Below, in pieces: positions 1 through 64,000 of a DNA stretch of 64,000 nt. Numbering within the stretch: the first letter of the stretch is position 1; every line of letters begins with the position of its first letter. The DNA is taken from the NCBI GenBank assembly GCA_947577185.1, contig CANPUE010000004.1, positions 93,688 through 157,687 of the forward strand, in the 5' to 3' direction. The stretch is from an uncultured Lachnospiraceae bacterium (GTDB lineage: Bacteria; Bacillota; Clostridia; Lachnospirales; Lachnospiraceae). The notes under the pieces are model-generated. The model did not search any database. It was given only the letters and a program-made list of their open reading frames with translations, and had not been told where the DNA came from. A program made the translations under genes and the position numbers.

Positions 1-24
1 TACGGCTCTCATTTTTACCTCCCC

Positions 25-156
25 CTAACGTCTCTGGTACAGAGCTGTCTTGTATTCCTCCTGCGTAATGAGCGCATATTTTTTCATAAGATCCAGCAAG
101 TACCTGACCACTTCTTTTTCATCGTCCTGTGAGATCGCAAAAAGCTCTTCTTTCAA
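25..156 (-). CDS. small 43-aa protein, SHOCT-like C-terminal pattern (LKEELFAISQDDEKEVVRYLLDLMKKYALITQEEYKTALYQRR)
   Basis: TTG start preceded by GAGGAGAG; stop at 25-27; followed by another GGGGGAGG-ATG at 10-12 running off the window. Confidence 0.35.
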   Translation of the reverse strand: MKEELFAISQDDEKEVVRYLLDLMKKYALITQEEYKTALYQRR

Positions 157-400
157 AGATCTCTCCTCATTAAAATAGAATTATTACTAAGTCTATTCAG
201 GAAATAACGAAACTATCATTATGGAAACTATCATTAATTAATCTCCGGCGTCTTATTTTCCCGATGGCCCTCTTCCGGTCTTGAAAATACTTTTCCAATA
301 AAATATAATAAAAAATAATGACCTGCGAAGCAGATGGCCTGTCGTTCTATTAGAAGATCAGGCAAAATATCGCAGGAAAAAGCAGACGGGGCGGGATCAC

Positions 401-1792
401 ATGGAACAGAATACACAAAGTACACAGAACATAAAAGAACACAAAAAGAAAAAACACAGCAAAGAAAACATCCGGATCACGTTCAACATGGCGTGGCCTT
501 CCATCGTTGAGTCTTTCTTCGTGGCTTTCGCGGGCCTGGTGGACTCACTGATGGTCAGTTCGCTCGGATCCTATGCGGTCGCCGCCGTAGGACTCACGAC
601 ACAGCCGAAATTTATCGGTCTGTCTTTATTTTTTGCCCTGAATGTGTCGATCTCTGCTCTGGTAGCCAGAAGACGCGGGGAAGAAAAACCGGAAGACGCG
701 AACCGTATTCTGAGCACTGCTCTTGCCTTTATTCTCGCGGCCGCAGTGATCTTGAGCATCCTGTTCGTAGCGCTGGCAAGTCCTATCATCCATCTGTGCG
801 GCTCTACGCCGGAAACGCATGACAGCGCGGTTGCCTACTTCCGCATCATCATGGGCGGCATGATCTTCAACTGTATCCAGATGGGAATCAACTCCGCGCA
901 AAGAGGCGCGGGCAATACGAAGATCACGATGCGCACCAATGTGACTTCCAACACGATCAATATCCTTTTTAACTATCTGCTGATTAACGGACACTTTGGG
1001 TTTCCGGCGCTGGGGATCCACGGCGCAGCGCTGGCAACAGTTCTCGGAACGGTGGTTGCAAGTGTTATGAGTGTTCTTTCCATTTTAAAACCGGATGGAT
1101 TTATCAGTCTGCCCTATATTGTCAAAAACAGGATCTTCCCTGCCATGACGGCTTTTGTCCATCTGGTCAGGGTCGGTTACAGTGTTTTCTTTGAACAGCT
1201 CCTTATGCGGATCGGCTTCATGATGACTGCCATCATGGCCGCCAAACAGGGCACGGATGCGATGGCCGCCCATCAGGTCGGCATGAATATCATGGGGCTT
1301 TCCTTCTCCTTTGGAGACGGTTTACAGTCTGCGGCAGTCGCTTTGATCGGGCGCAGTCTCGGCGCCAAAGACGAAGAACTCGCCAAGGAATACGGACGTA
1401 TCTGCAGAATGTTCGGCGCAGCGATTGCCGCGTTCCTTACCGTCGTCTATTTTTTCGGCGCCAGACCTCTCATGAGCCTTTTCTTCGTGGAGGAACATAT
1501 CGTCTCTATCGGCGTGGGCATCATGAGAGTCATCATCCTCGTAGTCGTGTTCCAGATCTGTCAGGTCGTGTACATGGGCTGTCTGCGCGGTGCGGGGGAT
1601 ACTCTCTATACCGCGGTCGCTTCCACAATCAGCGTGACCTTTATCCGTACAATCGCCTCATATCTGGGCGGCTACATATTTGGACTTGGTATCGTGGGCA
1701 TCTGGCTTGGCGTTCTGGCGGATCAGGTTTCCCGGTTCATCTTTGCCTCAACGCGGTTTAAAAAAGGAAAATGGACGCAGATTCAGATATAG
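401..1792 (+). CDS. MATE family efflux transporter
   Basis: 463-aa polytopic protein with MATE-like motifs (FNMAWPSIVESFFVAFAGLVDSLMV; GINSAQRGAGNTK; MGCLRGAGDT). Confidence 0.9.
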   Translation: MEQNTQSTQNIKEHKKKKHSKENIRITFNMAWPSIVESFFVAFAGLVDSLMVSSLGSYAVAAVGLTTQPKFIGLSLFFALNVSISALVARRRGEEKPEDANRILSTALAFILAAAVILSILFVALASPIIHLCGSTPETHDSAVAYFRIIMGGMIFNCIQMGINSAQRGAGNTKITMRTNVTSNTINILFNYLLINGHFGFPALGIHGAALATVLGTVVASVMSVLSILKPDGFISLPYIVKNRIFPAMTAFVHLVRVGYSVFFEQLLMRIGFMMTAIMAAKQGTDAMAAHQVGMNIMGLSFSFGDGLQSAAVALIGRSLGAKDEELAKEYGRICRMFGAAIAAFLTVVYFFGARPLMSLFFVEEHIVSIGVGIMRVIILVVVFQICQVVYMGCLRGAGDTLYTAVASTISVTFIRTIASYLGGYIFGLGIVGIWLGVLADQVSRFIFASTRFKKGKWTQIQI

Positions 1793-1820
1793 TCTGAATC
1801 GCGTCCATTTTTCTTTTTTC
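1768..1820. terminator. hairpin overlapping the 3' end of the MATE gene, T-rich tail
   Basis: AAATGGACGCAGATTCAGA / TCTGAATCGCGTCCATTTTTCTTTTTT inverted repeat. Confidence 0.7.
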
Positions 1821-1837
1821 ATATATGCCCATTTGAC

Positions 1838-1924
1838 TGCCCATCCTCCGGTCATAAAAAACGTTACCTTTACGTTATGATCTTTGAGGATCTCCAGTAT
1901 TTTGGGCGTATCTTCATTCCCCCA
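1838..1924 (-). pseudogene. internal fragment of a PdaB-like polysaccharide deacetylase (WGNEDTPKILEILKDHNVKVTFFMTGGWA), separated from its N-terminus by element 1
   Basis: Motif WGNEDTPKILEILKDHNVKVTFFMTGGW is typical of the NodB deacetylase family. It continues in frame from FDAAWG at 7848-8218; the C-terminal remainder is missing. Confidence 0.85.
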
Positions 1925-3401
1925 GGGGGATGCCAAATTGCGGTAACGGACAGTGTGTCGTATATCTGCCGTCTTCCTGCCGCGTGATCATAAGCGGCCG
2001 CAGGGCGCATGCCGTAACCTTACATCCTGTCGGAGTACGCGATACGATAAATTCCGCCACGCCGCCCTTTATGCAGGATGTTTCATTCTGCGCACTCATA
2101 AAATTGCCGAGCGAATAATAAACTAACATCCGGTGCCCCCCTTCGCCTTCCAGAAAAGTATAAGGCTGGAGAACATGCGGATGTGTCCCGACGGTCACAT
2201 CAACCCTGCTTTCCAGAAAAATCTGTGTCCATTTTTGCTGGAGTTCATCGGGTTTCTTTGCATATTCTGTGCCCCAATGGACAAAAACAATGACAAAATC
2301 TGTCTCTTCCTTCGCTTTGGCAATACTTTCCCTGATCTTTTCCTCATCTTTGAGCAAGTGCACCATGTACGGGTTTTCCTCCGGTATTCTGATTCCGTTT
2401 GTTCCATAGGTATAGTTGAACAAAGCGAACCGTATCCCGTTTGCTGAAATCACTTCATAAGGCTTTTCTTCTGTTTCTTCGTCTGTCTGAATACCAAGAC
2501 AGACGATATCCCGCCCTTCAAAAAAGTGTTTCGTTGTCTGGATTCCCTCTGTGCCCCTGTCGAGCGCATGGTTGGTCGCACACGTCACAACACGGAAACC
2601 GGCGTCAGCAATCGCCTCTCCCACCTGAATGGGCGTGCCGAATCTCGGATAATCACCATACCTGGCCGGTTCGTCTGTAAGCGGCGTTTCCTGATTGAGG
2701 ATACAGACCTCATTCCGGTCCAGGATGTTTCGGACATCATCAAATAGAAAATCAAAGGAACCGCCGTTTTGCAGGCCGTATCTGTAAATCGGCTCATGAA
2801 TCAGGTTATCTCCGAATACCGCAAATGAAACGTCCGTCTCTTCCCTGGAAAATCCCCAGGAATCCCACACCCATCTGCTGCTGCGGCCATCAGGCTGTGT
2901 GAGCCAGAGACGGCTTCGGGTCGGTATTGACGCATCAAGGCTCAGCCTGACGACATCCGGCCCGATATAAGAAGACATCCATTTTGACGTTACGCCGTCC
3001 GCCCCGTACTCATATACGAAAATGTGCTGAGACCATTTTCTTTCATCTTTCTCGACCCAAAACGGTCTGTGACGGCCATACCGCCCGATTTTCCAACAGA
3101 GCAATATCAGCTCTTCCTCTCCGTCACCGTCGATATCGCCGGAAACCGCCGACTGCACTTTGATCCCGGCCGGAGAAGTCCACAGACAGGTATTCTCCCG
3201 TAAAATACAGACAGACTTCTTTTCCAGCCGTATCTCAAACTGTTCCTGTGCAGATTGGTTTTCTGTGAAGAAAGTACCGCTCTCCCAAGTGATCCAGCGC
3301 GGTAAAAAGAAGCCGCCTTTCCATAAAAGAAACAAGACGGCTCCCATACCTGCAGCCGCGGCTAAGAAAACTGCCGCTGTAATACCTGCTTTTCTTACCA
3401 T
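1914..3401 (-). CDS. CapA-family (PGA_cap) metallophosphatase-like protein with N-terminal TM and FG-GAP-like region
   Basis: SFAVFGDNLIHEPIYRYG, NHALDRGTEGI, FVHWGTEY, GTHPHVLQP motifs; GDIDGDGEEELIL in the N-terminal half. Confidence 0.85.
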   Translation of the reverse strand: MVRKAGITAAVFLAAAAGMGAVLFLLWKGGFFLPRWITWESGTFFTENQSAQEQFEIRLEKKSVCILRENTCLWTSPAGIKVQSAVSGDIDGDGEEELILLCWKIGRYGRHRPFWVEKDERKWSQHIFVYEYGADGVTSKWMSSYIGPDVVRLSLDASIPTRSRLWLTQPDGRSSRWVWDSWGFSREETDVSFAVFGDNLIHEPIYRYGLQNGGSFDFLFDDVRNILDRNEVCILNQETPLTDEPARYGDYPRFGTPIQVGEAIADAGFRVVTCATNHALDRGTEGIQTTKHFFEGRDIVCLGIQTDEETEEKPYEVISANGIRFALFNYTYGTNGIRIPEENPYMVHLLKDEEKIRESIAKAKEETDFVIVFVHWGTEYAKKPDELQQKWTQIFLESRVDVTVGTHPHVLQPYTFLEGEGGHRMLVYYSLGNFMSAQNETSCIKGGVAEFIVSRTPTGCKVTACALRPLMITRQEDGRYTTHCPLPQFGIPLGE

Positions 3402-3416
3402 TTTAATCTGTCCTCA

Positions 3417-5699
3417 TTAAAATTCAAAGCGGTAACTGTCAGTCCAGCCCGGCTGTGTGAAAGGCTTCTCTCCAAAATTGAAGTTTCCGTCCTCATCCGG
3501 TGAAACCCCCATTAACTGACGCCACTTTGTATCTGTCATCCGCTCTTCCATTGGCTGCGTAAACTGATAAAATGTATAGACGCTGCCTCTTGCAATCTTT
3601 TTCTTTCCTGCAACATTCACAACGACATAAATCACAGAAGGGTCTCCTGTCGCGGCCTCTAAAACCGTACCATTGGGATCGGTCGCGATATCCACAACAA
3701 GCGCCGCGGGAAATGCCTGCGAGCAGATCGTCTCCTCAGGCGTACTCTCTTCTTTATAAGTTTCATACCAGAAATGTTCGATATTTCCGCCGTACGCCCT
3801 GACAAATTCATTTTCCTCATCCGTCAGAGGCTCATTCTGCAATTCTTTGACTGATATAGTCAATAACCAGTCTGCCATCTGAGACAGTCTGTCCAAATTC
3901 TCTTCGTCCGACGCCCCCAACATGCCGTACTTTTTCAGTCCCTGCGCCGTCTGCTGTGCGAGGCGGACAAAACGCGAATAAACAAGCGGTTCCGGCTCCA
4001 CATAGCCCCTGTCATCAATATCCGCATCGCCGCCGCCCATCTCAGCGATCACCTGTTTGGAATAAAGAACCGTATCATGTTTTAACTCCGTAAAACTGCC
4101 TGCAAAACATTCAAGATCCTTTTTCACCCACTCTTCATTCTGCATGAATACGGGATATCCTTCTCCTTTTACATCAAGCAGGGGACGAAGCGTATGCAGC
4201 CAGCCGGCATACAGGCTTGCAGACCACAAAGGCCCCTTATCATCCGCCAGCTTCTCCCGCAGCAGATTCATATTCTCTGTATATCCTTCATAGTCCGCCG
4301 CACCGCTCTCTTCCAGAATGCGAAGCGCACAGTCGCTGCCCAGCGCCGCCGGCACATCGAGCACATCCGGAAGCATACGAAGATCTCCCGCAGCATTTTT
4401 ATTCACATCACTGTAGATGAGTTTCTGCATGATCGAAGCATCTATGGAAAACCGCTGTCCCATAAAACGGAATCCGCGGATCACATTGTCTTCCCCCTGC
4501 ACAATCGGAATGGAATTGATCTGCGGCTGAGGGAGAACCGCCGTCAGCTCATGGAATTTCGTAAAAGCCTCTTTCTGTGAAAGCAGGTCCTCAATTGTGA
4601 CTTGCTCCCCGTAAGCTTCACGCGCTGCCGACGCATATTCGCTTACTCCCATATCATCACTCGCTCCTGCAAAAAACGATGTCACGGCATAAACTGACTG
4701 CCAGAGTTCACTGGCCCGTTCATCTTCCATAAGCGCGCAGGTCATTAAGAGCGCACTTCTGTCCAGATCCTCATCTTTCTGTTCAAAATGAATTCTGCCA
4801 TACCACATCATGGCTTTGAAATATTGCGAAAGCCCGCTCTCCGCCTCATAATAACCGCGGGGAATATATTGTGTATAATCCTCCTCATCTCCTGTGATTC
4901 CGGAATACTGGATTCCTCCGGCATCTTCAATCCGTGTCATTTCATCCCTGACAAGATCCTCCACATCCGCGGTCACTTCCGTCCCATCCTCCAGCAGTTT
5001 TGCACCTACGCCGAAAAACGCTGCATTGCGTCTCGCCGCACTTTCCCACTCACTCCCTTTTAGTTTCTCATACTGCGCAGTACTGCCCTCCAGCATCCGC
5101 ACACTCAATTCTGTAAGACTGTCCGTGAGATACTCCCGTTCGATATTTTTTAAAAGGTGGCTGAAATATAAATGATATGTATGCATGAGAGAATCAACGG
5201 TTATAAAATTCGGAATCAGACTGTATCTGTTGTATTCATAAACTTCGTAAAACTCACGGCCTGCGTCTCCGAACACCACAAAACCATTTCGGGCCAGTTT
5301 GTCCCTCATTTCATCCTCAAAATAAAACTGTTCTCTGTTTTCCACATCGCTCAAATCCGGAGCGATCGTATAAGGTTCCACACAAGGCGTTACCAAAACA
5401 GGTTCTTCCTCAATGCGCTCTGTCAGCAGCGGTCTCTCCCCTCCTGAAAGTCCGCTCTGCCCTGCCGGAATCTCCTGCGTCAGTGTGCCTTCCCCGTCCT
5501 CCTGTTGATCCGGCGTATTCTGCTTCGATTCCGCATCATCAGACTCCGCTGTTTCTCTTTCCGAATGTACGGCGCTCTGATCCGCACTCCCCGTGTTATT
5601 CTCTGCCTCTTGTGCCGCACATGCGCTCATAAGGGCTGCCGCCAGCAGCAATGCTGTGATCTGTTTCACCTTTCTTTGTCTGGTGCCTTTTCTTTGCAT
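3417..5699 (-). CDS. DUF3160 domain lipoprotein
   Basis: Lipobox LLLAAALMSACAAQ; long conserved-looking region FITVDSLMHTYHLYFSHLLKNIE typical of DUF3160. Start trimmed to the ATG at 5699. Confidence 0.8.
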   Translation of the reverse strand: MQRKGTRQRKVKQITALLLAAALMSACAAQEAENNTGSADQSAVHSERETAESDDAESKQNTPDQQEDGEGTLTQEIPAGQSGLSGGERPLLTERIEEEPVLVTPCVEPYTIAPDLSDVENREQFYFEDEMRDKLARNGFVVFGDAGREFYEVYEYNRYSLIPNFITVDSLMHTYHLYFSHLLKNIEREYLTDSLTELSVRMLEGSTAQYEKLKGSEWESAARRNAAFFGVGAKLLEDGTEVTADVEDLVRDEMTRIEDAGGIQYSGITGDEEDYTQYIPRGYYEAESGLSQYFKAMMWYGRIHFEQKDEDLDRSALLMTCALMEDERASELWQSVYAVTSFFAGASDDMGVSEYASAAREAYGEQVTIEDLLSQKEAFTKFHELTAVLPQPQINSIPIVQGEDNVIRGFRFMGQRFSIDASIMQKLIYSDVNKNAAGDLRMLPDVLDVPAALGSDCALRILEESGAADYEGYTENMNLLREKLADDKGPLWSASLYAGWLHTLRPLLDVKGEGYPVFMQNEEWVKKDLECFAGSFTELKHDTVLYSKQVIAEMGGGDADIDDRGYVEPEPLVYSRFVRLAQQTAQGLKKYGMLGASDEENLDRLSQMADWLLTISVKELQNEPLTDEENEFVRAYGGNIEHFWYETYKEESTPEETICSQAFPAALVVDIATDPNGTVLEAATGDPSVIYVVVNVAGKKKIARGSVYTFYQFTQPMEERMTDTKWRQLMGVSPDEDGNFNFGEKPFTQPGWTDSYRFEF

Positions 5700-5976
5700 C
5701 ACCCTTCCCCCCTTCTTCGTGATCAGATTTTGCTTTTTCAGTATAGCACACTCTGATTTCAAAAACAATCGGCCGCACACAGAGGAGCAAAGCATATCTC
5801 CTTTCGCAGGCAGCCGCTATCCCTTATTAGCGCGGCAGCTAAATGTATGAAACCCCTGTCCGCCATTTTATCCCAAAATAATTTAGTATATTGGATAAGC
5901 AGTATCGAATATGCTGTTATGAACAGGTTGTATACCTTTTTAATTGATTCTATGCAGGAGGGATCGCCGATTGAAA

Positions 5977-6123
5977 AATGGCAGGCAGGAAACAATACGC
6001 TATACCATTGAAAGAGAATTTTTAGCCAAAATCACTGTCGCAGAACTTGTAAACCGAATGATTCAGACCCATGCACAAGAACAGACAAAAAAGGAAGCGG
6101 CAGGGGAAGCGGTTGAAAGGTAA
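5977..6123 (+). CDS. 48-aa recombinase-associated small protein (MAGRKQYAYTIEREFLAKITVAELVNRMIQTHAQEQTKKEAAGEAVER)
   Basis: ORF absent from the supplied track because of its length; ends 6 nt before the recombinase start. Confidence 0.6.
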   Translation, partial: NGRQETIRYTIEREFLAKITVAELVNRMIQTHAQEQTKKEAAGEAVER

Positions 6124-6129
6124 ACGATT

Positions 6130-7740
6130 ATGAGGAAACATATACGTTTCAACGTAGCTGAATATATTCGGTTATCAAGAGAGGACGGCGATAAGGCAGA
6201 GAGTGACAGTATTGGAAATCAGAGGAAACTGATTACAGATTACTTAAAAGACAAGGACGACTTTGTTTTGTATGACACTTACATAGATGACGGTTTCACG
6301 GGAACAAATTTTAACCGCCCCTCATTTAAGAGAATGATTGCAGACATAGAAGCCGGAAAAGTGAATTGTGTGATGGTAAAAGACCTTTCCAGGTTCGGAC
6401 GCGATTACATCGACACAGGAAACTACCTGGAACGCTATTTCCCGGATCACGAAGTGCGTTTCATTTCCATTACGGATCATATTGACAGCATGAAGCAGGC
6501 CTATGATATGCTGCTGCCTATAAAGAATATCTTTAATGAGCAGTACGCACGGGACATTTCAAAAAAAGTCCATGCTTCCATGAAAACCAAACAGAGGGCG
6601 GGGGAATTTATAGGAGCGTTTGCTTCCTACGGCTATCGGAAATCGCCTATTGATAAAAACAAACTGGTTATTGATGAATATGCCGCCGGAATTATCCGCA
6701 AAATCTTCAAACTCTATATAGACGGATATGGAAAAATCCGTATCGCAGCTATACTGAATGAGGACGGAATTGTATGCCCGTCTGAATACAAAAAGATAAA
6801 CGGAGATCATTACAGAAACAGCAACCGTTTAGACAGTACCTCCTACTGGACGTATTCAACCATAAACCGTATTCTTCAAAATGAAATGTATATCGGTAAC
6901 ATGGTTCAGAACAGGAAAAGTCAACAAATGAGAGGGAAATCAAAAGCCCAGGACAGGGAAGACTGGATTGTAGTAAAAGGCACGCATGAAGCGATCATTG
7001 ATGAGGAAACATGGAATAAGGTACAGGACTTGTTGAAACGCAGGACACGTAATCTCGACCTGAACAGCAACATGAGCATTTTTGCAGGCTTTTTGAAATG
7101 CGGGGATTGCGGCAGGTCTTTAGCAAAGAAAACCGGGACATCGGGACACGGCCGCGGTATTGTCAATTACTATTGCGGGACATATGTACGCTCCGGCAGA
7201 CAATATTGTACTCCACACCCTATACCGCATTTGGTTTTGGAAAAAATCATTTTGGAAGATCTGAATGCGATCATGCAGAACATTGACAATATGCGTGAAA
7301 TCATTGAACAGAACCAGGAAGCAGCCGTTACAGGAAAGCGTGTAAATGAAAATGAGAAAACCCGTCTGACTGCTGAACTGGAAAAAGTACGAAAGCTGAA
7401 AAAAGTGGTTTATGAGGATTACCTGAGTGAACTGCTTTCGAAAGATGAATTTGTCACATATCGGCAGGATTACCTGAAGAAAGAAGACTTACTGGAAAAG
7501 CAGCTTGAAAGCATAGCCAACAGGCAGGACGAAACGACGCCGGATATTTTTGACAGCCCATGGATAAAACGTCTGTTAGAGCATAGGGTGATCGAAAAAT
7601 TGGACAGGAGTATTGTGCTGGAAATGATAAATGAAATAACGGTATCTGAAAATCACAAAATCAAGATCACTTACAATTTTTCCGGCGAATTGGAATCACT
7701 TTTCAAAACAGTATATACCAACAAAGAGAATATCGGCTGA
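6130..7740 (+). CDS. large serine recombinase (resolvase + recombinase + zinc ribbon domains)
   Basis: AEYIRLSREDGDKAESDSIGNQR, VKDLSRFGRDYIDTGNYLE, CGDCGRSL zinc ribbon and C-terminal coiled coil. Confidence 0.95.
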   Translation: MRKHIRFNVAEYIRLSREDGDKAESDSIGNQRKLITDYLKDKDDFVLYDTYIDDGFTGTNFNRPSFKRMIADIEAGKVNCVMVKDLSRFGRDYIDTGNYLERYFPDHEVRFISITDHIDSMKQAYDMLLPIKNIFNEQYARDISKKVHASMKTKQRAGEFIGAFASYGYRKSPIDKNKLVIDEYAAGIIRKIFKLYIDGYGKIRIAAILNEDGIVCPSEYKKINGDHYRNSNRLDSTSYWTYSTINRILQNEMYIGNMVQNRKSQQMRGKSKAQDREDWIVVKGTHEAIIDEETWNKVQDLLKRRTRNLDLNSNMSIFAGFLKCGDCGRSLAKKTGTSGHGRGIVNYYCGTYVRSGRQYCTPHPIPHLVLEKIILEDLNAIMQNIDNMREIIEQNQEAAVTGKRVNENEKTRLTAELEKVRKLKKVVYEDYLSELLSKDEFVTYRQDYLKKEDLLEKQLESIANRQDETTPDIFDSPWIKRLLEHRVIEKLDRSIVLEMINEITVSENHKIKITYNFSGELESLFKTVYTNKENIG

Positions 7741-7847
7741 TGTATCAAACATCAGCCGAAAATAGCAAAAAGTCCGCATCTGCAAAATACTGTCGGTACA
7801 AAACAGCGTGTGTCATATCAGTTTCATTTTACCGCAGGTTACCGCCG

Positions 7848-8218
7848 CCCCATGCCGCGTCAAAACTCAGCGCAATCTGATTTTTATCCGTCTGCACGCA
7901 GTAAATCGGCAGTTCCCTTCCGTTAACCGAATTGCTGACGGTGATGGAATCAGGCAGTACCTTTGTGATTCCCTGGATCAGCGCTACCGTTGTGAGCAGA
8001 AAGGCCGCCGACATAACCGCACGTGTCATGACTTCCTGTCTAAACTCTGCCTTTTTCCATTCTGCTTTGTTCCGATAGCCGTCTTTCCCGCCGCGGCTCT
8101 TCTTCCGCCCGTATGTCTTTGGCTTTTTTTCTTCTTCCGTATCGATCTTTCGTTCCAATACGTTCAGACTCATTTTAAATTTTTCATTCCATGTTTTACC
8201 CGTTTTTTTTCCGCACAT
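7848..8218 (-). pseudogene. N-terminal part of the PdaB-like polysaccharide deacetylase (TM segment, ...NQIALSFDAAWG), truncated by element 1
   Basis: TM segment followed by LPIYCVQTDKNQIALSFDAAWG. The tail GGNLR* (to 7829) comes from element sequence. Confidence 0.85.
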
Positions 8219-8453
8219 GAAAACGCTCCGTATATGATTCTTTCTACAGTATATGCCCGTGATCTCTATCCCATTTCCTTTCCCGCAAAAAACTGCTCCT
8301 GATCTGCCTAAAAGGCCGAAAAACCGAAAAAATCAACCTGTTTTTTTTTGTTTAGCCCTTTACAAATGCTGGAAAGATTACGATAATATAGATAAGAAAA
8401 CATTTTGGACACGACACGGATGTCAACTATAGAAAATCAAAGGAGTGATATAC

Positions 8454-9713
8454 ATGGGCATTGGATTAACAGGTTTAAGCTCCGGTCTCGGAGATGTCTA
8501 TTCAAATTTATTAAGTTCCGGTTCTGCTTCTGCCGGCGGTGGAATGAGTGCTTTCGGCAGCACCACGCTGTTAAGTGATTATGCTTCGATCAAAAACGGC
8601 AGTTACGGCAAGATGATGAAGGCATACTATGAAAAGCAGAAAGCGGCAGACGATGAGGACGGTTCCTCTGTTTCCTCCAAAAACAAGACAAATGAAACGA
8701 AGGACGCCGCATCTGCCAGCGCTGCCAGAAAGTTCTATGAAACGGCTTCCGGAATGAAAAATCTCGATTACAGCGCGGATAATATCGACGAGCTGTATGA
8801 TAATGTGTCCGACTTTGTCAAAGATTATAATTCGCTGATCAAAAGCGCCTCCAAGAGCAAAAATGCTTCCGTACAGGCGCAGGCAGATGCCTTAAATGAT
8901 TATACTTACCAGAATTACAAATTATTTGCCAAGATCGGTATCACAATGAATTCTGACCGTACCCTGTCGATCAACGAAGATACCTTCAAAAAAGTAAATC
9001 AGAAAACCGGATCTACTAATGTTCCGACGATTAACACTTTGTTCCGGGGAATCGGTTCCTTTGCCGACAAGGCTGCCGACAGGGCAAGCAGAATTTACCG
9101 CACTGCAGGCGACGGGGAAGCGGTTACTTCTTCCAAAGCAAAGTACGCCGGCACAATGGGCAGCTATACAGCTGACAATAAGACAGAGAAAACAGACAGT
9201 ACTTCCTCCAATAAAGGCACTTCCAAGACTGCAAAGGATCCGGAATCAGCCAATCTGGCAAGTACGTTATACAAATCTGTTGAAAAACTGGGCGCTCTGT
9301 CGATTACTAACGACAATAAGGATGACGTTTATGATGCATTTTCTACTATGATTAAGGACTACAATGCCCTGATCAAAAAATCTTCGGAAAGTGAAAATTC
9401 CAATGTCATCAGACAGACAGATTATTTAAAGAATCTTGTGAGCGGCAATAAGAGTACATTCTCAAAAATGGGAATCACGATGAATTCCGATAAGACTCTT
9501 TCCATCGACGAGAACAAGTTTAAAGATTCCGATATGGGAAATGTGAAAAATCTGTTCGGAGGCGTCTATTCTTTTGCGGAGAAAATGACAGACAGGATCA
9601 ATCAGATTTATCGTTATGCCACACAGGGTCAGTCCTTAAATGCACAGACCTATACAAACCAGGGCGGTTACAGCGCTGCCGGCACCGGTTCCACACTCGA
9701 TACCACAATGTAA
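8454..9713 (+). CDS. protein with two tandem repeats resembling the C-terminal region of FliD
   Basis: FVKDYNSLIKSASKSKNASVQAQADAL...IGITMNSDRTLSINEDTFKK and MIKDYNALIKKSSESENSNVIRQTDYL...MGITMNSDKTLSIDENKFK; RBS AAAGGAGTGATATAC before the ATG. Confidence 0.6.
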   Translation: MGIGLTGLSSGLGDVYSNLLSSGSASAGGGMSAFGSTTLLSDYASIKNGSYGKMMKAYYEKQKAADDEDGSSVSSKNKTNETKDAASASAARKFYETASGMKNLDYSADNIDELYDNVSDFVKDYNSLIKSASKSKNASVQAQADALNDYTYQNYKLFAKIGITMNSDRTLSINEDTFKKVNQKTGSTNVPTINTLFRGIGSFADKAADRASRIYRTAGDGEAVTSSKAKYAGTMGSYTADNKTEKTDSTSSNKGTSKTAKDPESANLASTLYKSVEKLGALSITNDNKDDVYDAFSTMIKDYNALIKKSSESENSNVIRQTDYLKNLVSGNKSTFSKMGITMNSDKTLSIDENKFKDSDMGNVKNLFGGVYSFAEKMTDRINQIYRYATQGQSLNAQTYTNQGGYSAAGTGSTLDTTM

Positions 9714-9727
9714 ATACTGAATGATAA

Positions 9728-9762
9728 AAGAAAAAGCACCGGCTGGTGCTTTTTCTTTTGAC
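9728..9762. terminator. rho-independent terminator
   Basis: AAAAAGCACCGGCTGGTGCTTTTTCTTTTG. Confidence 0.75.
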
Positions 9763-9765
9763 TTT

Positions 9766-11250
9766 TTATGCGAAAGGATTCTCTGTCGGATACGGAAGAG
9801 ATTTCGGCTGATTATAACCGATCTCACTGACATCCACGCCGATATATTTGAATACTTCAAAGAGCGCTTTGCCGAAATGTCCAAAAGCAACGGCTCCGTG
9901 ATGAGGATAATTCTTCTCGATCAGTACGTGACGGTAGAATCTTCCCATCTCAGGTATCGCGAATACGCCGATGCCGCCAAAGGACTTCGTTGCTACCGGC
10001 AGGACTTCTCCCTCTGCCACGTACGCACGCAGAATATTGTCAGCCGTACTCTGTAAACGATAGAATGTGATATCACCGGGAACAATATCTCCTTCCAAAG
10101 TACCTTGCGTCACTTCTTCCGGAAGGCTTCTTGCCATGATCATCTGGTATTCCATACTGCACTTTGAAAGTTTTTTGGAGCAGGTATTGCCACAGTGGAA
10201 GCCCATGAACGTATCCGTATACTTGTAGTCGAACTTATTCTCAATCGCTTCTTTATACATATCCTTGGGTACGGAATTGTTGATGTCCAACAATGTAACG
10301 ATATCATCGCTGACAGCCTCTCCGATAAACTCGCTCAGGCATCCGTAAATATCCACTTCACAGGATACCGGAATTCCTCTTCCTGTCAGACGGCTGTTCA
10401 CATAGCAGGGAACAAATCCAAACTGTGTCTGGAATGCCGGCCAGCATTTTCCTGCGATCGCAACATACTCTCTGTAACCTTTGTGCCCTTCGATCCAGTC
10501 AAGAAGGGTCAGTTCATATTGTGCCAGTTTCGGCAGGATTTCCGGTTTGTTATTGCCGGCGCCAAGTTCTGCCTCCATGTCTTTTACTACATCCGGAATA
10601 CGTGCATCTTCTTCATGTTTATTAAATGCCTCGAACAGATCGAGTTCTGAGTTTTCTTCGATCTCCACGCCGAGATTGTAGAGCTGTTTGATCGGTGCGT
10701 TGCAGGCAAGGAAATTGAGCGGACGCGGGCCGAAAGAAATGATCTTTAAGCTGGAAAGCCCAATGATCGCACGTGCAATCGGAAGGAACTCATGAATCAT
10801 TTCCGCACAGTCCTGCGCGTCGCCTACCGGATATTCCGGAATATAAGCCTTTACATTACGAAGTTTCAGGTTATAGCTTGCATTGAGCATACCGCAGTAT
10901 GCATCGCCGCGTCCCTGGATCAGATCGTTCTGGGACTCTTCTGCCGCTGCTACAAACATCTTGGGTCCTTCAAAATGCTTTGCAAGCAGTGTCTCGGAAA
11001 TCTCCGGTCCGAAGTTGCCAAGATATACGCAGAGTGCGTTACATCCGTTTTCCCTGATATCCTTTAATGCATTAACCATATCGATTTCGCTCTCGATGAT
11101 GCAGACGGGACATTCATAAATATCAGCGGCATCGTATGCCTTATTATAGGCTTCCACCAAAGCCTTTCTTCTGTTAACTGCCAATGAGGCCGGGAAGCAG
11201 TCGCGGCTTACAGCCACAATACCGATCTTCACTTTGGGTAAATTGTTCAT
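9766..11250 (-). CDS. L-fucose/L-arabinose isomerase family protein
   Basis: 494 aa; start KVKIGIVAVSRDCFPASLAVNRR; C-terminal FGHFGKALFEVFKYIGV; adjacent to DUF4867-like and xylulokinase genes. Confidence 0.8.
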   Translation of the reverse strand: MNNLPKVKIGIVAVSRDCFPASLAVNRRKALVEAYNKAYDAADIYECPVCIIESEIDMVNALKDIRENGCNALCVYLGNFGPEISETLLAKHFEGPKMFVAAAEESQNDLIQGRGDAYCGMLNASYNLKLRNVKAYIPEYPVGDAQDCAEMIHEFLPIARAIIGLSSLKIISFGPRPLNFLACNAPIKQLYNLGVEIEENSELDLFEAFNKHEEDARIPDVVKDMEAELGAGNNKPEILPKLAQYELTLLDWIEGHKGYREYVAIAGKCWPAFQTQFGFVPCYVNSRLTGRGIPVSCEVDIYGCLSEFIGEAVSDDIVTLLDINNSVPKDMYKEAIENKFDYKYTDTFMGFHCGNTCSKKLSKCSMEYQMIMARSLPEEVTQGTLEGDIVPGDITFYRLQSTADNILRAYVAEGEVLPVATKSFGGIGVFAIPEMGRFYRHVLIEKNYPHHGAVAFGHFGKALFEVFKYIGVDVSEIGYNQPKSLPYPTENPFA

Positions 11251-11290
11251 ATATGTATCCTCCTTTAACCGGGGTTACCGGTAATGCTTT

Positions 11291-11914
11291 CTATTCTCTG
11301 ATATCCAGATTCTTTCCGATCAGTCCGATATGCGCACCTTCGTCCAATCCGCCTTCCGCATGTCCGATCAGCCATTTATTCTGTGCTGTGATGATAGCGT
11401 CCTCCCAGCCGTCATGTTTTTCTTTCAATGGATAATTCGTTCCTGCCGGCAGGACAATCCCCACCTTGAATCCATCCTCCCCCGCACTGCAGGGCGCATA
11501 GTGAAGCGTCGTCGCAAAAATTTCCGCCGCGGTTCCTGCGGGGAGCAAAAATGCTTCCATTTTTGACGTATCATAGGTGAAATCGTCTGTGATATCCTGC
11601 TGCATGCCGACGATCAGAACCGCATCCGTCGCCGCCACATTGATTTCGGAACTCCTGTGGTATTCCACCGCATTTAGTTTATAGTTATGTCCATTGCAGT
11701 AGCCTGCCTGTATCGGAAGTTCTCCGTAAGTCCTTCTCTGCAGTTCCTTCGCAGTCTGCGTAGATTCCAGAACCGATACCGAAGGTTCATAGGCTACGCC
11801 TTCCGGCAGAGGTGTTTCCTTTTTGATCGCCTCCACCAGTTCGCCAAAATCAATGCCCTGCACGACTCTGCCGTATTTGCGGAACGCGGGATCTGTAATC
11901 TTTTTAATTTCCAT
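11291..11914 (-). CDS. DUF4867 family protein
   Basis: YGELPIQAGYCNGHNYKLNAVEYHRSSEINVA and HYAPC motifs; located between the isomerase and kinase genes. Confidence 0.7.
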   Translation of the reverse strand: MEIKKITDPAFRKYGRVVQGIDFGELVEAIKKETPLPEGVAYEPSVSVLESTQTAKELQRRTYGELPIQAGYCNGHNYKLNAVEYHRSSEINVAATDAVLIVGMQQDITDDFTYDTSKMEAFLLPAGTAAEIFATTLHYAPCSAGEDGFKVGIVLPAGTNYPLKEKHDGWEDAIITAQNKWLIGHAEGGLDEGAHIGLIGKNLDIRE

Positions 11915-11970
11915 GCGTTTTAATACTCCTTTCCTGTACAACTGTTCTTTCCTGCAAAATTATTTTCCTG

Positions 11971-13440
11971 CTACTGGATCTTATCAAAAAGCGCTCTGCA
12001 TGCCGGATAGATTTCCTTAAACTGCTGATAACGCGCATCATATTTTGCCACCAGCTCTGCATCCGGCTCCACCGTATCCACCACTTTTACGATCTTTTCC
12101 GCAGCCTCTTCCACATTTTTATACTCGCCGCAGGCAACTGCCGCCAGCATGGCGCCGCCCATGGCAGGGCCTTCTTCACTCTCGATCACGTCAACTTTTA
12201 AATTCAATATATTCGCGATCATCTTTTTCCACAGAGGGCTCTTCGCGCCGCCGCCGCAGATTTTCGTTCTTTCGATGTGAATGCCGAGTGATTTCGCTAC
12301 TTCAAAAGAATCCCGCAGTGCAAAGGCAACCCCTTCCAGCACGGCCTGTGTCATATCCGCTCTTGTCGTATCCATCGTCATACCGATAAAAGTGCCCCGC
12401 GCATTCGGGTTATTATGCGGAGAGCGTTCCCCCATCAGATACGGAAGAAAATACACATGGTTCTCACCCAGTTTCGTAATCTCTTTTTGTGCCCCGGCAT
12501 AATCATCTGTTCCAATGATATCATCCATCCACCACTTATTGCAGGATGCCGCGGAAAGCATACAGCCCATCAGATGATAATGACCGTCGGCATGCGCGAA
12601 AGCATGCAGTGCATTGTATCTGTCAACGCCAAATTTATCTGATGAGATAAAGATGGTTCCGCTTGTTCCAAGCGAAATGTTGCACATACCATCACCGACC
12701 GTACCCGTTCCGACTGCTGCCGCCGCATTATCTCCGGCGCCGGCCGCTACCCTGACATCCGCAGGGATTCCCAGTTCCTCAGCGATTTCCGGAAGTACGG
12801 TCCCGACCGTCTCATAACTTTCATAAATCTTCGCAAGCTGTTCTTCTTTGATGCCGCAGATTTCGCACATCTCTTTCGACCAGCAGCGGTTCTTAACATC
12901 AAATATCAGCATGCCGGAAGCATCTGATACATCGGTGCAGTGAACACCTGTCAGTTTATAGGCAATATAATCTTTGGGCAGCATAATCCTGCGGATACGT
13001 GCAAAATTCTCAGGCTCTTTATTTTTTACCCAGAGAATCTTGGGCGCAGTAAATCCGGTAAAGGAAATATTAGCCGTATATTCCGAGAGTTTCTCCTTCC
13101 CGATCACATTGTTCAGATAATCACATTCTTCAGCAGTTCTCCCGTCATTCCATAAAATCGCCGGCCTGATCACTTCATCCTGCTCGTCGAGAATAACAAG
13201 CCCATGCATCTGTCCGCCGAAGCTGATGCCGGCTACCTGACTCCTGTCAAAGTCTTTTAAAAGTTCCCCGATACCGGCCATCGTCTGCTCATACCAGTCC
13301 TCCGGTTTCTGTTCCGACCAGCCCGGATTGGGAAAATAAAGCGGATACTCCTTTGAAACGATATTCAGAATCTTTCCGCCGCCGTCCATCAACAGCAGTT
13401 TAACGGCCGATGTGCCTAAATCTACTCCTATATACAGCAT
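11971..13440 (-). CDS. xylB: xylulokinase-like FGGY carbohydrate kinase
   Basis: MLYIGVDLGTSAVKLLLMDGGG; GGQMHGLVILD; AILWNDGRTAEEC; GGGAKSPLWKKMIANIL. Confidence 0.9.
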   Translation of the reverse strand: MLYIGVDLGTSAVKLLLMDGGGKILNIVSKEYPLYFPNPGWSEQKPEDWYEQTMAGIGELLKDFDRSQVAGISFGGQMHGLVILDEQDEVIRPAILWNDGRTAEECDYLNNVIGKEKLSEYTANISFTGFTAPKILWVKNKEPENFARIRRIMLPKDYIAYKLTGVHCTDVSDASGMLIFDVKNRCWSKEMCEICGIKEEQLAKIYESYETVGTVLPEIAEELGIPADVRVAAGAGDNAAAAVGTGTVGDGMCNISLGTSGTIFISSDKFGVDRYNALHAFAHADGHYHLMGCMLSAASCNKWWMDDIIGTDDYAGAQKEITKLGENHVYFLPYLMGERSPHNNPNARGTFIGMTMDTTRADMTQAVLEGVAFALRDSFEVAKSLGIHIERTKICGGGAKSPLWKKMIANILNLKVDVIESEEGPAMGGAMLAAVACGEYKNVEEAAEKIVKVVDTVEPDAELVAKYDARYQQFKEIYPACRALFDKIQ

Positions 13441-13477
13441 TGTATACCTCCTCTGTTCTGTTTATTTTTATGCCGGT

Positions 13478-15160
13478 TCATGCCGGCCCCGTCAGAAAAT
13501 TCTTTTCAAACTCCTGTGCCGGAGACGGCCGCCCGAATAAGTAACCCTGAATCATATCCGGTTTGGCATGCTTCATTCTGTCCAGTTCGTGTTCGTATTC
13601 GATCCCTTCCATGCATACCGATGATCCCACACTATGTATCATATCAATAATATGACAGATGATCGTATAGTCATATTCATTTTCCAGCGCCTGCAGAACA
13701 AAACTCCTGTCCAGCTTGATCGTTTTGGCCTCAATTTCTTTTAAATACCGCATATTGGAATAACCTGTCCCAAAATCATCGATCGCCAGATTAATCTTAT
13801 TCTCCTTCAGGTCCTTAAACAGCTCTCTGATCCTGCTGTCAGTCTCTATATAACCGCTCTCGGTCAGTTCCAGCACCAGGCTGTGCGGCGGAATCCCAAT
13901 CTCATCAATGCATCTGTTGACATCCTTGATCAGATCGCTTTTATGTACCTGCACATAAGAAAGATTCACGTTGACATGAAAATCCGGGAATATCTGCTGC
14001 CACTTTTTACACATTTGGGCCGCCTCCCACAAAACATAGCGCCCTACCGGAATAATCAGCCCGCTTTCTTCCATGATCGGGATCATGACAGCCGGTGAAA
14101 TACTGCCGTATTTCTCACTCTGCCAGCGCAGCAGCGCCTCCGCGCCGACCACCCTGTAACTGCGGGCATCTACGATCGGCTGATAGTAAACCTGAAAGCC
14201 CCGGAAATTGTTTGAAATATCGATCCTGAGCGCCTTACGGATATCCAGATTTTTCAAATACCCGTTATAATCCGACTCGCAAAAAAGCACCATCTGGTTC
14301 CTGCCGTTTCTTTTGGCCTCGTTGAGCGCAAACTCCGACAGCTTCATGAGTTCTTCGCTGCTTTTTCCGACAAATCCCCTGTCGATCACGCCGGCGGAAA
14401 TCGTATAAAACCGGCTGTAGCCGCTCTGCCTTACAGCCTGCGCCGCCTTTTTGCGGATCGCGTCATAAACCTGATACGGGTGCCATGCCGGCGACTTTCC
14501 CGCGTCCAGGATCATAAATTCATCGGCCACAAGCCGGTAAACATCCACATCTTCCGCTACCGTATCAAGAATACATTGAGACAGTTCCGACAAGACTGCA
14601 TCTCCCGCCGCCGTACCTTCTTTTTCATTGATCTCTTTAAAATTGTCAATGCCGATACGCATGCAGAAACGGATCGATTCCGGACGGTCCCGTAAGATTT
14701 CTTCCCCATCCAGGCGGAATCTTACTTCCCTGCGGAGTCCCGTCACATTATCGGCCTTCGCTTTCCTGCCAAGTTCATTCAGCTTTCCGACCAACAGGCG
14801 GTGTCCCTCCGCATCAATGATCACCGTCCCGCGGCAGCTCACCCAGATCACTCTGTTCTCCCGGTCAAGCCACCTGTATTCCAGGTCATGCGTCTCCTGT
14901 TCCCCGGATGCACATCTTCCAAGGTCGTCAGCCACCTTGGAATAATCGGAAGGATGTATGACGTTCTTCAGCACTGCCGTGCAGTTCTCGATCCGCGTAT
15001 CGTTCAATGCAACTCTTTTGGTAAGCTGCTCCGGGATCAGATACACATCAGATGCCAGATCCAAAATGTATAAATATGCGTCTGAGGATTTCTGTAAGAC
15101 GTCTACAATAGACTTGATCTGATCGATTGACATGTTCTGAAACATTTCCAGTTCTTTCAT
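13478..15160 (-). CDS. EAL-domain protein with PAS-like region and degenerate GGDEF domain
   Basis: EALLRW, DDFGTGYSN, KLDRSFV (EAL); GGDEF position reads VADEF. Start set at the ATG after GGAGGCAGGAG. Confidence 0.85.
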   Translation of the reverse strand: MKELEMFQNMSIDQIKSIVDVLQKSSDAYLYILDLASDVYLIPEQLTKRVALNDTRIENCTAVLKNVIHPSDYSKVADDLGRCASGEQETHDLEYRWLDRENRVIWVSCRGTVIIDAEGHRLLVGKLNELGRKAKADNVTGLRREVRFRLDGEEILRDRPESIRFCMRIGIDNFKEINEKEGTAAGDAVLSELSQCILDTVAEDVDVYRLVADEFMILDAGKSPAWHPYQVYDAIRKKAAQAVRQSGYSRFYTISAGVIDRGFVGKSSEELMKLSEFALNEAKRNGRNQMVLFCESDYNGYLKNLDIRKALRIDISNNFRGFQVYYQPIVDARSYRVVGAEALLRWQSEKYGSISPAVMIPIMEESGLIIPVGRYVLWEAAQMCKKWQQIFPDFHVNVNLSYVQVHKSDLIKDVNRCIDEIGIPPHSLVLELTESGYIETDSRIRELFKDLKENKINLAIDDFGTGYSNMRYLKEIEAKTIKLDRSFVLQALENEYDYTIICHIIDMIHSVGSSVCMEGIEYEHELDRMKHAKPDMIQGYLFGRPSPAQEFEKNFLTGPA

Positions 15161-15394
15161 ATCTCCTGCCTCCAATTTTGGCATACTGTGCGTTATTTCG
15201 CTGTGAACTGATCGTTATAATATATTATTCAAATAAATATCATATACTAATTTTACCCACTGTCACAGAAACTGTCAACAGCAATCAGGCAGAAACATTG
15301 TGCAATTTTTGCGAAAAATTCCTATACAAAGCATAGGGCTTTTGATATAATTAACACATATTTGACAAGGAATAGAAAGTAAAGGGCATAAAAA

Positions 15395-16330
15395 ATGAAT
15401 AAAAAGAAAGTTGTCGTGTCTCTTGGACACGAAGCCTTAGGCTATACGACTACAGAACAGTGGGACGCTGTCAAAAAAACCGCGAAGGCGCTCGCCGACC
15501 TGGTCGAAGCCGGTTACCAGCTGACGATCACGCACAGCAACGGTCCGCAGGTCAGCATGATCCACAAAGCCATGACGGAACTCAGGCGGATCTATATTGA
15601 TTATACGCCTGCCCCGATGTGTGTCTGCTCCGCAATGAGTCAGGGCTATGTAGGATATGATATTCAAAATTCCCTGCGTACCGAACTCCTTTCCCGCGGT
15701 ATCTCCCAAACTGTCAGCACGATCTTAACACAGGTTACCGTTGATCCATACGATGAAGCATTCTATGAACCGACGAAGCTGATCGGACGTTATATGTCCA
15801 GAGAAGACGCAGAAACAGAGATCAAAAAGGGAAATTACGTGTCAGAGGAACCCGGCAAAGGTTTCCGCCGTGTCGTTGCGGCGCCCAGGCCGATCGACAT
15901 TGTAGAAATAGAAGCGATCCGTGCACTCGCAGATGCCGGACAGGTTGTGATCGCCTGCGGAGGCGGCGGCATTCCCGTCATTGAACAGAAACATGCTTTA
16001 AAGGGCGCTTCCGCCGTGATTGAAAAGGATTCGATCGCCGGCAGGCTGGCCGGAGATCTGTTGGTGGACGAACTGATCATTCTCACCGGCGTTCCTTTTG
16101 TTTACCTGAATTTTGGAAAGGAAAATCAGACTCCTCTCGAACACCTCACGGTCTCAAAAGCAAAAGAACTGATCCGAGAAAATGAATTTGGCAAAGGTAC
16201 GATGCTTCCCAAGATCGAAGCCGCCATCTCCTATCTGGAAGCGAAACCGGACGGGAAGGTTCTGATCACATCCCTGTCCGAAGTGACAAACGCCATCAAG
16301 GGGCGGAGCGGAACTGTCATTATTCAATAA
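15395..16330 (+). CDS. arcC: carbamate kinase
   Basis: VVSLGHEALGY, THSNGPQVS, VIACGGGGIPVIE, EKDSIAGRLAGDLLVDELIILTGV. Confidence 0.92.
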   Translation: MNKKKVVVSLGHEALGYTTTEQWDAVKKTAKALADLVEAGYQLTITHSNGPQVSMIHKAMTELRRIYIDYTPAPMCVCSAMSQGYVGYDIQNSLRTELLSRGISQTVSTILTQVTVDPYDEAFYEPTKLIGRYMSREDAETEIKKGNYVSEEPGKGFRRVVAAPRPIDIVEIEAIRALADAGQVVIACGGGGIPVIEQKHALKGASAVIEKDSIAGRLAGDLLVDELIILTGVPFVYLNFGKENQTPLEHLTVSKAKELIRENEFGKGTMLPKIEAAISYLEAKPDGKVLITSLSEVTNAIKGRSGTVIIQ

Positions 16331-16382
16331 ACAGATATTGACTTTTCATGAAAAATATGCAATTTGCTTATTCGGTAACATA

Positions 16383-16450
16383 GGCCGTGCGGCAGTCCCA
16401 CTGAAAAAGACAGTCTTTTCTGTCTTTTTCGACAGGATTGCTGCACGGCC
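16383..16450. terminator. long nested inverted repeat, probable bidirectional terminator
   Basis: Outer arms GGCCGTGCGGCAGTCC / GGATTGCTGCACGGCC; inner AAAAAGACAG-TCTTTT-CTGTCTTTTT. Confidence 0.75.
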
Positions 16451-16458
16451 TTCGTCTG

Positions 16459-16914
16459 TCATTGATCGGACACGCTGCCCAATGCCATACACAGGGCGCC
16501 GATCATAATGCAGAAGTCGGAAATATTAAACACAATGCGCCTGACTGCCTCGTTTTTCACCGGAAAGCTCACATAATCCACCACATACCGTCTGCACAGT
16601 CTGTCATACGTATTGCTGTAAGCGCCTCCGAGAAGAAGCGCCAGTCCTGTTTTTAATAACCTGCCACCCTTAACGCTGAACGTCGCGAGAAATACAACCG
16701 TCATCGCAAGCGTAAGCAGAACGGAAAGAAGTGCCACAAACCCGCGTTTCTTCTCACCCAGATTGAGAAAGGCGCCTCTATTGTGATATTTGCGAAGAAG
16801 CAGACGCCCATTTCCGATCTCTTTTGTTTCGCCTTCTGTGCCGCTTCTCTCGATCCATTCCTTAATCCCAAAATCCAAAAGAAAGATCAGTGCGGCAATT
16901 ATTGCATAAATCAT
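16459..16914 (-). CDS. signal peptidase II (LspA)-like protein
   Basis: NRGAFLNLG, LLLGGAYSNTYDRL, VDYVSF, IVFNISDFCIMIGAL match the LspA Asp-dyad pattern. Confidence 0.75.
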   Translation of the reverse strand: MIYAIIAALIFLLDFGIKEWIERSGTEGETKEIGNGRLLLRKYHNRGAFLNLGEKKRGFVALLSVLLTLAMTVVFLATFSVKGGRLLKTGLALLLGGAYSNTYDRLCRRYVVDYVSFPVKNEAVRRIVFNISDFCIMIGALCMALGSVSDQ

Positions 16915-16942
16915 GGTCTAATGTCCTTTCCCTGTGACTGCC

Positions 16943-19798
16943 TCAGACGTCTAACGCTTCCAGCATCCGGTCTATTCCGTCTAATTGTTCTCCTGTCACC
17001 CTTCCTCCGAATTTCTCAGTGATCTCCCGGAGGCTGAAGGCACGGAGCTGGCCAGGTATCTGATCTAACGGCATGATCTCCGCCAGTCTGGCCGCCGTCT
17101 TTTTATTACGCAGCAGTTCACAGACCGGTGTCCAGGTATTATACACCTGTTTGAGCGATTCATCGGTCTCATAGGATATGTGATACGTCCCGGCTTCCAG
17201 CACACACAGTCCGTCCTCCACCCGTGCAAACATCGGATTCGCCTGCTCTGCACAGAGTTCTGTAAAGACCTCCTCTTTCATGTGCGGCAGTTTCAGGCAT
17301 GCACTGCATCCAAACGGTACCGTCACGGACAGTTCCGCATGACTGGGATCCGTCATTTTCCAGGCACTCTTATAAACACCCGACGGAGAGTCATATTCCG
17401 CTTCCAGACTGCCGAGTTCCCAATTCAAGACAGGCGCTATAAAAGCTTTCGTAAATCCCGGCGCTTCCTCGACAGAATTGATCCCGGCCGCGTGACGGAA
17501 CATCCATTCCACGATAGAGCCGTATGCATAATGGTTCATGCTGTTCATGCTGATCCCGGAAATCCTGCCGTCAGCCAGTAAGCTGTTCCACCGCTCCCAC
17601 ATGGTAGTGGCTCCCAGTTTCACCTCATAAAGCCAGCCCGGATATTCCTCATTTAACAACAGCTCATAAGCCAGCTTTTCAAACCCGTTTTCGGAGAGAA
17701 CATTGCCAAGCAGGGGTGTTCCGACAAAGCCTGTCTTTAGCTTGTGCCCGCTCTGTTCAAAAAGTTTTGTGAGCTGTTCTTTTGTCAGTTTAATATTATC
17801 TGACAGATGATATTTCAAAGTCAGCAGCAAAGCAGTCTGTGTTTTGATGCAGCAGCGGCCTGTACTGCTGTAGTATTCCTCTTTTACGATGCGAAGCTGT
17901 TCTTCGGACAACGCGGCATACTGCTCCTGTTCTTTTCTCCTGCCCAGAACCTCGGCCGCCTTTGCCACGATACCGGCACTGACCGCATAATATAAATTGG
18001 CGATGAACTCTTCATCCGTAGCCCCCAGCGTCTGTTCCGCGCCTCCTGCCGGATTGTCAAGCGCCAGCCAGTCTCCGTAATGAAACCGATGACGCCAGCC
18101 GTGATCGTCCCCGTCAACCTTTGTAATATAATCTACCCAGGAATGCATACTTTCAAACTGGTCTTCCAGGATACTCTTATCCCCATAAAAAAGATACAGG
18201 TTCCACGGGATGATGCAGGATGCATCCCCCCAGACACAGGCACAGCTTTCCACATCAAAAGACGGCACGACATCCGGCACTTTTCCATCCCGGCTTCTTT
18301 GTTCCAAAGCCATATCGTATAAATATTTGGCGTAAAACGCATACGTATCTTTCAGATAAGTAGCCGTAGGCGAAAACACCTGCGCATCCCCGGTCCATCC
18401 CATACGCTCGTCCCTCTGAGGGCAGTCAGTGGGAACATCCACGAAATTGCTCTGCAGTCCCCACTTTACATTTTCCACCAGGCGGTTCACAAGCGCATGG
18501 CCTGTCTGTATGCTCCCCTTTGTCTCAAGGTCACTGTAGCAGGCCCATCCGCAAAAATCGTCCGCCTTCAGATTCGTCACGCCTTCCACTTTCACGTAGC
18601 GGTAACCATAAAATGTAAAGTGCGGAATAATCACCTGCTCCCCGCCGGCAGTGGTATAATAATATTCTGACTTCGCGCTTCTCAGATTTTCATTGTAAAA
18701 ATTGCCCTGCTGTAAAATCTCACCCGTCTGAATGTGAATCCGGCTGCCCGCGGGTTCATTGATCTTAAATGCAAAAATCCCGGTAAACTCCTGCCCCATA
18801 TCAAATACCAGTTCTCCCGCAGGTGTGTGAATCAGTTCCACCGGCCGGAATGTCTCATGGACGTACACCGGCAGGCTCATACGCTCCGTCAGCCTGCCTG
18901 CAGGCGCTTCACAATACACTGCCTTTGTACACGGCAGAGCCTCCAGCGTTTCATCCACCCATTCCCCGTCATATAAATTTGAAAACGTAATGTTACTGCG
19001 ACCTGTGATCCAGCTTTCATCCGTTCCAATCACTTCTTCTTTTCCATCGCGGTAGGTAAGGCGCAGTTCAGCGATCAGTTTCCATGAATCTCCATAGAAC
19101 CCCACGCCTTCTTCCTCTCTGGACGAAAAGCCAAAACGCGCCTTATACCATCCGTTTCCCAGCAATACATGAAGTTTCCCTATTCTTTGCAGGCATCCGG
19201 TCACATCGAAGGTCTGGTACTGTGTCCATTCATTGTAATCATTGCAGTACGGCGTGAAATACTCCTTTCCGATCCGCTCTTTTTCTCCGTCCTCTGTCAC
19301 ATAATAAGCCTCGTATAATCCCAGGCCGCAAATATATAACCTTGCCTCCGCCACCTCTCCGGACGGTGCAATCTCTTTTTCAAAATAAGGATGGCGCCTG
19401 TTTGACAGGATCCCTTTTGCCTGATCTGATGCCGTATCTTCAACCTCCTGACAGGTTATCCAGCGTCCGTTCCAGTCTTCCTCCCGTTTTGCGGTCTCAA
19501 ACCACTGTACCGCACCTGTTGTTTCCTCCCCCGCATCGGTCCGCACCGTCACCGTCCAATAATAACGGGTACGGGGACGCAGATCGATCGGCGCCGGATA
19601 CCCCAGCGGGTCAGCGTCCCTGTCAAATCCGGAATCAAATATTACCTCCGACAAGCTCTCATCTGCCGCAATCAGAATCCTTGCGCTCTCCTGCTTTTTT
19701 CCTGATGCCTCCGCCACTTTCCATGTAAACACGGTCCTCTCCATGCGAAACCCCAGCGGATTATGCAGATGGTTTACTTTTAAATCATATAGCTTCAT
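16943..19798 (-). CDS. alpha-L-rhamnosidase (GH78)
   Basis: VDVPTDCPQRDERMGWTGDAQVF and GATTMWERWNS motifs; overlaps the TetR gene end by 14 nt. Confidence 0.9.
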   Translation of the reverse strand: MKLYDLKVNHLHNPLGFRMERTVFTWKVAEASGKKQESARILIAADESLSEVIFDSGFDRDADPLGYPAPIDLRPRTRYYWTVTVRTDAGEETTGAVQWFETAKREEDWNGRWITCQEVEDTASDQAKGILSNRRHPYFEKEIAPSGEVAEARLYICGLGLYEAYYVTEDGEKERIGKEYFTPYCNDYNEWTQYQTFDVTGCLQRIGKLHVLLGNGWYKARFGFSSREEEGVGFYGDSWKLIAELRLTYRDGKEEVIGTDESWITGRSNITFSNLYDGEWVDETLEALPCTKAVYCEAPAGRLTERMSLPVYVHETFRPVELIHTPAGELVFDMGQEFTGIFAFKINEPAGSRIHIQTGEILQQGNFYNENLRSAKSEYYYTTAGGEQVIIPHFTFYGYRYVKVEGVTNLKADDFCGWACYSDLETKGSIQTGHALVNRLVENVKWGLQSNFVDVPTDCPQRDERMGWTGDAQVFSPTATYLKDTYAFYAKYLYDMALEQRSRDGKVPDVVPSFDVESCACVWGDASCIIPWNLYLFYGDKSILEDQFESMHSWVDYITKVDGDDHGWRHRFHYGDWLALDNPAGGAEQTLGATDEEFIANLYYAVSAGIVAKAAEVLGRRKEQEQYAALSEEQLRIVKEEYYSSTGRCCIKTQTALLLTLKYHLSDNIKLTKEQLTKLFEQSGHKLKTGFVGTPLLGNVLSENGFEKLAYELLLNEEYPGWLYEVKLGATTMWERWNSLLADGRISGISMNSMNHYAYGSIVEWMFRHAAGINSVEEAPGFTKAFIAPVLNWELGSLEAEYDSPSGVYKSAWKMTDPSHAELSVTVPFGCSACLKLPHMKEEVFTELCAEQANPMFARVEDGLCVLEAGTYHISYETDESLKQVYNTWTPVCELLRNKKTAARLAEIMPLDQIPGQLRAFSLREITEKFGGRVTGEQLDGIDRMLEALDV

Positions 19799-20369
19799 AC
19801 TCTTCCTCCATTTTTCGCTGTTTAAAAGCGCCTCTGTACTCTCTCTCAATGATATGTTCCATTTCTTCCGGACTCTCAACGCATCCCCTTTTCACCCATC
19901 TGCGTATCACAGCGGACAGTCCCTCGCAGAAAAACGTCTGATGGTACATCAGCTCTTCCCGGGAGGTATATCCCATGGCCGGCACAATCTTTTCTATCTT
20001 ATCCTGAAGCGGTTCAGGAAGATTGTCATATGTCAGCGTCAGATCTCCCACAGTCTCCAGATACGTCGCAAAAAACTCCCTATGCTCCCTTACCAGTTCA
20101 AACAGCCTGCAAAACCCTCCGCTTTTGAGTCCCTCTTCTCCATCCGTGAAAAAAAACAGGATCTGCTCATACATCTCCCCGACCAGATGCTCCATCAGAT
20201 CCGCCACATCCTTATAGTGCACGTAGAAGGTCGTCCTGTGAATCTGTGCCCGTGCACAGATTTCGCTGACAGAAATGCGGCTGATGTCCATCTCTTTAAG
20301 CAGATTCAAAAAAGTCCATTTAATCTTGTTTTCCGTCTGCACTGCTCTCTGATTCCCTTTTTTGTTCAT
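19785..20369 (-). CDS. TetR-type transcriptional regulator
   Basis: N-terminal HTH ISVSEICARAQIHRTTFYVHYKDVADLMEHL. Confidence 0.85.
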   Translation of the reverse strand: MNKKGNQRAVQTENKIKWTFLNLLKEMDISRISVSEICARAQIHRTTFYVHYKDVADLMEHLVGEMYEQILFFFTDGEEGLKSGGFCRLFELVREHREFFATYLETVGDLTLTYDNLPEPLQDKIEKIVPAMGYTSREELMYHQTFFCEGLSAVIRRWVKRGCVESPEEMEHIIEREYRGAFKQRKMEEEYEAI

Positions 20370-20525
20370 AAACCGCCTTCCATTCCTTTACCGTTAACGC
20401 CATTCGAAATTTCGCGTTCGATCCTGCAAAAGCTTTTTTTCAACATCTGTATTAATTATAGCGGATTCCAAATCATTCTACAAGTGTATATTTATTAAAT
20501 TTTTAAAAACAAAAAATCCGCCGGC

Positions 20526-21890
20526 TCACGTTCTTGCCAACACCTCAAACGTCCTGCTGATATTCAGTTTGCCGTAGCCCCATCTCCGATCCGGATAGAT
20601 AATGTTGCTCTCCCGCACCGCCCCCCGGATCAGATCGCTCTTGATCGTCCGGCTCTCCGCATAGGGCGCATAACCGTCGACCACAGCCCATTCCATGAAC
20701 TGAGCTGCGCATCCGGCGGCGAGTGCTGCCGCCATGCTGGCGCCGGAGCGGCTCCCCAAAGCAGTGGAAACCTGTACGCCCGGCGCCGCCAGATCCGGCT
20801 TAATCGTGCTGTTGGCCGTAAACCCTCTCCCTGATTCGGAGAACCAGCTCCCGTTATGTCCATTATATGCGGAAACCGTGATCACATTTTTGGCGTTGGC
20901 GGGTTCCGTCAGCGTCACATCGGGGCTTGGTTCCAGAAATCTGGCTTCCCCGTCAATAAACTCTGTGATCGGAAGCCACAAATGGTATCTGCCGACATTG
21001 CGGACGCCGTCCTGTTCCGAAGGTGTCACAATTATGCTCCAAATACCGGGTGACGGATTCTCAAAGCGGAAAAAGATCAGTTCGTTGCCGGAACGTTTCT
21101 CAACCAATGACAGTCCTGTATAGATTTTGGTTCTGTCAAACAGAAAACTGTATTCATTGTCAGTCATATTACGGAAATCGATTACAGAAGTCATTTCTCC
21201 GCCCGGCGTGCGCAGTACCACACTGTAAATATCGATCCGGTTTCCCCAAAGTTCCATGCAAAACCCTTTTGTATTTTCTCCGACACGCAGTTCAATCTGT
21301 TCCGGCATCATCGCCGTATAATGATGCTCTTTATCTCCTTCATTGCCGCCGCAGACAACGACCGCCCTGCTCCTTCTTGTAGCGATCTGATCAAGATAGG
21401 ACGCCAACGGGGAGTTTCCTTCATGGTCTCCCATATTGGTGCCGATCCCCAGCACGATCACGACCGGCCTTTGAAATACAATCGCCATGCCCTCGAGATA
21501 TTTTACCGCTTCCATGATATCATTCTCCTGATAGGCCTCGGCGTCATCGTCGATCAGATAAAAATCTCTGAGATACTGTTTGGCTCCCTTTAGCTTTACA
21601 ACTGCGATATCCGAGCGCGGCGCGGCGCCTCGAAATGTCAGTCCCTGATCGATGATACTGCCTGCTGCCGCGGAGGCCATCGCAGTCCCGTGCCCGTTTT
21701 CATCCGTGGACGGTACAATCGTCAGCGGCTGGCCGCTCTGTATCGCGCGGTCAATCTCCTCCCGCTTATATTCCGTCCCGTATAAAAAACCTTCGGGCGG
21801 CTCTCCGGACTGTATCGTCTGATCCCATATCGAGAGGATTCTGCTGCTGCCGTCCTCATTCTTAAAGACATCCAGATCATATCGTATCCC
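20526..21890 (-). pseudogene. C-terminal part of an S8 (subtilisin-like, Csp-type) protease with catalytic His and Ser motifs, split by element 2
   Basis: Frame open from GIRYDLDVFKNEDGSSRILSIWDQ through NGHGTAMAS and RSGASMAAALAAG. The track starts it at 21680 but coding continues upstream to the GGGG core. Confidence 0.9.
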
Positions 21891-23121
21891 CTCTGGTGTT
21901 CAATAAATGCGGCTTCCATTGAATTGTGATCTGTTGTTCCTTATAAACGACGATCTTATCAACTGCGTTTTCGATCAGCTCCTTTGCAGATCCGCCGCCC
22001 TGTACGTTTGACTGCACCTGCAGGAGAACAGCTTCTTCCACAAACAGTGCATCGGCCCTGACCACACAGTCTTCCATTGCGCTAAAGTAACGTCGGGGAC
22101 AGGAAAAGTACGGGTTTTTTCCTCCGCGGCAGCGCAGATTGCTTTTGCAGGCGCCGCATACCAGCTTTCCGACAAGGGGATGTGTCCGGTTGTCGCGAGG
22201 CATCCGCCCCTTTCCCCGCCCCTTCTGTACCATATCAAAGATTTCCCTGTCGATAAGGGGTTCGTGATGCCCTCTGCCAACGAGCCATTGCGCACGGGGT
22301 TTTAAATGATTCTTTCCGCCGACAAAATCTTTTTCGTATTTTTTCTGTACAATGTTTCCGATGTAGACCTCATTTCTGAGAATCTGGCATATCGTACTAC
22401 TATTCCACAGAAACTTCTCTCCTTTGGGCACGCGGCTGGTCTTTCCCTTTTTTATCTTAAATTCAATGGGTGTCTGAACCTGCATCTCATTGAACATCCT
22501 TGCGGTCTCCACAGATGTGTACCCTTCCACCGCCAGAGAAAAAATCCACCTGACGATCTGTGCCTCGTCTTCCGCAATCACAAGCGCATGTCTGTCATCC
22601 GGGGATTTTTCATATCCAAACGGACTGTTTGCACTCACATACTGCCCCTTTTCTTTCCTGACAGCGAGCGAAGAACGCACCTTTACCGATATGTCTTTGC
22701 TGTACAGATCATACAGCAGGTTCTTAAAATTCACATCGATTCCGGCGCCGTTTCCCAAAAGAGCCGCACTGTCATAATGGTCATTGACAGAAATAAACCG
22801 AATCCCCAGAAACGGAAAGATCTGTTCCAGGTATGCGCCAAGCTCTATATAGTCTCTTGCAAATCTGGAAAAATCCTTCACAAGAATACAGTCGAGCTCA
22901 CGTTTTTTTGCCCTTTTCAAAAGTTCCCGCACCGCCGGGCGCTCGAAATTTGTGCCTGTATAACCGTCATCACAAAACTCCGTCAGTTCATACTCTGCGA
23001 AGTGTTCCGCGGCATATTTTCGCAGAAGGAGTCTCTGCGTGGTGATACTGCCGCTTTCATCTTTCGTTTTATCATCCTCTTTCGAGAGACGGATATAGAC
23101 CGCGATCCGACAGACTGCCAT
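21877..23121 (-). CDS. serine recombinase 3 of trio
   Basis: VCRIAVYIRLSKEDD, VKDFSRFARDYIELGAYLE, CGACKSNLRCRGG. Last codons (GDTI*) lie in S8-gene sequence. Confidence 0.93.
   Translation of the reverse strand: MAVCRIAVYIRLSKEDDKTKDESGSITTQRLLLRKYAAEHFAEYELTEFCDDGYTGTNFERPAVRELLKRAKKRELDCILVKDFSRFARDYIELGAYLEQIFPFLGIRFISVNDHYDSAALLGNGAGIDVNFKNLLYDLYSKDISVKVRSSLAVRKEKGQYVSANSPFGYEKSPDDRHALVIAEDEAQIVRWIFSLAVEGYTSVETARMFNEMQVQTPIEFKIKKGKTSRVPKGEKFLWNSSTICQILRNEVYIGNIVQKKYEKDFVGGKNHLKPRAQWLVGRGHHEPLIDREIFDMVQKGRGKGRMPRDNRTHPLVGKLVCGACKSNLRCRGGKNPYFSCPRRYFSAMEDCVVRADALFVEEAVLLQVQSNVQGGGSAKELIENAVDKIVVYKEQQITIQWKPHLLNTRGDTI
21896..21906 (+). repeat. element 2 left att arm (GTGTTCAATAA)
   Basis: Starts 5 nt inward of CCCC (21888-21891); inverted match to 31200-31210. 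Confidence 0.65.
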
Positions 23122-24880
23122 CCGAAACACCTTCCTTCCCGGAAAACAGGGGCCTCCTTCTGAAGGCAAAAATCACTCTCACCCGGTGATCCGGATGAAT
23201 TTCGATCCTGTCGATCAGTGCCCGTACCGCCTCTGCGGTCAGTGCCCCGTTTCCCTTCGTCATGTTCCTGAGAACCTGCTTTTTTTCAGCGCTCTGCGCT
23301 TGTGTCATCCTGAGGTTTTCTAAAACAGAAGCCTTCTCTTCCCGCAAAGAAACAATCTTTTTATCATTCTCTTTCTTTGCCTGTCTGAAACAGCCTTCGT
23401 CCATCTCCCCCATCCGGTATTGAAGATACTGTTCACTCCCATGCCGTATCAAACTCTCCAGCCTTTTTTCTAATGCTGTGAGTCTGCCGCCGCATTCTTT
23501 TTTCAGGATCTCCGTTTTTATCTCCATCTCTGTTTTCATTTCCATTTCTGTCTTCATTTCCATTTCTGTCTTCATTTCCATCTCTATCTCTATTTCTTTG
23601 TCACCGTATTCCGGCAGCGTCCGGGGACACATCGCGGACAAGGCGATTTCCTGCTGCAGTGCCTTTTTCACAAGTTCCGTAAGCGCGCACAGCGTTATGC
23701 GCTTCTTCTCACAGCGCCATCCGTCTATCCTCCCTGACCTGGGACAATGATAACTGTATGTCCTCACCCTGTCCTTTGAGCCCAGTTCTTTTACCGCACA
23801 GATCCGTTTCATTTTTGCTCCGCACTCACCGCAGTAGAGGACTTCCGCAAAGATATCCTCCTCCATGGGAACTTTTTTAGAAAATCCGTTTTTGTTACAG
23901 TACACACTGTTTTTTTCAAACTTTGCGGCCGCTTCAAAGAAACGTTCCTCACTGACAAGCGCCTGATGGGTATGCTCTTTTATCGACCAGTCCCCGGAAT
24001 CGATGTCGTGCCGCCCGCGCATCCTGTAGTCTTTCCCGCAGGTCCGCCCCTGGACCAGACAACCCATATACACCGGATTTGTCAGGATCCGTTTCACGGT
24101 AGCGTGCGGCCATTGTTCCAGCCTGCTCTGCTCCTGACAGTAAATCTCTCCTGTCTTATGGTACTGCGCAGGTCTGACGATCCTGTTTTCATAGAGCCAG
24201 ACAACAATCTCTTTCATGTTCCTGTCAGAAAGAAATAAGTCATATATCTTTTTTACAATGTCGGATGTGATTTCTTCCGCCATAAGGCATTTCCGATCTC
24301 CCATCCTCCCGATTCTGTATCCATACGGCGCCACACAGCCCGTATAGTTCCCCTGCTCCCACTGCGCTTTTCTGCTTGCCTTTACTTTTGTGGAAATGTC
24401 TCTCGCATACAGCTCATTTATCAGGTTTTTCAGGTGAAGACGAAACGCCTCATTGCGTCCTGACTGATTCATGCTGTCAAAATGGTCCGTGACAGCTATG
24501 AAGCGCACTCCCAGAAAAGGAAATATCTTTTCGATGTAGTTTCCTGTTTCAATATGATCCCTTCCCAGCCGGGACAGGTCTTTGACTACGATACAGTCAA
24601 TTTTGCGCATCCGCACGTCCCGCATCATCTGTTCAAACCCTTCCCGCTTAAAGTCTGTCCCGCTCTTCCCGATATCCATATAGCAGTCATATACTTCCAT
24701 GTCCCTGTGCTGTCCGATGAATGCTTTTGCAATTTCCACCTGCGCCGCAATCGATTCCCGCTTTCCTGCGTCCGCATCCACCGAGATCCTTGCATAGATG
24801 CCGACGGAAAACACCCGTTCCGGCTTCCCGCCTGCCAGTATAGTTACCGCCGCCTGTTCTCTTATCGATGACTCTGACAT
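23072..24880 (-). CDS. serine recombinase 2 of trio
   Basis: SVGIYARISVDADAGKRESIAAQ, VKDLSRLGRDHIETGNYIEK, CGECGAKM zinc ribbon. Confidence 0.93.
   Translation of the reverse strand: MSESSIREQAAVTILAGGKPERVFSVGIYARISVDADAGKRESIAAQVEIAKAFIGQHRDMEVYDCYMDIGKSGTDFKREGFEQMMRDVRMRKIDCIVVKDLSRLGRDHIETGNYIEKIFPFLGVRFIAVTDHFDSMNQSGRNEAFRLHLKNLINELYARDISTKVKASRKAQWEQGNYTGCVAPYGYRIGRMGDRKCLMAEEITSDIVKKIYDLFLSDRNMKEIVVWLYENRIVRPAQYHKTGEIYCQEQSRLEQWPHATVKRILTNPVYMGCLVQGRTCGKDYRMRGRHDIDSGDWSIKEHTHQALVSEERFFEAAAKFEKNSVYCNKNGFSKKVPMEEDIFAEVLYCGECGAKMKRICAVKELGSKDRVRTYSYHCPRSGRIDGWRCEKKRITLCALTELVKKALQQEIALSAMCPRTLPEYGDKEIEIEMEMKTEMEMKTEMEMKTEMEIKTEILKKECGGRLTALEKRLESLIRHGSEQYLQYRMGEMDEGCFRQAKKENDKKIVSLREEKASVLENLRMTQAQSAEKKQVLRNMTKGNGALTAEAVRALIDRIEIHPDHRVRVIFAFRRRPLFSGKEGVSDGSLSDRGLYPSLERG
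23508..23600. repeat. 18-bp tandem repeat encoding (MEMKTE)n inside recombinase 2
   Basis: TTTCCATTTCTGTCTTCA repeated; protein EIEMEMKTEMEMKTEMEMKTEMEIKTE. Confidence 0.9.
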
Positions 24881-26530
24881 TTAATGCACCCCCTCTTCGC
24901 AGCGCCTGCCGTTATCTGACTCACCTTCCGTCATATGCAGTCCGGCAGACAGTCCGTTATACCTTACAGTGACATGGATCCGACAGTCTTCATAAACAAA
25001 AATATGCTTCACAAATGTAATCAGCGTCGTTCTGTCAAGTGCGGTAATCTCAAACCCGCGCTTCATGCGCTCCAGATCAATGCCTGCCGCCGCGCCCGAC
25101 TGAAACAGCCTCTTTCTGGTCTCCTCCTGACGCTCCGCCGCCTGTTGCAGCTCATCGCAGCGTTTTTCAAAAATCCGGCTGTAATTTGTATAATCTTCTT
25201 CCGTAATAATCTTTTGCTCCAAGTCCGCAGAAAGGCCTGCACGCAGCTGTAAATAGTTATCCTGCTCCTGACGCAGCCGTTTGATCTGCGCACCAAAAAC
25301 CGCCGTTTCCTCAAAAGGGACGCGCATCCGCTTCAGCTCCGCCAGCACGCTGTCCTGATCCAGAAACAGTGCCGTCTGCTGTCTGAGCAGTGTCAGGAGC
25401 ACCATATTCAGATCTTCCTCCGGAATCCTGTGCCTGCTGCAGTCTCCGTCTGCATTTTTCCTGCCGCAGACAAAAACCGCCGTTTCCTTGCCATGTTTCC
25501 TGTTGACCCTTCGAGTCATTGGCTGTCTGCAGTCCCCGCAGAATAACAGGCCCGCATAAAGGTGCGCTTTTTTCTCTCCGGCTCCTGCGCGCACATCCAC
25601 CCTGAGCAGATCCTGCACGGTCTCGAAGTCCTCCCTGGAAACGACCGCCGCATGCGTTCCCGGCACTTTTATCCATTCTTCTTCCGGTTTTTTGACAATT
25701 TTATTGACCTTATAATTTATTTTTTCCGCTTTTCCCTGCACCAGCGTTCCGGTATAACACTCGTTTGTAAGGATCCTCCTGACGGCAACAGACGACCATC
25801 CGGTTCTGGCTCCCGCAGCAAACGTTGTCTGATACCGCTCGCCCCGCATCTTTTTATATTCCATCGGGGAAAGTACCCCCATCTCCTCCAGCCGCCGGGC
25901 AATCGCCAGACAGCTGTACCCTTCCAGCTTCCAGGCAAAGATCCGTTTCACGATACCGGCCGCATATGGATCCGGTATGAGCCGATTCCTGTTCTCACTG
26001 CTCTTTTGATATCCATAAACCGCAAACGAACCGATAAATTCTCCCCGTTCCCGCCTGAGTTTCTTTTGACTGCGCACCTTGGCCGAAATATCCTGTGCGT
26101 ACGAATCATTGACAAAATTCCTGACCGGCACGATGAGCGCAGTCTCGTCCGCATCCGCCGTCAGGGAATCAAAATGATCCGTGAGCGCGATGAATCGCAC
26201 ACAAAAAGCCGGGAAGGTCTTTTGAATCAACCGCCCGGCTTCTATATAGTCTCGTCCCAATCTGGATAAATCTTTTACGATCACGCAGTTCACGTTTCCC
26301 GCTTCGATATCTTTCATCATCCGTTTCAATCCGGGTCTGTCAAAATTTGTCCCGGAATAACCGTCATCTACATAAATATCGTAAATCTCCATGTTGTCCT
26401 GTTTTCTGACATACGATCGGATCATCTCTCTCTGTGAGCTGATGCTGTCGCTTTCCGCTTTGCTCCCATCCAGATCATCGCGGCTTAAACGCAGATACAT
26501 GGCCGCGTTATAAAATTCTGCTGCTTCCAT
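24881..26530 (-). CDS. serine recombinase 1 of trio
   Basis: NAAMYLRLSRDDLDGSKAESDSISSQ, VKDLSRLGRDYIEAGRLIQ, CGDCRQPM. Confidence 0.93.
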   Translation of the reverse strand: MEAAEFYNAAMYLRLSRDDLDGSKAESDSISSQREMIRSYVRKQDNMEIYDIYVDDGYSGTNFDRPGLKRMMKDIEAGNVNCVIVKDLSRLGRDYIEAGRLIQKTFPAFCVRFIALTDHFDSLTADADETALIVPVRNFVNDSYAQDISAKVRSQKKLRRERGEFIGSFAVYGYQKSSENRNRLIPDPYAAGIVKRIFAWKLEGYSCLAIARRLEEMGVLSPMEYKKMRGERYQTTFAAGARTGWSSVAVRRILTNECYTGTLVQGKAEKINYKVNKIVKKPEEEWIKVPGTHAAVVSREDFETVQDLLRVDVRAGAGEKKAHLYAGLLFCGDCRQPMTRRVNRKHGKETAVFVCGRKNADGDCSRHRIPEEDLNMVLLTLLRQQTALFLDQDSVLAELKRMRVPFEETAVFGAQIKRLRQEQDNYLQLRAGLSADLEQKIITEEDYTNYSRIFEKRCDELQQAAERQEETRKRLFQSGAAAGIDLERMKRGFEITALDRTTLITFVKHIFVYEDCRIHVTVRYNGLSAGLHMTEGESDNGRRCEEGVH

Positions 26531-26549
26531 CCGTCTTCCCCCGTCCACA

Positions 26550-26822
26550 CTATATCATGATCTGTGTCTTTCTCTCCGCAAGCAGGAGCACCCTGTCTTC
26601 GATCAGATCGGCCGCCCCTTCCGCGAAGCCTGTCTGTAAGATGTAGTTTCCGACCTTGAATGCATACGGATTTCCGGCCTGCCCGATAAAAGATCTCACG
26701 CGGCTCTCTACGCTCTTTTCGGTGTCGATCACAATGTCCTCTATCCTGACAAGTTCCTCCCGCTTCAAATCCATGATGTTCCTGTCCCGCATACGGTCCA
26801 GTTCTTCTGCTGACAGATTCAT
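26550..26822 (-). CDS. DUF6870-like recombinase-associated protein
   Basis: 90 aa, LVRIEDIVIDTEKSVESRVRSFIGQAGNPYAFKVGNYILQTGFAEGA; directly upstream of the recombinase trio. Confidence 0.65.
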   Translation of the reverse strand: MNLSAEELDRMRDRNIMDLKREELVRIEDIVIDTEKSVESRVRSFIGQAGNPYAFKVGNYILQTGFAEGAADLIEDRVLLLAERKTQIMI

Positions 26823-26879
26823 ATCCAGCCTCTTTTTATGATCTTAATCTCTACATATTTATTCCTGCCGCAATTTGTC

Positions 26880-28268
26880 CTATTCCATATGCTGCAAATG
26901 ACCCTTTGGCGGCTTTCTCCCATATCCGGTGATCACTGCCGCCAACAGCATCACCAGCATACACAGAGAATAATAATTCACAAACGGTACAGAGGCCGGC
27001 GCCACTGCAAACGATTCACCAAACTGCGCAGTCTGCTGCGCCGGGATCACACAGTGCACCGTCCAGGGTGCCAGGAAGCAGAAGACACAGCCTGTACAAT
27101 CCATCAGATTCGCCCGGCGGTACCGGTTCACCCCGGCTTTTTCCCCGATCTCACTGACCAGATCTCCGAGCGCCACAATAGCAACCGAAATTACCCCAGT
27201 CACCATACTCAGCAGACCTACAGATAAAATAATGGTCGCTTCTGTGCTCTGTTCTTTTTTTGCGAAGCGCTCCAAAAGCGCTCTCACATCCTCAAACAGA
27301 CCACTGCACTCCATCACACCCAATAGCGCAAACACCGCAATCAGCATGGCAACCGTTCCCGCAGTTCCCGAAATGGCTTCTATGACCGCTCCGGTCACCG
27401 AAAAGCCGCCGGGAAACGCGATGAGTTCATCAACCGTATAGACACCGGAAAGCAGTCCGGCGGCTGCTCCCGCCAAAATTCCCCAGGACAGGGCGGTGAT
27501 CAGGTGTTTCCGCATCATGCACAAAGTGATGATGACCGCAGGGACGATCAGCATGACCAGACTGAGCGGATCAACTTCTCCGCCCGCTGCACCGACTGCC
27601 GCGCCTCCGTCAGTCGTTTTGGAAAACAGCAGAAATAAGACAAGCGCCCCGGCTGCCGCAGGCAGACTGTAACGCGTCCTCGTCTTCACCACCATCCCCA
27701 GATCCGCATGCTGCGTCGCGGAAGATGCGATCGTCGTATCCGAGATCGGCCCCAGGTTATCGCCGAACGCAGCGCCCGACACAATGGCGCCGATCATAAA
27801 TTCCGGCGCTGCCCCCGCCATCACCCCTACCGGAAACAGGATCGGAATCACCACAAAATAGGTCCCCACCGAGGTGCCTGTCGCAAAGGCTAACAGGCAG
27901 GTAATGAGAAACGCCGCTGCCACGAAAAGTTTCCCTGTAAGACCGGCCGCCACCACATATGCCGCGATCGTCTGCACCGCGCCGCTGGCAGAGATCAGTT
28001 TGCCGGAAACCGCCGCCAGCATCACTGCCAGCACGATCACGGCAAACATTGGTTTGCTCAGGCCATATACCAATGCCTCTCCGTATGCCTTTTCATCCTT
28101 TGCAAAAACAACGCCTGTCACCAGTGCCGCAAAAAATGCAAGCACATACCCGTTGACATTGGACTGACTAAACGCCGCCCATCCGATCATTGCCGCCGCG
28201 GCAAGAAGCGGTGTCATTTTCCCGATCTTTCCCAGACGAAATTCTATCCTCTTTGCTTTCTGATCCAT
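26880..28268 (-). CDS. NhaC-type Na+/H+ antiporter family protein
   Basis: Polytopic; FATGTSVGTYFVVIPILFPVG, GAIVSGAAFGDNLGPISDTTIASSATQHADLG. Start trimmed to the ATG after AAAGGAG. Confidence 0.85.
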   Translation of the reverse strand: MDQKAKRIEFRLGKIGKMTPLLAAAAMIGWAAFSQSNVNGYVLAFFAALVTGVVFAKDEKAYGEALVYGLSKPMFAVIVLAVMLAAVSGKLISASGAVQTIAAYVVAAGLTGKLFVAAAFLITCLLAFATGTSVGTYFVVIPILFPVGVMAGAAPEFMIGAIVSGAAFGDNLGPISDTTIASSATQHADLGMVVKTRTRYSLPAAAGALVLFLLFSKTTDGGAAVGAAGGEVDPLSLVMLIVPAVIITLCMMRKHLITALSWGILAGAAAGLLSGVYTVDELIAFPGGFSVTGAVIEAISGTAGTVAMLIAVFALLGVMECSGLFEDVRALLERFAKKEQSTEATIILSVGLLSMVTGVISVAIVALGDLVSEIGEKAGVNRYRRANLMDCTGCVFCFLAPWTVHCVIPAQQTAQFGESFAVAPASVPFVNYYSLCMLVMLLAAVITGYGRKPPKGHLQHME

Positions 28269-28284
28269 TCTGATACTCCTTTGC

Positions 28285-30831
28285 TTACTTTTTTCGATCA
28301 TCGCTGACCGCTCCCGGTTCTGATTCGACCGGATCCATGAGCAGGCCCGGTATTTTCATCTCCATCAAATGCTGCATCTGCATGATTTGATTTCCTGAGA
28401 TAAATCCGTCAGGCAAAAAAGCATTCCGCAGATTGGCCCCTCTCAAATCTGCTCCGTTTAAATCTGCTCCACTCAAATCCGCTTCTCCCAGATCTGCTTC
28501 CCTTAAATTTGCTCCCGCAAAACGAACGCTTCTTAAATCTGATTTTCTCAGATCTGCTTCTCTTAAATCTGCCTTTTTTAAATTGGCTCCGCTTAAATCT
28601 ATTGCGCTCAGATCCACTCCGGCTAACTGTAATCCCTCAAAATCTGCCTTACTGGTTAAGCTGAGATTTCTTTCTTTAACACGTGATGGAACCAAAACAA
28701 AGATTTCTCTAAAGTTATGTTTTAATATGTCTTCCCTGTTAATGCATTCGACATCATGATACCAGCCGATGCACTCCCCTTCTTTCAGACAGGGTTCCAG
28801 CGCACATCTGAATATCCTCACAGTATTCGTCAAAACATTGATCATATTATGGTAGACATTTTCCCCCGAATTTCTATTATAATGGTTTATTCCCCCAAAT
28901 TGCAGCATATCCGAAAAAAAATGGGGTAAATAGTTCCGCCTGCGTTCCTCAAAAATAAAATCCAGCTTATACTGATGTTCTTCACTGTACTTTATGCGCA
29001 GATATAAAAATTCCAGTACTTTTTCAGGTAATTGCATGGATCGGAACAAATCATGGATCTGCCCTGTAATATAGGCAGTCACTTCCTGTATCTCCATTGT
29101 CTCACAGATCTGATACATCGCATTCAATTCATAAAATATCTTTTCACAAAGAAAAAAATCTCTGATATTATTATGATAGAACTCCACCGCACCTTTTCCA
29201 TTCGTTTTCCAATAATTACATAATGCGTAACAATGCTGTACAATTTCTTTTAGTTTTAATTCCTCAATCCCCAGCTGATCAACGATTTTTGATATTTCCC
29301 TGCTGGTCAGAAATAATTTTCTGTTGCCGCTGCAAAACATCTGATACGCGATTTCCGCACTCAAACGATACAATAGGCCTTTGTATTTTTTTATCCCATG
29401 ATGATAAACGCCGTTTCCGTTAGCAAACACAGAATTGTACTCTGTGTCAGATAGTTCTTTATAAAAGATCCGGCGGTACAAAAGCCATTTATTGTGCTTT
29501 GCTTCTTCGCTGATTCCCCCCGCCGCAATCATATACATGATCATTGGTGTATCACATATGCTGTCTGTTTCTTCATTCTCTTCGTCCACAATATACGCTA
29601 TTCCTGTTTTCTCACAATCTGACAGCCCCGTTTTTCGATACTTTTCTACCCACTCCCACCTTTGGAACGCATCAAAATGTCTCAATGCAATATATCCTTT
29701 TCTAATATCCAGCCTGTCCACGTCCAGGTATTGGGGTCTGGTCGTAACGATCATTTTATAATCCCTAAATGCGTCAAAAATCTGATAAATATAATACTCC
29801 GAGTTTGCATTGATGCCTTCCACCATGCAGAGTTCATCAAATCCGTCAAATACAATGAGCGGATTTTTATAATGTCTCTTAAATTCATCCACAGATCCTA
29901 ATCTCAAATACTTTAAAATATCGTTTACGATTGTATCACTGGAAAATCTCATTTCCTCAGGAATAATGTCCCTCAGTCTGATGCATAAAAGCGTTTTATC
30001 TGAAAAAAGCCTCTGCCATTCCTCTTTCTTTTCTATGTAAAGATACGACAGATAAGATACCAGACTCGTTTTTCCAACGCCTGCATCACCTTCAATGAAT
30101 AAAATCTCCCCCTGATGCCTCTCATCCCGAATAACATGCATGGCAAATCTGCTCATAAAGTCAACTGCATTTCCGCCGACTCCCCGCGTCAAATCCGAAT
30201 CTTTCGTCCAGTTCACATAATGAGGCAGTACAAACAGATCTTTCAGCCGCACGTTCTTACTGCCCTCTTCCCTGTGAAGGAACAGATTTTCTACAAAGCT
30301 GTTATAATATTGTTCATTTGTATCCCATACGCCTTCCCCGTCGGCGCTCTTTTCCCACTTCTCCTTCCTGTTTTCCTTTTTCACCGCATATAAAAAAACA
30401 GAAGCCAGAAAGCCGCTGATCCTGTCTTCCTCTGCCCTCTGTAACAATTCTTTTTTCTTTGATTCAGGAATCCCTGTATCCCCCTGAATCAGTTTCACCA
30501 TGTTTTGCATCAGATCATCCCGCAGATGCGATGAAAGAACAGGTACTACTTCTTTCTCAAAAATATTGTCTATTTGATTGATTACAGGCTCCGAGTCACA
30601 GTTGTCCCGGATACTGCTGTGAACATTCTCTCTGTTATGCAACAGATTACTTGCCATTGTTTTGTCCACGTCAATTGCGTGTCCTTTTCTGCCGCGGGCT
30701 TCATACACCGTCCCCCTGAGCATTAAAATTTCCAGCAAAAGGCGCGTAAGTTCAAGGTCCTGATCATATGGTTTCTGCATTGCCATTTTCAGGCATTTTA
30801 CATAGGATGCAAACGATACTCTTTCCTCCAT
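28285..30831 (-). CDS. NACHT-type STAND NTPase with C-terminal pentapeptide repeats
   Basis: Walker A EGDAGVGKTSLVSYL; Walker B PLIVFDGFDEL; TTRPQYL sensor; C-terminal GANLKKADLREADLRKSDL...ADLSGADLNGADLRGANL. Confidence 0.88.
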   Translation of the reverse strand: MEERVSFASYVKCLKMAMQKPYDQDLELTRLLLEILMLRGTVYEARGRKGHAIDVDKTMASNLLHNRENVHSSIRDNCDSEPVINQIDNIFEKEVVPVLSSHLRDDLMQNMVKLIQGDTGIPESKKKELLQRAEEDRISGFLASVFLYAVKKENRKEKWEKSADGEGVWDTNEQYYNSFVENLFLHREEGSKNVRLKDLFVLPHYVNWTKDSDLTRGVGGNAVDFMSRFAMHVIRDERHQGEILFIEGDAGVGKTSLVSYLSYLYIEKKEEWQRLFSDKTLLCIRLRDIIPEEMRFSSDTIVNDILKYLRLGSVDEFKRHYKNPLIVFDGFDELCMVEGINANSEYYIYQIFDAFRDYKMIVTTRPQYLDVDRLDIRKGYIALRHFDAFQRWEWVEKYRKTGLSDCEKTGIAYIVDEENEETDSICDTPMIMYMIAAGGISEEAKHNKWLLYRRIFYKELSDTEYNSVFANGNGVYHHGIKKYKGLLYRLSAEIAYQMFCSGNRKLFLTSREISKIVDQLGIEELKLKEIVQHCYALCNYWKTNGKGAVEFYHNNIRDFFLCEKIFYELNAMYQICETMEIQEVTAYITGQIHDLFRSMQLPEKVLEFLYLRIKYSEEHQYKLDFIFEERRRNYLPHFFSDMLQFGGINHYNRNSGENVYHNMINVLTNTVRIFRCALEPCLKEGECIGWYHDVECINREDILKHNFREIFVLVPSRVKERNLSLTSKADFEGLQLAGVDLSAIDLSGANLKKADLREADLRKSDLRSVRFAGANLREADLGEADLSGADLNGADLRGANLRNAFLPDGFISGNQIMQMQHLMEMKIPGLLMDPVESEPGAVSDDRKK

Positions 30832-30984
30832 TCCGATATCCCTTTGTATTTCAATTCATGTGCCAGTCATCTGCCCCATCTCCCGTATCCCGGATGGAAG
30901 CCCAACTATGCCCCAACTCCATGGTAACTACTTTCCTCCTCTCCCGTGTTATCCTGTAAGAAACAGACAGAAAGGAAAAACACA

Positions 30985-31155
30985 ATGGAAAATATCATCC
31001 CCTTAATCTTTTCACTCGTCGGCCCGGATCATTTATTGTCCGCCATTGCGCTTATTGTTTTCATTCTGATCCTGATCCAAAAAGGAAGGATCAAAATATG
31101 TTTCGACATAAAAAACGGGAAAATAAAAATAAGGATGCAATATCACCATAAATAA
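30985..31155 (+). CDS. 56-aa single-TM protein
   Basis: MENIIPLIFSLVGPDHLLSAIALIVFILILIQKGRIKICFDIKNGKIKIRMQYHHK, preceded by AGAAAGGA. Confidence 0.5.
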   Translation: MENIIPLIFSLVGPDHLLSAIALIVFILILIQKGRIKICFDIKNGKIKIRMQYHHK

Positions 31156-31199
31156 GCAGGCCAAAACAGGTAACGTCCCATACCTCTCCAGCCTTACGG

Positions 31200-31210
31200 T
31201 TATTTAACAC
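31200..31210 (-). repeat. element 2 right att arm (GTGTTAAATAA on minus strand)
   Basis: Starts 5 nt inward of the core at 31215-31218; inverted match to 21896-21906. Confidence 0.65.
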
Positions 31211-31214
31211 ATAA

Positions 31215-31538
31215 CCCCGTATCCACAAAACCAATGATCACACCGTCTCCCTGCAGTTCCAGCGGCGGGCCCTGCACCCGCAGATTGCCCGTCTCGACCA
31301 GATTGTCTGCCTGAAACGTCTGCATCAGCCCATACAGGTCAGGAATGGAGGCATACGTGTAAGTTCCCAAAGAAACCGGCGGAAGCTCCGCTCTCTCCAA
31401 ATACGCGATTGAAAATTCTTCATCGAACGGCTGAAAGCAAAAGTCAATATTCCATCGATTCAGAGTGCCCTCCGGCAGTCTGTAATCTATGATGACGTCC
31501 GCATAGTCGTTTGACAGGATTCTTTCTTTACATGTCAT
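31215..31538 (-). pseudogene. N-terminal part of the S8 protease (108 aa ending GVIIGFVDTG), split by element 2
   Basis: MTCKERILSNDYADVIIDYRLPEG...GPPLELQGDGVIIGFVDTG is the Csp-type S8 N-terminus with catalytic Asp motif; LCVK* tail is element sequence. Confidence 0.9.
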
Positions 31539-31619
31539 ATCATTTCCGCACTTTCACACTGAACAGCTTATTATATGGTATGCTGCTGCAAAGCCGGCGG
31601 CAATGCCATTCTTACTTTT

Positions 31620-32516
31620 CTATTCTATATGCACCGGTATCACGCACAGTGCAAAGTACCCTCTTCCGCCGGTTCCAAACAACAGACTGTAAGGGGGATA
31701 TTCTTTATCAAACATGCGGAGAAACTGTTCAAACGTCAGCATATCGTTCTTCTCAATCGTGCTGCCGTTTTGCATTGTAAAGTGACTTCCGATATGCGCG
31801 ATATATTTCTGCGACAGAATCTTGACCGCATAGATCACCGTCTTGTCCGCGGTATTGATCTGCCGTCCCAGCATCTCACTGAGGATCCCCAGGATCAGCC
31901 GCTGCTCATAGACGAAAAAAATCTGTGTGCGTTCTCCCGCATCAGACAGATAGGTCAGACGAAAGCACATTACTTCACCGGAGCAGAAATCCTCTCCGCT
32001 GTAATTTTCGCTCACGATATGCGCATCCAGTCGAAACATATCCTGCGCCGCCTGAATGACGGCTTTTTCCAGAGACTCTCTCTCATCATCTTTCGGACCG
32101 TGCACCCATTTGTTTGGCACCCTCCCGGCTATGGCATGATCCTCAATCATAACGTGGCCGTTGAGCCAGCCGATACAGATTCCAAGAAAATGCCGCACCG
32201 ATTCGACAGAATAATTCTGTCTTTCCAGCTCCTCTTCCAGCGCAGGAATCGTCTTGTCGCGCATGTTGTCATGAAGTTTCCTGTGCATATCGTATCCGCT
32301 GTAGTGAATAGACTGCATATAGGCCTCTTCCTGTGCAAAATGCTTCACGGTATAACTCTTAAAATATTTGACGCCCTCTCTGCAGGCGTATTGCTGCTTT
32401 TCCGGTTCCTCGTTGAGTGCGATGAGTTTTCCTACAATGGCAAAAAGCTTCTGGTGTGCTTTATCAACCTCCTCCACACCCAGATTAAAACGGCTGTTCC
32501 ATTTCACATCGTTCAT
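31620..32516 (-). CDS. bacteriohemerythrin with C-terminal CheX-like domain
   Basis: Hemerythrin motifs DKAHQKLFAIVGKL, HFAQEEAYM, HRKLHDNM, WLNGHVMIEDH; C-terminal ~150 aa of different type. Confidence 0.75.
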   Translation of the reverse strand: MNDVKWNSRFNLGVEEVDKAHQKLFAIVGKLIALNEEPEKQQYACREGVKYFKSYTVKHFAQEEAYMQSIHYSGYDMHRKLHDNMRDKTIPALEEELERQNYSVESVRHFLGICIGWLNGHVMIEDHAIAGRVPNKWVHGPKDDERESLEKAVIQAAQDMFRLDAHIVSENYSGEDFCSGEVMCFRLTYLSDAGERTQIFFVYEQRLILGILSEMLGRQINTADKTVIYAVKILSQKYIAHIGSHFTMQNGSTIEKNDMLTFEQFLRMFDKEYPPYSLLFGTGGRGYFALCVIPVHIE

Positions 32517-32565
32517 CTTCGATATTCCCCCTGTATTTTATGGATTTCCCCTCCAGCCTGCGGAT

Positions 32566-34227
32566 CTACTCTACCACGAGCAGATCGTCCGGATTTTCCA
32601 GGCTGTTACTCCTGATATCAATGACCGGCCCTCCGGTTCCTTCGATATACTCTCTCGTGATCGTGATCCTGCCGATGTTATCATCTTTCGGGATCTCATA
32701 CATAATATCCAGCATAAACTCTTCTATGATCGCACGCAGCGCCCTGGCTCCGGTCTCTTTTTCCATGGCTTTCTCCGCGATCGCTTCCAGCGCGCCTCGG
32801 TCAAATTCCAGTTTGACCTCGTCAAGCGCCAATAGCTTCTGATATTGCTTCAAAATGGCGTTGCGCGGCTCACTTAAAATTTTTACCATCATTTCCCTGC
32901 TGAGTCCTTCGAGCGTGAAAATAATGGGCAGACGTCCGATAAACTCCGGTATCATGCCGAATTTCCTGATGTCCTCGACCGTCACTTTGCTCAAAATGTT
33001 CTTCTCTTTATCATATTTATCTTTCAGTTCCGCGTTGTAGCCGATCGATGTCTTCTTATTTAACCGCTGCTTGATAATGTCATCCAGATCCGGAAAAGCG
33101 CCGCCGCAGATGAACAGAATATTTCTGGTGTTGACCGTTGCCAGCGGCACCATGGCATTCTTGGAATTGGCGCCTACCGGCACTTCCACTTCCGCCCCTT
33201 CCAGAAGTTTCAGCATTCCCTGCTGTACAGACTCCCCGCTGACATCTCTGGAATTGGTATTCTTTTTCTTGGCTATCTTGTCGATTTCATCGATAAAAAT
33301 GATTCCCTGCTCGGCCCTTTCCACATCATTGTCTGCGGCCGCAAGCAGTTTGGATACGACGCTTTCAATATCGTCGCCGATATATCCCGCTTCCGTTAAC
33401 GATGTCGCGTCAGCAATCGCGAGCGGCACATCCAACAGTCTCGCCAGCGTCTTAACCAGATAAGTCTTGCCGCAGCCTGTCGGACCGATCATCAGCATGT
33501 TCGACTTCTCGATCTCAATCTCGTCCATCGTATTCGTTGCCACCCGCTTATAGTGATTATAGACCGCCACGGAGATTACTTTTTTGGCATGTTCCTGTCC
33601 TACAACAAAGTCGTCCAGCTTTGCCTTGATCTTATGCGGGGGCATAATATTTTTGATATCGATGACAGGCTGCTCTTCCTGTCTTTTTTTCTTCTTTTTG
33701 ATCTTCTGTTTATTGGGAATGCCGCCGTCCCCCTGCAGATCGGCCAGATTCACAAAGCTGATATTTGGGAATCCTTTGCCGTTGTTAAAGTCTGTCATAT
33801 TGCCGCCCAGATTGCCCGGATGATTCAATAATCCCTGATAGTCGAACTGGCTGACCGTATCCATTGTCTTATGCATACAGTCATTGCAGACACAAATATG
33901 ATTCGGCAGTCTGAACATCTCTCCTGCCTTACTCTCCGGTCTGCGGCAGATAAAACATACGTCTTCGTATTCACCGGACTTCCCATTCCGGTCACTGTCT
34001 GAAGGTTTCTTATCCTTAGTGTCGGCTTTTTTTATTTCTTCCTTTTTTATTTCCTCATGATCCGCTTCATTGTTTCTGACCTCATTGTTTCTTTCTTCCT
34101 CCTGCGGCGTACCGCCTCCGGCAAGCAGTTCCTCTTTCTGTTCCTCTACATCATCCAATTCCCTGAAATCCCACTGATTCTCTTCTTTATCGTCCTGACC
34201 GAATCTTTCGTCGTCGTTCATATTCAC
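32566..34227 (-). CDS. clpX: ClpX-like AAA+ ATPase with zinc finger and extended acidic N-terminus
   Basis: CFICRRPES...CVCNDC zinc finger; GPTGCGKTYLVKTLARLLDVP; IIFIDEIDKIAKK; GRLPIIFTLEGL. Confidence 0.9.
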   Translation of the reverse strand: MNMNDDERFGQDDKEENQWDFRELDDVEEQKEELLAGGGTPQEEERNNEVRNNEADHEEIKKEEIKKADTKDKKPSDSDRNGKSGEYEDVCFICRRPESKAGEMFRLPNHICVCNDCMHKTMDTVSQFDYQGLLNHPGNLGGNMTDFNNGKGFPNISFVNLADLQGDGGIPNKQKIKKKKKRQEEQPVIDIKNIMPPHKIKAKLDDFVVGQEHAKKVISVAVYNHYKRVATNTMDEIEIEKSNMLMIGPTGCGKTYLVKTLARLLDVPLAIADATSLTEAGYIGDDIESVVSKLLAAADNDVERAEQGIIFIDEIDKIAKKKNTNSRDVSGESVQQGMLKLLEGAEVEVPVGANSKNAMVPLATVNTRNILFICGGAFPDLDDIIKQRLNKKTSIGYNAELKDKYDKEKNILSKVTVEDIRKFGMIPEFIGRLPIIFTLEGLSREMMVKILSEPRNAILKQYQKLLALDEVKLEFDRGALEAIAEKAMEKETGARALRAIIEEFMLDIMYEIPKDDNIGRITITREYIEGTGGPVIDIRSNSLENPDDLLVVE

Positions 34228-34336
34228 CCTCCATCGTAAAGCGCTTTGTACCGCCTCTCATACTTCTCATGATAGTATAAAACAGGCATTCCTACAAGTG
34301 AACTTTTTCTAAAATAACGCACAAAACCAATATAAA

Positions 34337-34380
34337 ACAGAAAGCCTCACGCAAAGGCAAGGCTTTCTGTCAATTTTTTG
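34337..34380. terminator. bidirectional hairpin between the htrA-like and clpX-like genes
   Basis: ACAGAAAGCCT...AGGCTTTCTGTCAATTTTTTG. Confidence 0.7.
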
Positions 34381-34415
34381 GAATGTATCATTCTATTGTT
34401 TTTGCTGTTGATTTT

Positions 34416-36041
34416 TTACTGTTCTACTTTATTACCAAGTGTCAGGCTCACGCTCTTTTCTTCATATCCGCGGTTGCCGATCATCATAACCTTAACTTCC
34501 ACCGTATCCCCTTTGGCATAATACTCCAAAAGTCTCTGCAGTTCATCCATGGAAGCCACTTTCGCGCCGTCAAATTCAATGATGATATCGCCTTTCTGCA
34601 GGCCGGCCGCCGCGGCTGCCGTACCCTCATAAACCTGTGCGATATAAACGCCTTCCGGCATGCCATAAGTGGAAGATACCTGCGGTGTAACGCTGATCCC
34701 GGAAATTCCCAGAAATCCTCTTTCTTCTTCCGTTACTTTGTTCTTCGTCTCCCGCAGCATCAGATCCGCGATAATCGGGCTTGCCGCTGAGATCGGGATA
34801 GCGTATCCCATTCCCTCGACTACGCTTCCGCCGATCTTATTGGAATTGATTCCAATCACTTCTCCATTCATATTCAAAAGCGCGCCGCCGGAATTCCCCG
34901 GGTTGATCGCGGCATCCGTCTGAATAAAAGTACCCGTACTGCCGTCAGAAAGTTCCATATCTCTGTTCAGCGCACTGATCACACCAGTCGTCACAGACTG
35001 TCCGTATCCGAGCGAATTGCCGATCGCAATCGCAGGCTCACCAACCTTCAGACCATCGGAATCACCCAGCGTAGCTACCGCGATCTGGTTCAGGACAGAC
35101 TGCGGGATGCTCTCTAACGATACCGATATGACCGCGAGATCCATCTCCGCATCCGTTCCTTTCACAAACGCTTCCGCCTCACTGCCGTCTACAAACTGGA
35201 TGCCGAGCTTATCCGCATCCTGGATCACATGATAATTCGTCACGATCAGCAATTCCGAGTCATTTTCCCCTACGATAATACCGGAACCGCTTGCCACCGC
35301 TTCATTTGTCATAGCCTGCCCAAAATAAGACAATGTCTCTGTATACGTGTTGCTGATCGAGACAACTGCCGGCATGACCGATGAGACCACCTCTGAGACA
35401 TCTGACACGACCGCATATACCGGCTGTGTCTTCTCGATATCTGATCCGTCCGAAGAGCGGGCCAGTGAATCGGAAAGCACTTCTTCTGATCCGGCTTCCT
35501 TTTCTTCCACATTCTGCTCCTCTTCTGTCATCTCCACAGCTGCTTTTTTATCTCCCATTCCTGTGGCCGCATCCACTACATACAGGCCGATCCCGGCACA
35601 GATCCCGAAAAACAGTCCGAGTGAAATGCTGACAAGCGCCTTCTTAAAGTAACCGCCTCCCTTTTTCTCTCTCTTTGTTTTCTTTTTTTCCGCCTGTACA
35701 TAACTGTTGTTTGAATACGTATTTCCGTATTGATAGCTGCCTGTGTTCTGTCCATAACCGGTGCTTTGCCCGAAGCCGGTATTCTGTCCCGCATTCTGAC
35801 CGGCCGTCTGGTCCGTCTGCTGATGACCCGCACCGCCGCCATACCCATAATTTCGGTTCGCTCCATAGTAACTGTCTGTGCGGCCGCCCGAAATGGCATA
35901 GCCATCATTATGATAAGTATCCTGCGATGTCTGGGAACTGAATCTTCCGCCCGCAGTGTTCAATGCGGTATCCTGATTCTCATTTTTCTTACCACCCGGA
36001 TATTCATTTGGGAAATTGTCATGATAATCTTCATTATACAT
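34416..36041 (-). CDS. HtrA/DegP-family S1C serine protease with PDZ domain
   Basis: TNYHVI, DLAVI, GNSGGALLNMNGEVIGIN; PDZ GLQKGDIIIEFDGAKV; Gly/Tyr/Gln-rich cytoplasmic N-terminus before the TM. Confidence 0.92.
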   Translation of the reverse strand: MYNEDYHDNFPNEYPGGKKNENQDTALNTAGGRFSSQTSQDTYHNDGYAISGGRTDSYYGANRNYGYGGGAGHQQTDQTAGQNAGQNTGFGQSTGYGQNTGSYQYGNTYSNNSYVQAEKKKTKREKKGGGYFKKALVSISLGLFFGICAGIGLYVVDAATGMGDKKAAVEMTEEEQNVEEKEAGSEEVLSDSLARSSDGSDIEKTQPVYAVVSDVSEVVSSVMPAVVSISNTYTETLSYFGQAMTNEAVASGSGIIVGENDSELLIVTNYHVIQDADKLGIQFVDGSEAEAFVKGTDAEMDLAVISVSLESIPQSVLNQIAVATLGDSDGLKVGEPAIAIGNSLGYGQSVTTGVISALNRDMELSDGSTGTFIQTDAAINPGNSGGALLNMNGEVIGINSNKIGGSVVEGMGYAIPISAASPIIADLMLRETKNKVTEEERGFLGISGISVTPQVSSTYGMPEGVYIAQVYEGTAAAAAGLQKGDIIIEFDGAKVASMDELQRLLEYYAKGDTVEVKVMMIGNRGYEEKSVSLTLGNKVEQ

Positions 36042-36188
36042 AAGTAAAACCCCTTTCTTTCTTTACGTTGAACACAGTATAAGAAACAAATGTGAACAAA
36101 TTGTGATAAAACTTTTTCAAATCTGTGTTTTTTTCGTCAAATAAGCATGTCCTGTCCGAAATGACACTCATAATGATCCGCCAGACAG

Positions 36189-36212
36189 GAAAAACGCCGC
36201 TTTCGCGGCGTT
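36189..36212 (-). terminator. terminator downstream of glmS
   Basis: AACGCCGCGAAAGCGGCGTTTTTCC on the minus strand. Confidence 0.75.
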
Positions 36213-36231
36213 CTGATATTCCTTTCACGTT

Positions 36232-38058
36232 CTATTCGACAGTCACCGATTTCGCCAGGTTGCGCGGTTTATCCACATCGCACCCTTTTCCGACAGCAAC
36301 ATAATACCCAAATAACTGCAGCGGAATAATCGCCAGCGAATTGGCAAAATAAGGATTTGTTTCCGGGACATAGATCACGTAGTCCGCCGCTTTTTCAATC
36401 TCTTTGTTTTCTTCACAGGTGACTGCCAGCACAAAGGCGCCTCTGGCCTTTACTTCCACCATATTACTGATCGTCTTGGCATACAGATCCGGCTGTGTGG
36501 AGACAGCGGCCACCAGAGTCCCCTCCTCGATCAGAGAAATCGTACCGTGCTTTAATTCCCCCGCCGCATATGCTTCCGAGTGGATGTAAGAGATTTCTTT
36601 TAATTTCAGTGAGCCTTCCAGAGATATCGCATAATCGATCCCGCGCCCGATGAAAAATACATCTTTGGCGCCGATATAACGGTTGGCAAATTTCTGGATC
36701 TTTAATTTATTATTTAATAAAAGTTCGATCTGATCCGGCAGACGCCTGAGATCGGTAAGCAGACAACTGAATTCTTTATCAGACAGTTTCCCTCTGGTCT
36801 TCCCGAATTTCATTGCGAGCAGATACAGGGCAATAAGCTGCGCGCTGTATGCCTTCGTGGTCGCTACCGCAATCTCCGGCCCCGCCCACGTATACATGAC
36901 ATTGTCCGCTTCTCTGGCGATGGAGCTGCCCACCACATTCACGATACCAAGGACCTTAAATCCCTTCGCTTTGGCCTCCCGCAGCGCCGCAAGGGTATCG
37001 GCCGTCTCACCGGACTGACTGATCACAACGACCAAAGCCCCCTCCTCCAGAATCGGATTCCGGTAACGGAACTCCGAGGCAAGATCGACTTCCACCGGAA
37101 TCCTCGCCAGTCCTTCCAAAACATATTTGCCGGTCACGCCCGCATGATAGGCAGAACCGCAGGCAACAATATGTATCTTTCGGATCGCCTTTATTTCTTC
37201 CTCCGTCATATTCAGTTCTTCGATGACGATCTCTTTTCCCTTGACCCTTGGAGTCAATGTATCGGAAACTGTTTTGGGCTGCTCATACATCTCCTTGAGC
37301 ATAAAATGATCATAGCCCGCCTTTTCCGCCGCATTGGCATCCCAATCGATCATAACAGGTGTTTTCTCGGTCTCTTCCTCATCCACCGAATAGAAATGCA
37401 TATGGTCTGCACGAAGCCTTACCACTTCCTGATTGTCCACATAAAATACTTTTCTCGTATATTTTAAAATCGCCGGTACATCGGAGGCAATGAAACACCC
37501 GTCTTCGTTTTGCCCGACAATGAGCGGAGAATCCTTTCTGGCTGCAAAAATCTGATCCGGGCAGTCCGCGAACATGATGCCGAGTGCATAAGAGCCTTCT
37601 ACACGGTGCAGCACTTTTGCCACGGCTTCCAGCGGATTTCCTTTATAATAATAATCCAGCAGATGTGCCAGGACTTCTGTGTCCGTCTCTGACAGAAACT
37701 GATACCCTCTGGCCGTCATTTTTTTGCGCAGCTGTATATAATTCTCGATAATGCCGTTATGTACGACCGCAATGGTGCCGGACGTATTGAAATGCGGATG
37801 CGCGTTGACGTCGCTCGGCGCGCCGTGCGTTGCCCATCTTGTATGCCCGATGCCGCATATTCCCGGCATACTCTCTCCGCCGCGTGTCAGATTTTCCAGA
37901 ATCTTTAAACGTCCCGCCGACTTGCGGATGTTGATCTTCTCACCGTCATAGATCGCCATGCCGGCAGAATCATACCCTCTGTACTCCAGTCTCGCCAGCC
38001 CGTCAAGAATAATAGGCGCAGCCTGCTTCGTTCCAATATATCCTACGATTCCGCACAT
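36232..38058 (-). CDS. glmS: glutamine-fructose-6-phosphate aminotransferase (isomerizing)
   Basis: MCGIVGYIG, GHTRWATHG, SQSGETADTLAALREA, ending DKPRNLAKSVTVE. Confidence 0.97.
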   Translation of the reverse strand: MCGIVGYIGTKQAAPIILDGLARLEYRGYDSAGMAIYDGEKINIRKSAGRLKILENLTRGGESMPGICGIGHTRWATHGAPSDVNAHPHFNTSGTIAVVHNGIIENYIQLRKKMTARGYQFLSETDTEVLAHLLDYYYKGNPLEAVAKVLHRVEGSYALGIMFADCPDQIFAARKDSPLIVGQNEDGCFIASDVPAILKYTRKVFYVDNQEVVRLRADHMHFYSVDEEETEKTPVMIDWDANAAEKAGYDHFMLKEMYEQPKTVSDTLTPRVKGKEIVIEELNMTEEEIKAIRKIHIVACGSAYHAGVTGKYVLEGLARIPVEVDLASEFRYRNPILEEGALVVVISQSGETADTLAALREAKAKGFKVLGIVNVVGSSIAREADNVMYTWAGPEIAVATTKAYSAQLIALYLLAMKFGKTRGKLSDKEFSCLLTDLRRLPDQIELLLNNKLKIQKFANRYIGAKDVFFIGRGIDYAISLEGSLKLKEISYIHSEAYAAGELKHGTISLIEEGTLVAAVSTQPDLYAKTISNMVEVKARGAFVLAVTCEENKEIEKAADYVIYVPETNPYFANSLAIIPLQLFGYYVAVGKGCDVDKPRNLAKSVTVE

Positions 38059-38128
38059 TGTATCCTTTTCCTTTCCGATATCTGCTTTTGATATCTGCCG
38101 CTTACCAGTCTCCCGCTTTCCTGAATCT

Positions 38129-39058
38129 CTAAATCCGCTCCCAGTAATCTCTGTTGGAAGTGCATTTTAAGATCAGCTTTCGCGGCAGTTTCCGGTAATT
38201 TTTCCCCATTCGGTATCCCAGATATTTAAACCCGCTTTTTACAATAACACCCGGAATCTGTGCTGCCATCTTCCGCTCCTTTAAGTGGTCGACAGTCATA
38301 CGTACAAGCCTGATTCCTTCCGCCTCAGACGGCACCTGCCCGAAGATCTCCGGATGGTCGGCCTGTGAAACGCCGAGGTCAAAATTTCTGCGGAACTGTT
38401 CTGCATTGCTGTAATTATGGGAGTGATATACCCTGGCATCCGGCTGATAGGCAATCCCGTATCCGGCAAAGACGGCTCCCGCCGCATAGATCATATCCTC
38501 ATTAAATATTGTATGCTTCACAAACCCGCCCAGTGAATCAAAAATATCTCTTTTATAGGCTGCACACACATTCGAGCAGAAAAAGGTTTTAATGCCGAGT
38601 TTCTCCAGGTCTTCCTTTGTCTTTACAGCCTTCTGTTCCGGATAGTTAAAGTTCCTTGTGAACTTCTCCGCCTCACAGCAGGTTTCATCGGCAAGCTGCC
38701 TGCCGTAGGCAACCGCCACATTTTCAGGTTCCAGCCCCCGCAGCAGTTCCTCGATCAGAAATTCATCCGCCGGAACGGCATCCTGTGTCATCATAATGAA
38801 CACTTCCGCTTCCGAGCGGGCCACTCCACTGTTTCTGGTACGCCCGTGGTCAAATTCCCTTTTTGCAAGGTGCCTGACGAATACATTCTTATAATGAGAA
38901 AAAGATGTGCCGTATGTCAGACGGTCAAAATATTTCTGTTCTGTATTCATCACGATGATCCGGTTGGGCGGACAGGTCTGGCGGGCCAGACACTCCATGA
39001 TCTTAATAAACTTCTCACCCGGTTTATAAGTTGGGATGATAACATCCACGCTTCTCAC
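38129..39058 (-). CDS. GT2 glycosyltransferase (rhamnosyltransferase-like)
   Basis: VDVIIPTYKPGEKFIKIMECLARQT; REFDHGRTRNSG; TQDAVP. Confidence 0.85.
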   Translation of the reverse strand: MRSVDVIIPTYKPGEKFIKIMECLARQTCPPNRIIVMNTEQKYFDRLTYGTSFSHYKNVFVRHLAKREFDHGRTRNSGVARSEAEVFIMMTQDAVPADEFLIEELLRGLEPENVAVAYGRQLADETCCEAEKFTRNFNYPEQKAVKTKEDLEKLGIKTFFCSNVCAAYKRDIFDSLGGFVKHTIFNEDMIYAAGAVFAGYGIAYQPDARVYHSHNYSNAEQFRRNFDLGVSQADHPEIFGQVPSEAEGIRLVRMTVDHLKERKMAAQIPGVIVKSGFKYLGYRMGKNYRKLPRKLILKCTSNRDYWERI

Positions 39059-39190
39059 AAATAGTTTCCCCCATAATCGTGTGAAGGGAATTCCCTGCCG
39101 CCTCGTCAGATGCTTTTACTACGATTTGCCCGGCAAATCCTCTTCACATTGAAGAATGCCCAAAATATGGGCATTCTCCACACTGTCTTA

Positions 39191-40411
39191 TTATTTTTTG
39201 ATATACTGATTGGTATCAGCATAAATCTTCTCACTGCATTCTTTCACGCTTGCGGACGGCTCATATTCGTAATCATTAAATAAGAACTGATGCAGCCATT
39301 TTACATTCTCGTCCAGATTGGTCGGAATGACACAGGAACCTTTCGTTCCAATCGTTCCGGTCGCTCTGTGCTCTTCCTGCGGGAATCCCGCGGTGTCGGT
39401 AATGTTATAGTTTGCAATGTCTGCCAGTAACTCAACGATCTCCGTCAGATCCAGTGAGGTATAAACTTCACCGAATACGTTATTTGCAATCTGGCCGAGC
39501 GCTGCCGGAGACGCTTTCTTTTTCGCCTGATCCGCAACTGCCTGCAAGACTTCTCTCTGACGCTCTGCACGCTTGAAGTCATCACCCGCGGTATAACGGA
39601 TACGGCAGTAACCTGTCGCCTGCAGACCATCCAACAGCTGATATCCTGTGGAGGTAACCGGCGTGTAAGTGCGTTTCAGATCATCTGCAATACATAACTG
39701 GTAGTTATTCAGATGGCTGATCTCGGAATCGTCTACTTCAATATAAACGCCTCCCAGTGCATCGATCGTATCGGTTAATCCTGCAAATCCGACCGTGACA
39801 AAATCTGTGATATTCAGATCCAGATTCAGGTTCAGCATGCTCATCGCCATCTCAGGACCGCCCTTGGCATAAGCTGAATTACACTTATTGTAAGAATCAT
39901 TGCTCAGATTCAGATACGTATCACGATATACCGATACCAGTTTACATTCACCCGTATCCTGATTGATCGATGCTATCATAATCGTATCGCTTCGTGTATT
40001 CTTCGTCAGCGCGCCCGTTGTGGAATCCACGCCGAACAGGGCAATATTCCGGTAGCCCTTCATGACTGTCTCTTCTTTTTCTTTTATCGTATCATTAATG
40101 ATGATCTCACTCTCATTAACCTCCACATGTCCCGTCTTTTCTCCCTTCAAAACTGCGTACAGGGCGATCACCATCACAATCAGCAGAAAGATCTCCAATA
40201 TGAAAAGTATGATCCTTTTTCTTTTTTTCTTCGCCTGCTCCTTTTTGCTCACCTTCTTGGAAGATGATTTCTTTTTCCCCTTACTCTTACCGGTACTGTG
40301 CCGTTCTTCGTCATCGTATCTTGTGCCGGATGTCTTATGAGAAGAGGATGTTTTTTTCTTTACTGGTTTTCTTTCTTCTTCATAATAATCATCTCTGTTT
40401 CTCTTTGCCAT
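39191..40411 (-). CDS. LytR-CpsA-Psr (LCP) family protein
   Basis: ALFGVDSTTGALTKNTRSDTIMIASINQDTGECKLVSVYRDTYL; Lys/Ser-rich cytoplasmic N-terminus. Confidence 0.9.
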   Translation of the reverse strand: MAKRNRDDYYEEERKPVKKKTSSSHKTSGTRYDDEERHSTGKSKGKKKSSSKKVSKKEQAKKKRKRIILFILEIFLLIVMVIALYAVLKGEKTGHVEVNESEIIINDTIKEKEETVMKGYRNIALFGVDSTTGALTKNTRSDTIMIASINQDTGECKLVSVYRDTYLNLSNDSYNKCNSAYAKGGPEMAMSMLNLNLDLNITDFVTVGFAGLTDTIDALGGVYIEVDDSEISHLNNYQLCIADDLKRTYTPVTSTGYQLLDGLQATGYCRIRYTAGDDFKRAERQREVLQAVADQAKKKASPAALGQIANNVFGEVYTSLDLTEIVELLADIANYNITDTAGFPQEEHRATGTIGTKGSCVIPTNLDENVKWLHQFLFNDYEYEPSASVKECSEKIYADTNQYIKK

Positions 40412-40616
40412 AGCCTGTACTCCCCTGAAATTCTTTTCTGTATTCAACCGCATAACGATACAACTACTTTTTAGATTATACTACATCTTGTTAGAAATGC
40501 AAGAAACTTCTTCCAATATCCGGCACTCTTTAGAATTTCTTAATGATTTCCGCACGCAGAATCCGCCCTGAAAAGACATCGTTCCGGTGAGAAACAATAA
40601 TGTTAGTAGTATGACT

Positions 40617-42026
40617 TTAATAGGCATTTTTATTTATGAAACCTTTAAATATCGTCAGAAAAATGATCTTTACGTCAAAGGATAACGTCCAGTTTTCAAT
40701 ATAAAATATATCATACTCGATCCTGCGCTTAATCGAAGTGTCCCCGCGGTAGCCGTTGATCTGCGCCCAGCCGGTCAGCCCCGGTCTGACCTGATGTTTT
40801 ACCATATATCTTGGGATCTCTTCTTTGAATTTTTCTACAAACTGCGGCCGCTCAGGTCTTGGTCCGACAACACTCATATCCCCTTTTAAGATATTGAACA
40901 GCTGCGGCAGTTCGTCCATGCTTGTCCTGCGCAGCAGTTTTCCGATCCTGGTGACACGCGGGTCATCTCTTACCGTCCATCCCTTCTTCTCCGCTCCCGG
41001 CTTTTGTACCTCCATCGTTCGGAACTTATACATCTCAAACGGTTTATTGTGCAGGCCGATCCGCTCCTGTTTAAAAATAACAGGCCCTTTGCTGGTACAT
41101 TTGATCGCGGCCGCGGCAAGCAGTATGACCGGAGAAAACACGATCATTCCGATAATCGAAACAACGATATCCACGATCCGCTTTAACACCCAGTTTAAAG
41201 TATTGGTCAGCGGCACATAACGGATATTCACGACTGCCAGCCCCATCAGATCCTCTGTGTACGGCCTGCTTGGGAACAGACTGTTGTAGTCCGGGATGAA
41301 TTTGGTGTGCACACCCGATTTTTCACATTGGTCCACGATATTTTCCAGACGGTCATAATCGTTCAGCGAAAGCGTGATCGCAATCTCATCCAGCGTATTC
41401 TGCGGCAGGATATAGGGTAGATTGCCGATCGAGCCTATGACTTTGACGCCTTTATACATCGTCCCTCTCGGCACGGAATCATCCAGAATGCCGCGCACAA
41501 CATATCCCCACTGGGGATTGGAGTTGATTCTGTTAATATATTCTTCCGTTGCGCGGGAATATCCTACTAACAGAATATATTTCAGATTATAACCTTTTTT
41601 TCGAAAATATTGGAGAAGCGAACGGATAACGGAACGGGAAAGGGTCGCGAAAATGATATTGCTCACATAGAACAGGCCCATCATCGTACGTGAGAAATGG
41701 ATCTGCTTGACCGCATACCATCCCGCCATCAGCAGAATGATCCCTACCGTATTGGCCTGGAAGATATTGAGGATTTCATATTTATGAACCGTAGCCCGTT
41801 TGGGCGTATATAAGTTGAAATAATAGTACAGAATCAGATAGCCCGGCACAATAAAATAAAGCAGTTCAAAGTAAGTCTGCCACTGGAGTACGCCCACTGA
41901 CGGGTCCACATCCGAAAAAGTACTGGCAAACTTCAAATACCACGCAAACCAATAAGACGCGATAATGACAAGCGCATCCACTAAAAGGTGTAACCTGTTG
42001 AAATATTTCTGGTTATCTTTTATCAT
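40617..42026 (-). CDS. polyprenyl-phosphate sugar phosphotransferase (WcaJ/WbaP type)
   Basis: KFRTM, GKLLRRTSMDELPQLFNILKGDMSVVGPRPERPQFVEKF, VRPGLTGWAQINGYRG. Confidence 0.93.
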   Translation of the reverse strand: MIKDNQKYFNRLHLLVDALVIIASYWFAWYLKFASTFSDVDPSVGVLQWQTYFELLYFIVPGYLILYYYFNLYTPKRATVHKYEILNIFQANTVGIILLMAGWYAVKQIHFSRTMMGLFYVSNIIFATLSRSVIRSLLQYFRKKGYNLKYILLVGYSRATEEYINRINSNPQWGYVVRGILDDSVPRGTMYKGVKVIGSIGNLPYILPQNTLDEIAITLSLNDYDRLENIVDQCEKSGVHTKFIPDYNSLFPSRPYTEDLMGLAVVNIRYVPLTNTLNWVLKRIVDIVVSIIGMIVFSPVILLAAAAIKCTSKGPVIFKQERIGLHNKPFEMYKFRTMEVQKPGAEKKGWTVRDDPRVTRIGKLLRRTSMDELPQLFNILKGDMSVVGPRPERPQFVEKFKEEIPRYMVKHQVRPGLTGWAQINGYRGDTSIKRRIEYDIFYIENWTLSFDVKIIFLTIFKGFINKNAY

Positions 42027-42264
42027 AGCTGTTCCGCCCTGATCGGGTCATTCTCCCCTGTCTGCTTTTGTTCCGGTTTCTTCCTGAAACTACAGGAAAC
42101 GACAGAATCAATTTCTCCGTCCGGTTCCTGACAGCGCCGCATCAGGAAAGCTTTCGCAGGATCGGAAGTGAAATTTGTAGACGTCGCCAATTATAATAGT
42201 ACAATAGGAATGAAATAATTGTCAAACTGATTATGGTTGAATTGCCTGCAATCATAAAATTTTC

Positions 42265-43236
42265 TTATACCAAAAATCTTCTGATCACGTTGATCCACAG
42301 AGCGCACTGCACTCTGCAATAAGCACCGAACCGGATATCGCGCCTGACAATTTTATGCTTTTTGCCCTCGGCCGATCTGCAAAGCATGAATCCCCGATGC
42401 AGTCCGCACAGATAATCGCACCCGAATCCTTTCCGCCAGAAAAAGAGTGTTTTTATGCCAAACCCGGCCAGCAAAAAAGGCAGATTGAGCACGATCTGCC
42501 ACAAAGGCATATTTTTATAGATCAGATAAATGCTGTTTCTGGAAGTCAGATCTACTTTGAACTTGTTATAACGCGAGCCTGACGATGCGCTTCCTGCATG
42601 ATAGACGCGTGCCTTTGGCGCATACACATTGCGGTATCCATATAATAACGACCGATATCCCAAGTCGATGTCTTCCAGATAGGCGAAATGATTCTCATCA
42701 AACATCCCGATTTTTTCCAGAACCGCTCTCCGAAAAAGAGAGGCGCCGCCGCAGGATGCAAAAATATCATAGCTTTTCTCATACTTCTGTTCCGGTTTGC
42801 CCTTTCCGATGGCAAATGCCCAGCCGAGCGCGCAGTACAGGTCTCCTGCGTCATCGATTCTTTCTTTTTCGTGCATGGAGAGCATCTTCGCAGATGCGGA
42901 AAAAATATTGCCGTTCCTTTCGACCGCTTTCTCCAGTTCTTTTACAAAGCCGGGTTCCACCACGGTATCATTGTTCAAAAAGATCACGTATTCGGTGGCA
43001 GATGCAAGAATCCCCGCATTGACCGCATGGCAGAACCCTGTATTTTCAGGAAAACGGATCGTTTTCAATGCCATTTCCCGCTTCATCTTTTCCGTCACTT
43101 CAAAGCTGCCATCCGCAGAACCATTATCCACCACGATAATGTGTGCCGGTTCGTCTTTCAGTGAGCGCAGGCAGTTTTCCAGGTATTGTATGCCGTTATA
43201 ATTTGGTATGATGACCGTTGTCTTTATTTTTTTCAT
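42265..43236 (-). CDS. GT2 glycosyltransferase
   Basis: TVIIPNYNGIQYLENCLRSL; NTGFCHAVNAGI; FLNNDTVV. Confidence 0.88.
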   Translation of the reverse strand: MKKIKTTVIIPNYNGIQYLENCLRSLKDEPAHIIVVDNGSADGSFEVTEKMKREMALKTIRFPENTGFCHAVNAGILASATEYVIFLNNDTVVEPGFVKELEKAVERNGNIFSASAKMLSMHEKERIDDAGDLYCALGWAFAIGKGKPEQKYEKSYDIFASCGGASLFRRAVLEKIGMFDENHFAYLEDIDLGYRSLLYGYRNVYAPKARVYHAGSASSGSRYNKFKVDLTSRNSIYLIYKNMPLWQIVLNLPFLLAGFGIKTLFFWRKGFGCDYLCGLHRGFMLCRSAEGKKHKIVRRDIRFGAYCRVQCALWINVIRRFLV

Positions 43237-43332
43237 CTTCTCGACTGTCCTGTTGATCCATATGACATATGATCCATAAGGAGTGTTATATCATGTTATA
43301 TAATTATGATTTAATATTTATCCCGTTTTCTG

Positions 43333-44715
43333 TCATTGTCTGACTGTGAGCTTCGGGTCCCAGACCACCAGATATCCCCGCTCGGCCGCCGCCTTTCCAA
43401 GTTCGAGACTCAGTTTCCGATACCCCTCTTCATCGCAGGAAACGGCGGTCACATCCGCCAGCTTCTGTTTTCCGGTTTCTTTATAAGGAACTCCTGTTAT
43501 TTTTTCAAAAGCAGGCTGTAATTCCCTGCAAACACGCATACAGCGGATATCCACCGCCGCACAGTCCTGGGATAACGCCGCCCTGTGCGTACTGCCGCCG
43601 CTGTATTCTTTGTGCAGTCCCAGATAGAGCCTGCTCCCGGATTCATCGTAGATCCCTGAGATGATCCTGTTTTTTCTGTCCAGAATTCTGCCTCCGATCA
43701 TCCCCGCTTCCTCACGCACCGCAAAGAGATCCGGCAGATATTCGATCTGGTAAAAACCAAGATGAAGCGCATGGGTGACCTTCACCTTCCATCCGCGGCT
43801 TTTACAAAAATCCGTGACTGCCGCCCTGCCGGCCTCATACGCATATGCCTTGCTCGCCGTATTTTCTGCCGTAGAGTCTGCATGGGCGCGCCAGTGATAA
43901 AGCACTTTTGGAACATGTGTTATCTTATTTTCCAGTTCACATGCAGGCAAAGAGGCAAGCAGAGTACCTGCCACTCTCAATACGAAGTCATAATCCTGTG
44001 CGCCGTCATATTGTCTGCGGAGTTTTAATTTTTTCATGAGTGCCGCTTCCGTCACCATAAAGTGGCAGATATAATTATTTGACAAAATTAAATCTAAATT
44101 GAATTTATATTTTTGATTTTTTTGCTGATAACAGCCATTTCCCAGATACTTGTCTTCATCAGAGTATACCATAACAGGCGTTTTACCAGCTTGCTGTCCG
44201 TCCCGGATCACACATGCCGTCTCATAAAGCGCATCCGCCGTAAGCAGATCATCATGATCCAGCAGTCCGATATAGTCCCCCTGTGCCGCCGCAATCGCCG
44301 CATTGGTGTTTTCCGAAATCCCCCTGTTTTCCGCCAGGGCAAGATAACGGATTCTCCTGTCCTCTTCCTGATAGGCTTTCACAATGTTTTCTACATGACG
44401 GCTCTCACTGGCATCCGCAATGATCAGTTCCCATTTCTCATAGCTTTGGCGCAGCACGGACTCTATCATTTCCCGCAGAAATTCCTCTTTGGTCTCATAA
44501 GCCGGCACGACAATGCTGAAGCGGCAGGAAAACTTCTCTCCCTCACTCCTTTGTACCGCCAGAGTCTCCGTTGGGATCTCCTGATACCTATCATCCCTTT
44601 TTCTCTCTTCTTCTATGCGCTCTTTCGCGGCATAATAAGTATGTATAATGCCGTTTTTGCGAAAGTAATGAATGGTTTTTTTCAAATTTGCGACGTTTAC
44701 TACTTTCCTGCCCAT
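43333..44715 (-). CDS. GT2 glycosyltransferase
   Basis: FSIVVPAYETKEEFLREMIESVLRQSY; GLLDHDDLL. Confidence 0.88.
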   Translation of the reverse strand: MGRKVVNVANLKKTIHYFRKNGIIHTYYAAKERIEEERKRDDRYQEIPTETLAVQRSEGEKFSCRFSIVVPAYETKEEFLREMIESVLRQSYEKWELIIADASESRHVENIVKAYQEEDRRIRYLALAENRGISENTNAAIAAAQGDYIGLLDHDDLLTADALYETACVIRDGQQAGKTPVMVYSDEDKYLGNGCYQQKNQKYKFNLDLILSNNYICHFMVTEAALMKKLKLRRQYDGAQDYDFVLRVAGTLLASLPACELENKITHVPKVLYHWRAHADSTAENTASKAYAYEAGRAAVTDFCKSRGWKVKVTHALHLGFYQIEYLPDLFAVREEAGMIGGRILDRKNRIISGIYDESGSRLYLGLHKEYSGGSTHRAALSQDCAAVDIRCMRVCRELQPAFEKITGVPYKETGKQKLADVTAVSCDEEGYRKLSLELGKAAAERGYLVVWDPKLTVRQ

Positions 44716-44797
44716 TTTTCCCTATAATATAGAATCGCCCTGATCAGGCAGGACGATTCTATTCTTTCTTATTTCTTTTTTACTTCCTGCAGATTTC

Positions 44798-46519
44798 CTA
44801 CAGATATGCTTTTAAGTCTTCCGTCAGCTGCGCCAGTTTCGCCTCCGCGTCCTCTAAACCGGTTCCCTTCACACCCATATAAAATTTGATCTTGGGTTCC
44901 GTTCCTGACGGACGTGCACAGCACCAGGAGTCATTTGTCAGGTCAAAATACAGTACATTGGACTGCGGAAGTCCTGTCTTTCCTTCCTCGCCTGTTTCCA
45001 GATCGACCTTTTTGTCTGTATCGTAGTCTCTGAATTCTTTTACCTTCAATTCGCCAAAGTTTTTGGGCGGGTTGCTTCTTAATTTATTCATGATTTCTTC
45101 GATCTGTTTCGCACCGTCGATTCCCTTCATGGTGATCGAATACTGGCTTTCTTTGAAGTAGCCGTATTTTTCATACAATGCGATCATCTGATCCCAGACA
45201 GTTTTGCCGTTCTTCTTACACCACGCCGCCATCTCGCACAGACACATAACGGCAACGACAGCGTCTTTATCTCTCGCATGTGTTCCTGCAAGACAGCCGT
45301 AGCTCTCTTCCAGACCAAACACATAGTTGTTGGAGCCTGACTGTTCAAACAGTTTGATCTGCTCACCGATAAACTTGAATCCTGTCAGCACTTCAATAAA
45401 TCTCACGTTATAGTCTTCCGCGATCGCACGCGCCATATTCGTTGTAACGATCGTCGTAACGAGTGCCGGATTTTCAGGCATTTTTCCGGTTGCCGTTCTT
45501 TCACGCAGAATATATTCTGCGATCAGCATACCCGACATATTTCCGGTAAATGGAACATACTCGCCGCTCTTAGTATCCAGCGCATAAATACCGAGTCTGT
45601 CCGCATCCGGATCTGTTGCCAGAACGATGTCCGCATTTTTTTCTTTTGCCAGCGCCAGCGCCAGTTTGAATGCTTTCGGGTCTTCCGGGTTCGGATAATC
45701 CAGCGTTGTAAAATCAGGATCGGGATTTTCCTGCTCCGGTACCACATAGACATTCTTAAAGCCGATCTCATCCAGAATTCTTCTGACAGGCAGATTTCCG
45801 GTTCCGTTAAATGGAGAGTATACGATCTTGATGTCATCGGCAACTTCTTTGATGATCTCCGGATGAATAATCTGTTTCTTTAATTCAACCATATATTTGT
45901 CATCGATCTCTTTTCCGATTACCTGATACAGCCCCGCTTTCACAGCCTCATCTTTGGACATTGTCTTCACATCATGATAATCTGTCACGTTATTTACTTC
46001 CGTGATGATCTCTTTATCCTTGGGTGCAGTCACCTGTGCGCCGTCTTCCCAATAGCACTTATATCCGTTATATTCCGGCGGATTGTGGCTTGCCGTAATC
46101 ACAATACCGGAGATACATCCCAATTCACGCAGTGCAAAAGACAATTCCGGAGTAGGTCTTAAAGAGTCAAATACATAAGCTTTGATCCCGTTTGCCGCCA
46201 GACAAAGCGCCGCCTCATCTGCAAATTCAGGTGATTTTCTCCTGGAATCATAGGCAATCGCCACGCCTTTTGCCTCTCCGCCCTGTTTCTTAATGTAATT
46301 CGCAAGTCCCTGTGTCGCTTTGCGCACCGTGTAAATATTCATACGGTTCGTTCCGGCACCGATCACGCCGCGCAGTCCGCCCGTACCAAATGCCAGTTCC
46401 TTGTAGAAACGGTCTTCGATCTCTTTCTCGTCGTCCTTTATGGCCTGCAGTTCTTTTTTTGTGCCCTCGTCAAAATAAGAATCTTCCAGCCAAAATTCAT
46501 ACTGCTCTTTGTAACCCAT
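44798..46519 (-). CDS. phospho-sugar mutase (phosphoglucomutase/phosphomannomutase)
   Basis: ITASHNPPEYNGYKCYWEDGAQ; DPDADRLGIY; ARPSGTEPKIKFY. Confidence 0.93.
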   Translation of the reverse strand: MGYKEQYEFWLEDSYFDEGTKKELQAIKDDEKEIEDRFYKELAFGTGGLRGVIGAGTNRMNIYTVRKATQGLANYIKKQGGEAKGVAIAYDSRRKSPEFADEAALCLAANGIKAYVFDSLRPTPELSFALRELGCISGIVITASHNPPEYNGYKCYWEDGAQVTAPKDKEIITEVNNVTDYHDVKTMSKDEAVKAGLYQVIGKEIDDKYMVELKKQIIHPEIIKEVADDIKIVYSPFNGTGNLPVRRILDEIGFKNVYVVPEQENPDPDFTTLDYPNPEDPKAFKLALALAKEKNADIVLATDPDADRLGIYALDTKSGEYVPFTGNMSGMLIAEYILRERTATGKMPENPALVTTIVTTNMARAIAEDYNVRFIEVLTGFKFIGEQIKLFEQSGSNNYVFGLEESYGCLAGTHARDKDAVVAVMCLCEMAAWCKKNGKTVWDQMIALYEKYGYFKESQYSITMKGIDGAKQIEEIMNKLRSNPPKNFGELKVKEFRDYDTDKKVDLETGEEGKTGLPQSNVLYFDLTNDSWCCARPSGTEPKIKFYMGVKGTGLEDAEAKLAQLTEDLKAYL

Positions 46520-46613
46520 CGTCTTACCCTCCATTTATTTTATCATTTATTCTGACATACAGTCCGCCGCCCCCGCGCCGCACTGCTTTTAAGATCAGTA
46601 CAAGTATACCATA

Positions 46614-48611
46614 TTATGGATTAATTTTCAAAGCAAAGTCGCTCCGATCCAGTGAGAAATTGGGATTGTAGTACGGGTCGCCCGCCTCCAGCTCTTCCCG
46701 CCATTTTTGACGAAACTGTTCCGCTTCCTTATTATATCGCTGCGCCTTTTCTCCGGAATCATCCAGCCCTCTCGATGCGGATTCGAAATGGTAGAGCTCT
46801 GCAAACGGCGTAAAGACATTCAGATATCCCGCCTTTCTAAGCCGCAGACAAAAATCCACATCATTCAGGGCAACTGCAAAGCTCTCATCGAGCCCGCCCA
46901 GTCTGTCATAAAGTTCCTTTTTCACCATGAGACAGGCGCCTGTTACCGCCGTCACATCCTGTGCATAGCACAGCCTGCCCATATAACCGAGGTTATTGCT
47001 GCTGACCCGGTAATGTGTATGCCCTGCCGTTCTGTGCGCACCGAGTCCGATCACAATGCCCGCATGCTGGATCGTCCTGTCCTCATAATAGAGTTTCAGT
47101 CCCACTGCACCGACATCTCCCCGCTGTGCATACATTAACAGTTCTTCCATCCAGTCTAATGTGATCACCTGCGTGTCATTGTTAAGCAGGATAATGTATT
47201 CTCCATCTGCTTTGGATACCCCGAAATTATTGATCCGGGAATAATGAAAGCCGCCTTCATATGTGACAATATGGATACGGGGATTTTCCCGCAGTTCCTC
47301 ATAGTATTTGAAGATCTCCTTTGTCTCGCTGTTATTCTCTACGATCATAATCTCATAATTGTCATAGGAGCTTCTCTCCAGAATAGAAGTAACGCACCGC
47401 CTCAGGTCTTCCACATGATCCTTATTGGGAATAACAATCGATATTTTTGGATTTCCGAGCACTTCATACTGGATCCGGAAAATTGTCTCAAACGCTTTTG
47501 TGGAAGAAATTTTGAAATTCTGATATCCCTGACTCCTCAGATGGTCAGCCACCGCGCCTTTGGCCGCGTCGATCGCGTATGTTTTGGCATTGATATCGGA
47601 AGCCACGCTGCCTTTATGGGAACGCCAGTAATACATCAGTTTCGGCACATGTACGACCCGCTCTGCCCTTGCCGTCAGACGCAAGATCATGTCATGATCC
47701 TGACTGCCGTCAAAACGGGAGCGGAACACTTCTGTTCCTTCAAGCAGTTTCCTGTCAAATACGCTGAAATGACAGATATAGTTGTTGGCACGCAGGTTAT
47801 CGATCGCAAAATCCGGCTTAAAATGCAGCGTAATCATCTGATCAATATTGTCCCCGTGGAAAGTAGCCTCGTCACAATAAACATAATCTGCCTGTTTCTC
47901 GCAGATCACTTTCATATATTCATACAAAACAGCCGGATGCAGGATGTCATCATGGTCGAACAGTCCGATGTATTCCCCCGTCGCCATTGCAAGACAGCGA
48001 TTGGTATTCCCGGAAATCCCTTCATTCTTCTCCAGCTTCTGATAGCGGATGCGGCGGCTGTCCTTTCTGACATATTCCTGGCAGATCTGTTCCACATAAC
48101 TGTGTTCCGCGTCGGAACCGTCCGCCAGACACAATTCCCAGTTTTCATAAGTCTGTGCAAATACGGATTCAACCGCCTGTCTGAGAAATTTCTCCGGCGT
48201 GTTATACAAAGGGATCAGGATACTGATCGTAATCTGTCTTGGAAATTTCTCATTCTTCTGTCTGGCCGCTTCTTCCGGTGTCGGGAAAGAAGCTGTTCCA
48301 TGCTGTGCTTTGGCCCTCTGCTCAATCCGCTTCGCGTCAAGCTTTCTAAGAACGCCTTTCACATTTCCGTAGCGGCTGATCCGTTCTTTTGTGCGCCGCA
48401 TCCAATGTATCACGACCCGGAATGGTTTCGACAGCCTCCAGAAGACAGTACTTTTAATCTGATTTAACTTTTGCTCCAACTCTGTAACCTGCGCCTCTGA
48501 CTGTGCAAGCTTACTGGCCAGAACACGGCTTTTTTGGCGTTCCCGCTCGTATGCCTCCTTATAATAACGCATGGTTTCCTCGCGATTTTCCGCCTCAAAA
48601 TTTTCTCCCAT
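46614..48611 (-). CDS. GT2 glycosyltransferase, tandem GT domains, N-terminal coiled coil
   Basis: Two GT2 modules (ISILIPLYNTPEKFL...; ISIVIPNKDHVEDL...LLNNDTQV); N-terminal KLAQSEAQVTELEQKLNQIKSTVFWRLSKPFR. Confidence 0.9.
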   Translation of the reverse strand: MGENFEAENREETMRYYKEAYERERQKSRVLASKLAQSEAQVTELEQKLNQIKSTVFWRLSKPFRVVIHWMRRTKERISRYGNVKGVLRKLDAKRIEQRAKAQHGTASFPTPEEAARQKNEKFPRQITISILIPLYNTPEKFLRQAVESVFAQTYENWELCLADGSDAEHSYVEQICQEYVRKDSRRIRYQKLEKNEGISGNTNRCLAMATGEYIGLFDHDDILHPAVLYEYMKVICEKQADYVYCDEATFHGDNIDQMITLHFKPDFAIDNLRANNYICHFSVFDRKLLEGTEVFRSRFDGSQDHDMILRLTARAERVVHVPKLMYYWRSHKGSVASDINAKTYAIDAAKGAVADHLRSQGYQNFKISSTKAFETIFRIQYEVLGNPKISIVIPNKDHVEDLRRCVTSILERSSYDNYEIMIVENNSETKEIFKYYEELRENPRIHIVTYEGGFHYSRINNFGVSKADGEYIILLNNDTQVITLDWMEELLMYAQRGDVGAVGLKLYYEDRTIQHAGIVIGLGAHRTAGHTHYRVSSNNLGYMGRLCYAQDVTAVTGACLMVKKELYDRLGGLDESFAVALNDVDFCLRLRKAGYLNVFTPFAELYHFESASRGLDDSGEKAQRYNKEAEQFRQKWREELEAGDPYYNPNFSLDRSDFALKINP

Positions 48612-48895
48612 ATCTGCTTTTTCCTCCAGGGTACCTATGTCATAAATATTATTATTAAATTTACAGTTAACTTTTCATTCATATCAACTCAAATGCCGTT
48701 ATTTAATAATCTCTGTAATTTTATTGTCTGTTCTTTCAGCATTTTCAGTAACGTATGTCATTCATTTTGGAAGTCCTTTCCTTTCATGGAAAATGGTCTC
48801 CCGTTTTTCTTCTCTGTTTTCTGCCATTTTTCTGTCATTTTTTCATTCATCTCATCAAATTTATTGAATGAATAACAATCCGTATCTTATTCTGC

Positions 48896-51250
48896 TTATC
48901 GGACCGTTATTTTTTTGTCTGACCACGTTAAAAAACTCTTTTTCGTATCAGAATCAATCGCGATCATGCCAATTGACCACTTTCCTGCGTGCAGCTTTTC
49001 CGTCTCGATGCGAACTGCAAATCCGGCGAGGGAAATATCGACTTCTTCGGTCAAAATCGCCTCTACATCCCTGCGTGACCAGGGGCATGGCTCCATCCGG
49101 TAAAAAGTATCTTCGTCCCGCTGTAGCACAAGGTTTCTGACATATTTGGCATTGTCCTCCCCGGGTACATATGCCCACCCCATAATCCATATCAGATCCG
49201 GTTCTTCCCGGTGGATCTTATGCTGGGGTTCCGCCCTGTCAATTGTCAGTTTCAGTACATTTTCCTGCATATTTGCAAGTTTACTTGCATTTTCGACACA
49301 AATTTCCGTCACTTTTTGATTCGTTTCATAATCATATTTAAAATTGCATGCATAATGTGAGGCATTGTCGATGAGATCCTTATGGTAAAAGAAATCTGCG
49401 CCTTTCATTGCCGGATGCATGTCATACAAATTCTCTTTTTCCCGTAGCAGTCTTTCCCATTTTCCCTCATCCACTTCATCCAGCCCTCTGCTGAGAGACT
49501 CATGGTGGTACAATACGGCGTCATTGCACAGTACATTGTAATATCCTGCCTCGATCAGCTTAAAGCAAAAGTCCACATCATTATAGGCAACCTTCATCTT
49601 CTCATTCATACCGCCTGCTTCTGTGAATTTTTCCTTTTCCACAAGCAGGCAGGCCGCCGTGACGCCGATCATATCATAAGTGACCTGATTGTGTCCGTAA
49701 TAATAATTTCTGTCATCCGGAAAGGTGATCAGCTTATGCGACGGACCGATGTCCAGGTTGGTGATCCCGGCATGCTGAATATTCTCCGTATCTGCATACC
49801 ACAATTTCGCCCCTACCGCCCCTGTATGAGGCTGAACCGCCTGTCCGGCCATGATCCGCAGCCAGTCTTTCTGGATGATTTCAATGTCATCATTGAGAAA
49901 CAGCAGAAGATCTCCTTTCGCCTTCGAAGCGCCAAGATTGCACATCGCAGAGAAATTAAACTCCATCGGCTCATACAGATAAAGAAATCCATATTCCTTC
50001 TGCAAGGCCTCCATACGGCTCTTATTCTCCTCATTGCTGCCATTGTCCACTACGATCCACTCATAACACACATAATCTGTCTTTTCCCGAAAAGAGGAGA
50101 GACAGTTCTCGAGCACCTGGGGATGGTCTTTGGAGGGAATGACGACCGACACCATGCCTTTGTGTTCCGGCACCTCATATGCCACATGGTAAATATCCGG
50201 ATAAAGCCCCGGCTCCAAGTGCGCTTTCATCCCCCTTCTCTGGAGAGCAGATTCCCGCACGCAAAGGCAGGAAGCGCCCGCCCCTGTCAGATCACGTCCC
50301 TGTTCCAGTTCCTCTGCCAGCAGCGCCTCCACTGTCTCCAGCACATCCCTGCCTTCCCGGCGGGCCTGCAGGATCCGCTCCTCTCCTGCCGCATCCGGCA
50401 CGAAACGATTGTGGAACAGTACCTCATCAAGATGCAGAATCTGTGAGCCGGATGGCCGCACCTTCTCTTCCAGACGGAGACATAAGTCATAAAAATCAGC
50501 AGGAGAGCCGTTTTCATAGCATTCCTGCCCTAAAATCTCGTTGTATAACGATTGTTTTGTTATGATCATATGTCCCATATAGCAAAAGGACAGCATCGTA
50601 TCCGGCGACCATCCCGGCTTATACCACGGACACATTCTGTTTCCCAGGTCTTCCCAGAAATAATCTTCATCCGCATATGCCAAAAGGCAATTTTTATGAT
50701 TATTAAACCAATATTTAACTTTTTCGATTGTCTCTGCATCCAAAATTCCATGTCCACAGACGATCAGGCAAAGGTCTGATTGTTCCAACTCTATTGTCCG
50801 GAAGCCGTCAATGGCTGTTCCGTTTTCAATAACAGCCGTTTCATCATGTGATGCGATCCATTGGAGGTAGGGATGCTTCTGCCGGAAGACTTCTTCCCGA
50901 TATTCACGGACACAATCTGCCATACTTCTGCCTGCTAGAATATCCTCATACAGTCTGGCACACACATCACCGTTTCCGCCGTCTGCCCGAACTTCGCCGC
51001 CCGTTTCCGGTTTGCGGGAAACGCGCCTCCCCGCATCTTTTATCCGGGAGAGCGCCGCATGATAACATTTTCTGGGCGCCTTTGAGAGTCTCCAGAACGC
51101 ATTGTTCTCGATCCCGCCGATACGCAGCAGCAGTTCCGCCTTCTGCGCTTCACTCTGCTCAAGCGCTCCGGCCAGCGCAATTCTCTTTTCTCTTTCTTTT
51201 TCATAGACTGCCTGATAATAAGCCGCCCAATCATAGCCTTTTTTTTCCAA
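48896..51250 (-). CDS. GT2 glycosyltransferase, N-terminal coiled coil
   Basis: VSVVIPSKDHPQVLENCLSSF; LFLNDDIEI; N-terminal ALEQSEAQKAELLLRIGGIENNAFWRLSKAPRK. Confidence 0.9.
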   Translation of the reverse strand: MEKKGYDWAAYYQAVYEKEREKRIALAGALEQSEAQKAELLLRIGGIENNAFWRLSKAPRKCYHAALSRIKDAGRRVSRKPETGGEVRADGGNGDVCARLYEDILAGRSMADCVREYREEVFRQKHPYLQWIASHDETAVIENGTAIDGFRTIELEQSDLCLIVCGHGILDAETIEKVKYWFNNHKNCLLAYADEDYFWEDLGNRMCPWYKPGWSPDTMLSFCYMGHMIITKQSLYNEILGQECYENGSPADFYDLCLRLEEKVRPSGSQILHLDEVLFHNRFVPDAAGEERILQARREGRDVLETVEALLAEELEQGRDLTGAGASCLCVRESALQRRGMKAHLEPGLYPDIYHVAYEVPEHKGMVSVVIPSKDHPQVLENCLSSFREKTDYVCYEWIVVDNGSNEENKSRMEALQKEYGFLYLYEPMEFNFSAMCNLGASKAKGDLLLFLNDDIEIIQKDWLRIMAGQAVQPHTGAVGAKLWYADTENIQHAGITNLDIGPSHKLITFPDDRNYYYGHNQVTYDMIGVTAACLLVEKEKFTEAGGMNEKMKVAYNDVDFCFKLIEAGYYNVLCNDAVLYHHESLSRGLDEVDEGKWERLLREKENLYDMHPAMKGADFFYHKDLIDNASHYACNFKYDYETNQKVTEICVENASKLANMQENVLKLTIDRAEPQHKIHREEPDLIWIMGWAYVPGEDNAKYVRNLVLQRDEDTFYRMEPCPWSRRDVEAILTEEVDISLAGFAVRIETEKLHAGKWSIGMIAIDSDTKKSFLTWSDKKITVR

Positions 51251-51297
51251 TGCCTCTGCCCTCTCTTCTGCCGCAGATCAGTCTCATTTTTCTCTGT

Positions 51298-53421
51298 CTA
51301 AAATAAACCCTTCTTTTTCTTCATGCGCCCGATCGTTTCCTTCGGCATTCTCGTTACCTGCATGAACACTTTCAAAATATTCTCTGACTTCTGCTCAAAT
51401 CCCGACAGGGTCAGCGTAAAATTCGGGTCTTCTGTCTCAAAGGCAAAGACACCGTCCCCCACTCGGAATCCATTCGTGGAGAACATTTTGTTCTTAAAAG
51501 CAACCGGCGTATCGTTCCATTTGAGCTGCCGGAGACTGACAATGCAGGTATCACTGCATGGATCAATGCGGACCGCCAGCCTTCCGTTTTCTACCAACAG
51601 CTGCAGCTCCTTCTCTTCCTGGAACGTCTCTTCCAGAAAATAGGAATCCTGTTCATGAAAGCCGTCCCCCGTATCTTCGTAAATCTGCGTTTTTCCCTTC
51701 TGCTTCTCCGCAGGCGGTACCATGGAAAACTCCGACAGGCTGTAAACCGGCTGACCGATCGCTTCACGGATCTCTCCCATGGACATTCTTTTACCCGTCA
51801 CATACTTTTGGAAAGCCGCCTCCTGCTGTCTGTACTGCGCCGCATCCAGCTCGGTAATTTCCAGTTTTTTCAATATTAAATCCAGATCTAATTTATTTCT
51901 CTTTTCATTTTCCAATAAATAACAGTAGATTGCTCTAAATGCGATCTCCTTTACTTCCATCTGTTTAGCAAAGGTCCACTCATAATCAATCAGGTATCCC
52001 TGCCCGTCGGCCGAGATCAGGATGTTCGCAAAAATCAGATCATAATCGGTAATCGGCATTTCCTGACGATAGGAAATGCAGGCAAGATATTTATCAAATA
52101 ACAGTTGAAATCCTTCCATATCATTCTTTTCGAGGTAAGCATCCAGAAGTTCCTCCATCGTTTTTCCTTCCAGATATTCAAAGACTGCATAGAGATCGCC
52201 TGCAGCGTCCCCGGAACCGTCTTCTCTCACCAGTTCGCATCGGTTGACCTGAAGGTTACCGCCATCGAAACGTTCGCTCAGTTTCTCATAGGCACAATAC
52301 ATCTGCTCAATATGTTCCTTTGCCGCATCAGATAACGGATGCTTTTCTATCTGTTTTACGATGGCTCCGTCTATCTTCCGATGCGTCAGACAGGTTTTGA
52401 TCTTAAATTCATCCGCCCTGTCATTGGAATATTTCGCATATTTTACCGGCAGTTCGGAACCCAATACCATCACATAGGAATTGGCAAACAGCGGATACTG
52501 TCCTTCTCTGATCAAGGTATCATAGACCAGTTTTTCATCAAACAACTGCAGTCTCTCTCTGTCAAAATTGCGGAGATTGGAAGACAATTCCCCTCTTCTT
52601 GGCAGTCTCTCGTCAGAATACAGACAGGTCATAAACTTATAATCCGGATAGGGATAATACATCGCAATCTCCGAAAATCCGCATCGTTTCGCGATCTGGA
52701 TCAGTCCCTTTCTGGTAAACGTCCGGATAACGCCGCCGTCCGGATAATCCTCCAGACTGCTGAACCAGGTGCCGAGATGGTCCTCCTTACAGCCTGCCCA
52801 ATATTTCAGTCCCAGTTTATTTTCAATCGCAATCACAATATGACCGTCTTTTTTTCGGTGTTTTTCCAGAATCTTTAAGAAATCTTCATACGGCGTCTTT
52901 GATTGAATATAAGCCTTGCCATATTCCAATACGCCGATCAGACAAATATAGTCATAATCAGCCGGCAGATCCGGCTCAATATCCTGAAAATTGCCGACAT
53001 GAATCGTAACATTTTCATCATCCATATGACGATATGCATTGATCAGACTCCGCTTCTTTGACAGGTCAATGCAGGTCACCTCTCCGGCTTTTCGCGCCAG
53101 TGCGCCTGTGACCGCACCACAGCCGGAACCTACTTCCAGCACTTTCATGCTTTTATCGATCGGAAGCCATTCGACAATGTTCTCCCTAAGCGGCGAGAGA
53201 TGATACAGAATGGGCCAGCTTCTTCTCTCCTCAATGAGACGCGGATATTCCACCTGTGCATAATCTTTGGCAATGGAAAGCAGTTCGTCCTCCACGTCAC
53301 CGTCACAATAGTAGTCCTGGCCTGGATAATGCTTTAAATTCAGTTTGATCTTTCCGATTTCTTCTATTATAGTTTCGCTGATTGTTTCGTTGATCGTTTC
53401 ATCCACACGGTTGCTGCCCAT
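51298..53421 (-). CDS. bifunctional methyltransferase-kinase-like protein (WbdD-like architecture)
   Basis: SAM motif VLEVGSGCGAVTGALARKAGEVTCIDLSKK; kinase-like ITDYDLIFANILISADGQGYLIDYEWTFA. Confidence 0.75.
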   Translation of the reverse strand: MGSNRVDETINETISETIIEEIGKIKLNLKHYPGQDYYCDGDVEDELLSIAKDYAQVEYPRLIEERRSWPILYHLSPLRENIVEWLPIDKSMKVLEVGSGCGAVTGALARKAGEVTCIDLSKKRSLINAYRHMDDENVTIHVGNFQDIEPDLPADYDYICLIGVLEYGKAYIQSKTPYEDFLKILEKHRKKDGHIVIAIENKLGLKYWAGCKEDHLGTWFSSLEDYPDGGVIRTFTRKGLIQIAKRCGFSEIAMYYPYPDYKFMTCLYSDERLPRRGELSSNLRNFDRERLQLFDEKLVYDTLIREGQYPLFANSYVMVLGSELPVKYAKYSNDRADEFKIKTCLTHRKIDGAIVKQIEKHPLSDAAKEHIEQMYCAYEKLSERFDGGNLQVNRCELVREDGSGDAAGDLYAVFEYLEGKTMEELLDAYLEKNDMEGFQLLFDKYLACISYRQEMPITDYDLIFANILISADGQGYLIDYEWTFAKQMEVKEIAFRAIYCYLLENEKRNKLDLDLILKKLEITELDAAQYRQQEAAFQKYVTGKRMSMGEIREAIGQPVYSLSEFSMVPPAEKQKGKTQIYEDTGDGFHEQDSYFLEETFQEEKELQLLVENGRLAVRIDPCSDTCIVSLRQLKWNDTPVAFKNKMFSTNGFRVGDGVFAFETEDPNFTLTLSGFEQKSENILKVFMQVTRMPKETIGRMKKKKGLF

Positions 53422-53430
53422 AAAAAACCC

Positions 53431-54726
53431 CTAAATGATCTGTATGTTCGAATTCATGTCATAAAATCCTACTGTGTTCTTATCAGAGATGACTGTCAGA
53501 TTCAGCACATCATACAGTCTGTGATAAACCGTGAAATCATCTCCCTCATAACCGGTGACGCCAAGTGAGAGCAGGTATTCCCCGCCCTGCAGATTCATTT
53601 CCTGCGTAAAGATAATCTCTTTCGTCTCACCGGCCTTCACAGGTTCCAAAAACGCTTTTTCAAACATTGTATTGGTTCCCGTGATTTCCGTGCCGCGGAT
53701 ATTTTTGATGGTAAAGGCAAAAATCGGTGCGGCAAGATCTTCCTTCATCTGTACTTTCATATGAATCCGGAATACAGAACCTTTCAAAATTGCAGACGTT
53801 TTTGTACCCTTCTCGTCGGAAATAAAATATTCGGTGATAACGGCTTTCTTAGAACCGTATTCTAACAGCTCCGGATTTTCATTCGCCGCTCTGCTCTCTG
53901 CGGCGTCACGTTGTCCTGCCGCCATCTTTTTGAGCTGCTCATCTTCCAAAAGACGTTCCTCCGGCGCCTCCTCCTCGATCGTATACTGTCCGACCAGCAC
54001 ACGTTTATAGACATCAATCATCTCTTTGGGCGCGCCCTCTCCGAGTTTCACCCCCTGATTGAGCAATACGACTCTGTCACAGTATTTGCTGATACTGCTC
54101 AGATCATGACTGACAAATACGATCGTCTTTCCCATCGCTTTAAACTCTTCAAATTTATGATAACATTTGGCCTGGAAAAAAACATCTCCCACGGAAAGGG
54201 CCTCGTCCACGATGAGAATCTCCGGCTCAATATTAATCGCTACCGCGAAGGCAAGCCGCACAAACATACCGCTGGAATATGTTTTGACCGGCTGGTGGAC
54301 ATATTCCCCGATATCGGCAAATTCCAGAATGTCATTCATCTTTTCATTGATTTCCTTCTCGGAAAAGCCGATCATCGTCCCGTTTAAGTAAATATTCTCG
54401 ATGCCGTTATATTCCATATTAAAGCCTGCGCCAAGCTCTAACAGGGCAGAAATCCGTCCGTTAACGGTGACTTCCCCGCCTGTAGGATTCAAAACACCTG
54501 TTATTATTTTTAAAATAGTGGACTTACCGGAACCGTTTGTCCCGATAATGCCCACTGTTTCACCCTGACGGATCGTCAGATTGACACCTTTCAGCGCATG
54601 GTGCTCCGTATGCCTTTTGCCCCTGCCGAAGCCGAGCGCTTCCTTCAGTCTGTCAGAAGATTTATCATATAGTTTATAAACTTTATCCAGGTCTTTTACC
54701 TGAATCGCAATATTTTCATCCAGCAT
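53431..54726 (-). CDS. polysaccharide ABC exporter ATPase with Wzt C-terminal domain
   Basis: GTNGSGKSTILKIITGVLNPTGG; YSSGMFVRLAFAVA; ILIVDEALSVGD; ~160-aa C-terminal beta-rich domain. Confidence 0.9.
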   Translation of the reverse strand: MLDENIAIQVKDLDKVYKLYDKSSDRLKEALGFGRGKRHTEHHALKGVNLTIRQGETVGIIGTNGSGKSTILKIITGVLNPTGGEVTVNGRISALLELGAGFNMEYNGIENIYLNGTMIGFSEKEINEKMNDILEFADIGEYVHQPVKTYSSGMFVRLAFAVAINIEPEILIVDEALSVGDVFFQAKCYHKFEEFKAMGKTIVFVSHDLSSISKYCDRVVLLNQGVKLGEGAPKEMIDVYKRVLVGQYTIEEEAPEERLLEDEQLKKMAAGQRDAAESRAANENPELLEYGSKKAVITEYFISDEKGTKTSAILKGSVFRIHMKVQMKEDLAAPIFAFTIKNIRGTEITGTNTMFEKAFLEPVKAGETKEIIFTQEMNLQGGEYLLSLGVTGYEGDDFTVYHRLYDVLNLTVISDKNTVGFYDMNSNIQII

Positions 54727-54740
54727 AACGGCCTCCCGTA

Positions 54741-55772
54741 TTAAAGTACGTCCGCGAAATGTACCCTCAGTTTTTTAAACAGCAGCGTTCCGATGCAGAA
54801 CAGGCTGATCGTAAAAATCCAGAAATAAGTGGAAGAATAGAAGTGCTCCCAAAACCATAAATCCTCAAAAAGAGCGCTGCGGAATCCATTTACGATATAA
54901 ACAAGCGGATTCAGTTTAAAAAATGTTTTCATGTCGTCGCTCAACATGGAGATATCCCAAAGGATCGGTGTCGCCCACATGCCAATCTGCAAAGCAATAC
55001 TGATAATCTGCTGTAAATCCCTGAAAAAAACAACGAGTGCGCAGGTAAAATAACTCATGGCAAGCACAAACATAAACAGACAGAAACTATAATAGGGAAT
55101 CTGCAGCGTATAAACTGTCGGGTAATATCCATATCCGACCGCCACTAAAAGCAGAACCCCTACAAAAAAAACATGGATGAACGTCGCCGCAATGATCTTG
55201 ATGATCGGAAGGATACTGATATTAAAAACGACTTTTTTCACAAGATAATTGTACTCCAGTAACGCCATGGTACCCTGCGTGATCGCTTCTGAAAAATAAA
55301 ACCATGGCACCAGTCCTGCCGTCAGGTACAGCACATAAGGCACGTCAATTCCTCCCGCCACCATCTGGCTCCTGGTGTCAAACACTTTATCAAAAACGAT
55401 CCAGTACATGAGGACCGTAACAACGGGCTGTACCATCGCCCAGATGATACCCAGATAAGAACCCGCATAGCGTGTCTTAAAATCATTTTTTGCGAGCTTC
55501 CAGATCAGCCTCCTGCTCTGAAAAAGCTCGATCGGGATTGTCGTCAGTCCGTCATAAAAAAGCGCGAAAATAATACACGTAAAAGTGATCAGGACACAGC
55601 CGCTGACTTTTTTCATGTTTTCCGTCACCTGATCGGCGAGCGGATTGTGATGATTGATCAAAACGATTGCCAGAATCAGGCCAAATCCCCAGAAAATGGC
55701 AATCGCCGCAGGCTTGGGAAAGGGCCTGCGGTTCTTTTTCTTTTCTTTTGTTCCCGTATCATGTACGCTCAT
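54741..55772 (-). CDS. polysaccharide ABC exporter permease (Wzm/TagG type)
   Basis: LAKNDFKTRYAGSYLGIIWAMVQPVVTVLMYWIVF; LVPWFYFSEAI. Confidence 0.92.
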   Translation of the reverse strand: MSVHDTGTKEKKKNRRPFPKPAAIAIFWGFGLILAIVLINHHNPLADQVTENMKKVSGCVLITFTCIIFALFYDGLTTIPIELFQSRRLIWKLAKNDFKTRYAGSYLGIIWAMVQPVVTVLMYWIVFDKVFDTRSQMVAGGIDVPYVLYLTAGLVPWFYFSEAITQGTMALLEYNYLVKKVVFNISILPIIKIIAATFIHVFFVGVLLLVAVGYGYYPTVYTLQIPYYSFCLFMFVLAMSYFTCALVVFFRDLQQIISIALQIGMWATPILWDISMLSDDMKTFFKLNPLVYIVNGFRSALFEDLWFWEHFYSSTYFWIFTISLFCIGTLLFKKLRVHFADVL

Positions 55773-55793
55773 TTCACTAGAAAATCCCTTCTC

Positions 55794-56357
55794 TTACTTG
55801 CGGTATCTGGACGTAAATTCCTCTAATCCGCCCCATTTCGTATCCCGCACCGACTGAACCGGCATCATGCCTTCTCCGAGCGGCCACGTTATCCCGATCG
55901 CAGGATCATTCCATGCGATACCGCCCTGATCGTCCGCATGATAATAGTCCGTACATTTATAGGTAAATTCAGCATAATCGGAAACAACAAGGAAACCATG
56001 CGCGAAATCTTTGGGAACAAAAAACTGTTTCCTGTTTTCCGCAGACAGCAGCACGCCATGCCACTTACCATACGTTTCAGAACCCGGTCTGAGGTCCACG
56101 GCTACGTCAAACACTTCCCCCTGCAATACTCTCACCAGCTTTGCCTGCGGGTATTGGATCTGGAAATGAAGTCCCCGTAAGACACCCTTGACGGAAGCGG
56201 ACTGGTTGTCCTGCACAAAGACTTCATCGATCCCCGCCGCCTTATAGTCTTCATAATGATAGGTTTCCATGAAATATCCCCTCTCATCCGGAAACACCGT
56301 AGGTGTAATGATTTTAAGTCCCTCTATCTCACATGTCTCCACCTTTATCTTTCCCAC
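55794..56357 (-). CDS. rfbC: dTDP-4-dehydrorhamnose 3,5-epimerase
   Basis: PTVFPDERGYFMETYHYEDYKAAGIDEVFVQDNQSASVKGVLRGLHFQ; GTG start after GGAGGAACAGG. Confidence 0.93.
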   Translation of the reverse strand: MGKIKVETCEIEGLKIITPTVFPDERGYFMETYHYEDYKAAGIDEVFVQDNQSASVKGVLRGLHFQIQYPQAKLVRVLQGEVFDVAVDLRPGSETYGKWHGVLLSAENRKQFFVPKDFAHGFLVVSDYAEFTYKCTDYYHADDQGGIAWNDPAIGITWPLGEGMMPVQSVRDTKWGGLEEFTSRYRK

Positions 56358-56383
56358 TTTTCCCTGTTCCTCCTTCTCATTCC

Positions 56384-57739
56384 TTATTCCTCGTTCTCTG
56401 TCGGCACATTTCCGGTATCGCCGTTGATCACTCCCGTGTATCCGCCGGCCCCCGCTGAATGGTCGATCGATGTATCGATATTCAGATAGCAGAGATTCAG
56501 ATCCACATTCGTCGAAATACCGTCTATCGTGCCTTTTGATGTATACTGCCACATATGATAATAGCCGTCATAGGTCGGAACTTCCGCATACTGTGCCAGC
56601 CATGTACGATAATCGGACAGTTCTTTGGCATTCACTTTCTGTGCAAACCAGTTGGGCGAAGCATAAATACCTGTCTCGTATCCCGCCGCCGCAATCGTTT
56701 CGAGAAATGCCTTATGATTTTTGGTCCGCTGCTCTGCGCTCAGCACATCGGCCCTGCCATTGCCTCCGGCACTTTCGCTGTCCAGAAATACCGGATAGTC
56801 CACGTCGTATTCCCGGATCAGATTGATCACCATACTCGCTTCCTCTATCGCTTCCACCTCGTTCACTGCCTGTGTGAAAAAGTATACGCCAACCGGTATG
56901 CCCGCACTGATGGCCCCGGTTATATTCTCTTCATATTTCGGATCGATGACGAGTGATCCGCTTGCAGATCCACGGTAACCGCATCGTATGATCGCAAACT
57001 CCACACCAGCGTTTTTGACAGCCTGCCAGTCGATCGTCTTATTCCATTTGGATACGTCAATGCCCTTTTTCGCATTGTCTCCCGCGGTCTCAAACGCCGT
57101 ATTTTCCGTACCGTCTGCCTCCGCCTCCGCTTCCTTCACTTCCGTGTCCTCTTTGGCGGCATCAATATCATCTTCCGTCAGCATCAGATACTCGATATCA
57201 TCCAAAACACGATATTCGATCTCCTGCTTTACGCGGATGGTCGTCACTGTATTCGGCACGCGGTACCCTTCCAGTTCATTCATATAAACGCTGTATTCCC
57301 CGGCGCGCAGTGAATCAATATAGATAATGCCGTCCTCATCATTGTCCGTATATTCACCGAGACCCTCGATCGTCACGGAAAAAGGCGCCCCTGTAACCAA
57401 AAGGCCTCTGCTGTTGACAATCATGATACGCAGGTCTTTGGCCACGGAACTCATCAGGAAGGAAACCACCTTTCCGGAATAGGTTTCAATACTCTTATAG
57501 CGCGGCTCCGCATCAAAAAAAGTGTCGTCCATCAGAAACGCAGACAGATCATTGCCGATCTGCTTGTCGTCTTCTATGACCTCCACTGCCTGGGAATCCA
57601 CCATCTGTACCCTGTCAGGCTTACCAAATCTGTCTTCTATGATATCCCAGTTTGTCACAAAGATAACTGATGTTACGATCAAAAACATCAAAACAACCAG
57701 AAATAAAGTCCTTCGTAATTTTTTAGAGTCCATTCGCAA
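56384..57739 (-). CDS. GH25 lysozyme with N-terminal TM and Cna-B/prealbumin-like domain
   Basis: [62 protein letters not shown]. Confidence 0.9.
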
Positions 57740-58592
57740 CCTCTGTCAGATATTGTCCGTAGTTTGTCTTAATCAGCGGCCCGGCAAGCTTTAAAAGCTG
57801 TTCCCTGTCGATGAATCCACGCTTATAGGCAATTTCTTCGATGCAGGAGATATAAAGCCCCTGTCTTTTCTGGAACGCCGCTACGAAATCCGCAGCATCA
57901 AGCAAAGAATCATGATTCCCTGTATCAAGCCATGCAAACCCGCGTCCCAGCGTTTCCACACGTAAACTTCCTCTTCTTAAATATTCATTATTAATACTCG
58001 TAATCTCGATTTCTCCGCGCGCAGAAGGATTCACATTCGCCGCAATCTCCACCACGTCATTGTCATAAAAATAAAGACCCGGCACTGCATAATTGCTTTT
58101 TGGCTTTTCCGGCTTTTCCTCGATAGAAAGAGCGACTCCGTTTTCGTCAAATTCCACGACGCCGTATTCTCTCGGATCCCTCACATAATAGCCGAAGATC
58201 GTAGCCCCCTTTTCCCTCGATGCCACTTCCCGCAGCACTTTGGAGAAGCTCTGCCCATAAAAAATATTATCGCCGAGCACGAGCGCCACATTATCGCCGC
58301 CGATAAAATCCGCCCCGATCAAAAAGGCATCCGCGAGTCCTCTCGGTGTCTCCTGTACCGCATATTCCATCCGCAGTCCCAGCTGCTCCCCGCTCCCGAA
58401 CAGTTCTTTAAAGATCGGCAGATCCCTGGGCGTAGAGATAATGAGGATGTCCCGAATCCCCGCCAGCATCAGGATCGACAGCGGATAATAAATCATAGGT
58501 TTATCGTAAACAGGCATGATCTGCTTGGAAATTGCTTTTGTCAGCGGATATAAACGGGTCCCGGAACCGCCCGCAAGAATGATTCCTTTCAT
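57723..58592 (-). CDS. rfbA: glucose-1-phosphate thymidylyltransferase
   Basis: [39 protein letters not shown]. Confidence 0.97.
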
Positions 58593-58667
58593 ATCTGATA
58601 CATGCTCCTTTCAAATTTCGTGCTTTCAGGCACAAACATACACGTATATTTTACCATAAAACTTTTC

Positions 58668-59636
58668 TCAGAAAAAGCCCTGATTTTCTTCTAAAATTTC
58701 CCTGATTCCCTGCCTGAAATCAGTACGCGCAAAGGTTCCGATCTGTTCTTCCAGCAGCGTTGTGTCTGCACACAGATGCATGACCTGTTTATCACTGTAA
58801 GGCATCAGACCGATTCCGAGCTGTTTTTCCAGCTCCTTCTCTGTTCCTTCGTCCGCCTGCTTCTGATCGTAAAACGCATGGACAACATGATAAATATCTT
58901 TGATATAGCTTTTGAGCATTCGGTCCTGTCCGCTTCCGACACAATAAACGCTGCCATGGACTCCCTGATCCCCCAGCGCATAAAAAATCTCAGCTGCATC
59001 TTTACTGTACAGATAGTCCCATGTCTGTTCTCCGGGGGTAAAAGCGGTCTGTTCTCCGTTTTTCAATTTCCGTATCGCACTCATCACCATAGACCCTGCG
59101 CCGTCATAGGGACCGTAAACGCTCAGGATCCTGCACCAGATCTGTCTGATCTGCATTTTTTCGCAAAGCACTCTGCTCATCTGTCCCGCACAGAGTTTGG
59201 CCATACCATAGCCGTTGTCCGGCCTGACAGGTGTCTGCGGCGTGAGTTTTCCCTCCACCCGGCCATATTCCGCCTGGGATCCTGCACCGATGAAAGTATG
59301 ACAGCCCAGTCTTCCCGCAAGTTCCGCCGCATCCATCGTGTAAGCGATATTCGCCGACTGTAAATGCATATCGTTTCTGGCATCCCCCACCGTACCGTTC
59401 CATGCAAAATGGTAGAACACATCATATGTCTGTGCGCTGTTACCTTGGGCAAATAATGTACTGTATTCGTCCAGATCCGCCTCAAGCACTGTCACAAACG
59501 GAGAAACCGGAATGTTTTTGATCCTGGAAGAGCCCTTATGGCAGATTGCCAGAACGAATACCTTTTCGCTGATACACTTGTTGATAAGCGCCATTCCGAT
59601 CGCTCCTGTAGGGCCTGTGATGACAATCCTTTTCAT
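58668..59636 (-). CDS. NAD-dependent epimerase/dehydratase
   Basis: IVITGPTGAIGMALI; YGMAKLCAGQMSRVL. Confidence 0.85.
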   Translation of the reverse strand: MKRIVITGPTGAIGMALINKCISEKVFVLAICHKGSSRIKNIPVSPFVTVLEADLDEYSTLFAQGNSAQTYDVFYHFAWNGTVGDARNDMHLQSANIAYTMDAAELAGRLGCHTFIGAGSQAEYGRVEGKLTPQTPVRPDNGYGMAKLCAGQMSRVLCEKMQIRQIWCRILSVYGPYDGAGSMVMSAIRKLKNGEQTAFTPGEQTWDYLYSKDAAEIFYALGDQGVHGSVYCVGSGQDRMLKSYIKDIYHVVHAFYDQKQADEGTEKELEKQLGIGLMPYSDKQVMHLCADTTLLEEQIGTFARTDFRQGIREILEENQGFF

Positions 59637-59717
59637 AAAAAATCCTCCGTTCACACGAAACAGGCACCCGAAACATATCCATCTTTCTGGATATATCTCC
59701 GGTGCCGCATTCTCTTT

Positions 59718-60800
59718 TTAATTCTTTCCGTACATTTCGGCATAATAATTCTGGTAATCACCGCTTGTCATATTTTTCATCCAGTCCTCATGCGCAAAAT
59801 ACCACTCAATCGTACGCCTGATCCCATCTTTAAACATCGTCTCCGGCTCCCAGCCGATCTCGTCCCTGATCTTATCCGGCGCGATTGCGTATCTTCTGTC
59901 ATGTGCCTTTCTGTCTTCGACATAAGTAATCAGATCCTCGCTGACAAGCGCTTTGCGCGGATCATCATCCGGTAACATCTCCTGTAACGTCTCCAGAATA
60001 ATATGAATGATCTCAATATTCTGTTTCTCGTTATGTCCTCCGACATTATAGGTCTCAAACAGTCTGCCTTTTTCCTGCACCATGTCGATCGCTTTTGCAT
60101 GATCTTCCACATACAGCCAGTCGCGGACATTTTTCCCGTCTCCGTATACCGGAAGTCTGATGCCCTGCAGTGCATTATTGATAATGAGCGGTATCAGTTT
60201 TTCAGGGAACTGATATGGTCCGTAGTTATTGGAGCAGTTGGTAATGTTGGCCGGGAAATGATACGTGTCCATATAAGCCTTTACCAGCATATCGGAACTT
60301 GCCTTGCTCGCTGAGTACGGACTGTGAGGCGCATAAGGCGTCGTCTCGTAGAAGTAACCGCCCTCGTCGTCCAGCGAACCGTATACTTCGTCAGTGGAAA
60401 CATGCAGGAACTTTTTGTCCTTCTGGTAGGAACCATCCTCCAGTTCCCACGCTGCTTTCGCACAGTTTAACATGACTGCCGTTCCAAGTACATTGGTGCG
60501 GATAAATACTTCCGGATCTTTGATGCTTCTGTCAACATGGCTCTCCGCGGCAAAATGCACCACTCTGTCAATATCGTTGCGGGCAAAAATTTCGCTGACC
60601 GCCTCTTTATCACAGATATCCGCCTTGATAAACGTATAATTTTCCCTGTTCTCAATGTCTTTTAAATTTTCCAGATTGCCCGCATAAGTCAGGGCATCTA
60701 CATTGATGATCCGGATGGCATCGCCATACTTCCCAAACATGTAGTGAATATAGTTAGAACCGATAAAACCGGCGCCGCCTGTTACAAGATAGGTTTTCAA
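59718..60800 (-). CDS. rfbB: dTDP-glucose 4,6-dehydratase
   Basis: YLVTGGAGFIGSNYIHYM; HFAAESHVDRSI; STDEVYGSL; YSASKASSDMLV; TTG start after AAAGGAGACGATATCA. Confidence 0.95.
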   Translation of the reverse strand: MKTYLVTGGAGFIGSNYIHYMFGKYGDAIRIINVDALTYAGNLENLKDIENRENYTFIKADICDKEAVSEIFARNDIDRVVHFAAESHVDRSIKDPEVFIRTNVLGTAVMLNCAKAAWELEDGSYQKDKKFLHVSTDEVYGSLDDEGGYFYETTPYAPHSPYSASKASSDMLVKAYMDTYHFPANITNCSNNYGPYQFPEKLIPLIINNALQGIRLPVYGDGKNVRDWLYVEDHAKAIDMVQEKGRLFETYNVGGHNEKQNIEIIHIILETLQEMLPDDDPRKALVSEDLITYVEDRKAHDRRYAIAPDKIRDEIGWEPETMFKDGIRRTIEWYFAHEDWMKNMTSGDYQNYYAEMYGKN

Positions 60801-60850
60801 TGATATCGTCTCCTTTTTATTGATTTTACAAACACAGATAATTAATATGA

Positions 60851-63800
60851 TCAATAGCTCATATAACTGATATTCAGATCCACATCCCCGTTGATCCCGG
60901 TCACTTTTCCCTTGGAGGAATACTGCCACATATCATATCTGGTCAGGTTATATGTCGGCTTCTCGGCATATTGTGCGAGCCAGATTTTGTACCCTGTCAG
61001 GCTGCCGGTGTTGATATGAGTCGTAAACCATGTTTTGTTCGCATAAATACCCGCAGAATATCCTGAATTTTGGATCGTATTGCAAAATGCCTTGCAGACT
61101 GCGGTCCTCGTGCCGATGTCGATCGCATCTCCCCGGCCCCTGCTTGGTTCCACGTCCAGGAACACCGGATAATTCAGTCCATAACCGCTGATCAGTTTTA
61201 GCGCCATAGACGCTTCCTCGATGGCTTCCACTTCATTTACTGCCTGAGTGACAAAATAAACGCCGACCTTCAGACCTGCCGCTTTCGCGCCCTGAATATT
61301 GCTTGCAAATTTGGTGTCTTCGATCAGTGCCCCCGTCGTGGAGCCGCGATAGCCGCAACGGATAATCGCATAGGATACCCCGGAATTTTTAACCGCATTC
61401 CAGTCGATTTTTCCGTTGTGTCTTGATACATCAATGCCAAACGTGCCGGAACCCGAAGAGAGTCGTCCGTCATTTCCAAATGAGTATCTTGCGCCCTGGA
61501 TGACCTGATCTCCGGTTACGGGCTTGCCGTTCTTATCGAAGAAATATGTAGATCCGTCGATCACCTGCCATCCGGTATAACTGTATTCTCCCTGTGATTT
61601 TCTCAGATACAGTTTCTGATCTTTGTAGTAATCGGCATAAGTCGCCTCTACATATTTTCCTTCCGCATTTTTGACATAAACCTGATTACCACTTTTATCT
61701 TTCAGTTTTGAAGTCGTATCACCTGACAGGTCTTTCACAACGGTCACTTTCCACTCGCCTTTGACATTTCCACAGACTCCGGTGATCGTTGCCGTTCCTG
61801 CTGAAACGCCTGTCATAACGCCGTCTTTGTCCACTTTGACAATCTTTTCGTTATCACTTGTCCAGGTCACAACGCCGCCAGCCGGATCTGTTACGCCCTT
61901 CACGGTTCCGGTCTTACCCACCTGAATATTGCCGCTGCCCGTAACCGTAATGGATTTGTACTCAGTCTCTGCGGCAACGACCGCGACTGTCCACGTACTT
62001 TTGGCATTTCCGCAGGTTCCGGTAATGGTCGCCGTCCCCACTGACACACCTGTCATAACGCCGTTTTTGTCCACCGTAACGATTTTGGTATTATCGCTTG
62101 TCCAGGTGATCAGGCCGCCCGCCGGGTCCGTTGTTCCCGTCAAAGTTCCTGTCTTGCCGACCCGAATGTTGCCGCTGCCTGAAATCGTGAGTGACTTGTA
62201 TTCAATGTCCGTGACAGTGACCGTACAACTCACGTTAACGGAATCTTTTCCGATGGAAACCGTGGCCGTAATCGTCGCGCTTCCTATGCTCTCGCCTTTT
62301 ACATTCACAGATGAACCGCCGCCGCTCACGCTGACAACCGAGGCGTTACTGTTGCTCCAGGATACCGAATAACTGTCGTTTGTGCTCACGGAGAGCGCAA
62401 GTGTGCGGCTCTCACCCTTTTTCATCGTAAGATTGCTCAGTCTGGGGTTCAGAGCATTCAGCTTTTCCCGGTCTGTCGGCTGTGTGGGTGCCGGAGGATC
62501 CGGGGTTACCGGCGGAGGATCCGGCGTTTCCGTACCCGTACCGCCTGATCCGTTTCCGGTATTACCGCCTCCGGTACTTCCTGATCCGTCTCCCGGATTA
62601 CCGCCTCCGGTACTTCCTGATCCGTTTCCGGTATTACCGTCTCCGGTACTTCCTGATCCGTCTCCCGTACTACCGCCTCCGGTACTTCCTGATCCGTCTC
62701 CCGTACTACCGTCCCCGGTACTTCCTGATCCGTCTCCCGTACTACCATCTCCGGTGCTTCCCGATCCGTCTCCCGCACTGCCGTCTCCGGTGCCTCCCGA
62801 TCCGTCTCCCGTACTACCGTCTCCGGTGCTTCCCGATCCATCTCCCGGAAGGCTTTCGCCGCCGGTTCCGGATCCCGTTTTGTCATCTCCGATGGTACGT
62901 CCTGTTACGCGCTCCCCTTCGTTGACCGTCTTTACAAACGTGCCCGCCGCACCGATCAGTGCCGGATTCGGTATGTCTTCCTTCTTGATCTCCTGATAAT
63001 TTCCGTCGGCATTCTGTTCTGTCTTTGTAGACTCTACCCACTCCACCGTATCTTTCAGTACAGATTCCACCGCCGTATCCTGGACAGCCGTATCTTCTAT
63101 GGCAACGTTGACCTCAGCCTCCGTCTTAATCTCATCTGCCACATCAACTTTTTTATAAGTAATGGTATCAGTGACTTTCAGCGTTTCCCCCTGTGACGGA
63201 AACTGATAGGCTGCATATTCTCCGCCCTGCATCGGTACTATTTTTATCGTATAAGTCCCTGCCGCCACGCCTGTCTGATAAATAATACCGTCTTTGTCCT
63301 CGTCTTTCAGATTAAAGTTTTTCCCGTTGTCACCCGTTATCTCAACTTCAAACGGCACGCCGCCAATCAGTTTATTGGTAGCCTTATTGACGAATTTCAC
63401 TTTAATGTCTGCCTGAATCGATGTAAGATTCATACCGACTTCTACCACTTTGGATCCCGTCTGTGTACCGGGAGTCTGCGTATCCTGTTCCGGTTCCGTG
63501 CCGGATTCGTTTTCGATATCCACCATCTGGGATACTCTGGAGGCTTCGGCATTGGAGACCGCCAGAAGCCCGCTCTCCCCGACTACACCGATCTGCTCGA
63601 TTTCCGAGCCGAGCGCAGCAAAAGACTCCACCTGTCTGGAGGTGCCTTTCGCTCCGGCATACACAATACCCGTTGCAATGGCAGCCATCAGAATCGCACA
63701 GCCAAAGATCGCTACAACGCGGTCAAGAGAACTCATCTCAGAGATAAAATGCCCAAACCTCGCGAAAATATTTTCATATTCTTCGTCGTCTTCCTCATCA

Positions 63801-64000
63801 TCGTCTTCGTCTATCTCATCCTCATAATATTCATAGTATTCTTCATCGTCCTCGTCGTCATCCTCGGACTCTCCGTAATATTCCTCATCGTCCTCGTCAT
63901 CTTCATCCTCAGACTCTCCGTAATATTCCTCATCGTCCTCGTCATCTTCATCCTCGGACTCTCCGTAATATTCCTCATCGTCCTCGTCATCTTCATCCTC
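60851..64000 (-). CDS. GH25 lysozyme, partial at window edge: acidic repeat cytoplasmic region, TM, Cna-B-like domain, Gly/Ser/Asp linker, Ig-like domains, cell-wall-binding repeat, GH25
   Basis: [32 protein letters not shown]. The frame of the 60851-63736 ORF stays open upstream to base 64000 (EDEDDEDDEEYYGES repeats), so the listed ATG at 63736 is probably internal. Confidence 0.88.
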   Translation of the reverse strand, partial: EDEDDEDDEEYYGESEDEDDEDDEEYYGESEDEDDEDDEEYYGESEDDDEDDEEYYEYYEDEIDEDDDEEDDEEYENIFARFGHFISEMSSLDRVVAIFGCAILMAAIATGIVYAGAKGTSRQVESFAALGSEIEQIGVVGESGLLAVSNAEASRVSQMVDIENESGTEPEQDTQTPGTQTGSKVVEVGMNLTSIQADIKVKFVNKATNKLIGGVPFEVEITGDNGKNFNLKDEDKDGIIYQTGVAAGTYTIKIVPMQGGEYAAYQFPSQGETLKVTDTITYKKVDVADEIKTEAEVNVAIEDTAVQDTAVESVLKDTVEWVESTKTEQNADGNYQEIKKEDIPNPALIGAAGTFVKTVNEGERVTGRTIGDDKTGSGTGGESLPGDGSGSTGDGSTGDGSGGTGDGSAGDGSGSTGDGSTGDGSGSTGDGSTGDGSGSTGGGSTGDGSGSTGDGNTGNGSGSTGGGNPGDGSGSTGGGNTGNGSGGTGTETPDPPPVTPDPPAPTQPTDREKLNALNPRLSNLTMKKGESRTLALSVSTNDSYSVSWSNSNASVVSVSGGGSSVNVKGESIGSATITATVSIGKDSVNVSCTVTVTDIEYKSLTISGSGNIRVGKTGTLTGTTDPAGGLITWTSDNTKIVTVDKNGVMTGVSVGTATITGTCGNAKSTWTVAVVAAETEYKSITVTGSGNIQVGKTGTVKGVTDPAGGVVTWTSDNEKIVKVDKDGVMTGVSAGTATITGVCGNVKGEWKVTVVKDLSGDTTSKLKDKSGNQVYVKNAEGKYVEATYADYYKDQKLYLRKSQGEYSYTGWQVIDGSTYFFDKNGKPVTGDQVIQGARYSFGNDGRLSSGSGTFGIDVSRHNGKIDWNAVKNSGVSYAIIRCGYRGSTTGALIEDTKFASNIQGAKAAGLKVGVYFVTQAVNEVEAIEEASMALKLISGYGLNYPVFLDVEPSRGRGDAIDIGTRTAVCKAFCNTIQNSGYSAGIYANKTWFTTHINTGSLTGYKIWLAQYAEKPTYNLTRYDMWQYSSKGKVTGINGDVDLNISYMSY
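62560..62850. repeat. short tandem repeats encoding a (GSTGDG)n-like linker
   Basis: Protein DGSGSTGDGSTGDGSGSTGDGSTG; DNA CCTGATCCGTCTCCCGTACTACC units. Confidence 0.9.
63863..64000. repeat. 45-bp tandem repeats encoding EDEDDEDDEEYYGES
   Basis: Three near-identical 45-bp units up to the window edge. Confidence 0.92.

Follow-up and report, generated by a model that had tools for sequence, protein, structure and literature searches.

Serine-recombinase cassettes interrupt S8 protease genes of Lachnospiraceae at the glycine codon of the catalytic motif: possible opening and repair of a protease gene during sporulation

Introduction

To our knowledge, only a handful of developmental gene-splitting elements have been found, each in one gene of one lineage. 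In Bacillus cereus ATCC10987, gerE is interrupted by gin, an element with three serine recombinases and no phage genes, the excision of which needs only GirC and GirX (PMC5595907). The skin-Cd element in sigK of Clostridioides difficile relies on a constitutive recombinase and a 72-aa recombination directionality factor (RDF) that is driven by sigmaE and SpoIIID (PMC5025042). In Bacillus subtilis, where SP-beta interrupts spsM, SprA and SprB are the minimal pair that restores the spore gene in the mother cell (PMC4191935). The main text of a survey of serine integrase targets names conserved genes of other kinds (PMC10083194), and a search of literature outside subscription journals found no published account of DUF6870 or of elements that target S8 or csp genes. 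Here we describe an S8 protease gene of an uncultured Lachnospiraceae bacterium that is split by a cassette with three serine recombinases, and the family of insertions to which it belongs.

Results

The window, the whole 64,000-nucleotide stretch of DNA that was analyzed, contains a minus-strand S8 protease gene of 561 aa that is interrupted after VDTG by a 9,327-bp element. The first-pass annotation had reported this split, and its coordinates and open reading frames agree with ours. The parts of the gene are as follows.

31567..31583, minus strand: GCATACCATATAATAAG, upstream of the S8 start; CATAnnnT-type -10 kept in most genus orthologs
31215..31538, minus strand: N-terminal part of the S8 protease; 108 codons, the last four reading VDTG; aligns to the intact ortholog of genome G036
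20526..21890, minus strand: C-terminal part of the S8 protease; 453 codons follow the Gly, then a stop; contains GHGT and SGASMAA

The open reading frame of the N-terminal fragment (31538..31200) runs four codons beyond the junction into the element (LCVK-stop). In the C-terminal part the first in-frame start does not come before 21680, and this part would therefore yield no active product on its own. When both parts are joined at the shared GGGG, one open frame of 561 aa results, which includes GFVDTGIRYDLDVF and has the catalytic D, H (GHGT), and S (SGASMAA), so that the in-frame restoration of a complete triad claimed for this gene is exact. The intact gene of G036 matches both fragments at adjacent coordinates (N-terminal part, 72% identity; C-terminal part, 81%), and the objection that the fragments might come from different proteases thus fails. 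Further S8 genes are present in the window's genome, the assembly of which is an incomplete draft (67% complete).

Comparison with related genomes, which had been proposed as a check, showed that the gene is whole in nearly all of them. The C-terminal part was found in 76 of 78 genus genomes (E≤1e-30), nearly always within a single open frame of ∼555 to 597 aa, and short S8 frames (∼460 aa) were present only in G000 (the genome of the window), G035, and G011. The S8 genes of G035 and G011 are interrupted at the same codon as that of the window, by different elements. Related genomes with the same split thus have element ends at the same site, and the concern that such a split might occur without them does not apply. 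A GCATATCATAnnaTAAG block, which holds the CATAnnnT-type -10, is kept upstream of the S8 start in most genus orthologs. The window's C-terminal fragment is under purifying selection like intact orthologs: its pN/pS against the closest orthologs (0.15 to 0.19, with synonymous sites nearly saturated) is similar to that of intact pairs at like distance. Intact-like pN/pS and open frames would be expected if the insertion is recent but also if the gene is still in use.

Among curated S8 models, CspBA and CspC match the restored protein best. However, the C-terminal part reaches only 232 of 1250 and 200 of 675 bits, respectively, far below the NCBIfam cut-offs for membership, so the Csp-type assignment made at first holds in the form "Csp-like."

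The element that separates the two parts has the following features.

21888..31218, minus strand: whole element, 9,327 bp; all genes on the minus strand
31205..31224, minus strand: attL, GGATACGG joined to GGTTATGTGTTA; the GG core has host sequence on its left and element sequence on its right; other elements have homologous ends
28285..30831, minus strand: NACHT/STAND NTPase with pentapeptide repeats, 848 aa, cargo (Pfam NACHT 3e-8, Pentapeptide 6e-21)
26880..28301, minus strand: NhaC-like Na+/H+ antiporter, 473 aa, cargo (PF03553 2e-22; TIGR00931 below cut-off)
26857..26883, minus strand: promoter-like motif ATAGGACAAATTGCGGCAGGAATAAAT, upstream of DUF6870; -35 half perfect, -10 half imperfect
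26550..26822, minus strand: DUF6870, 90 aa, core gene, candidate RDF (PF21757 1.7e-19); conserved upstream of recombinases
24881..26548, minus strand: large serine recombinase A, 555 aa (Resolvase, Recombinase, and Zn ribbon; YLRLS motif)
23072..24880, minus strand: large serine recombinase B, 602 aa (domain search)
21877..23169, minus strand: large serine recombinase C, 430 aa, adjoins attR (domain search)
21883..21901, minus strand: attR, GAACACCAGAGG joined to GGATACG; the GG core has element sequence on its left and host sequence on its right

The element thus brings its own site-specific recombinases, as the first-pass annotation had supposed. Recombinase C crosses the right junction, and its final codons and stop are host sequence. 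It is likely to be the integrase, because it is the sole recombinase kept with DUF6870 in a 2.1-kb element at locus L062. Searches with Pfam and NCBIfam models detected no phage structural or replication genes among the element's six large genes and no relaxase or conjugation genes among its genes, and the readings as a prophage or a conjugative element were rejected on these grounds. The best match to a Ccr recombinase, CcrB, scored 99.7 of the 900 bits of the curated cut-off, and the insertion lies in S8 rather than at the rlmH 3' end used by SCC-type cassettes. The predicted model of DUF6870 (pLDDT 84) had no PDB match.

PADLOC analysis of element cargo gave only a weak HamA-like match and one type II restriction-modification pair. 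The former is an N-terminal match of the 848-aa NACHT/pentapeptide-repeat protein to HamA (DUF1837; 1.8e-5), a possible defense gene; the latter is the restriction enzyme and methyltransferase carried by the G035 element (L036:4195-5896).

A serine-recombinase cassette has been inserted precisely in the catalytic motif of the window's S8 gene, and this motif is targeted across the family. A scan of one genome per species, queried with three C recombinases, returned 79 loci. In 44 of the 58 clade I loci, which are those outside a separate sister clade, the flanking sequence is an S8 gene interrupted at the window's codon, and once other genomes were added there were 46 distinct insertions at the identical codon in Lachnospiraceae and related Clostridia. 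The codon is that of the Gly in the catalytic Asp-Thr/Ser-Gly motif, and the element module consists of DUF6870 and three large serine recombinases. The interrupted genes range from Csp-like to AprX-like, with identities down to 28%. N-terminal fragments ending at this codon were found in G035, G034, and G014 within the genus and likewise in G349, G391, and G207 from other genera of the family. Recombinases of the G035 and G011 elements are only 54 to 68% identical to those of the window, and the cargo is different. At other loci (L058 and L060; L051 and L052) near-identical recombinases lie in different S8 genes, and the elements therefore move. A full-length open frame is kept in 32 of 36 S8 C-terminal fragments examined; the exceptions are short (L064 and L080), somewhat shortened (L083), or end at a contig edge (L055).

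At left junctions, host GA(T/C)-(ACG, ACA, AGT, TCA, TCC, or TCG)-GG is followed by element GGAGYGTGTTATTATATTGTC or similar, and at right junctions, element (C/T)TTGACAGGAGAG or similar precedes GG and then host N-ATH-GAY-TAY. The base after GG is always G in attL, where it derives from the element, and may be A, C, G, or T in attR, where it derives from the host. As read from these junctions, the core common to both parents in all cases is only GG, with which the Gly codon begins. The GGGG described earlier is indeed present at both junctions of the window, but it is ruled out as the core: its outer bases vary with the host or the element in other insertions, and two of its matches are coincidental.

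Target choice is not absolute, in that one relative with a matching right end (L093:11679) apparently lies in a polysaccharide deacetylase gene. Some interrupted S8 genes (L070, L078, and L128) are without GHGT, and pseudoproteases may be targets too.

Elements of the sister clade (L107 to L127) end, in 9 of 19 loci, at GG in G-Y-G-A-L-C-V-x-x-S-L-P, a C-terminal motif of other S8 proteins. In L114, the upstream S8 gene runs on into an element-supplied AYGIIVSS-stop. Such triple-recombinase elements at the 3' end of S8 genes, for example in L114 (4640-4800) and L117 (11741 and 18271), sometimes form tandem arrays and have element-supplied replacement tails. One S8 gene, in L066 (10656-11993, 18017-20087), appears to be interrupted at both the DTG motif and the 3' end; its C-terminal fragment has a tail like those of the sister clade, and beyond it lies another set of recombinases.

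Among elements represented by enough sequence, nearly all have DUF6870 directly before recombinase A. One element (L071, 5.5 kb) consists only of DUF6870 and recombinases A, B, and C, and the L062 mini-element (9333-11467), both ends of which are intact, holds DUF6870 and recombinase C alone, a set that recalls GirC and GirX of gin and SprA and SprB of SP-beta.

The sequence ATA[AG]GACA-N14-TAnnnT was found upstream of DUF6870 in 38 of 50 elements (20 of 31 when nonredundant; mean of shuffles, ∼0), although the surrounding sequence is largely unalignable, and 36 of its 46 matches in 2.6 Mb (both strands) are ≤90 bp from DUF6870. In the window's copy, the -35 half is perfect and the -10 half, AATAAATA, is imperfect. 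Written as ATA-N17-(C/A)ATAnnnT, the motif has sigmaE spacing; spoIVA upstream regions of the genus have ATA-N16-CATACATT. The SpoIIID box of B. subtilis is WWRRACARNY, and the embedded TAGGACAATC fits it. The fit to the C. difficile box, KRTAACARK (PMC5025042), is less good. The sigmaE promoter of C. difficile spoIIID is ATA-N16-CATATATA (PMC3789822). At the level of sequence, the motif thus resembles a sigmaE promoter that has a SpoIIID-like box within it. A sigmaA promoter was rejected, as the TT of TTGACA is absent and a spacer of 14 is too short, and a sigmaK promoter was rejected for an AC-to-CATA spacing that is too short. Only 3 of 21 regions upstream of S8 genes had the motif, a weak test, and coregulation of S8 and DUF6870 by one motif was dropped. 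The motif also precedes DUF6870 in the sister clade (clade II), whose position at the 3' end of S8 genes makes a need for excision less evident; it is therefore a family trait and not proof that it regulates the insertion in the window.

Of 397 genomes of the family, from 334 genera, 247 had both the S8 family (counted at E≤1e-60) and spoIVA; 4 had S8 alone, 13 had spoIVA alone, and 133 had neither (odds ratio, 632; the statistic ignores phylogeny, but most genera were sampled once). Within the genus, spoIVA is present in 72 of 78 genomes, including four insertion hosts (G011, G014, G034, and G035); the 67%-complete assembly of the window itself yielded neither spoIVA nor spoIIID. In C. difficile, the csp operon, which includes cspBA, is controlled by sigmaE (PMC3789822). 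The co-occurrence with spoIVA and the Csp-like similarity indicate that the Csp-like S8 family is linked to sporulation; AprX-like targets fall outside this test.

N-terminal pieces of spoIIID (about codons 1 to 42) occur several times in tandem per contig in L154, L155, L156, L157, L158, and L159 (G009, G046, G048, G070, and G064), and on G009:C92 a C-terminal piece of spoIIID (34 to 79) adjoins a different serine recombinase. It looks as if spoIIID is another recurrent insertion site in this genus.

Discussion

The window's element shares several properties with gin: it is not a phage, it has three serine recombinases and a variable cargo that can include restriction-modification genes, and it splits a sporulation-related gene in frame. 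A small separate factor, for which DUF6870 is the candidate here, is required for the excision of gin. However, gin is in gerE, with a 9-bp shared sequence and a predicted AA core; girAB and the distant girC are not one operon; and GirX has 42 aa. The family described here has one DUF6870-A-B-C module, a GG core, and a whole protease family as its target. Skin-Cd is similar in its serine recombinase, in an interrupted spore gene, and possibly in a small RDF under sigmaE and SpoIIID, for which DUF6870 and its upstream motif are the candidates here. Yet it is prophage-like, with one recombinase and sigK as the target, and its RDF, CD1234, is not known to be related to DUF6870. The SprA and SprB pair of SP-beta is mirrored by the mini-element with DUF6870 and recombinase C; SP-beta differs as an active phage with a single target gene. 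SCC cassettes, which are also non-phage and have several large serine recombinases, resemble the element in weak matches to the CcrB and CcrC models and in the location of clade II at a gene 3' end, but the element is far below the Ccr cut-offs, the target is S8 and not rlmH, and clade I disrupts the gene. CspBA and CspC, the nearest curated models for the restored protein and products of a sigmaE mother-cell gene in C. difficile, differ from it in that it scores far below their cut-offs and is a single-domain protease with a complete triad.

As in sporulation gene-intervening elements, a coding sequence is interrupted with exact in-frame restoration and the element has its own recombinases; the target is spore-linked by spoIVA co-occurrence and Csp-like similarity only. 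The comparison with skin-type intervening sequences was apt, but the exact restoration on which it leaned is by itself no evidence of regulation, because every serine-integrase insertion restores its target exactly on removal.

These results suggest that the S8 gene is opened by the cassette and made whole again in the course of sporulation. According to this model, serine recombinases would integrate a non-phage cassette at GG within the Asp-(Thr/Ser)-Gly codons of S8 genes, and the protease would be off while the cassette is integrated, because neither fragment alone has the full catalytic triad. In the sporulating cell, mother-cell sigmaE, probably with SpoIIID, would turn on DUF6870, which as a directionality factor would direct recombinase C to excise the cassette. 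The gene would be rejoined in frame, the mother cell would make a Csp-like protease for the spore, and the germ line would retain the cassette. We infer the role of DUF6870 as directionality factor, the action of the motif as a sigmaE promoter, and the place of excision in the mother cell. That the element is a gin/skin-type cassette excised in the mother cell through DUF6870 is the reading that we favor and, in our judgment, marginally probable, and whether excision is regulated at all we rate as an even question. The failure to see an excised junction or a circle counts against this model: the window's own assembly contains no attP junction, and an attP pattern scan of IMG/VR gave four matches that are due to chance, in coding sequence without recombinases. 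In addition, the -10 half of the window's own motif is imperfect, several targets are AprX-like S8 genes outside the sporulation co-occurrence test, and no solved fold resembles DUF6870.

It is quite possible, if on the doubtful side, that the element is a selfish, SCC-like cassette for which S8 genes are a conserved, vegetatively dispensable harbor. The cassette would then leave only randomly or on transfer, and the protease would be dead in carriers, with paralogs or other pathways compensating. The elements do move between very different S8 genes and hosts, the cargo varies (restriction-modification and NTPase genes included), a sister clade occupies the S8 3' end, the genome has additional S8 genes, and serine integrases are often directed at a single conserved gene (PMC10083194). 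However, the interrupted S8 fragments do not decay, a sporulation-like motif is conserved upstream of the candidate directionality gene, and the target family is linked to sporulation. The intact fragments could alternatively reflect a recent insertion. A stochastic switch, in which the cassette exits and reenters in a minority of vegetative cells and yields spores with and without the protease, would agree with the reversible chemistry and exact restoration and with the empty and filled sites found side by side among close species; a mixed state is not visible in the assembly, and we regard such a switch as improbable. Although the window's genome is an incomplete draft, an assembly artifact or a pair of unrelated protease fragments is scarcely credible: a single ortholog fits both fragments, and the same junction type recurs in isolates and metagenome-assembled genomes of independent projects, a recurrence that already refutes it.

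Excision in the mother cell may extend well beyond the window. Our more tentative proposal, which we hold at somewhat less than even confidence, is a system common to the Lachnospiraceae in which DUF6870, controlled by sigmaE and SpoIIID, excises catalytic-motif cassettes in the mother cell and so gates a germination or spore protease by DNA rearrangement in many gut species, the targeting of protease genes having arisen at two S8 motifs. Across dozens of gut Lachnospiraceae, one recombinase family is addressed to the active-site codon of an entire family of proteases, and the Csp-like targets track sporulation. If excision is timed by sporulation, germination-type proteases of gut commensals would commonly be controlled at one further level, that of DNA rearrangement, and a function could be assigned to DUF6870. 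Without such timing, these elements still represent a group of recombinases that accept differing codons in attB as long as a protein motif is conserved, a tolerance that may help to explain how integrases choose conserved genes.

Follow-up and report, generated by a model that had tools for sequence, protein, structure and literature searches.

A non-viral 9.3-kb element with three serine recombinases, a probable sporulation-gene-intervening element, splits a Csp-type protease gene in a Lachnospiraceae bacterium

The known elements that intervene in sporulation genes are scattered cases in sigK, spsM, spoVFB, gerE and yabG. The skin element, a serine recombinase element in the mother-cell gene sigK of B. 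subtilis and C. difficile, can be removed with in-frame restoration of its host gene; it is prophage-like and carries one recombinase, its excision is demonstrated and its directionality factor (RDF) is known (CD1234) (PMC5025042). The yin element, described in yabG of a single strain of C. botulinum, is also prophage-like with one recombinase, and the C. difficile YabG protein processes CspBA and pre-pro-SleC (PMC10747680). The gin element in gerE of Bacillus cereus ATCC10987 excises during sporulation; its cargo is variable and includes restriction-modification genes, its recombinases are ~22–26% alike and dispersed, with girC apart from girAB, and its RDF is GirX, a protein of 42 aa (PMC5595907).

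Here we describe, in a stretch of 64,000 nucleotides from an uncultured Lachnospiraceae bacterium (the window), a Csp-type S8 protease gene (csp) that lies in two pieces around a 9,327-bp element with GGGG at both ends. As in the cases of skin, gin, vfbin, yin and SPbeta, a sporulation or germination gene (here one of Csp type) is split, its frame is restorable, and the intervening DNA brings its own site-specific recombination enzymes. We consider it probable that the 9.3-kb element is a sporulation-gene-intervening element, which would be removed in sporulating cells to rebuild csp. In make-up it comes closest to gin, with which it shares a non-viral nature, a late sporulation gene as target, three serine recombinase genes, in-frame reconstitution and, within its family, variable cargo with restriction-modification genes (PMC5595907). 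It differs from gin in that csp, and elsewhere sleC, takes the place of gerE, in that all three recombinases lie in one operon behind a DUF6870 gene, and in that the 90-aa DUF6870 protein is only a candidate for the part played by GirX; furthermore, excision is demonstrated for gin (PMC5595907) and proposed for the element in the window. It resembles skin in occupying a mother-cell gene that can be restored in frame, and yin in occupying a late protease gene of the same pathway, but it is not prophage-like and carries three recombinases instead of one (PMC5025042, PMC10747680). The streptococcal triplet serine-integrase ICEs likewise place three co-oriented serine integrases beside a disrupted gene and have 2–8 bp repeats and variable modules, but they target mutT, traG and hsdM in non-spore-formers and carry conjugation genes (PMC4701971). 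SCC, with its ccr recombinases, also combines a serine recombinase complex at one end with defence or resistance cargo, but it integrates in a different gene, and membership in SCC was rejected because Ccr profiles score far under cut-off on the recombinases of the window (best CcrA/B/C match 99.7 bits, against a cut-off of 900).

The insertion leaves the catalytic Asp in the N half of csp (FVDTG), and the C half holds the His (GHGT) together with the Ser (GASMAA, within SGASMAA). The plus strand reads CCCC at 21888–21891 and again at 31215–31218, a spacing of 9,327 bp that is a multiple of 3, and merging the halves at the common GGGG gives a single frame of 561 aa (GTG GAT ACG GGG ATA CGA TAT). 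A reading of the DNA made before any comparison (the sequence-only reading) had placed the halves at 31538–31215 and 21890–20526 and claimed an exact in-frame restoration; positions, phases and joined codons are right, and the restored frame matches the empty orthologs. Its GGGG junction is correct for this copy and is now refined, the core common to relatives being GG(G), with which the Gly codon begins. The features of the locus are collected in Table 1.

Table 1. Coordinates of the split csp gene, the element and its flanks (positions in the window), and of the split sleC gene of the same genome
Feature	Coordinates	Strand	Basis or remark
Csp-type S8 protease, N half, 108 aa, ends FVDTG (...VIIGFVDTG)	31215..31538	-	orthologous to contiguous gene start in 27 relatives
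Csp-type S8 protease, C half, 454 aa, starts GIRYDLDVF	20526..21890	-	CspB 4i0w, E=2.9e-48
Element end, N-half side: core GGGG (CCCC on +), then GGGGTTATGTGTTAAATAA; family form GGGGagcGTGTTATTATA	31215..31218	.	
Element end, C-half side: ...TTGAACACCAGAGGGG; family form CTTGACAggaGAG|GG	21888..21891	.	
Body of intervening element; 9,327 bp with one core copy	21892..31214	.	
SR3, large serine recombinase, 430 aa, nearest C half	21877..23169	-	Pfam Resolvase + Recombinase
SR2, large serine recombinase, 602 aa	23072..24880	-	Pfam; conserved order
SR1, large serine recombinase, 555 aa	24881..26548	-	Pfam; conserved order
DUF6870 protein, 90 aa, first gene of recombinase module	26550..26822	-	Pfam PF21757, E=1.7e-19; co-occurrence
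NhaC-type Na+/H+ antiporter family protein, cargo	26880..28301	-	Pfam PF03553, E=2e-22
NACHT NTPase with C-terminal pentapeptide repeats, cargo	28285..30831	-	profile match; PADLOC
Hemerythrin-like gene, host flank, upstream of csp	31620..32516	-	sequence reading
clpX-like gene, host flank; same neighbour beside split csp of G039 and G152	32566..34227	-	sequence
Split sleC of the window's genome (G000): element with a single large serine recombinase plus a secreted protein of 368 aa	contig C1 ~201.7-206.2 kb (L142:3716-8205)		

The sequence-only reading had proposed a comparison with relatives lacking the element and had named two different proteases as the alternative to a single split one. 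Of the 75 same-genus genomes with a close ortholog, 72 have it uninterrupted and contiguous across the very codon of the split, and the N and C halves align to one continuous frame of ~566 aa in these relatives, meeting at exactly this codon. Two congeners (G039 and G041) have csp split at the identical codon. Together, the contiguous orthologs and the two matching splits indicate that the fragments are halves of one gene rather than parts of two proteases. In G041, the C half (L032:15140–16519) has Cys in place of the expected catalytic Ser (GACMA), and a search of that genome detected no csp N half.

The PDB matches of the csp C half are germination-specific proteases, including CspB (4i0w, E=2.9e-48) and 9pr8 (E=1.8e-55), and the proposed link of the split protease to germination holds by this homology. 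The NCBIfam profiles for CspBA and CspC, which are exception-type models, score 232 bits (cut-off 1250) and 200 bits (cut-off 675), far under their curated cut-offs, and we therefore read the gene as a Csp-type relative and not as CspBA itself. By homology, it would serve as a germination protease in this organism.

The GC content of the element (47.7%) is close to that of its flanks (47.5%). Reading from the csp C half, the gene order is SR3, SR2, SR1, DUF6870, the NhaC-type antiporter and the NACHT/pentapeptide protein, with the three serine integrases in tandem and in one orientation next to csp. Profile annotation of the genes of the element found no phage or conjugation genes, and since only recombinases, DUF6870, NhaC and NACHT genes are carried, a prophage was rejected. 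The NACHT/pentapeptide protein is possibly a defence protein, with a weak PADLOC match to a HamA-like stretch at residues 54–158 (E=1.8e-5). The DUF6870 protein is a candidate directionality factor of the module; a fold search with its model returned no match with E below 2.8. Between genomes, cargo varies around the DUF6870-SR1-SR2-SR3 module. Specifically, in the G039 element (L031:4195–5896) a MunI-type restriction enzyme and an MT-A70 methylase separate the recombinases from the csp C half, indicating that cargo can lie on either side of the module, while a minimal element in csp beside clpX (G152) consists of the four module genes only, in 5.5 kb.

Homologues of SR3 occur in 8 of 78 congeners and at 79 loci in GTDB species genomes, nearly all of them Lachnospiraceae. 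At 36 of the 79 loci, again almost all in Lachnospiraceae, the Gly codon that follows the catalytic Asp is the precise start of S8 homology, and in most cases the element end cTTGACAggaGAG, or a sequence close to it, stands before this start. At these loci, the module thus interrupts Csp-type and other S8 genes at their catalytic Asp-Thr/Ser-Gly codon, and at two loci it lies in sleC. Of 12 type-A genomes, 10 have an N half that ends at the matching codon, usually followed by GGGGagcGTGTTATTATA, as do 13 of 15 type-B genomes. Among the eight SR3-bearing congeners, the module occupies the csp of the window in three (G000, the window's own genome, G039 and G041), another Csp-type paralog in G076, a third S8 gene in G033 and G063, and sleC in G026 and G059. 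Distant SR3 relatives (<~50% identity) have mostly other or unidentified targets, so the preference for S8 genes and sleC belongs to part of the SR3 family.

On the recombinase tree, the S8 type changes often (24 changes), with the caveat of unresolved deep forks and a long branch for L115. Near-identical recombinases occur even where the S8 types of the targets have hardly anything but the motif in common (L052 and L053); the recognised site must therefore be short. This is what would be expected of a plain parasitic insertion, in which the recombinases recognise a short motif shared by S8 genes (GATACnGGnAT), carriers lose the gene, and halves stay intact only because the event was recent or because paralogs cover the loss. 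We regard this account as unlikely, though it has several observations on its side: the distribution is patchy with recent horizontal spread, other S8 paralogs are present in the window's genome, and some csp genes carry second insertions. The second splits are in csp-B at L071, L087 and L088, with ParA-like or further recombinase genes beyond csp-B site 2 at L071 and L088. They count against developmental excision, as do the csp of G041 with its Cys and missing N half, the recent date of many insertions, the type C S8 targets, for which we know of no germination role, and the finding that csp-A is split in only 3 of 75 congeners, a split that is not fixed in the genus. Because the elements spread horizontally and are patchily distributed, the gene may simply be disrupted in single strains. 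Against parasitic insertion as the general account, both gene halves are retained in 23 of the 27 genomes checked.

SleC is the cortex-lytic enzyme that Csp proteases activate in C. perfringens and C. difficile, and sleC is the gene for the substrate of CspB proteases. In the window's genome, sleC (identified by PDB 9h68, E=2e-131) is likewise interrupted: an unrelated element of ~3.3 kb with one serine recombinase lies at a site that relatives share exactly. Among 74 congeners with sleC, the gene is split in 20, at exactly codon 232/233 in 18 and at codon 173 in 2, and for the codon 232/233 site, contigs of sufficient reach yielded both halves in 11 genomes. Elements with differing ends interrupt csp-B at four sites in 13 of the 27 species of a second genus (L196–L222), and the ends of the later-site elements differ from those at the Asp site. 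Control genes are unsplit (spoIVA in 72/72, sigma-K/E-like genes in 78/78), and spo0A is present in all eight genomes of the genus tested, including that of the window. Since spoIVA is found in 72 of 78 congeners, its absence from the assembly of the window's genome, which is 67% complete, is read as incompleteness. That other elements target sleC and three further csp-B positions, none of which is the Asp motif, points to a preference for the genes themselves, beyond one motif, and speaks against parasitic insertion. The repeated splitting of csp and sleC suggests that germination genes are kept broken and are rejoined by element removal at sporulation.

Recombinases of sleC elements that are ~100% identical occur in hosts whose sleC genes have near-saturated synonymous divergence (0.6–0.78), indicating that many sleC insertions are recent transfers. 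Intact halves by themselves were for this reason rejected as proof of function, and only co-diverging pairs were used to assess selection. In the pair G006/G034, the sleC element (93.5% nucleotide identity) has diverged much as its flanks (95.3%), and synonymous divergence is alike in the recombinase (pS 0.18) and sleC (pS 0.17–0.25). The sleC halves of this pair together differ by 59 synonymous and 4 non-synonymous codon changes, with 26 and 4 in the N half (P=9e-12 versus neutrality) and 33 and 0 in the C half (P=7e-20). In the pair L087/L088, in which the pS of SR3 equals that of csp, the csp C half shows 11 synonymous and 2 non-synonymous differences (P=3e-5). The split halves are thus under strong purifying selection in the two co-diverging pairs, which argues against parasitic insertion; there are only two such pairs, and each could conceivably stem from two independent insertions that happen to match in divergence. 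Split and intact copies in the second genus have similar pN/pS (0.140 and 0.128). The likeness to skin-type elements that had been proposed from the sequence is borne out by repeatedly split csp and sleC genes, by their kept halves and by the selection in these pairs; it fails as to the kind of DNA involved, which is a non-viral element with three serine recombinases and not a prophage.

Genes of the Csp class are required only at a late stage of sporulation, and it is on this basis that we infer excision in sporulating cells. Comparison with empty sites shows that the element was inserted at the GG core in the Asp-Thr-Gly codons. In the proposed developmental excision, the serine recombinases responsible would also cut it out, which, as the sequence shows, would regenerate the exact original gene. 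Excision in sporulating cells, most likely in the mother cell, would rebuild csp while the vegetative line retains the element, which would act as skin does in sigK or gin in gerE. DUF6870 may lend the recombinases directionality. A search of IMG/VR viral contigs for the pattern of the circular junction (attP) gave no match, a negative of little weight.

A CATANNNTA-type −10 box is conserved ahead of both csp and sleC, a hint at the expression expected of late mother-cell genes; C. difficile sleC is sigma-K-dependent (PMC3738446). Upstream of DUF6870, a promoter-like motif, ATARGACA-N12-[CA]ATANNNT[AG], is found in 29 of 51 upstream regions, against 0.005 in shuffles. Its −10 part partly resembles the CATANNNTA box of csp and sleC, and it also precedes DUF6870 in modules with other targets; this conserved motif may supply the timing of the recombinases. 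The late mother-cell type of the −10 boxes bears on a further alternative, a heritable switch, in which a fraction of cells would excise the element at any time, leaving a mixed population, with and without a working germination protease, that hedges its bets, as opposed to a terminal excision in the mother cell. The switch has a precedent in C. botulinum, where integrated and excised forms of yin in yabG were both present throughout the time course (PMC10747680). The −10 boxes of the target genes may tell against it, and we hold it to be improbable. An assembly artefact or chimeric contig, which the incompleteness of the assembly might invite, is refuted for the family and most improbable for this copy, as the same junctions recur independently in dozens of genomes, including those of the cultured isolates Bacterium 1xD42-87, D16-50 and Blautia schinkii DSM 10518.

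We found no csp or sleC target of sporulation-gene-intervening elements in the open-licence papers searched, and the two genes are best read as new targets for such elements. Between a quarter and half of the species in two Lachnospiraceae genera have the Csp–SleC axis hit by one module and several unrelated elements. Beyond the single element, we lean slightly towards a multi-locus programme of DNA rearrangement in gut Lachnospiraceae, in which csp and sleC would be broken in growing cells by unrelated elements and rebuilt only at sporulation, several recombinase families having converged on late germination genes as cost-free homes. If excision is developmental, the elements would help to decide which commensal spores germinate, and late mother-cell genes would be explained as safe sites for mobile DNA. 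Copies of csp and sleC that are called pseudogenes in surveys of spore-former genomes may then be functional. The scale of the phenomenon and its convergence on one pathway would surprise specialists, should excision be confirmed. The element family is also a source of many natural att sites for triplet serine integrases.

Further large serine recombinases lie in the window outside the element: one of 538 aa at 6124–7737 on the plus strand, which is 38% identical to SR1, and another in a 547-aa frame that ends at the start of the window. At the opposite end of the window (60854–64000, minus strand) lies a long acidic repeat frame made up of EDEDDEDDEEYYGES units.
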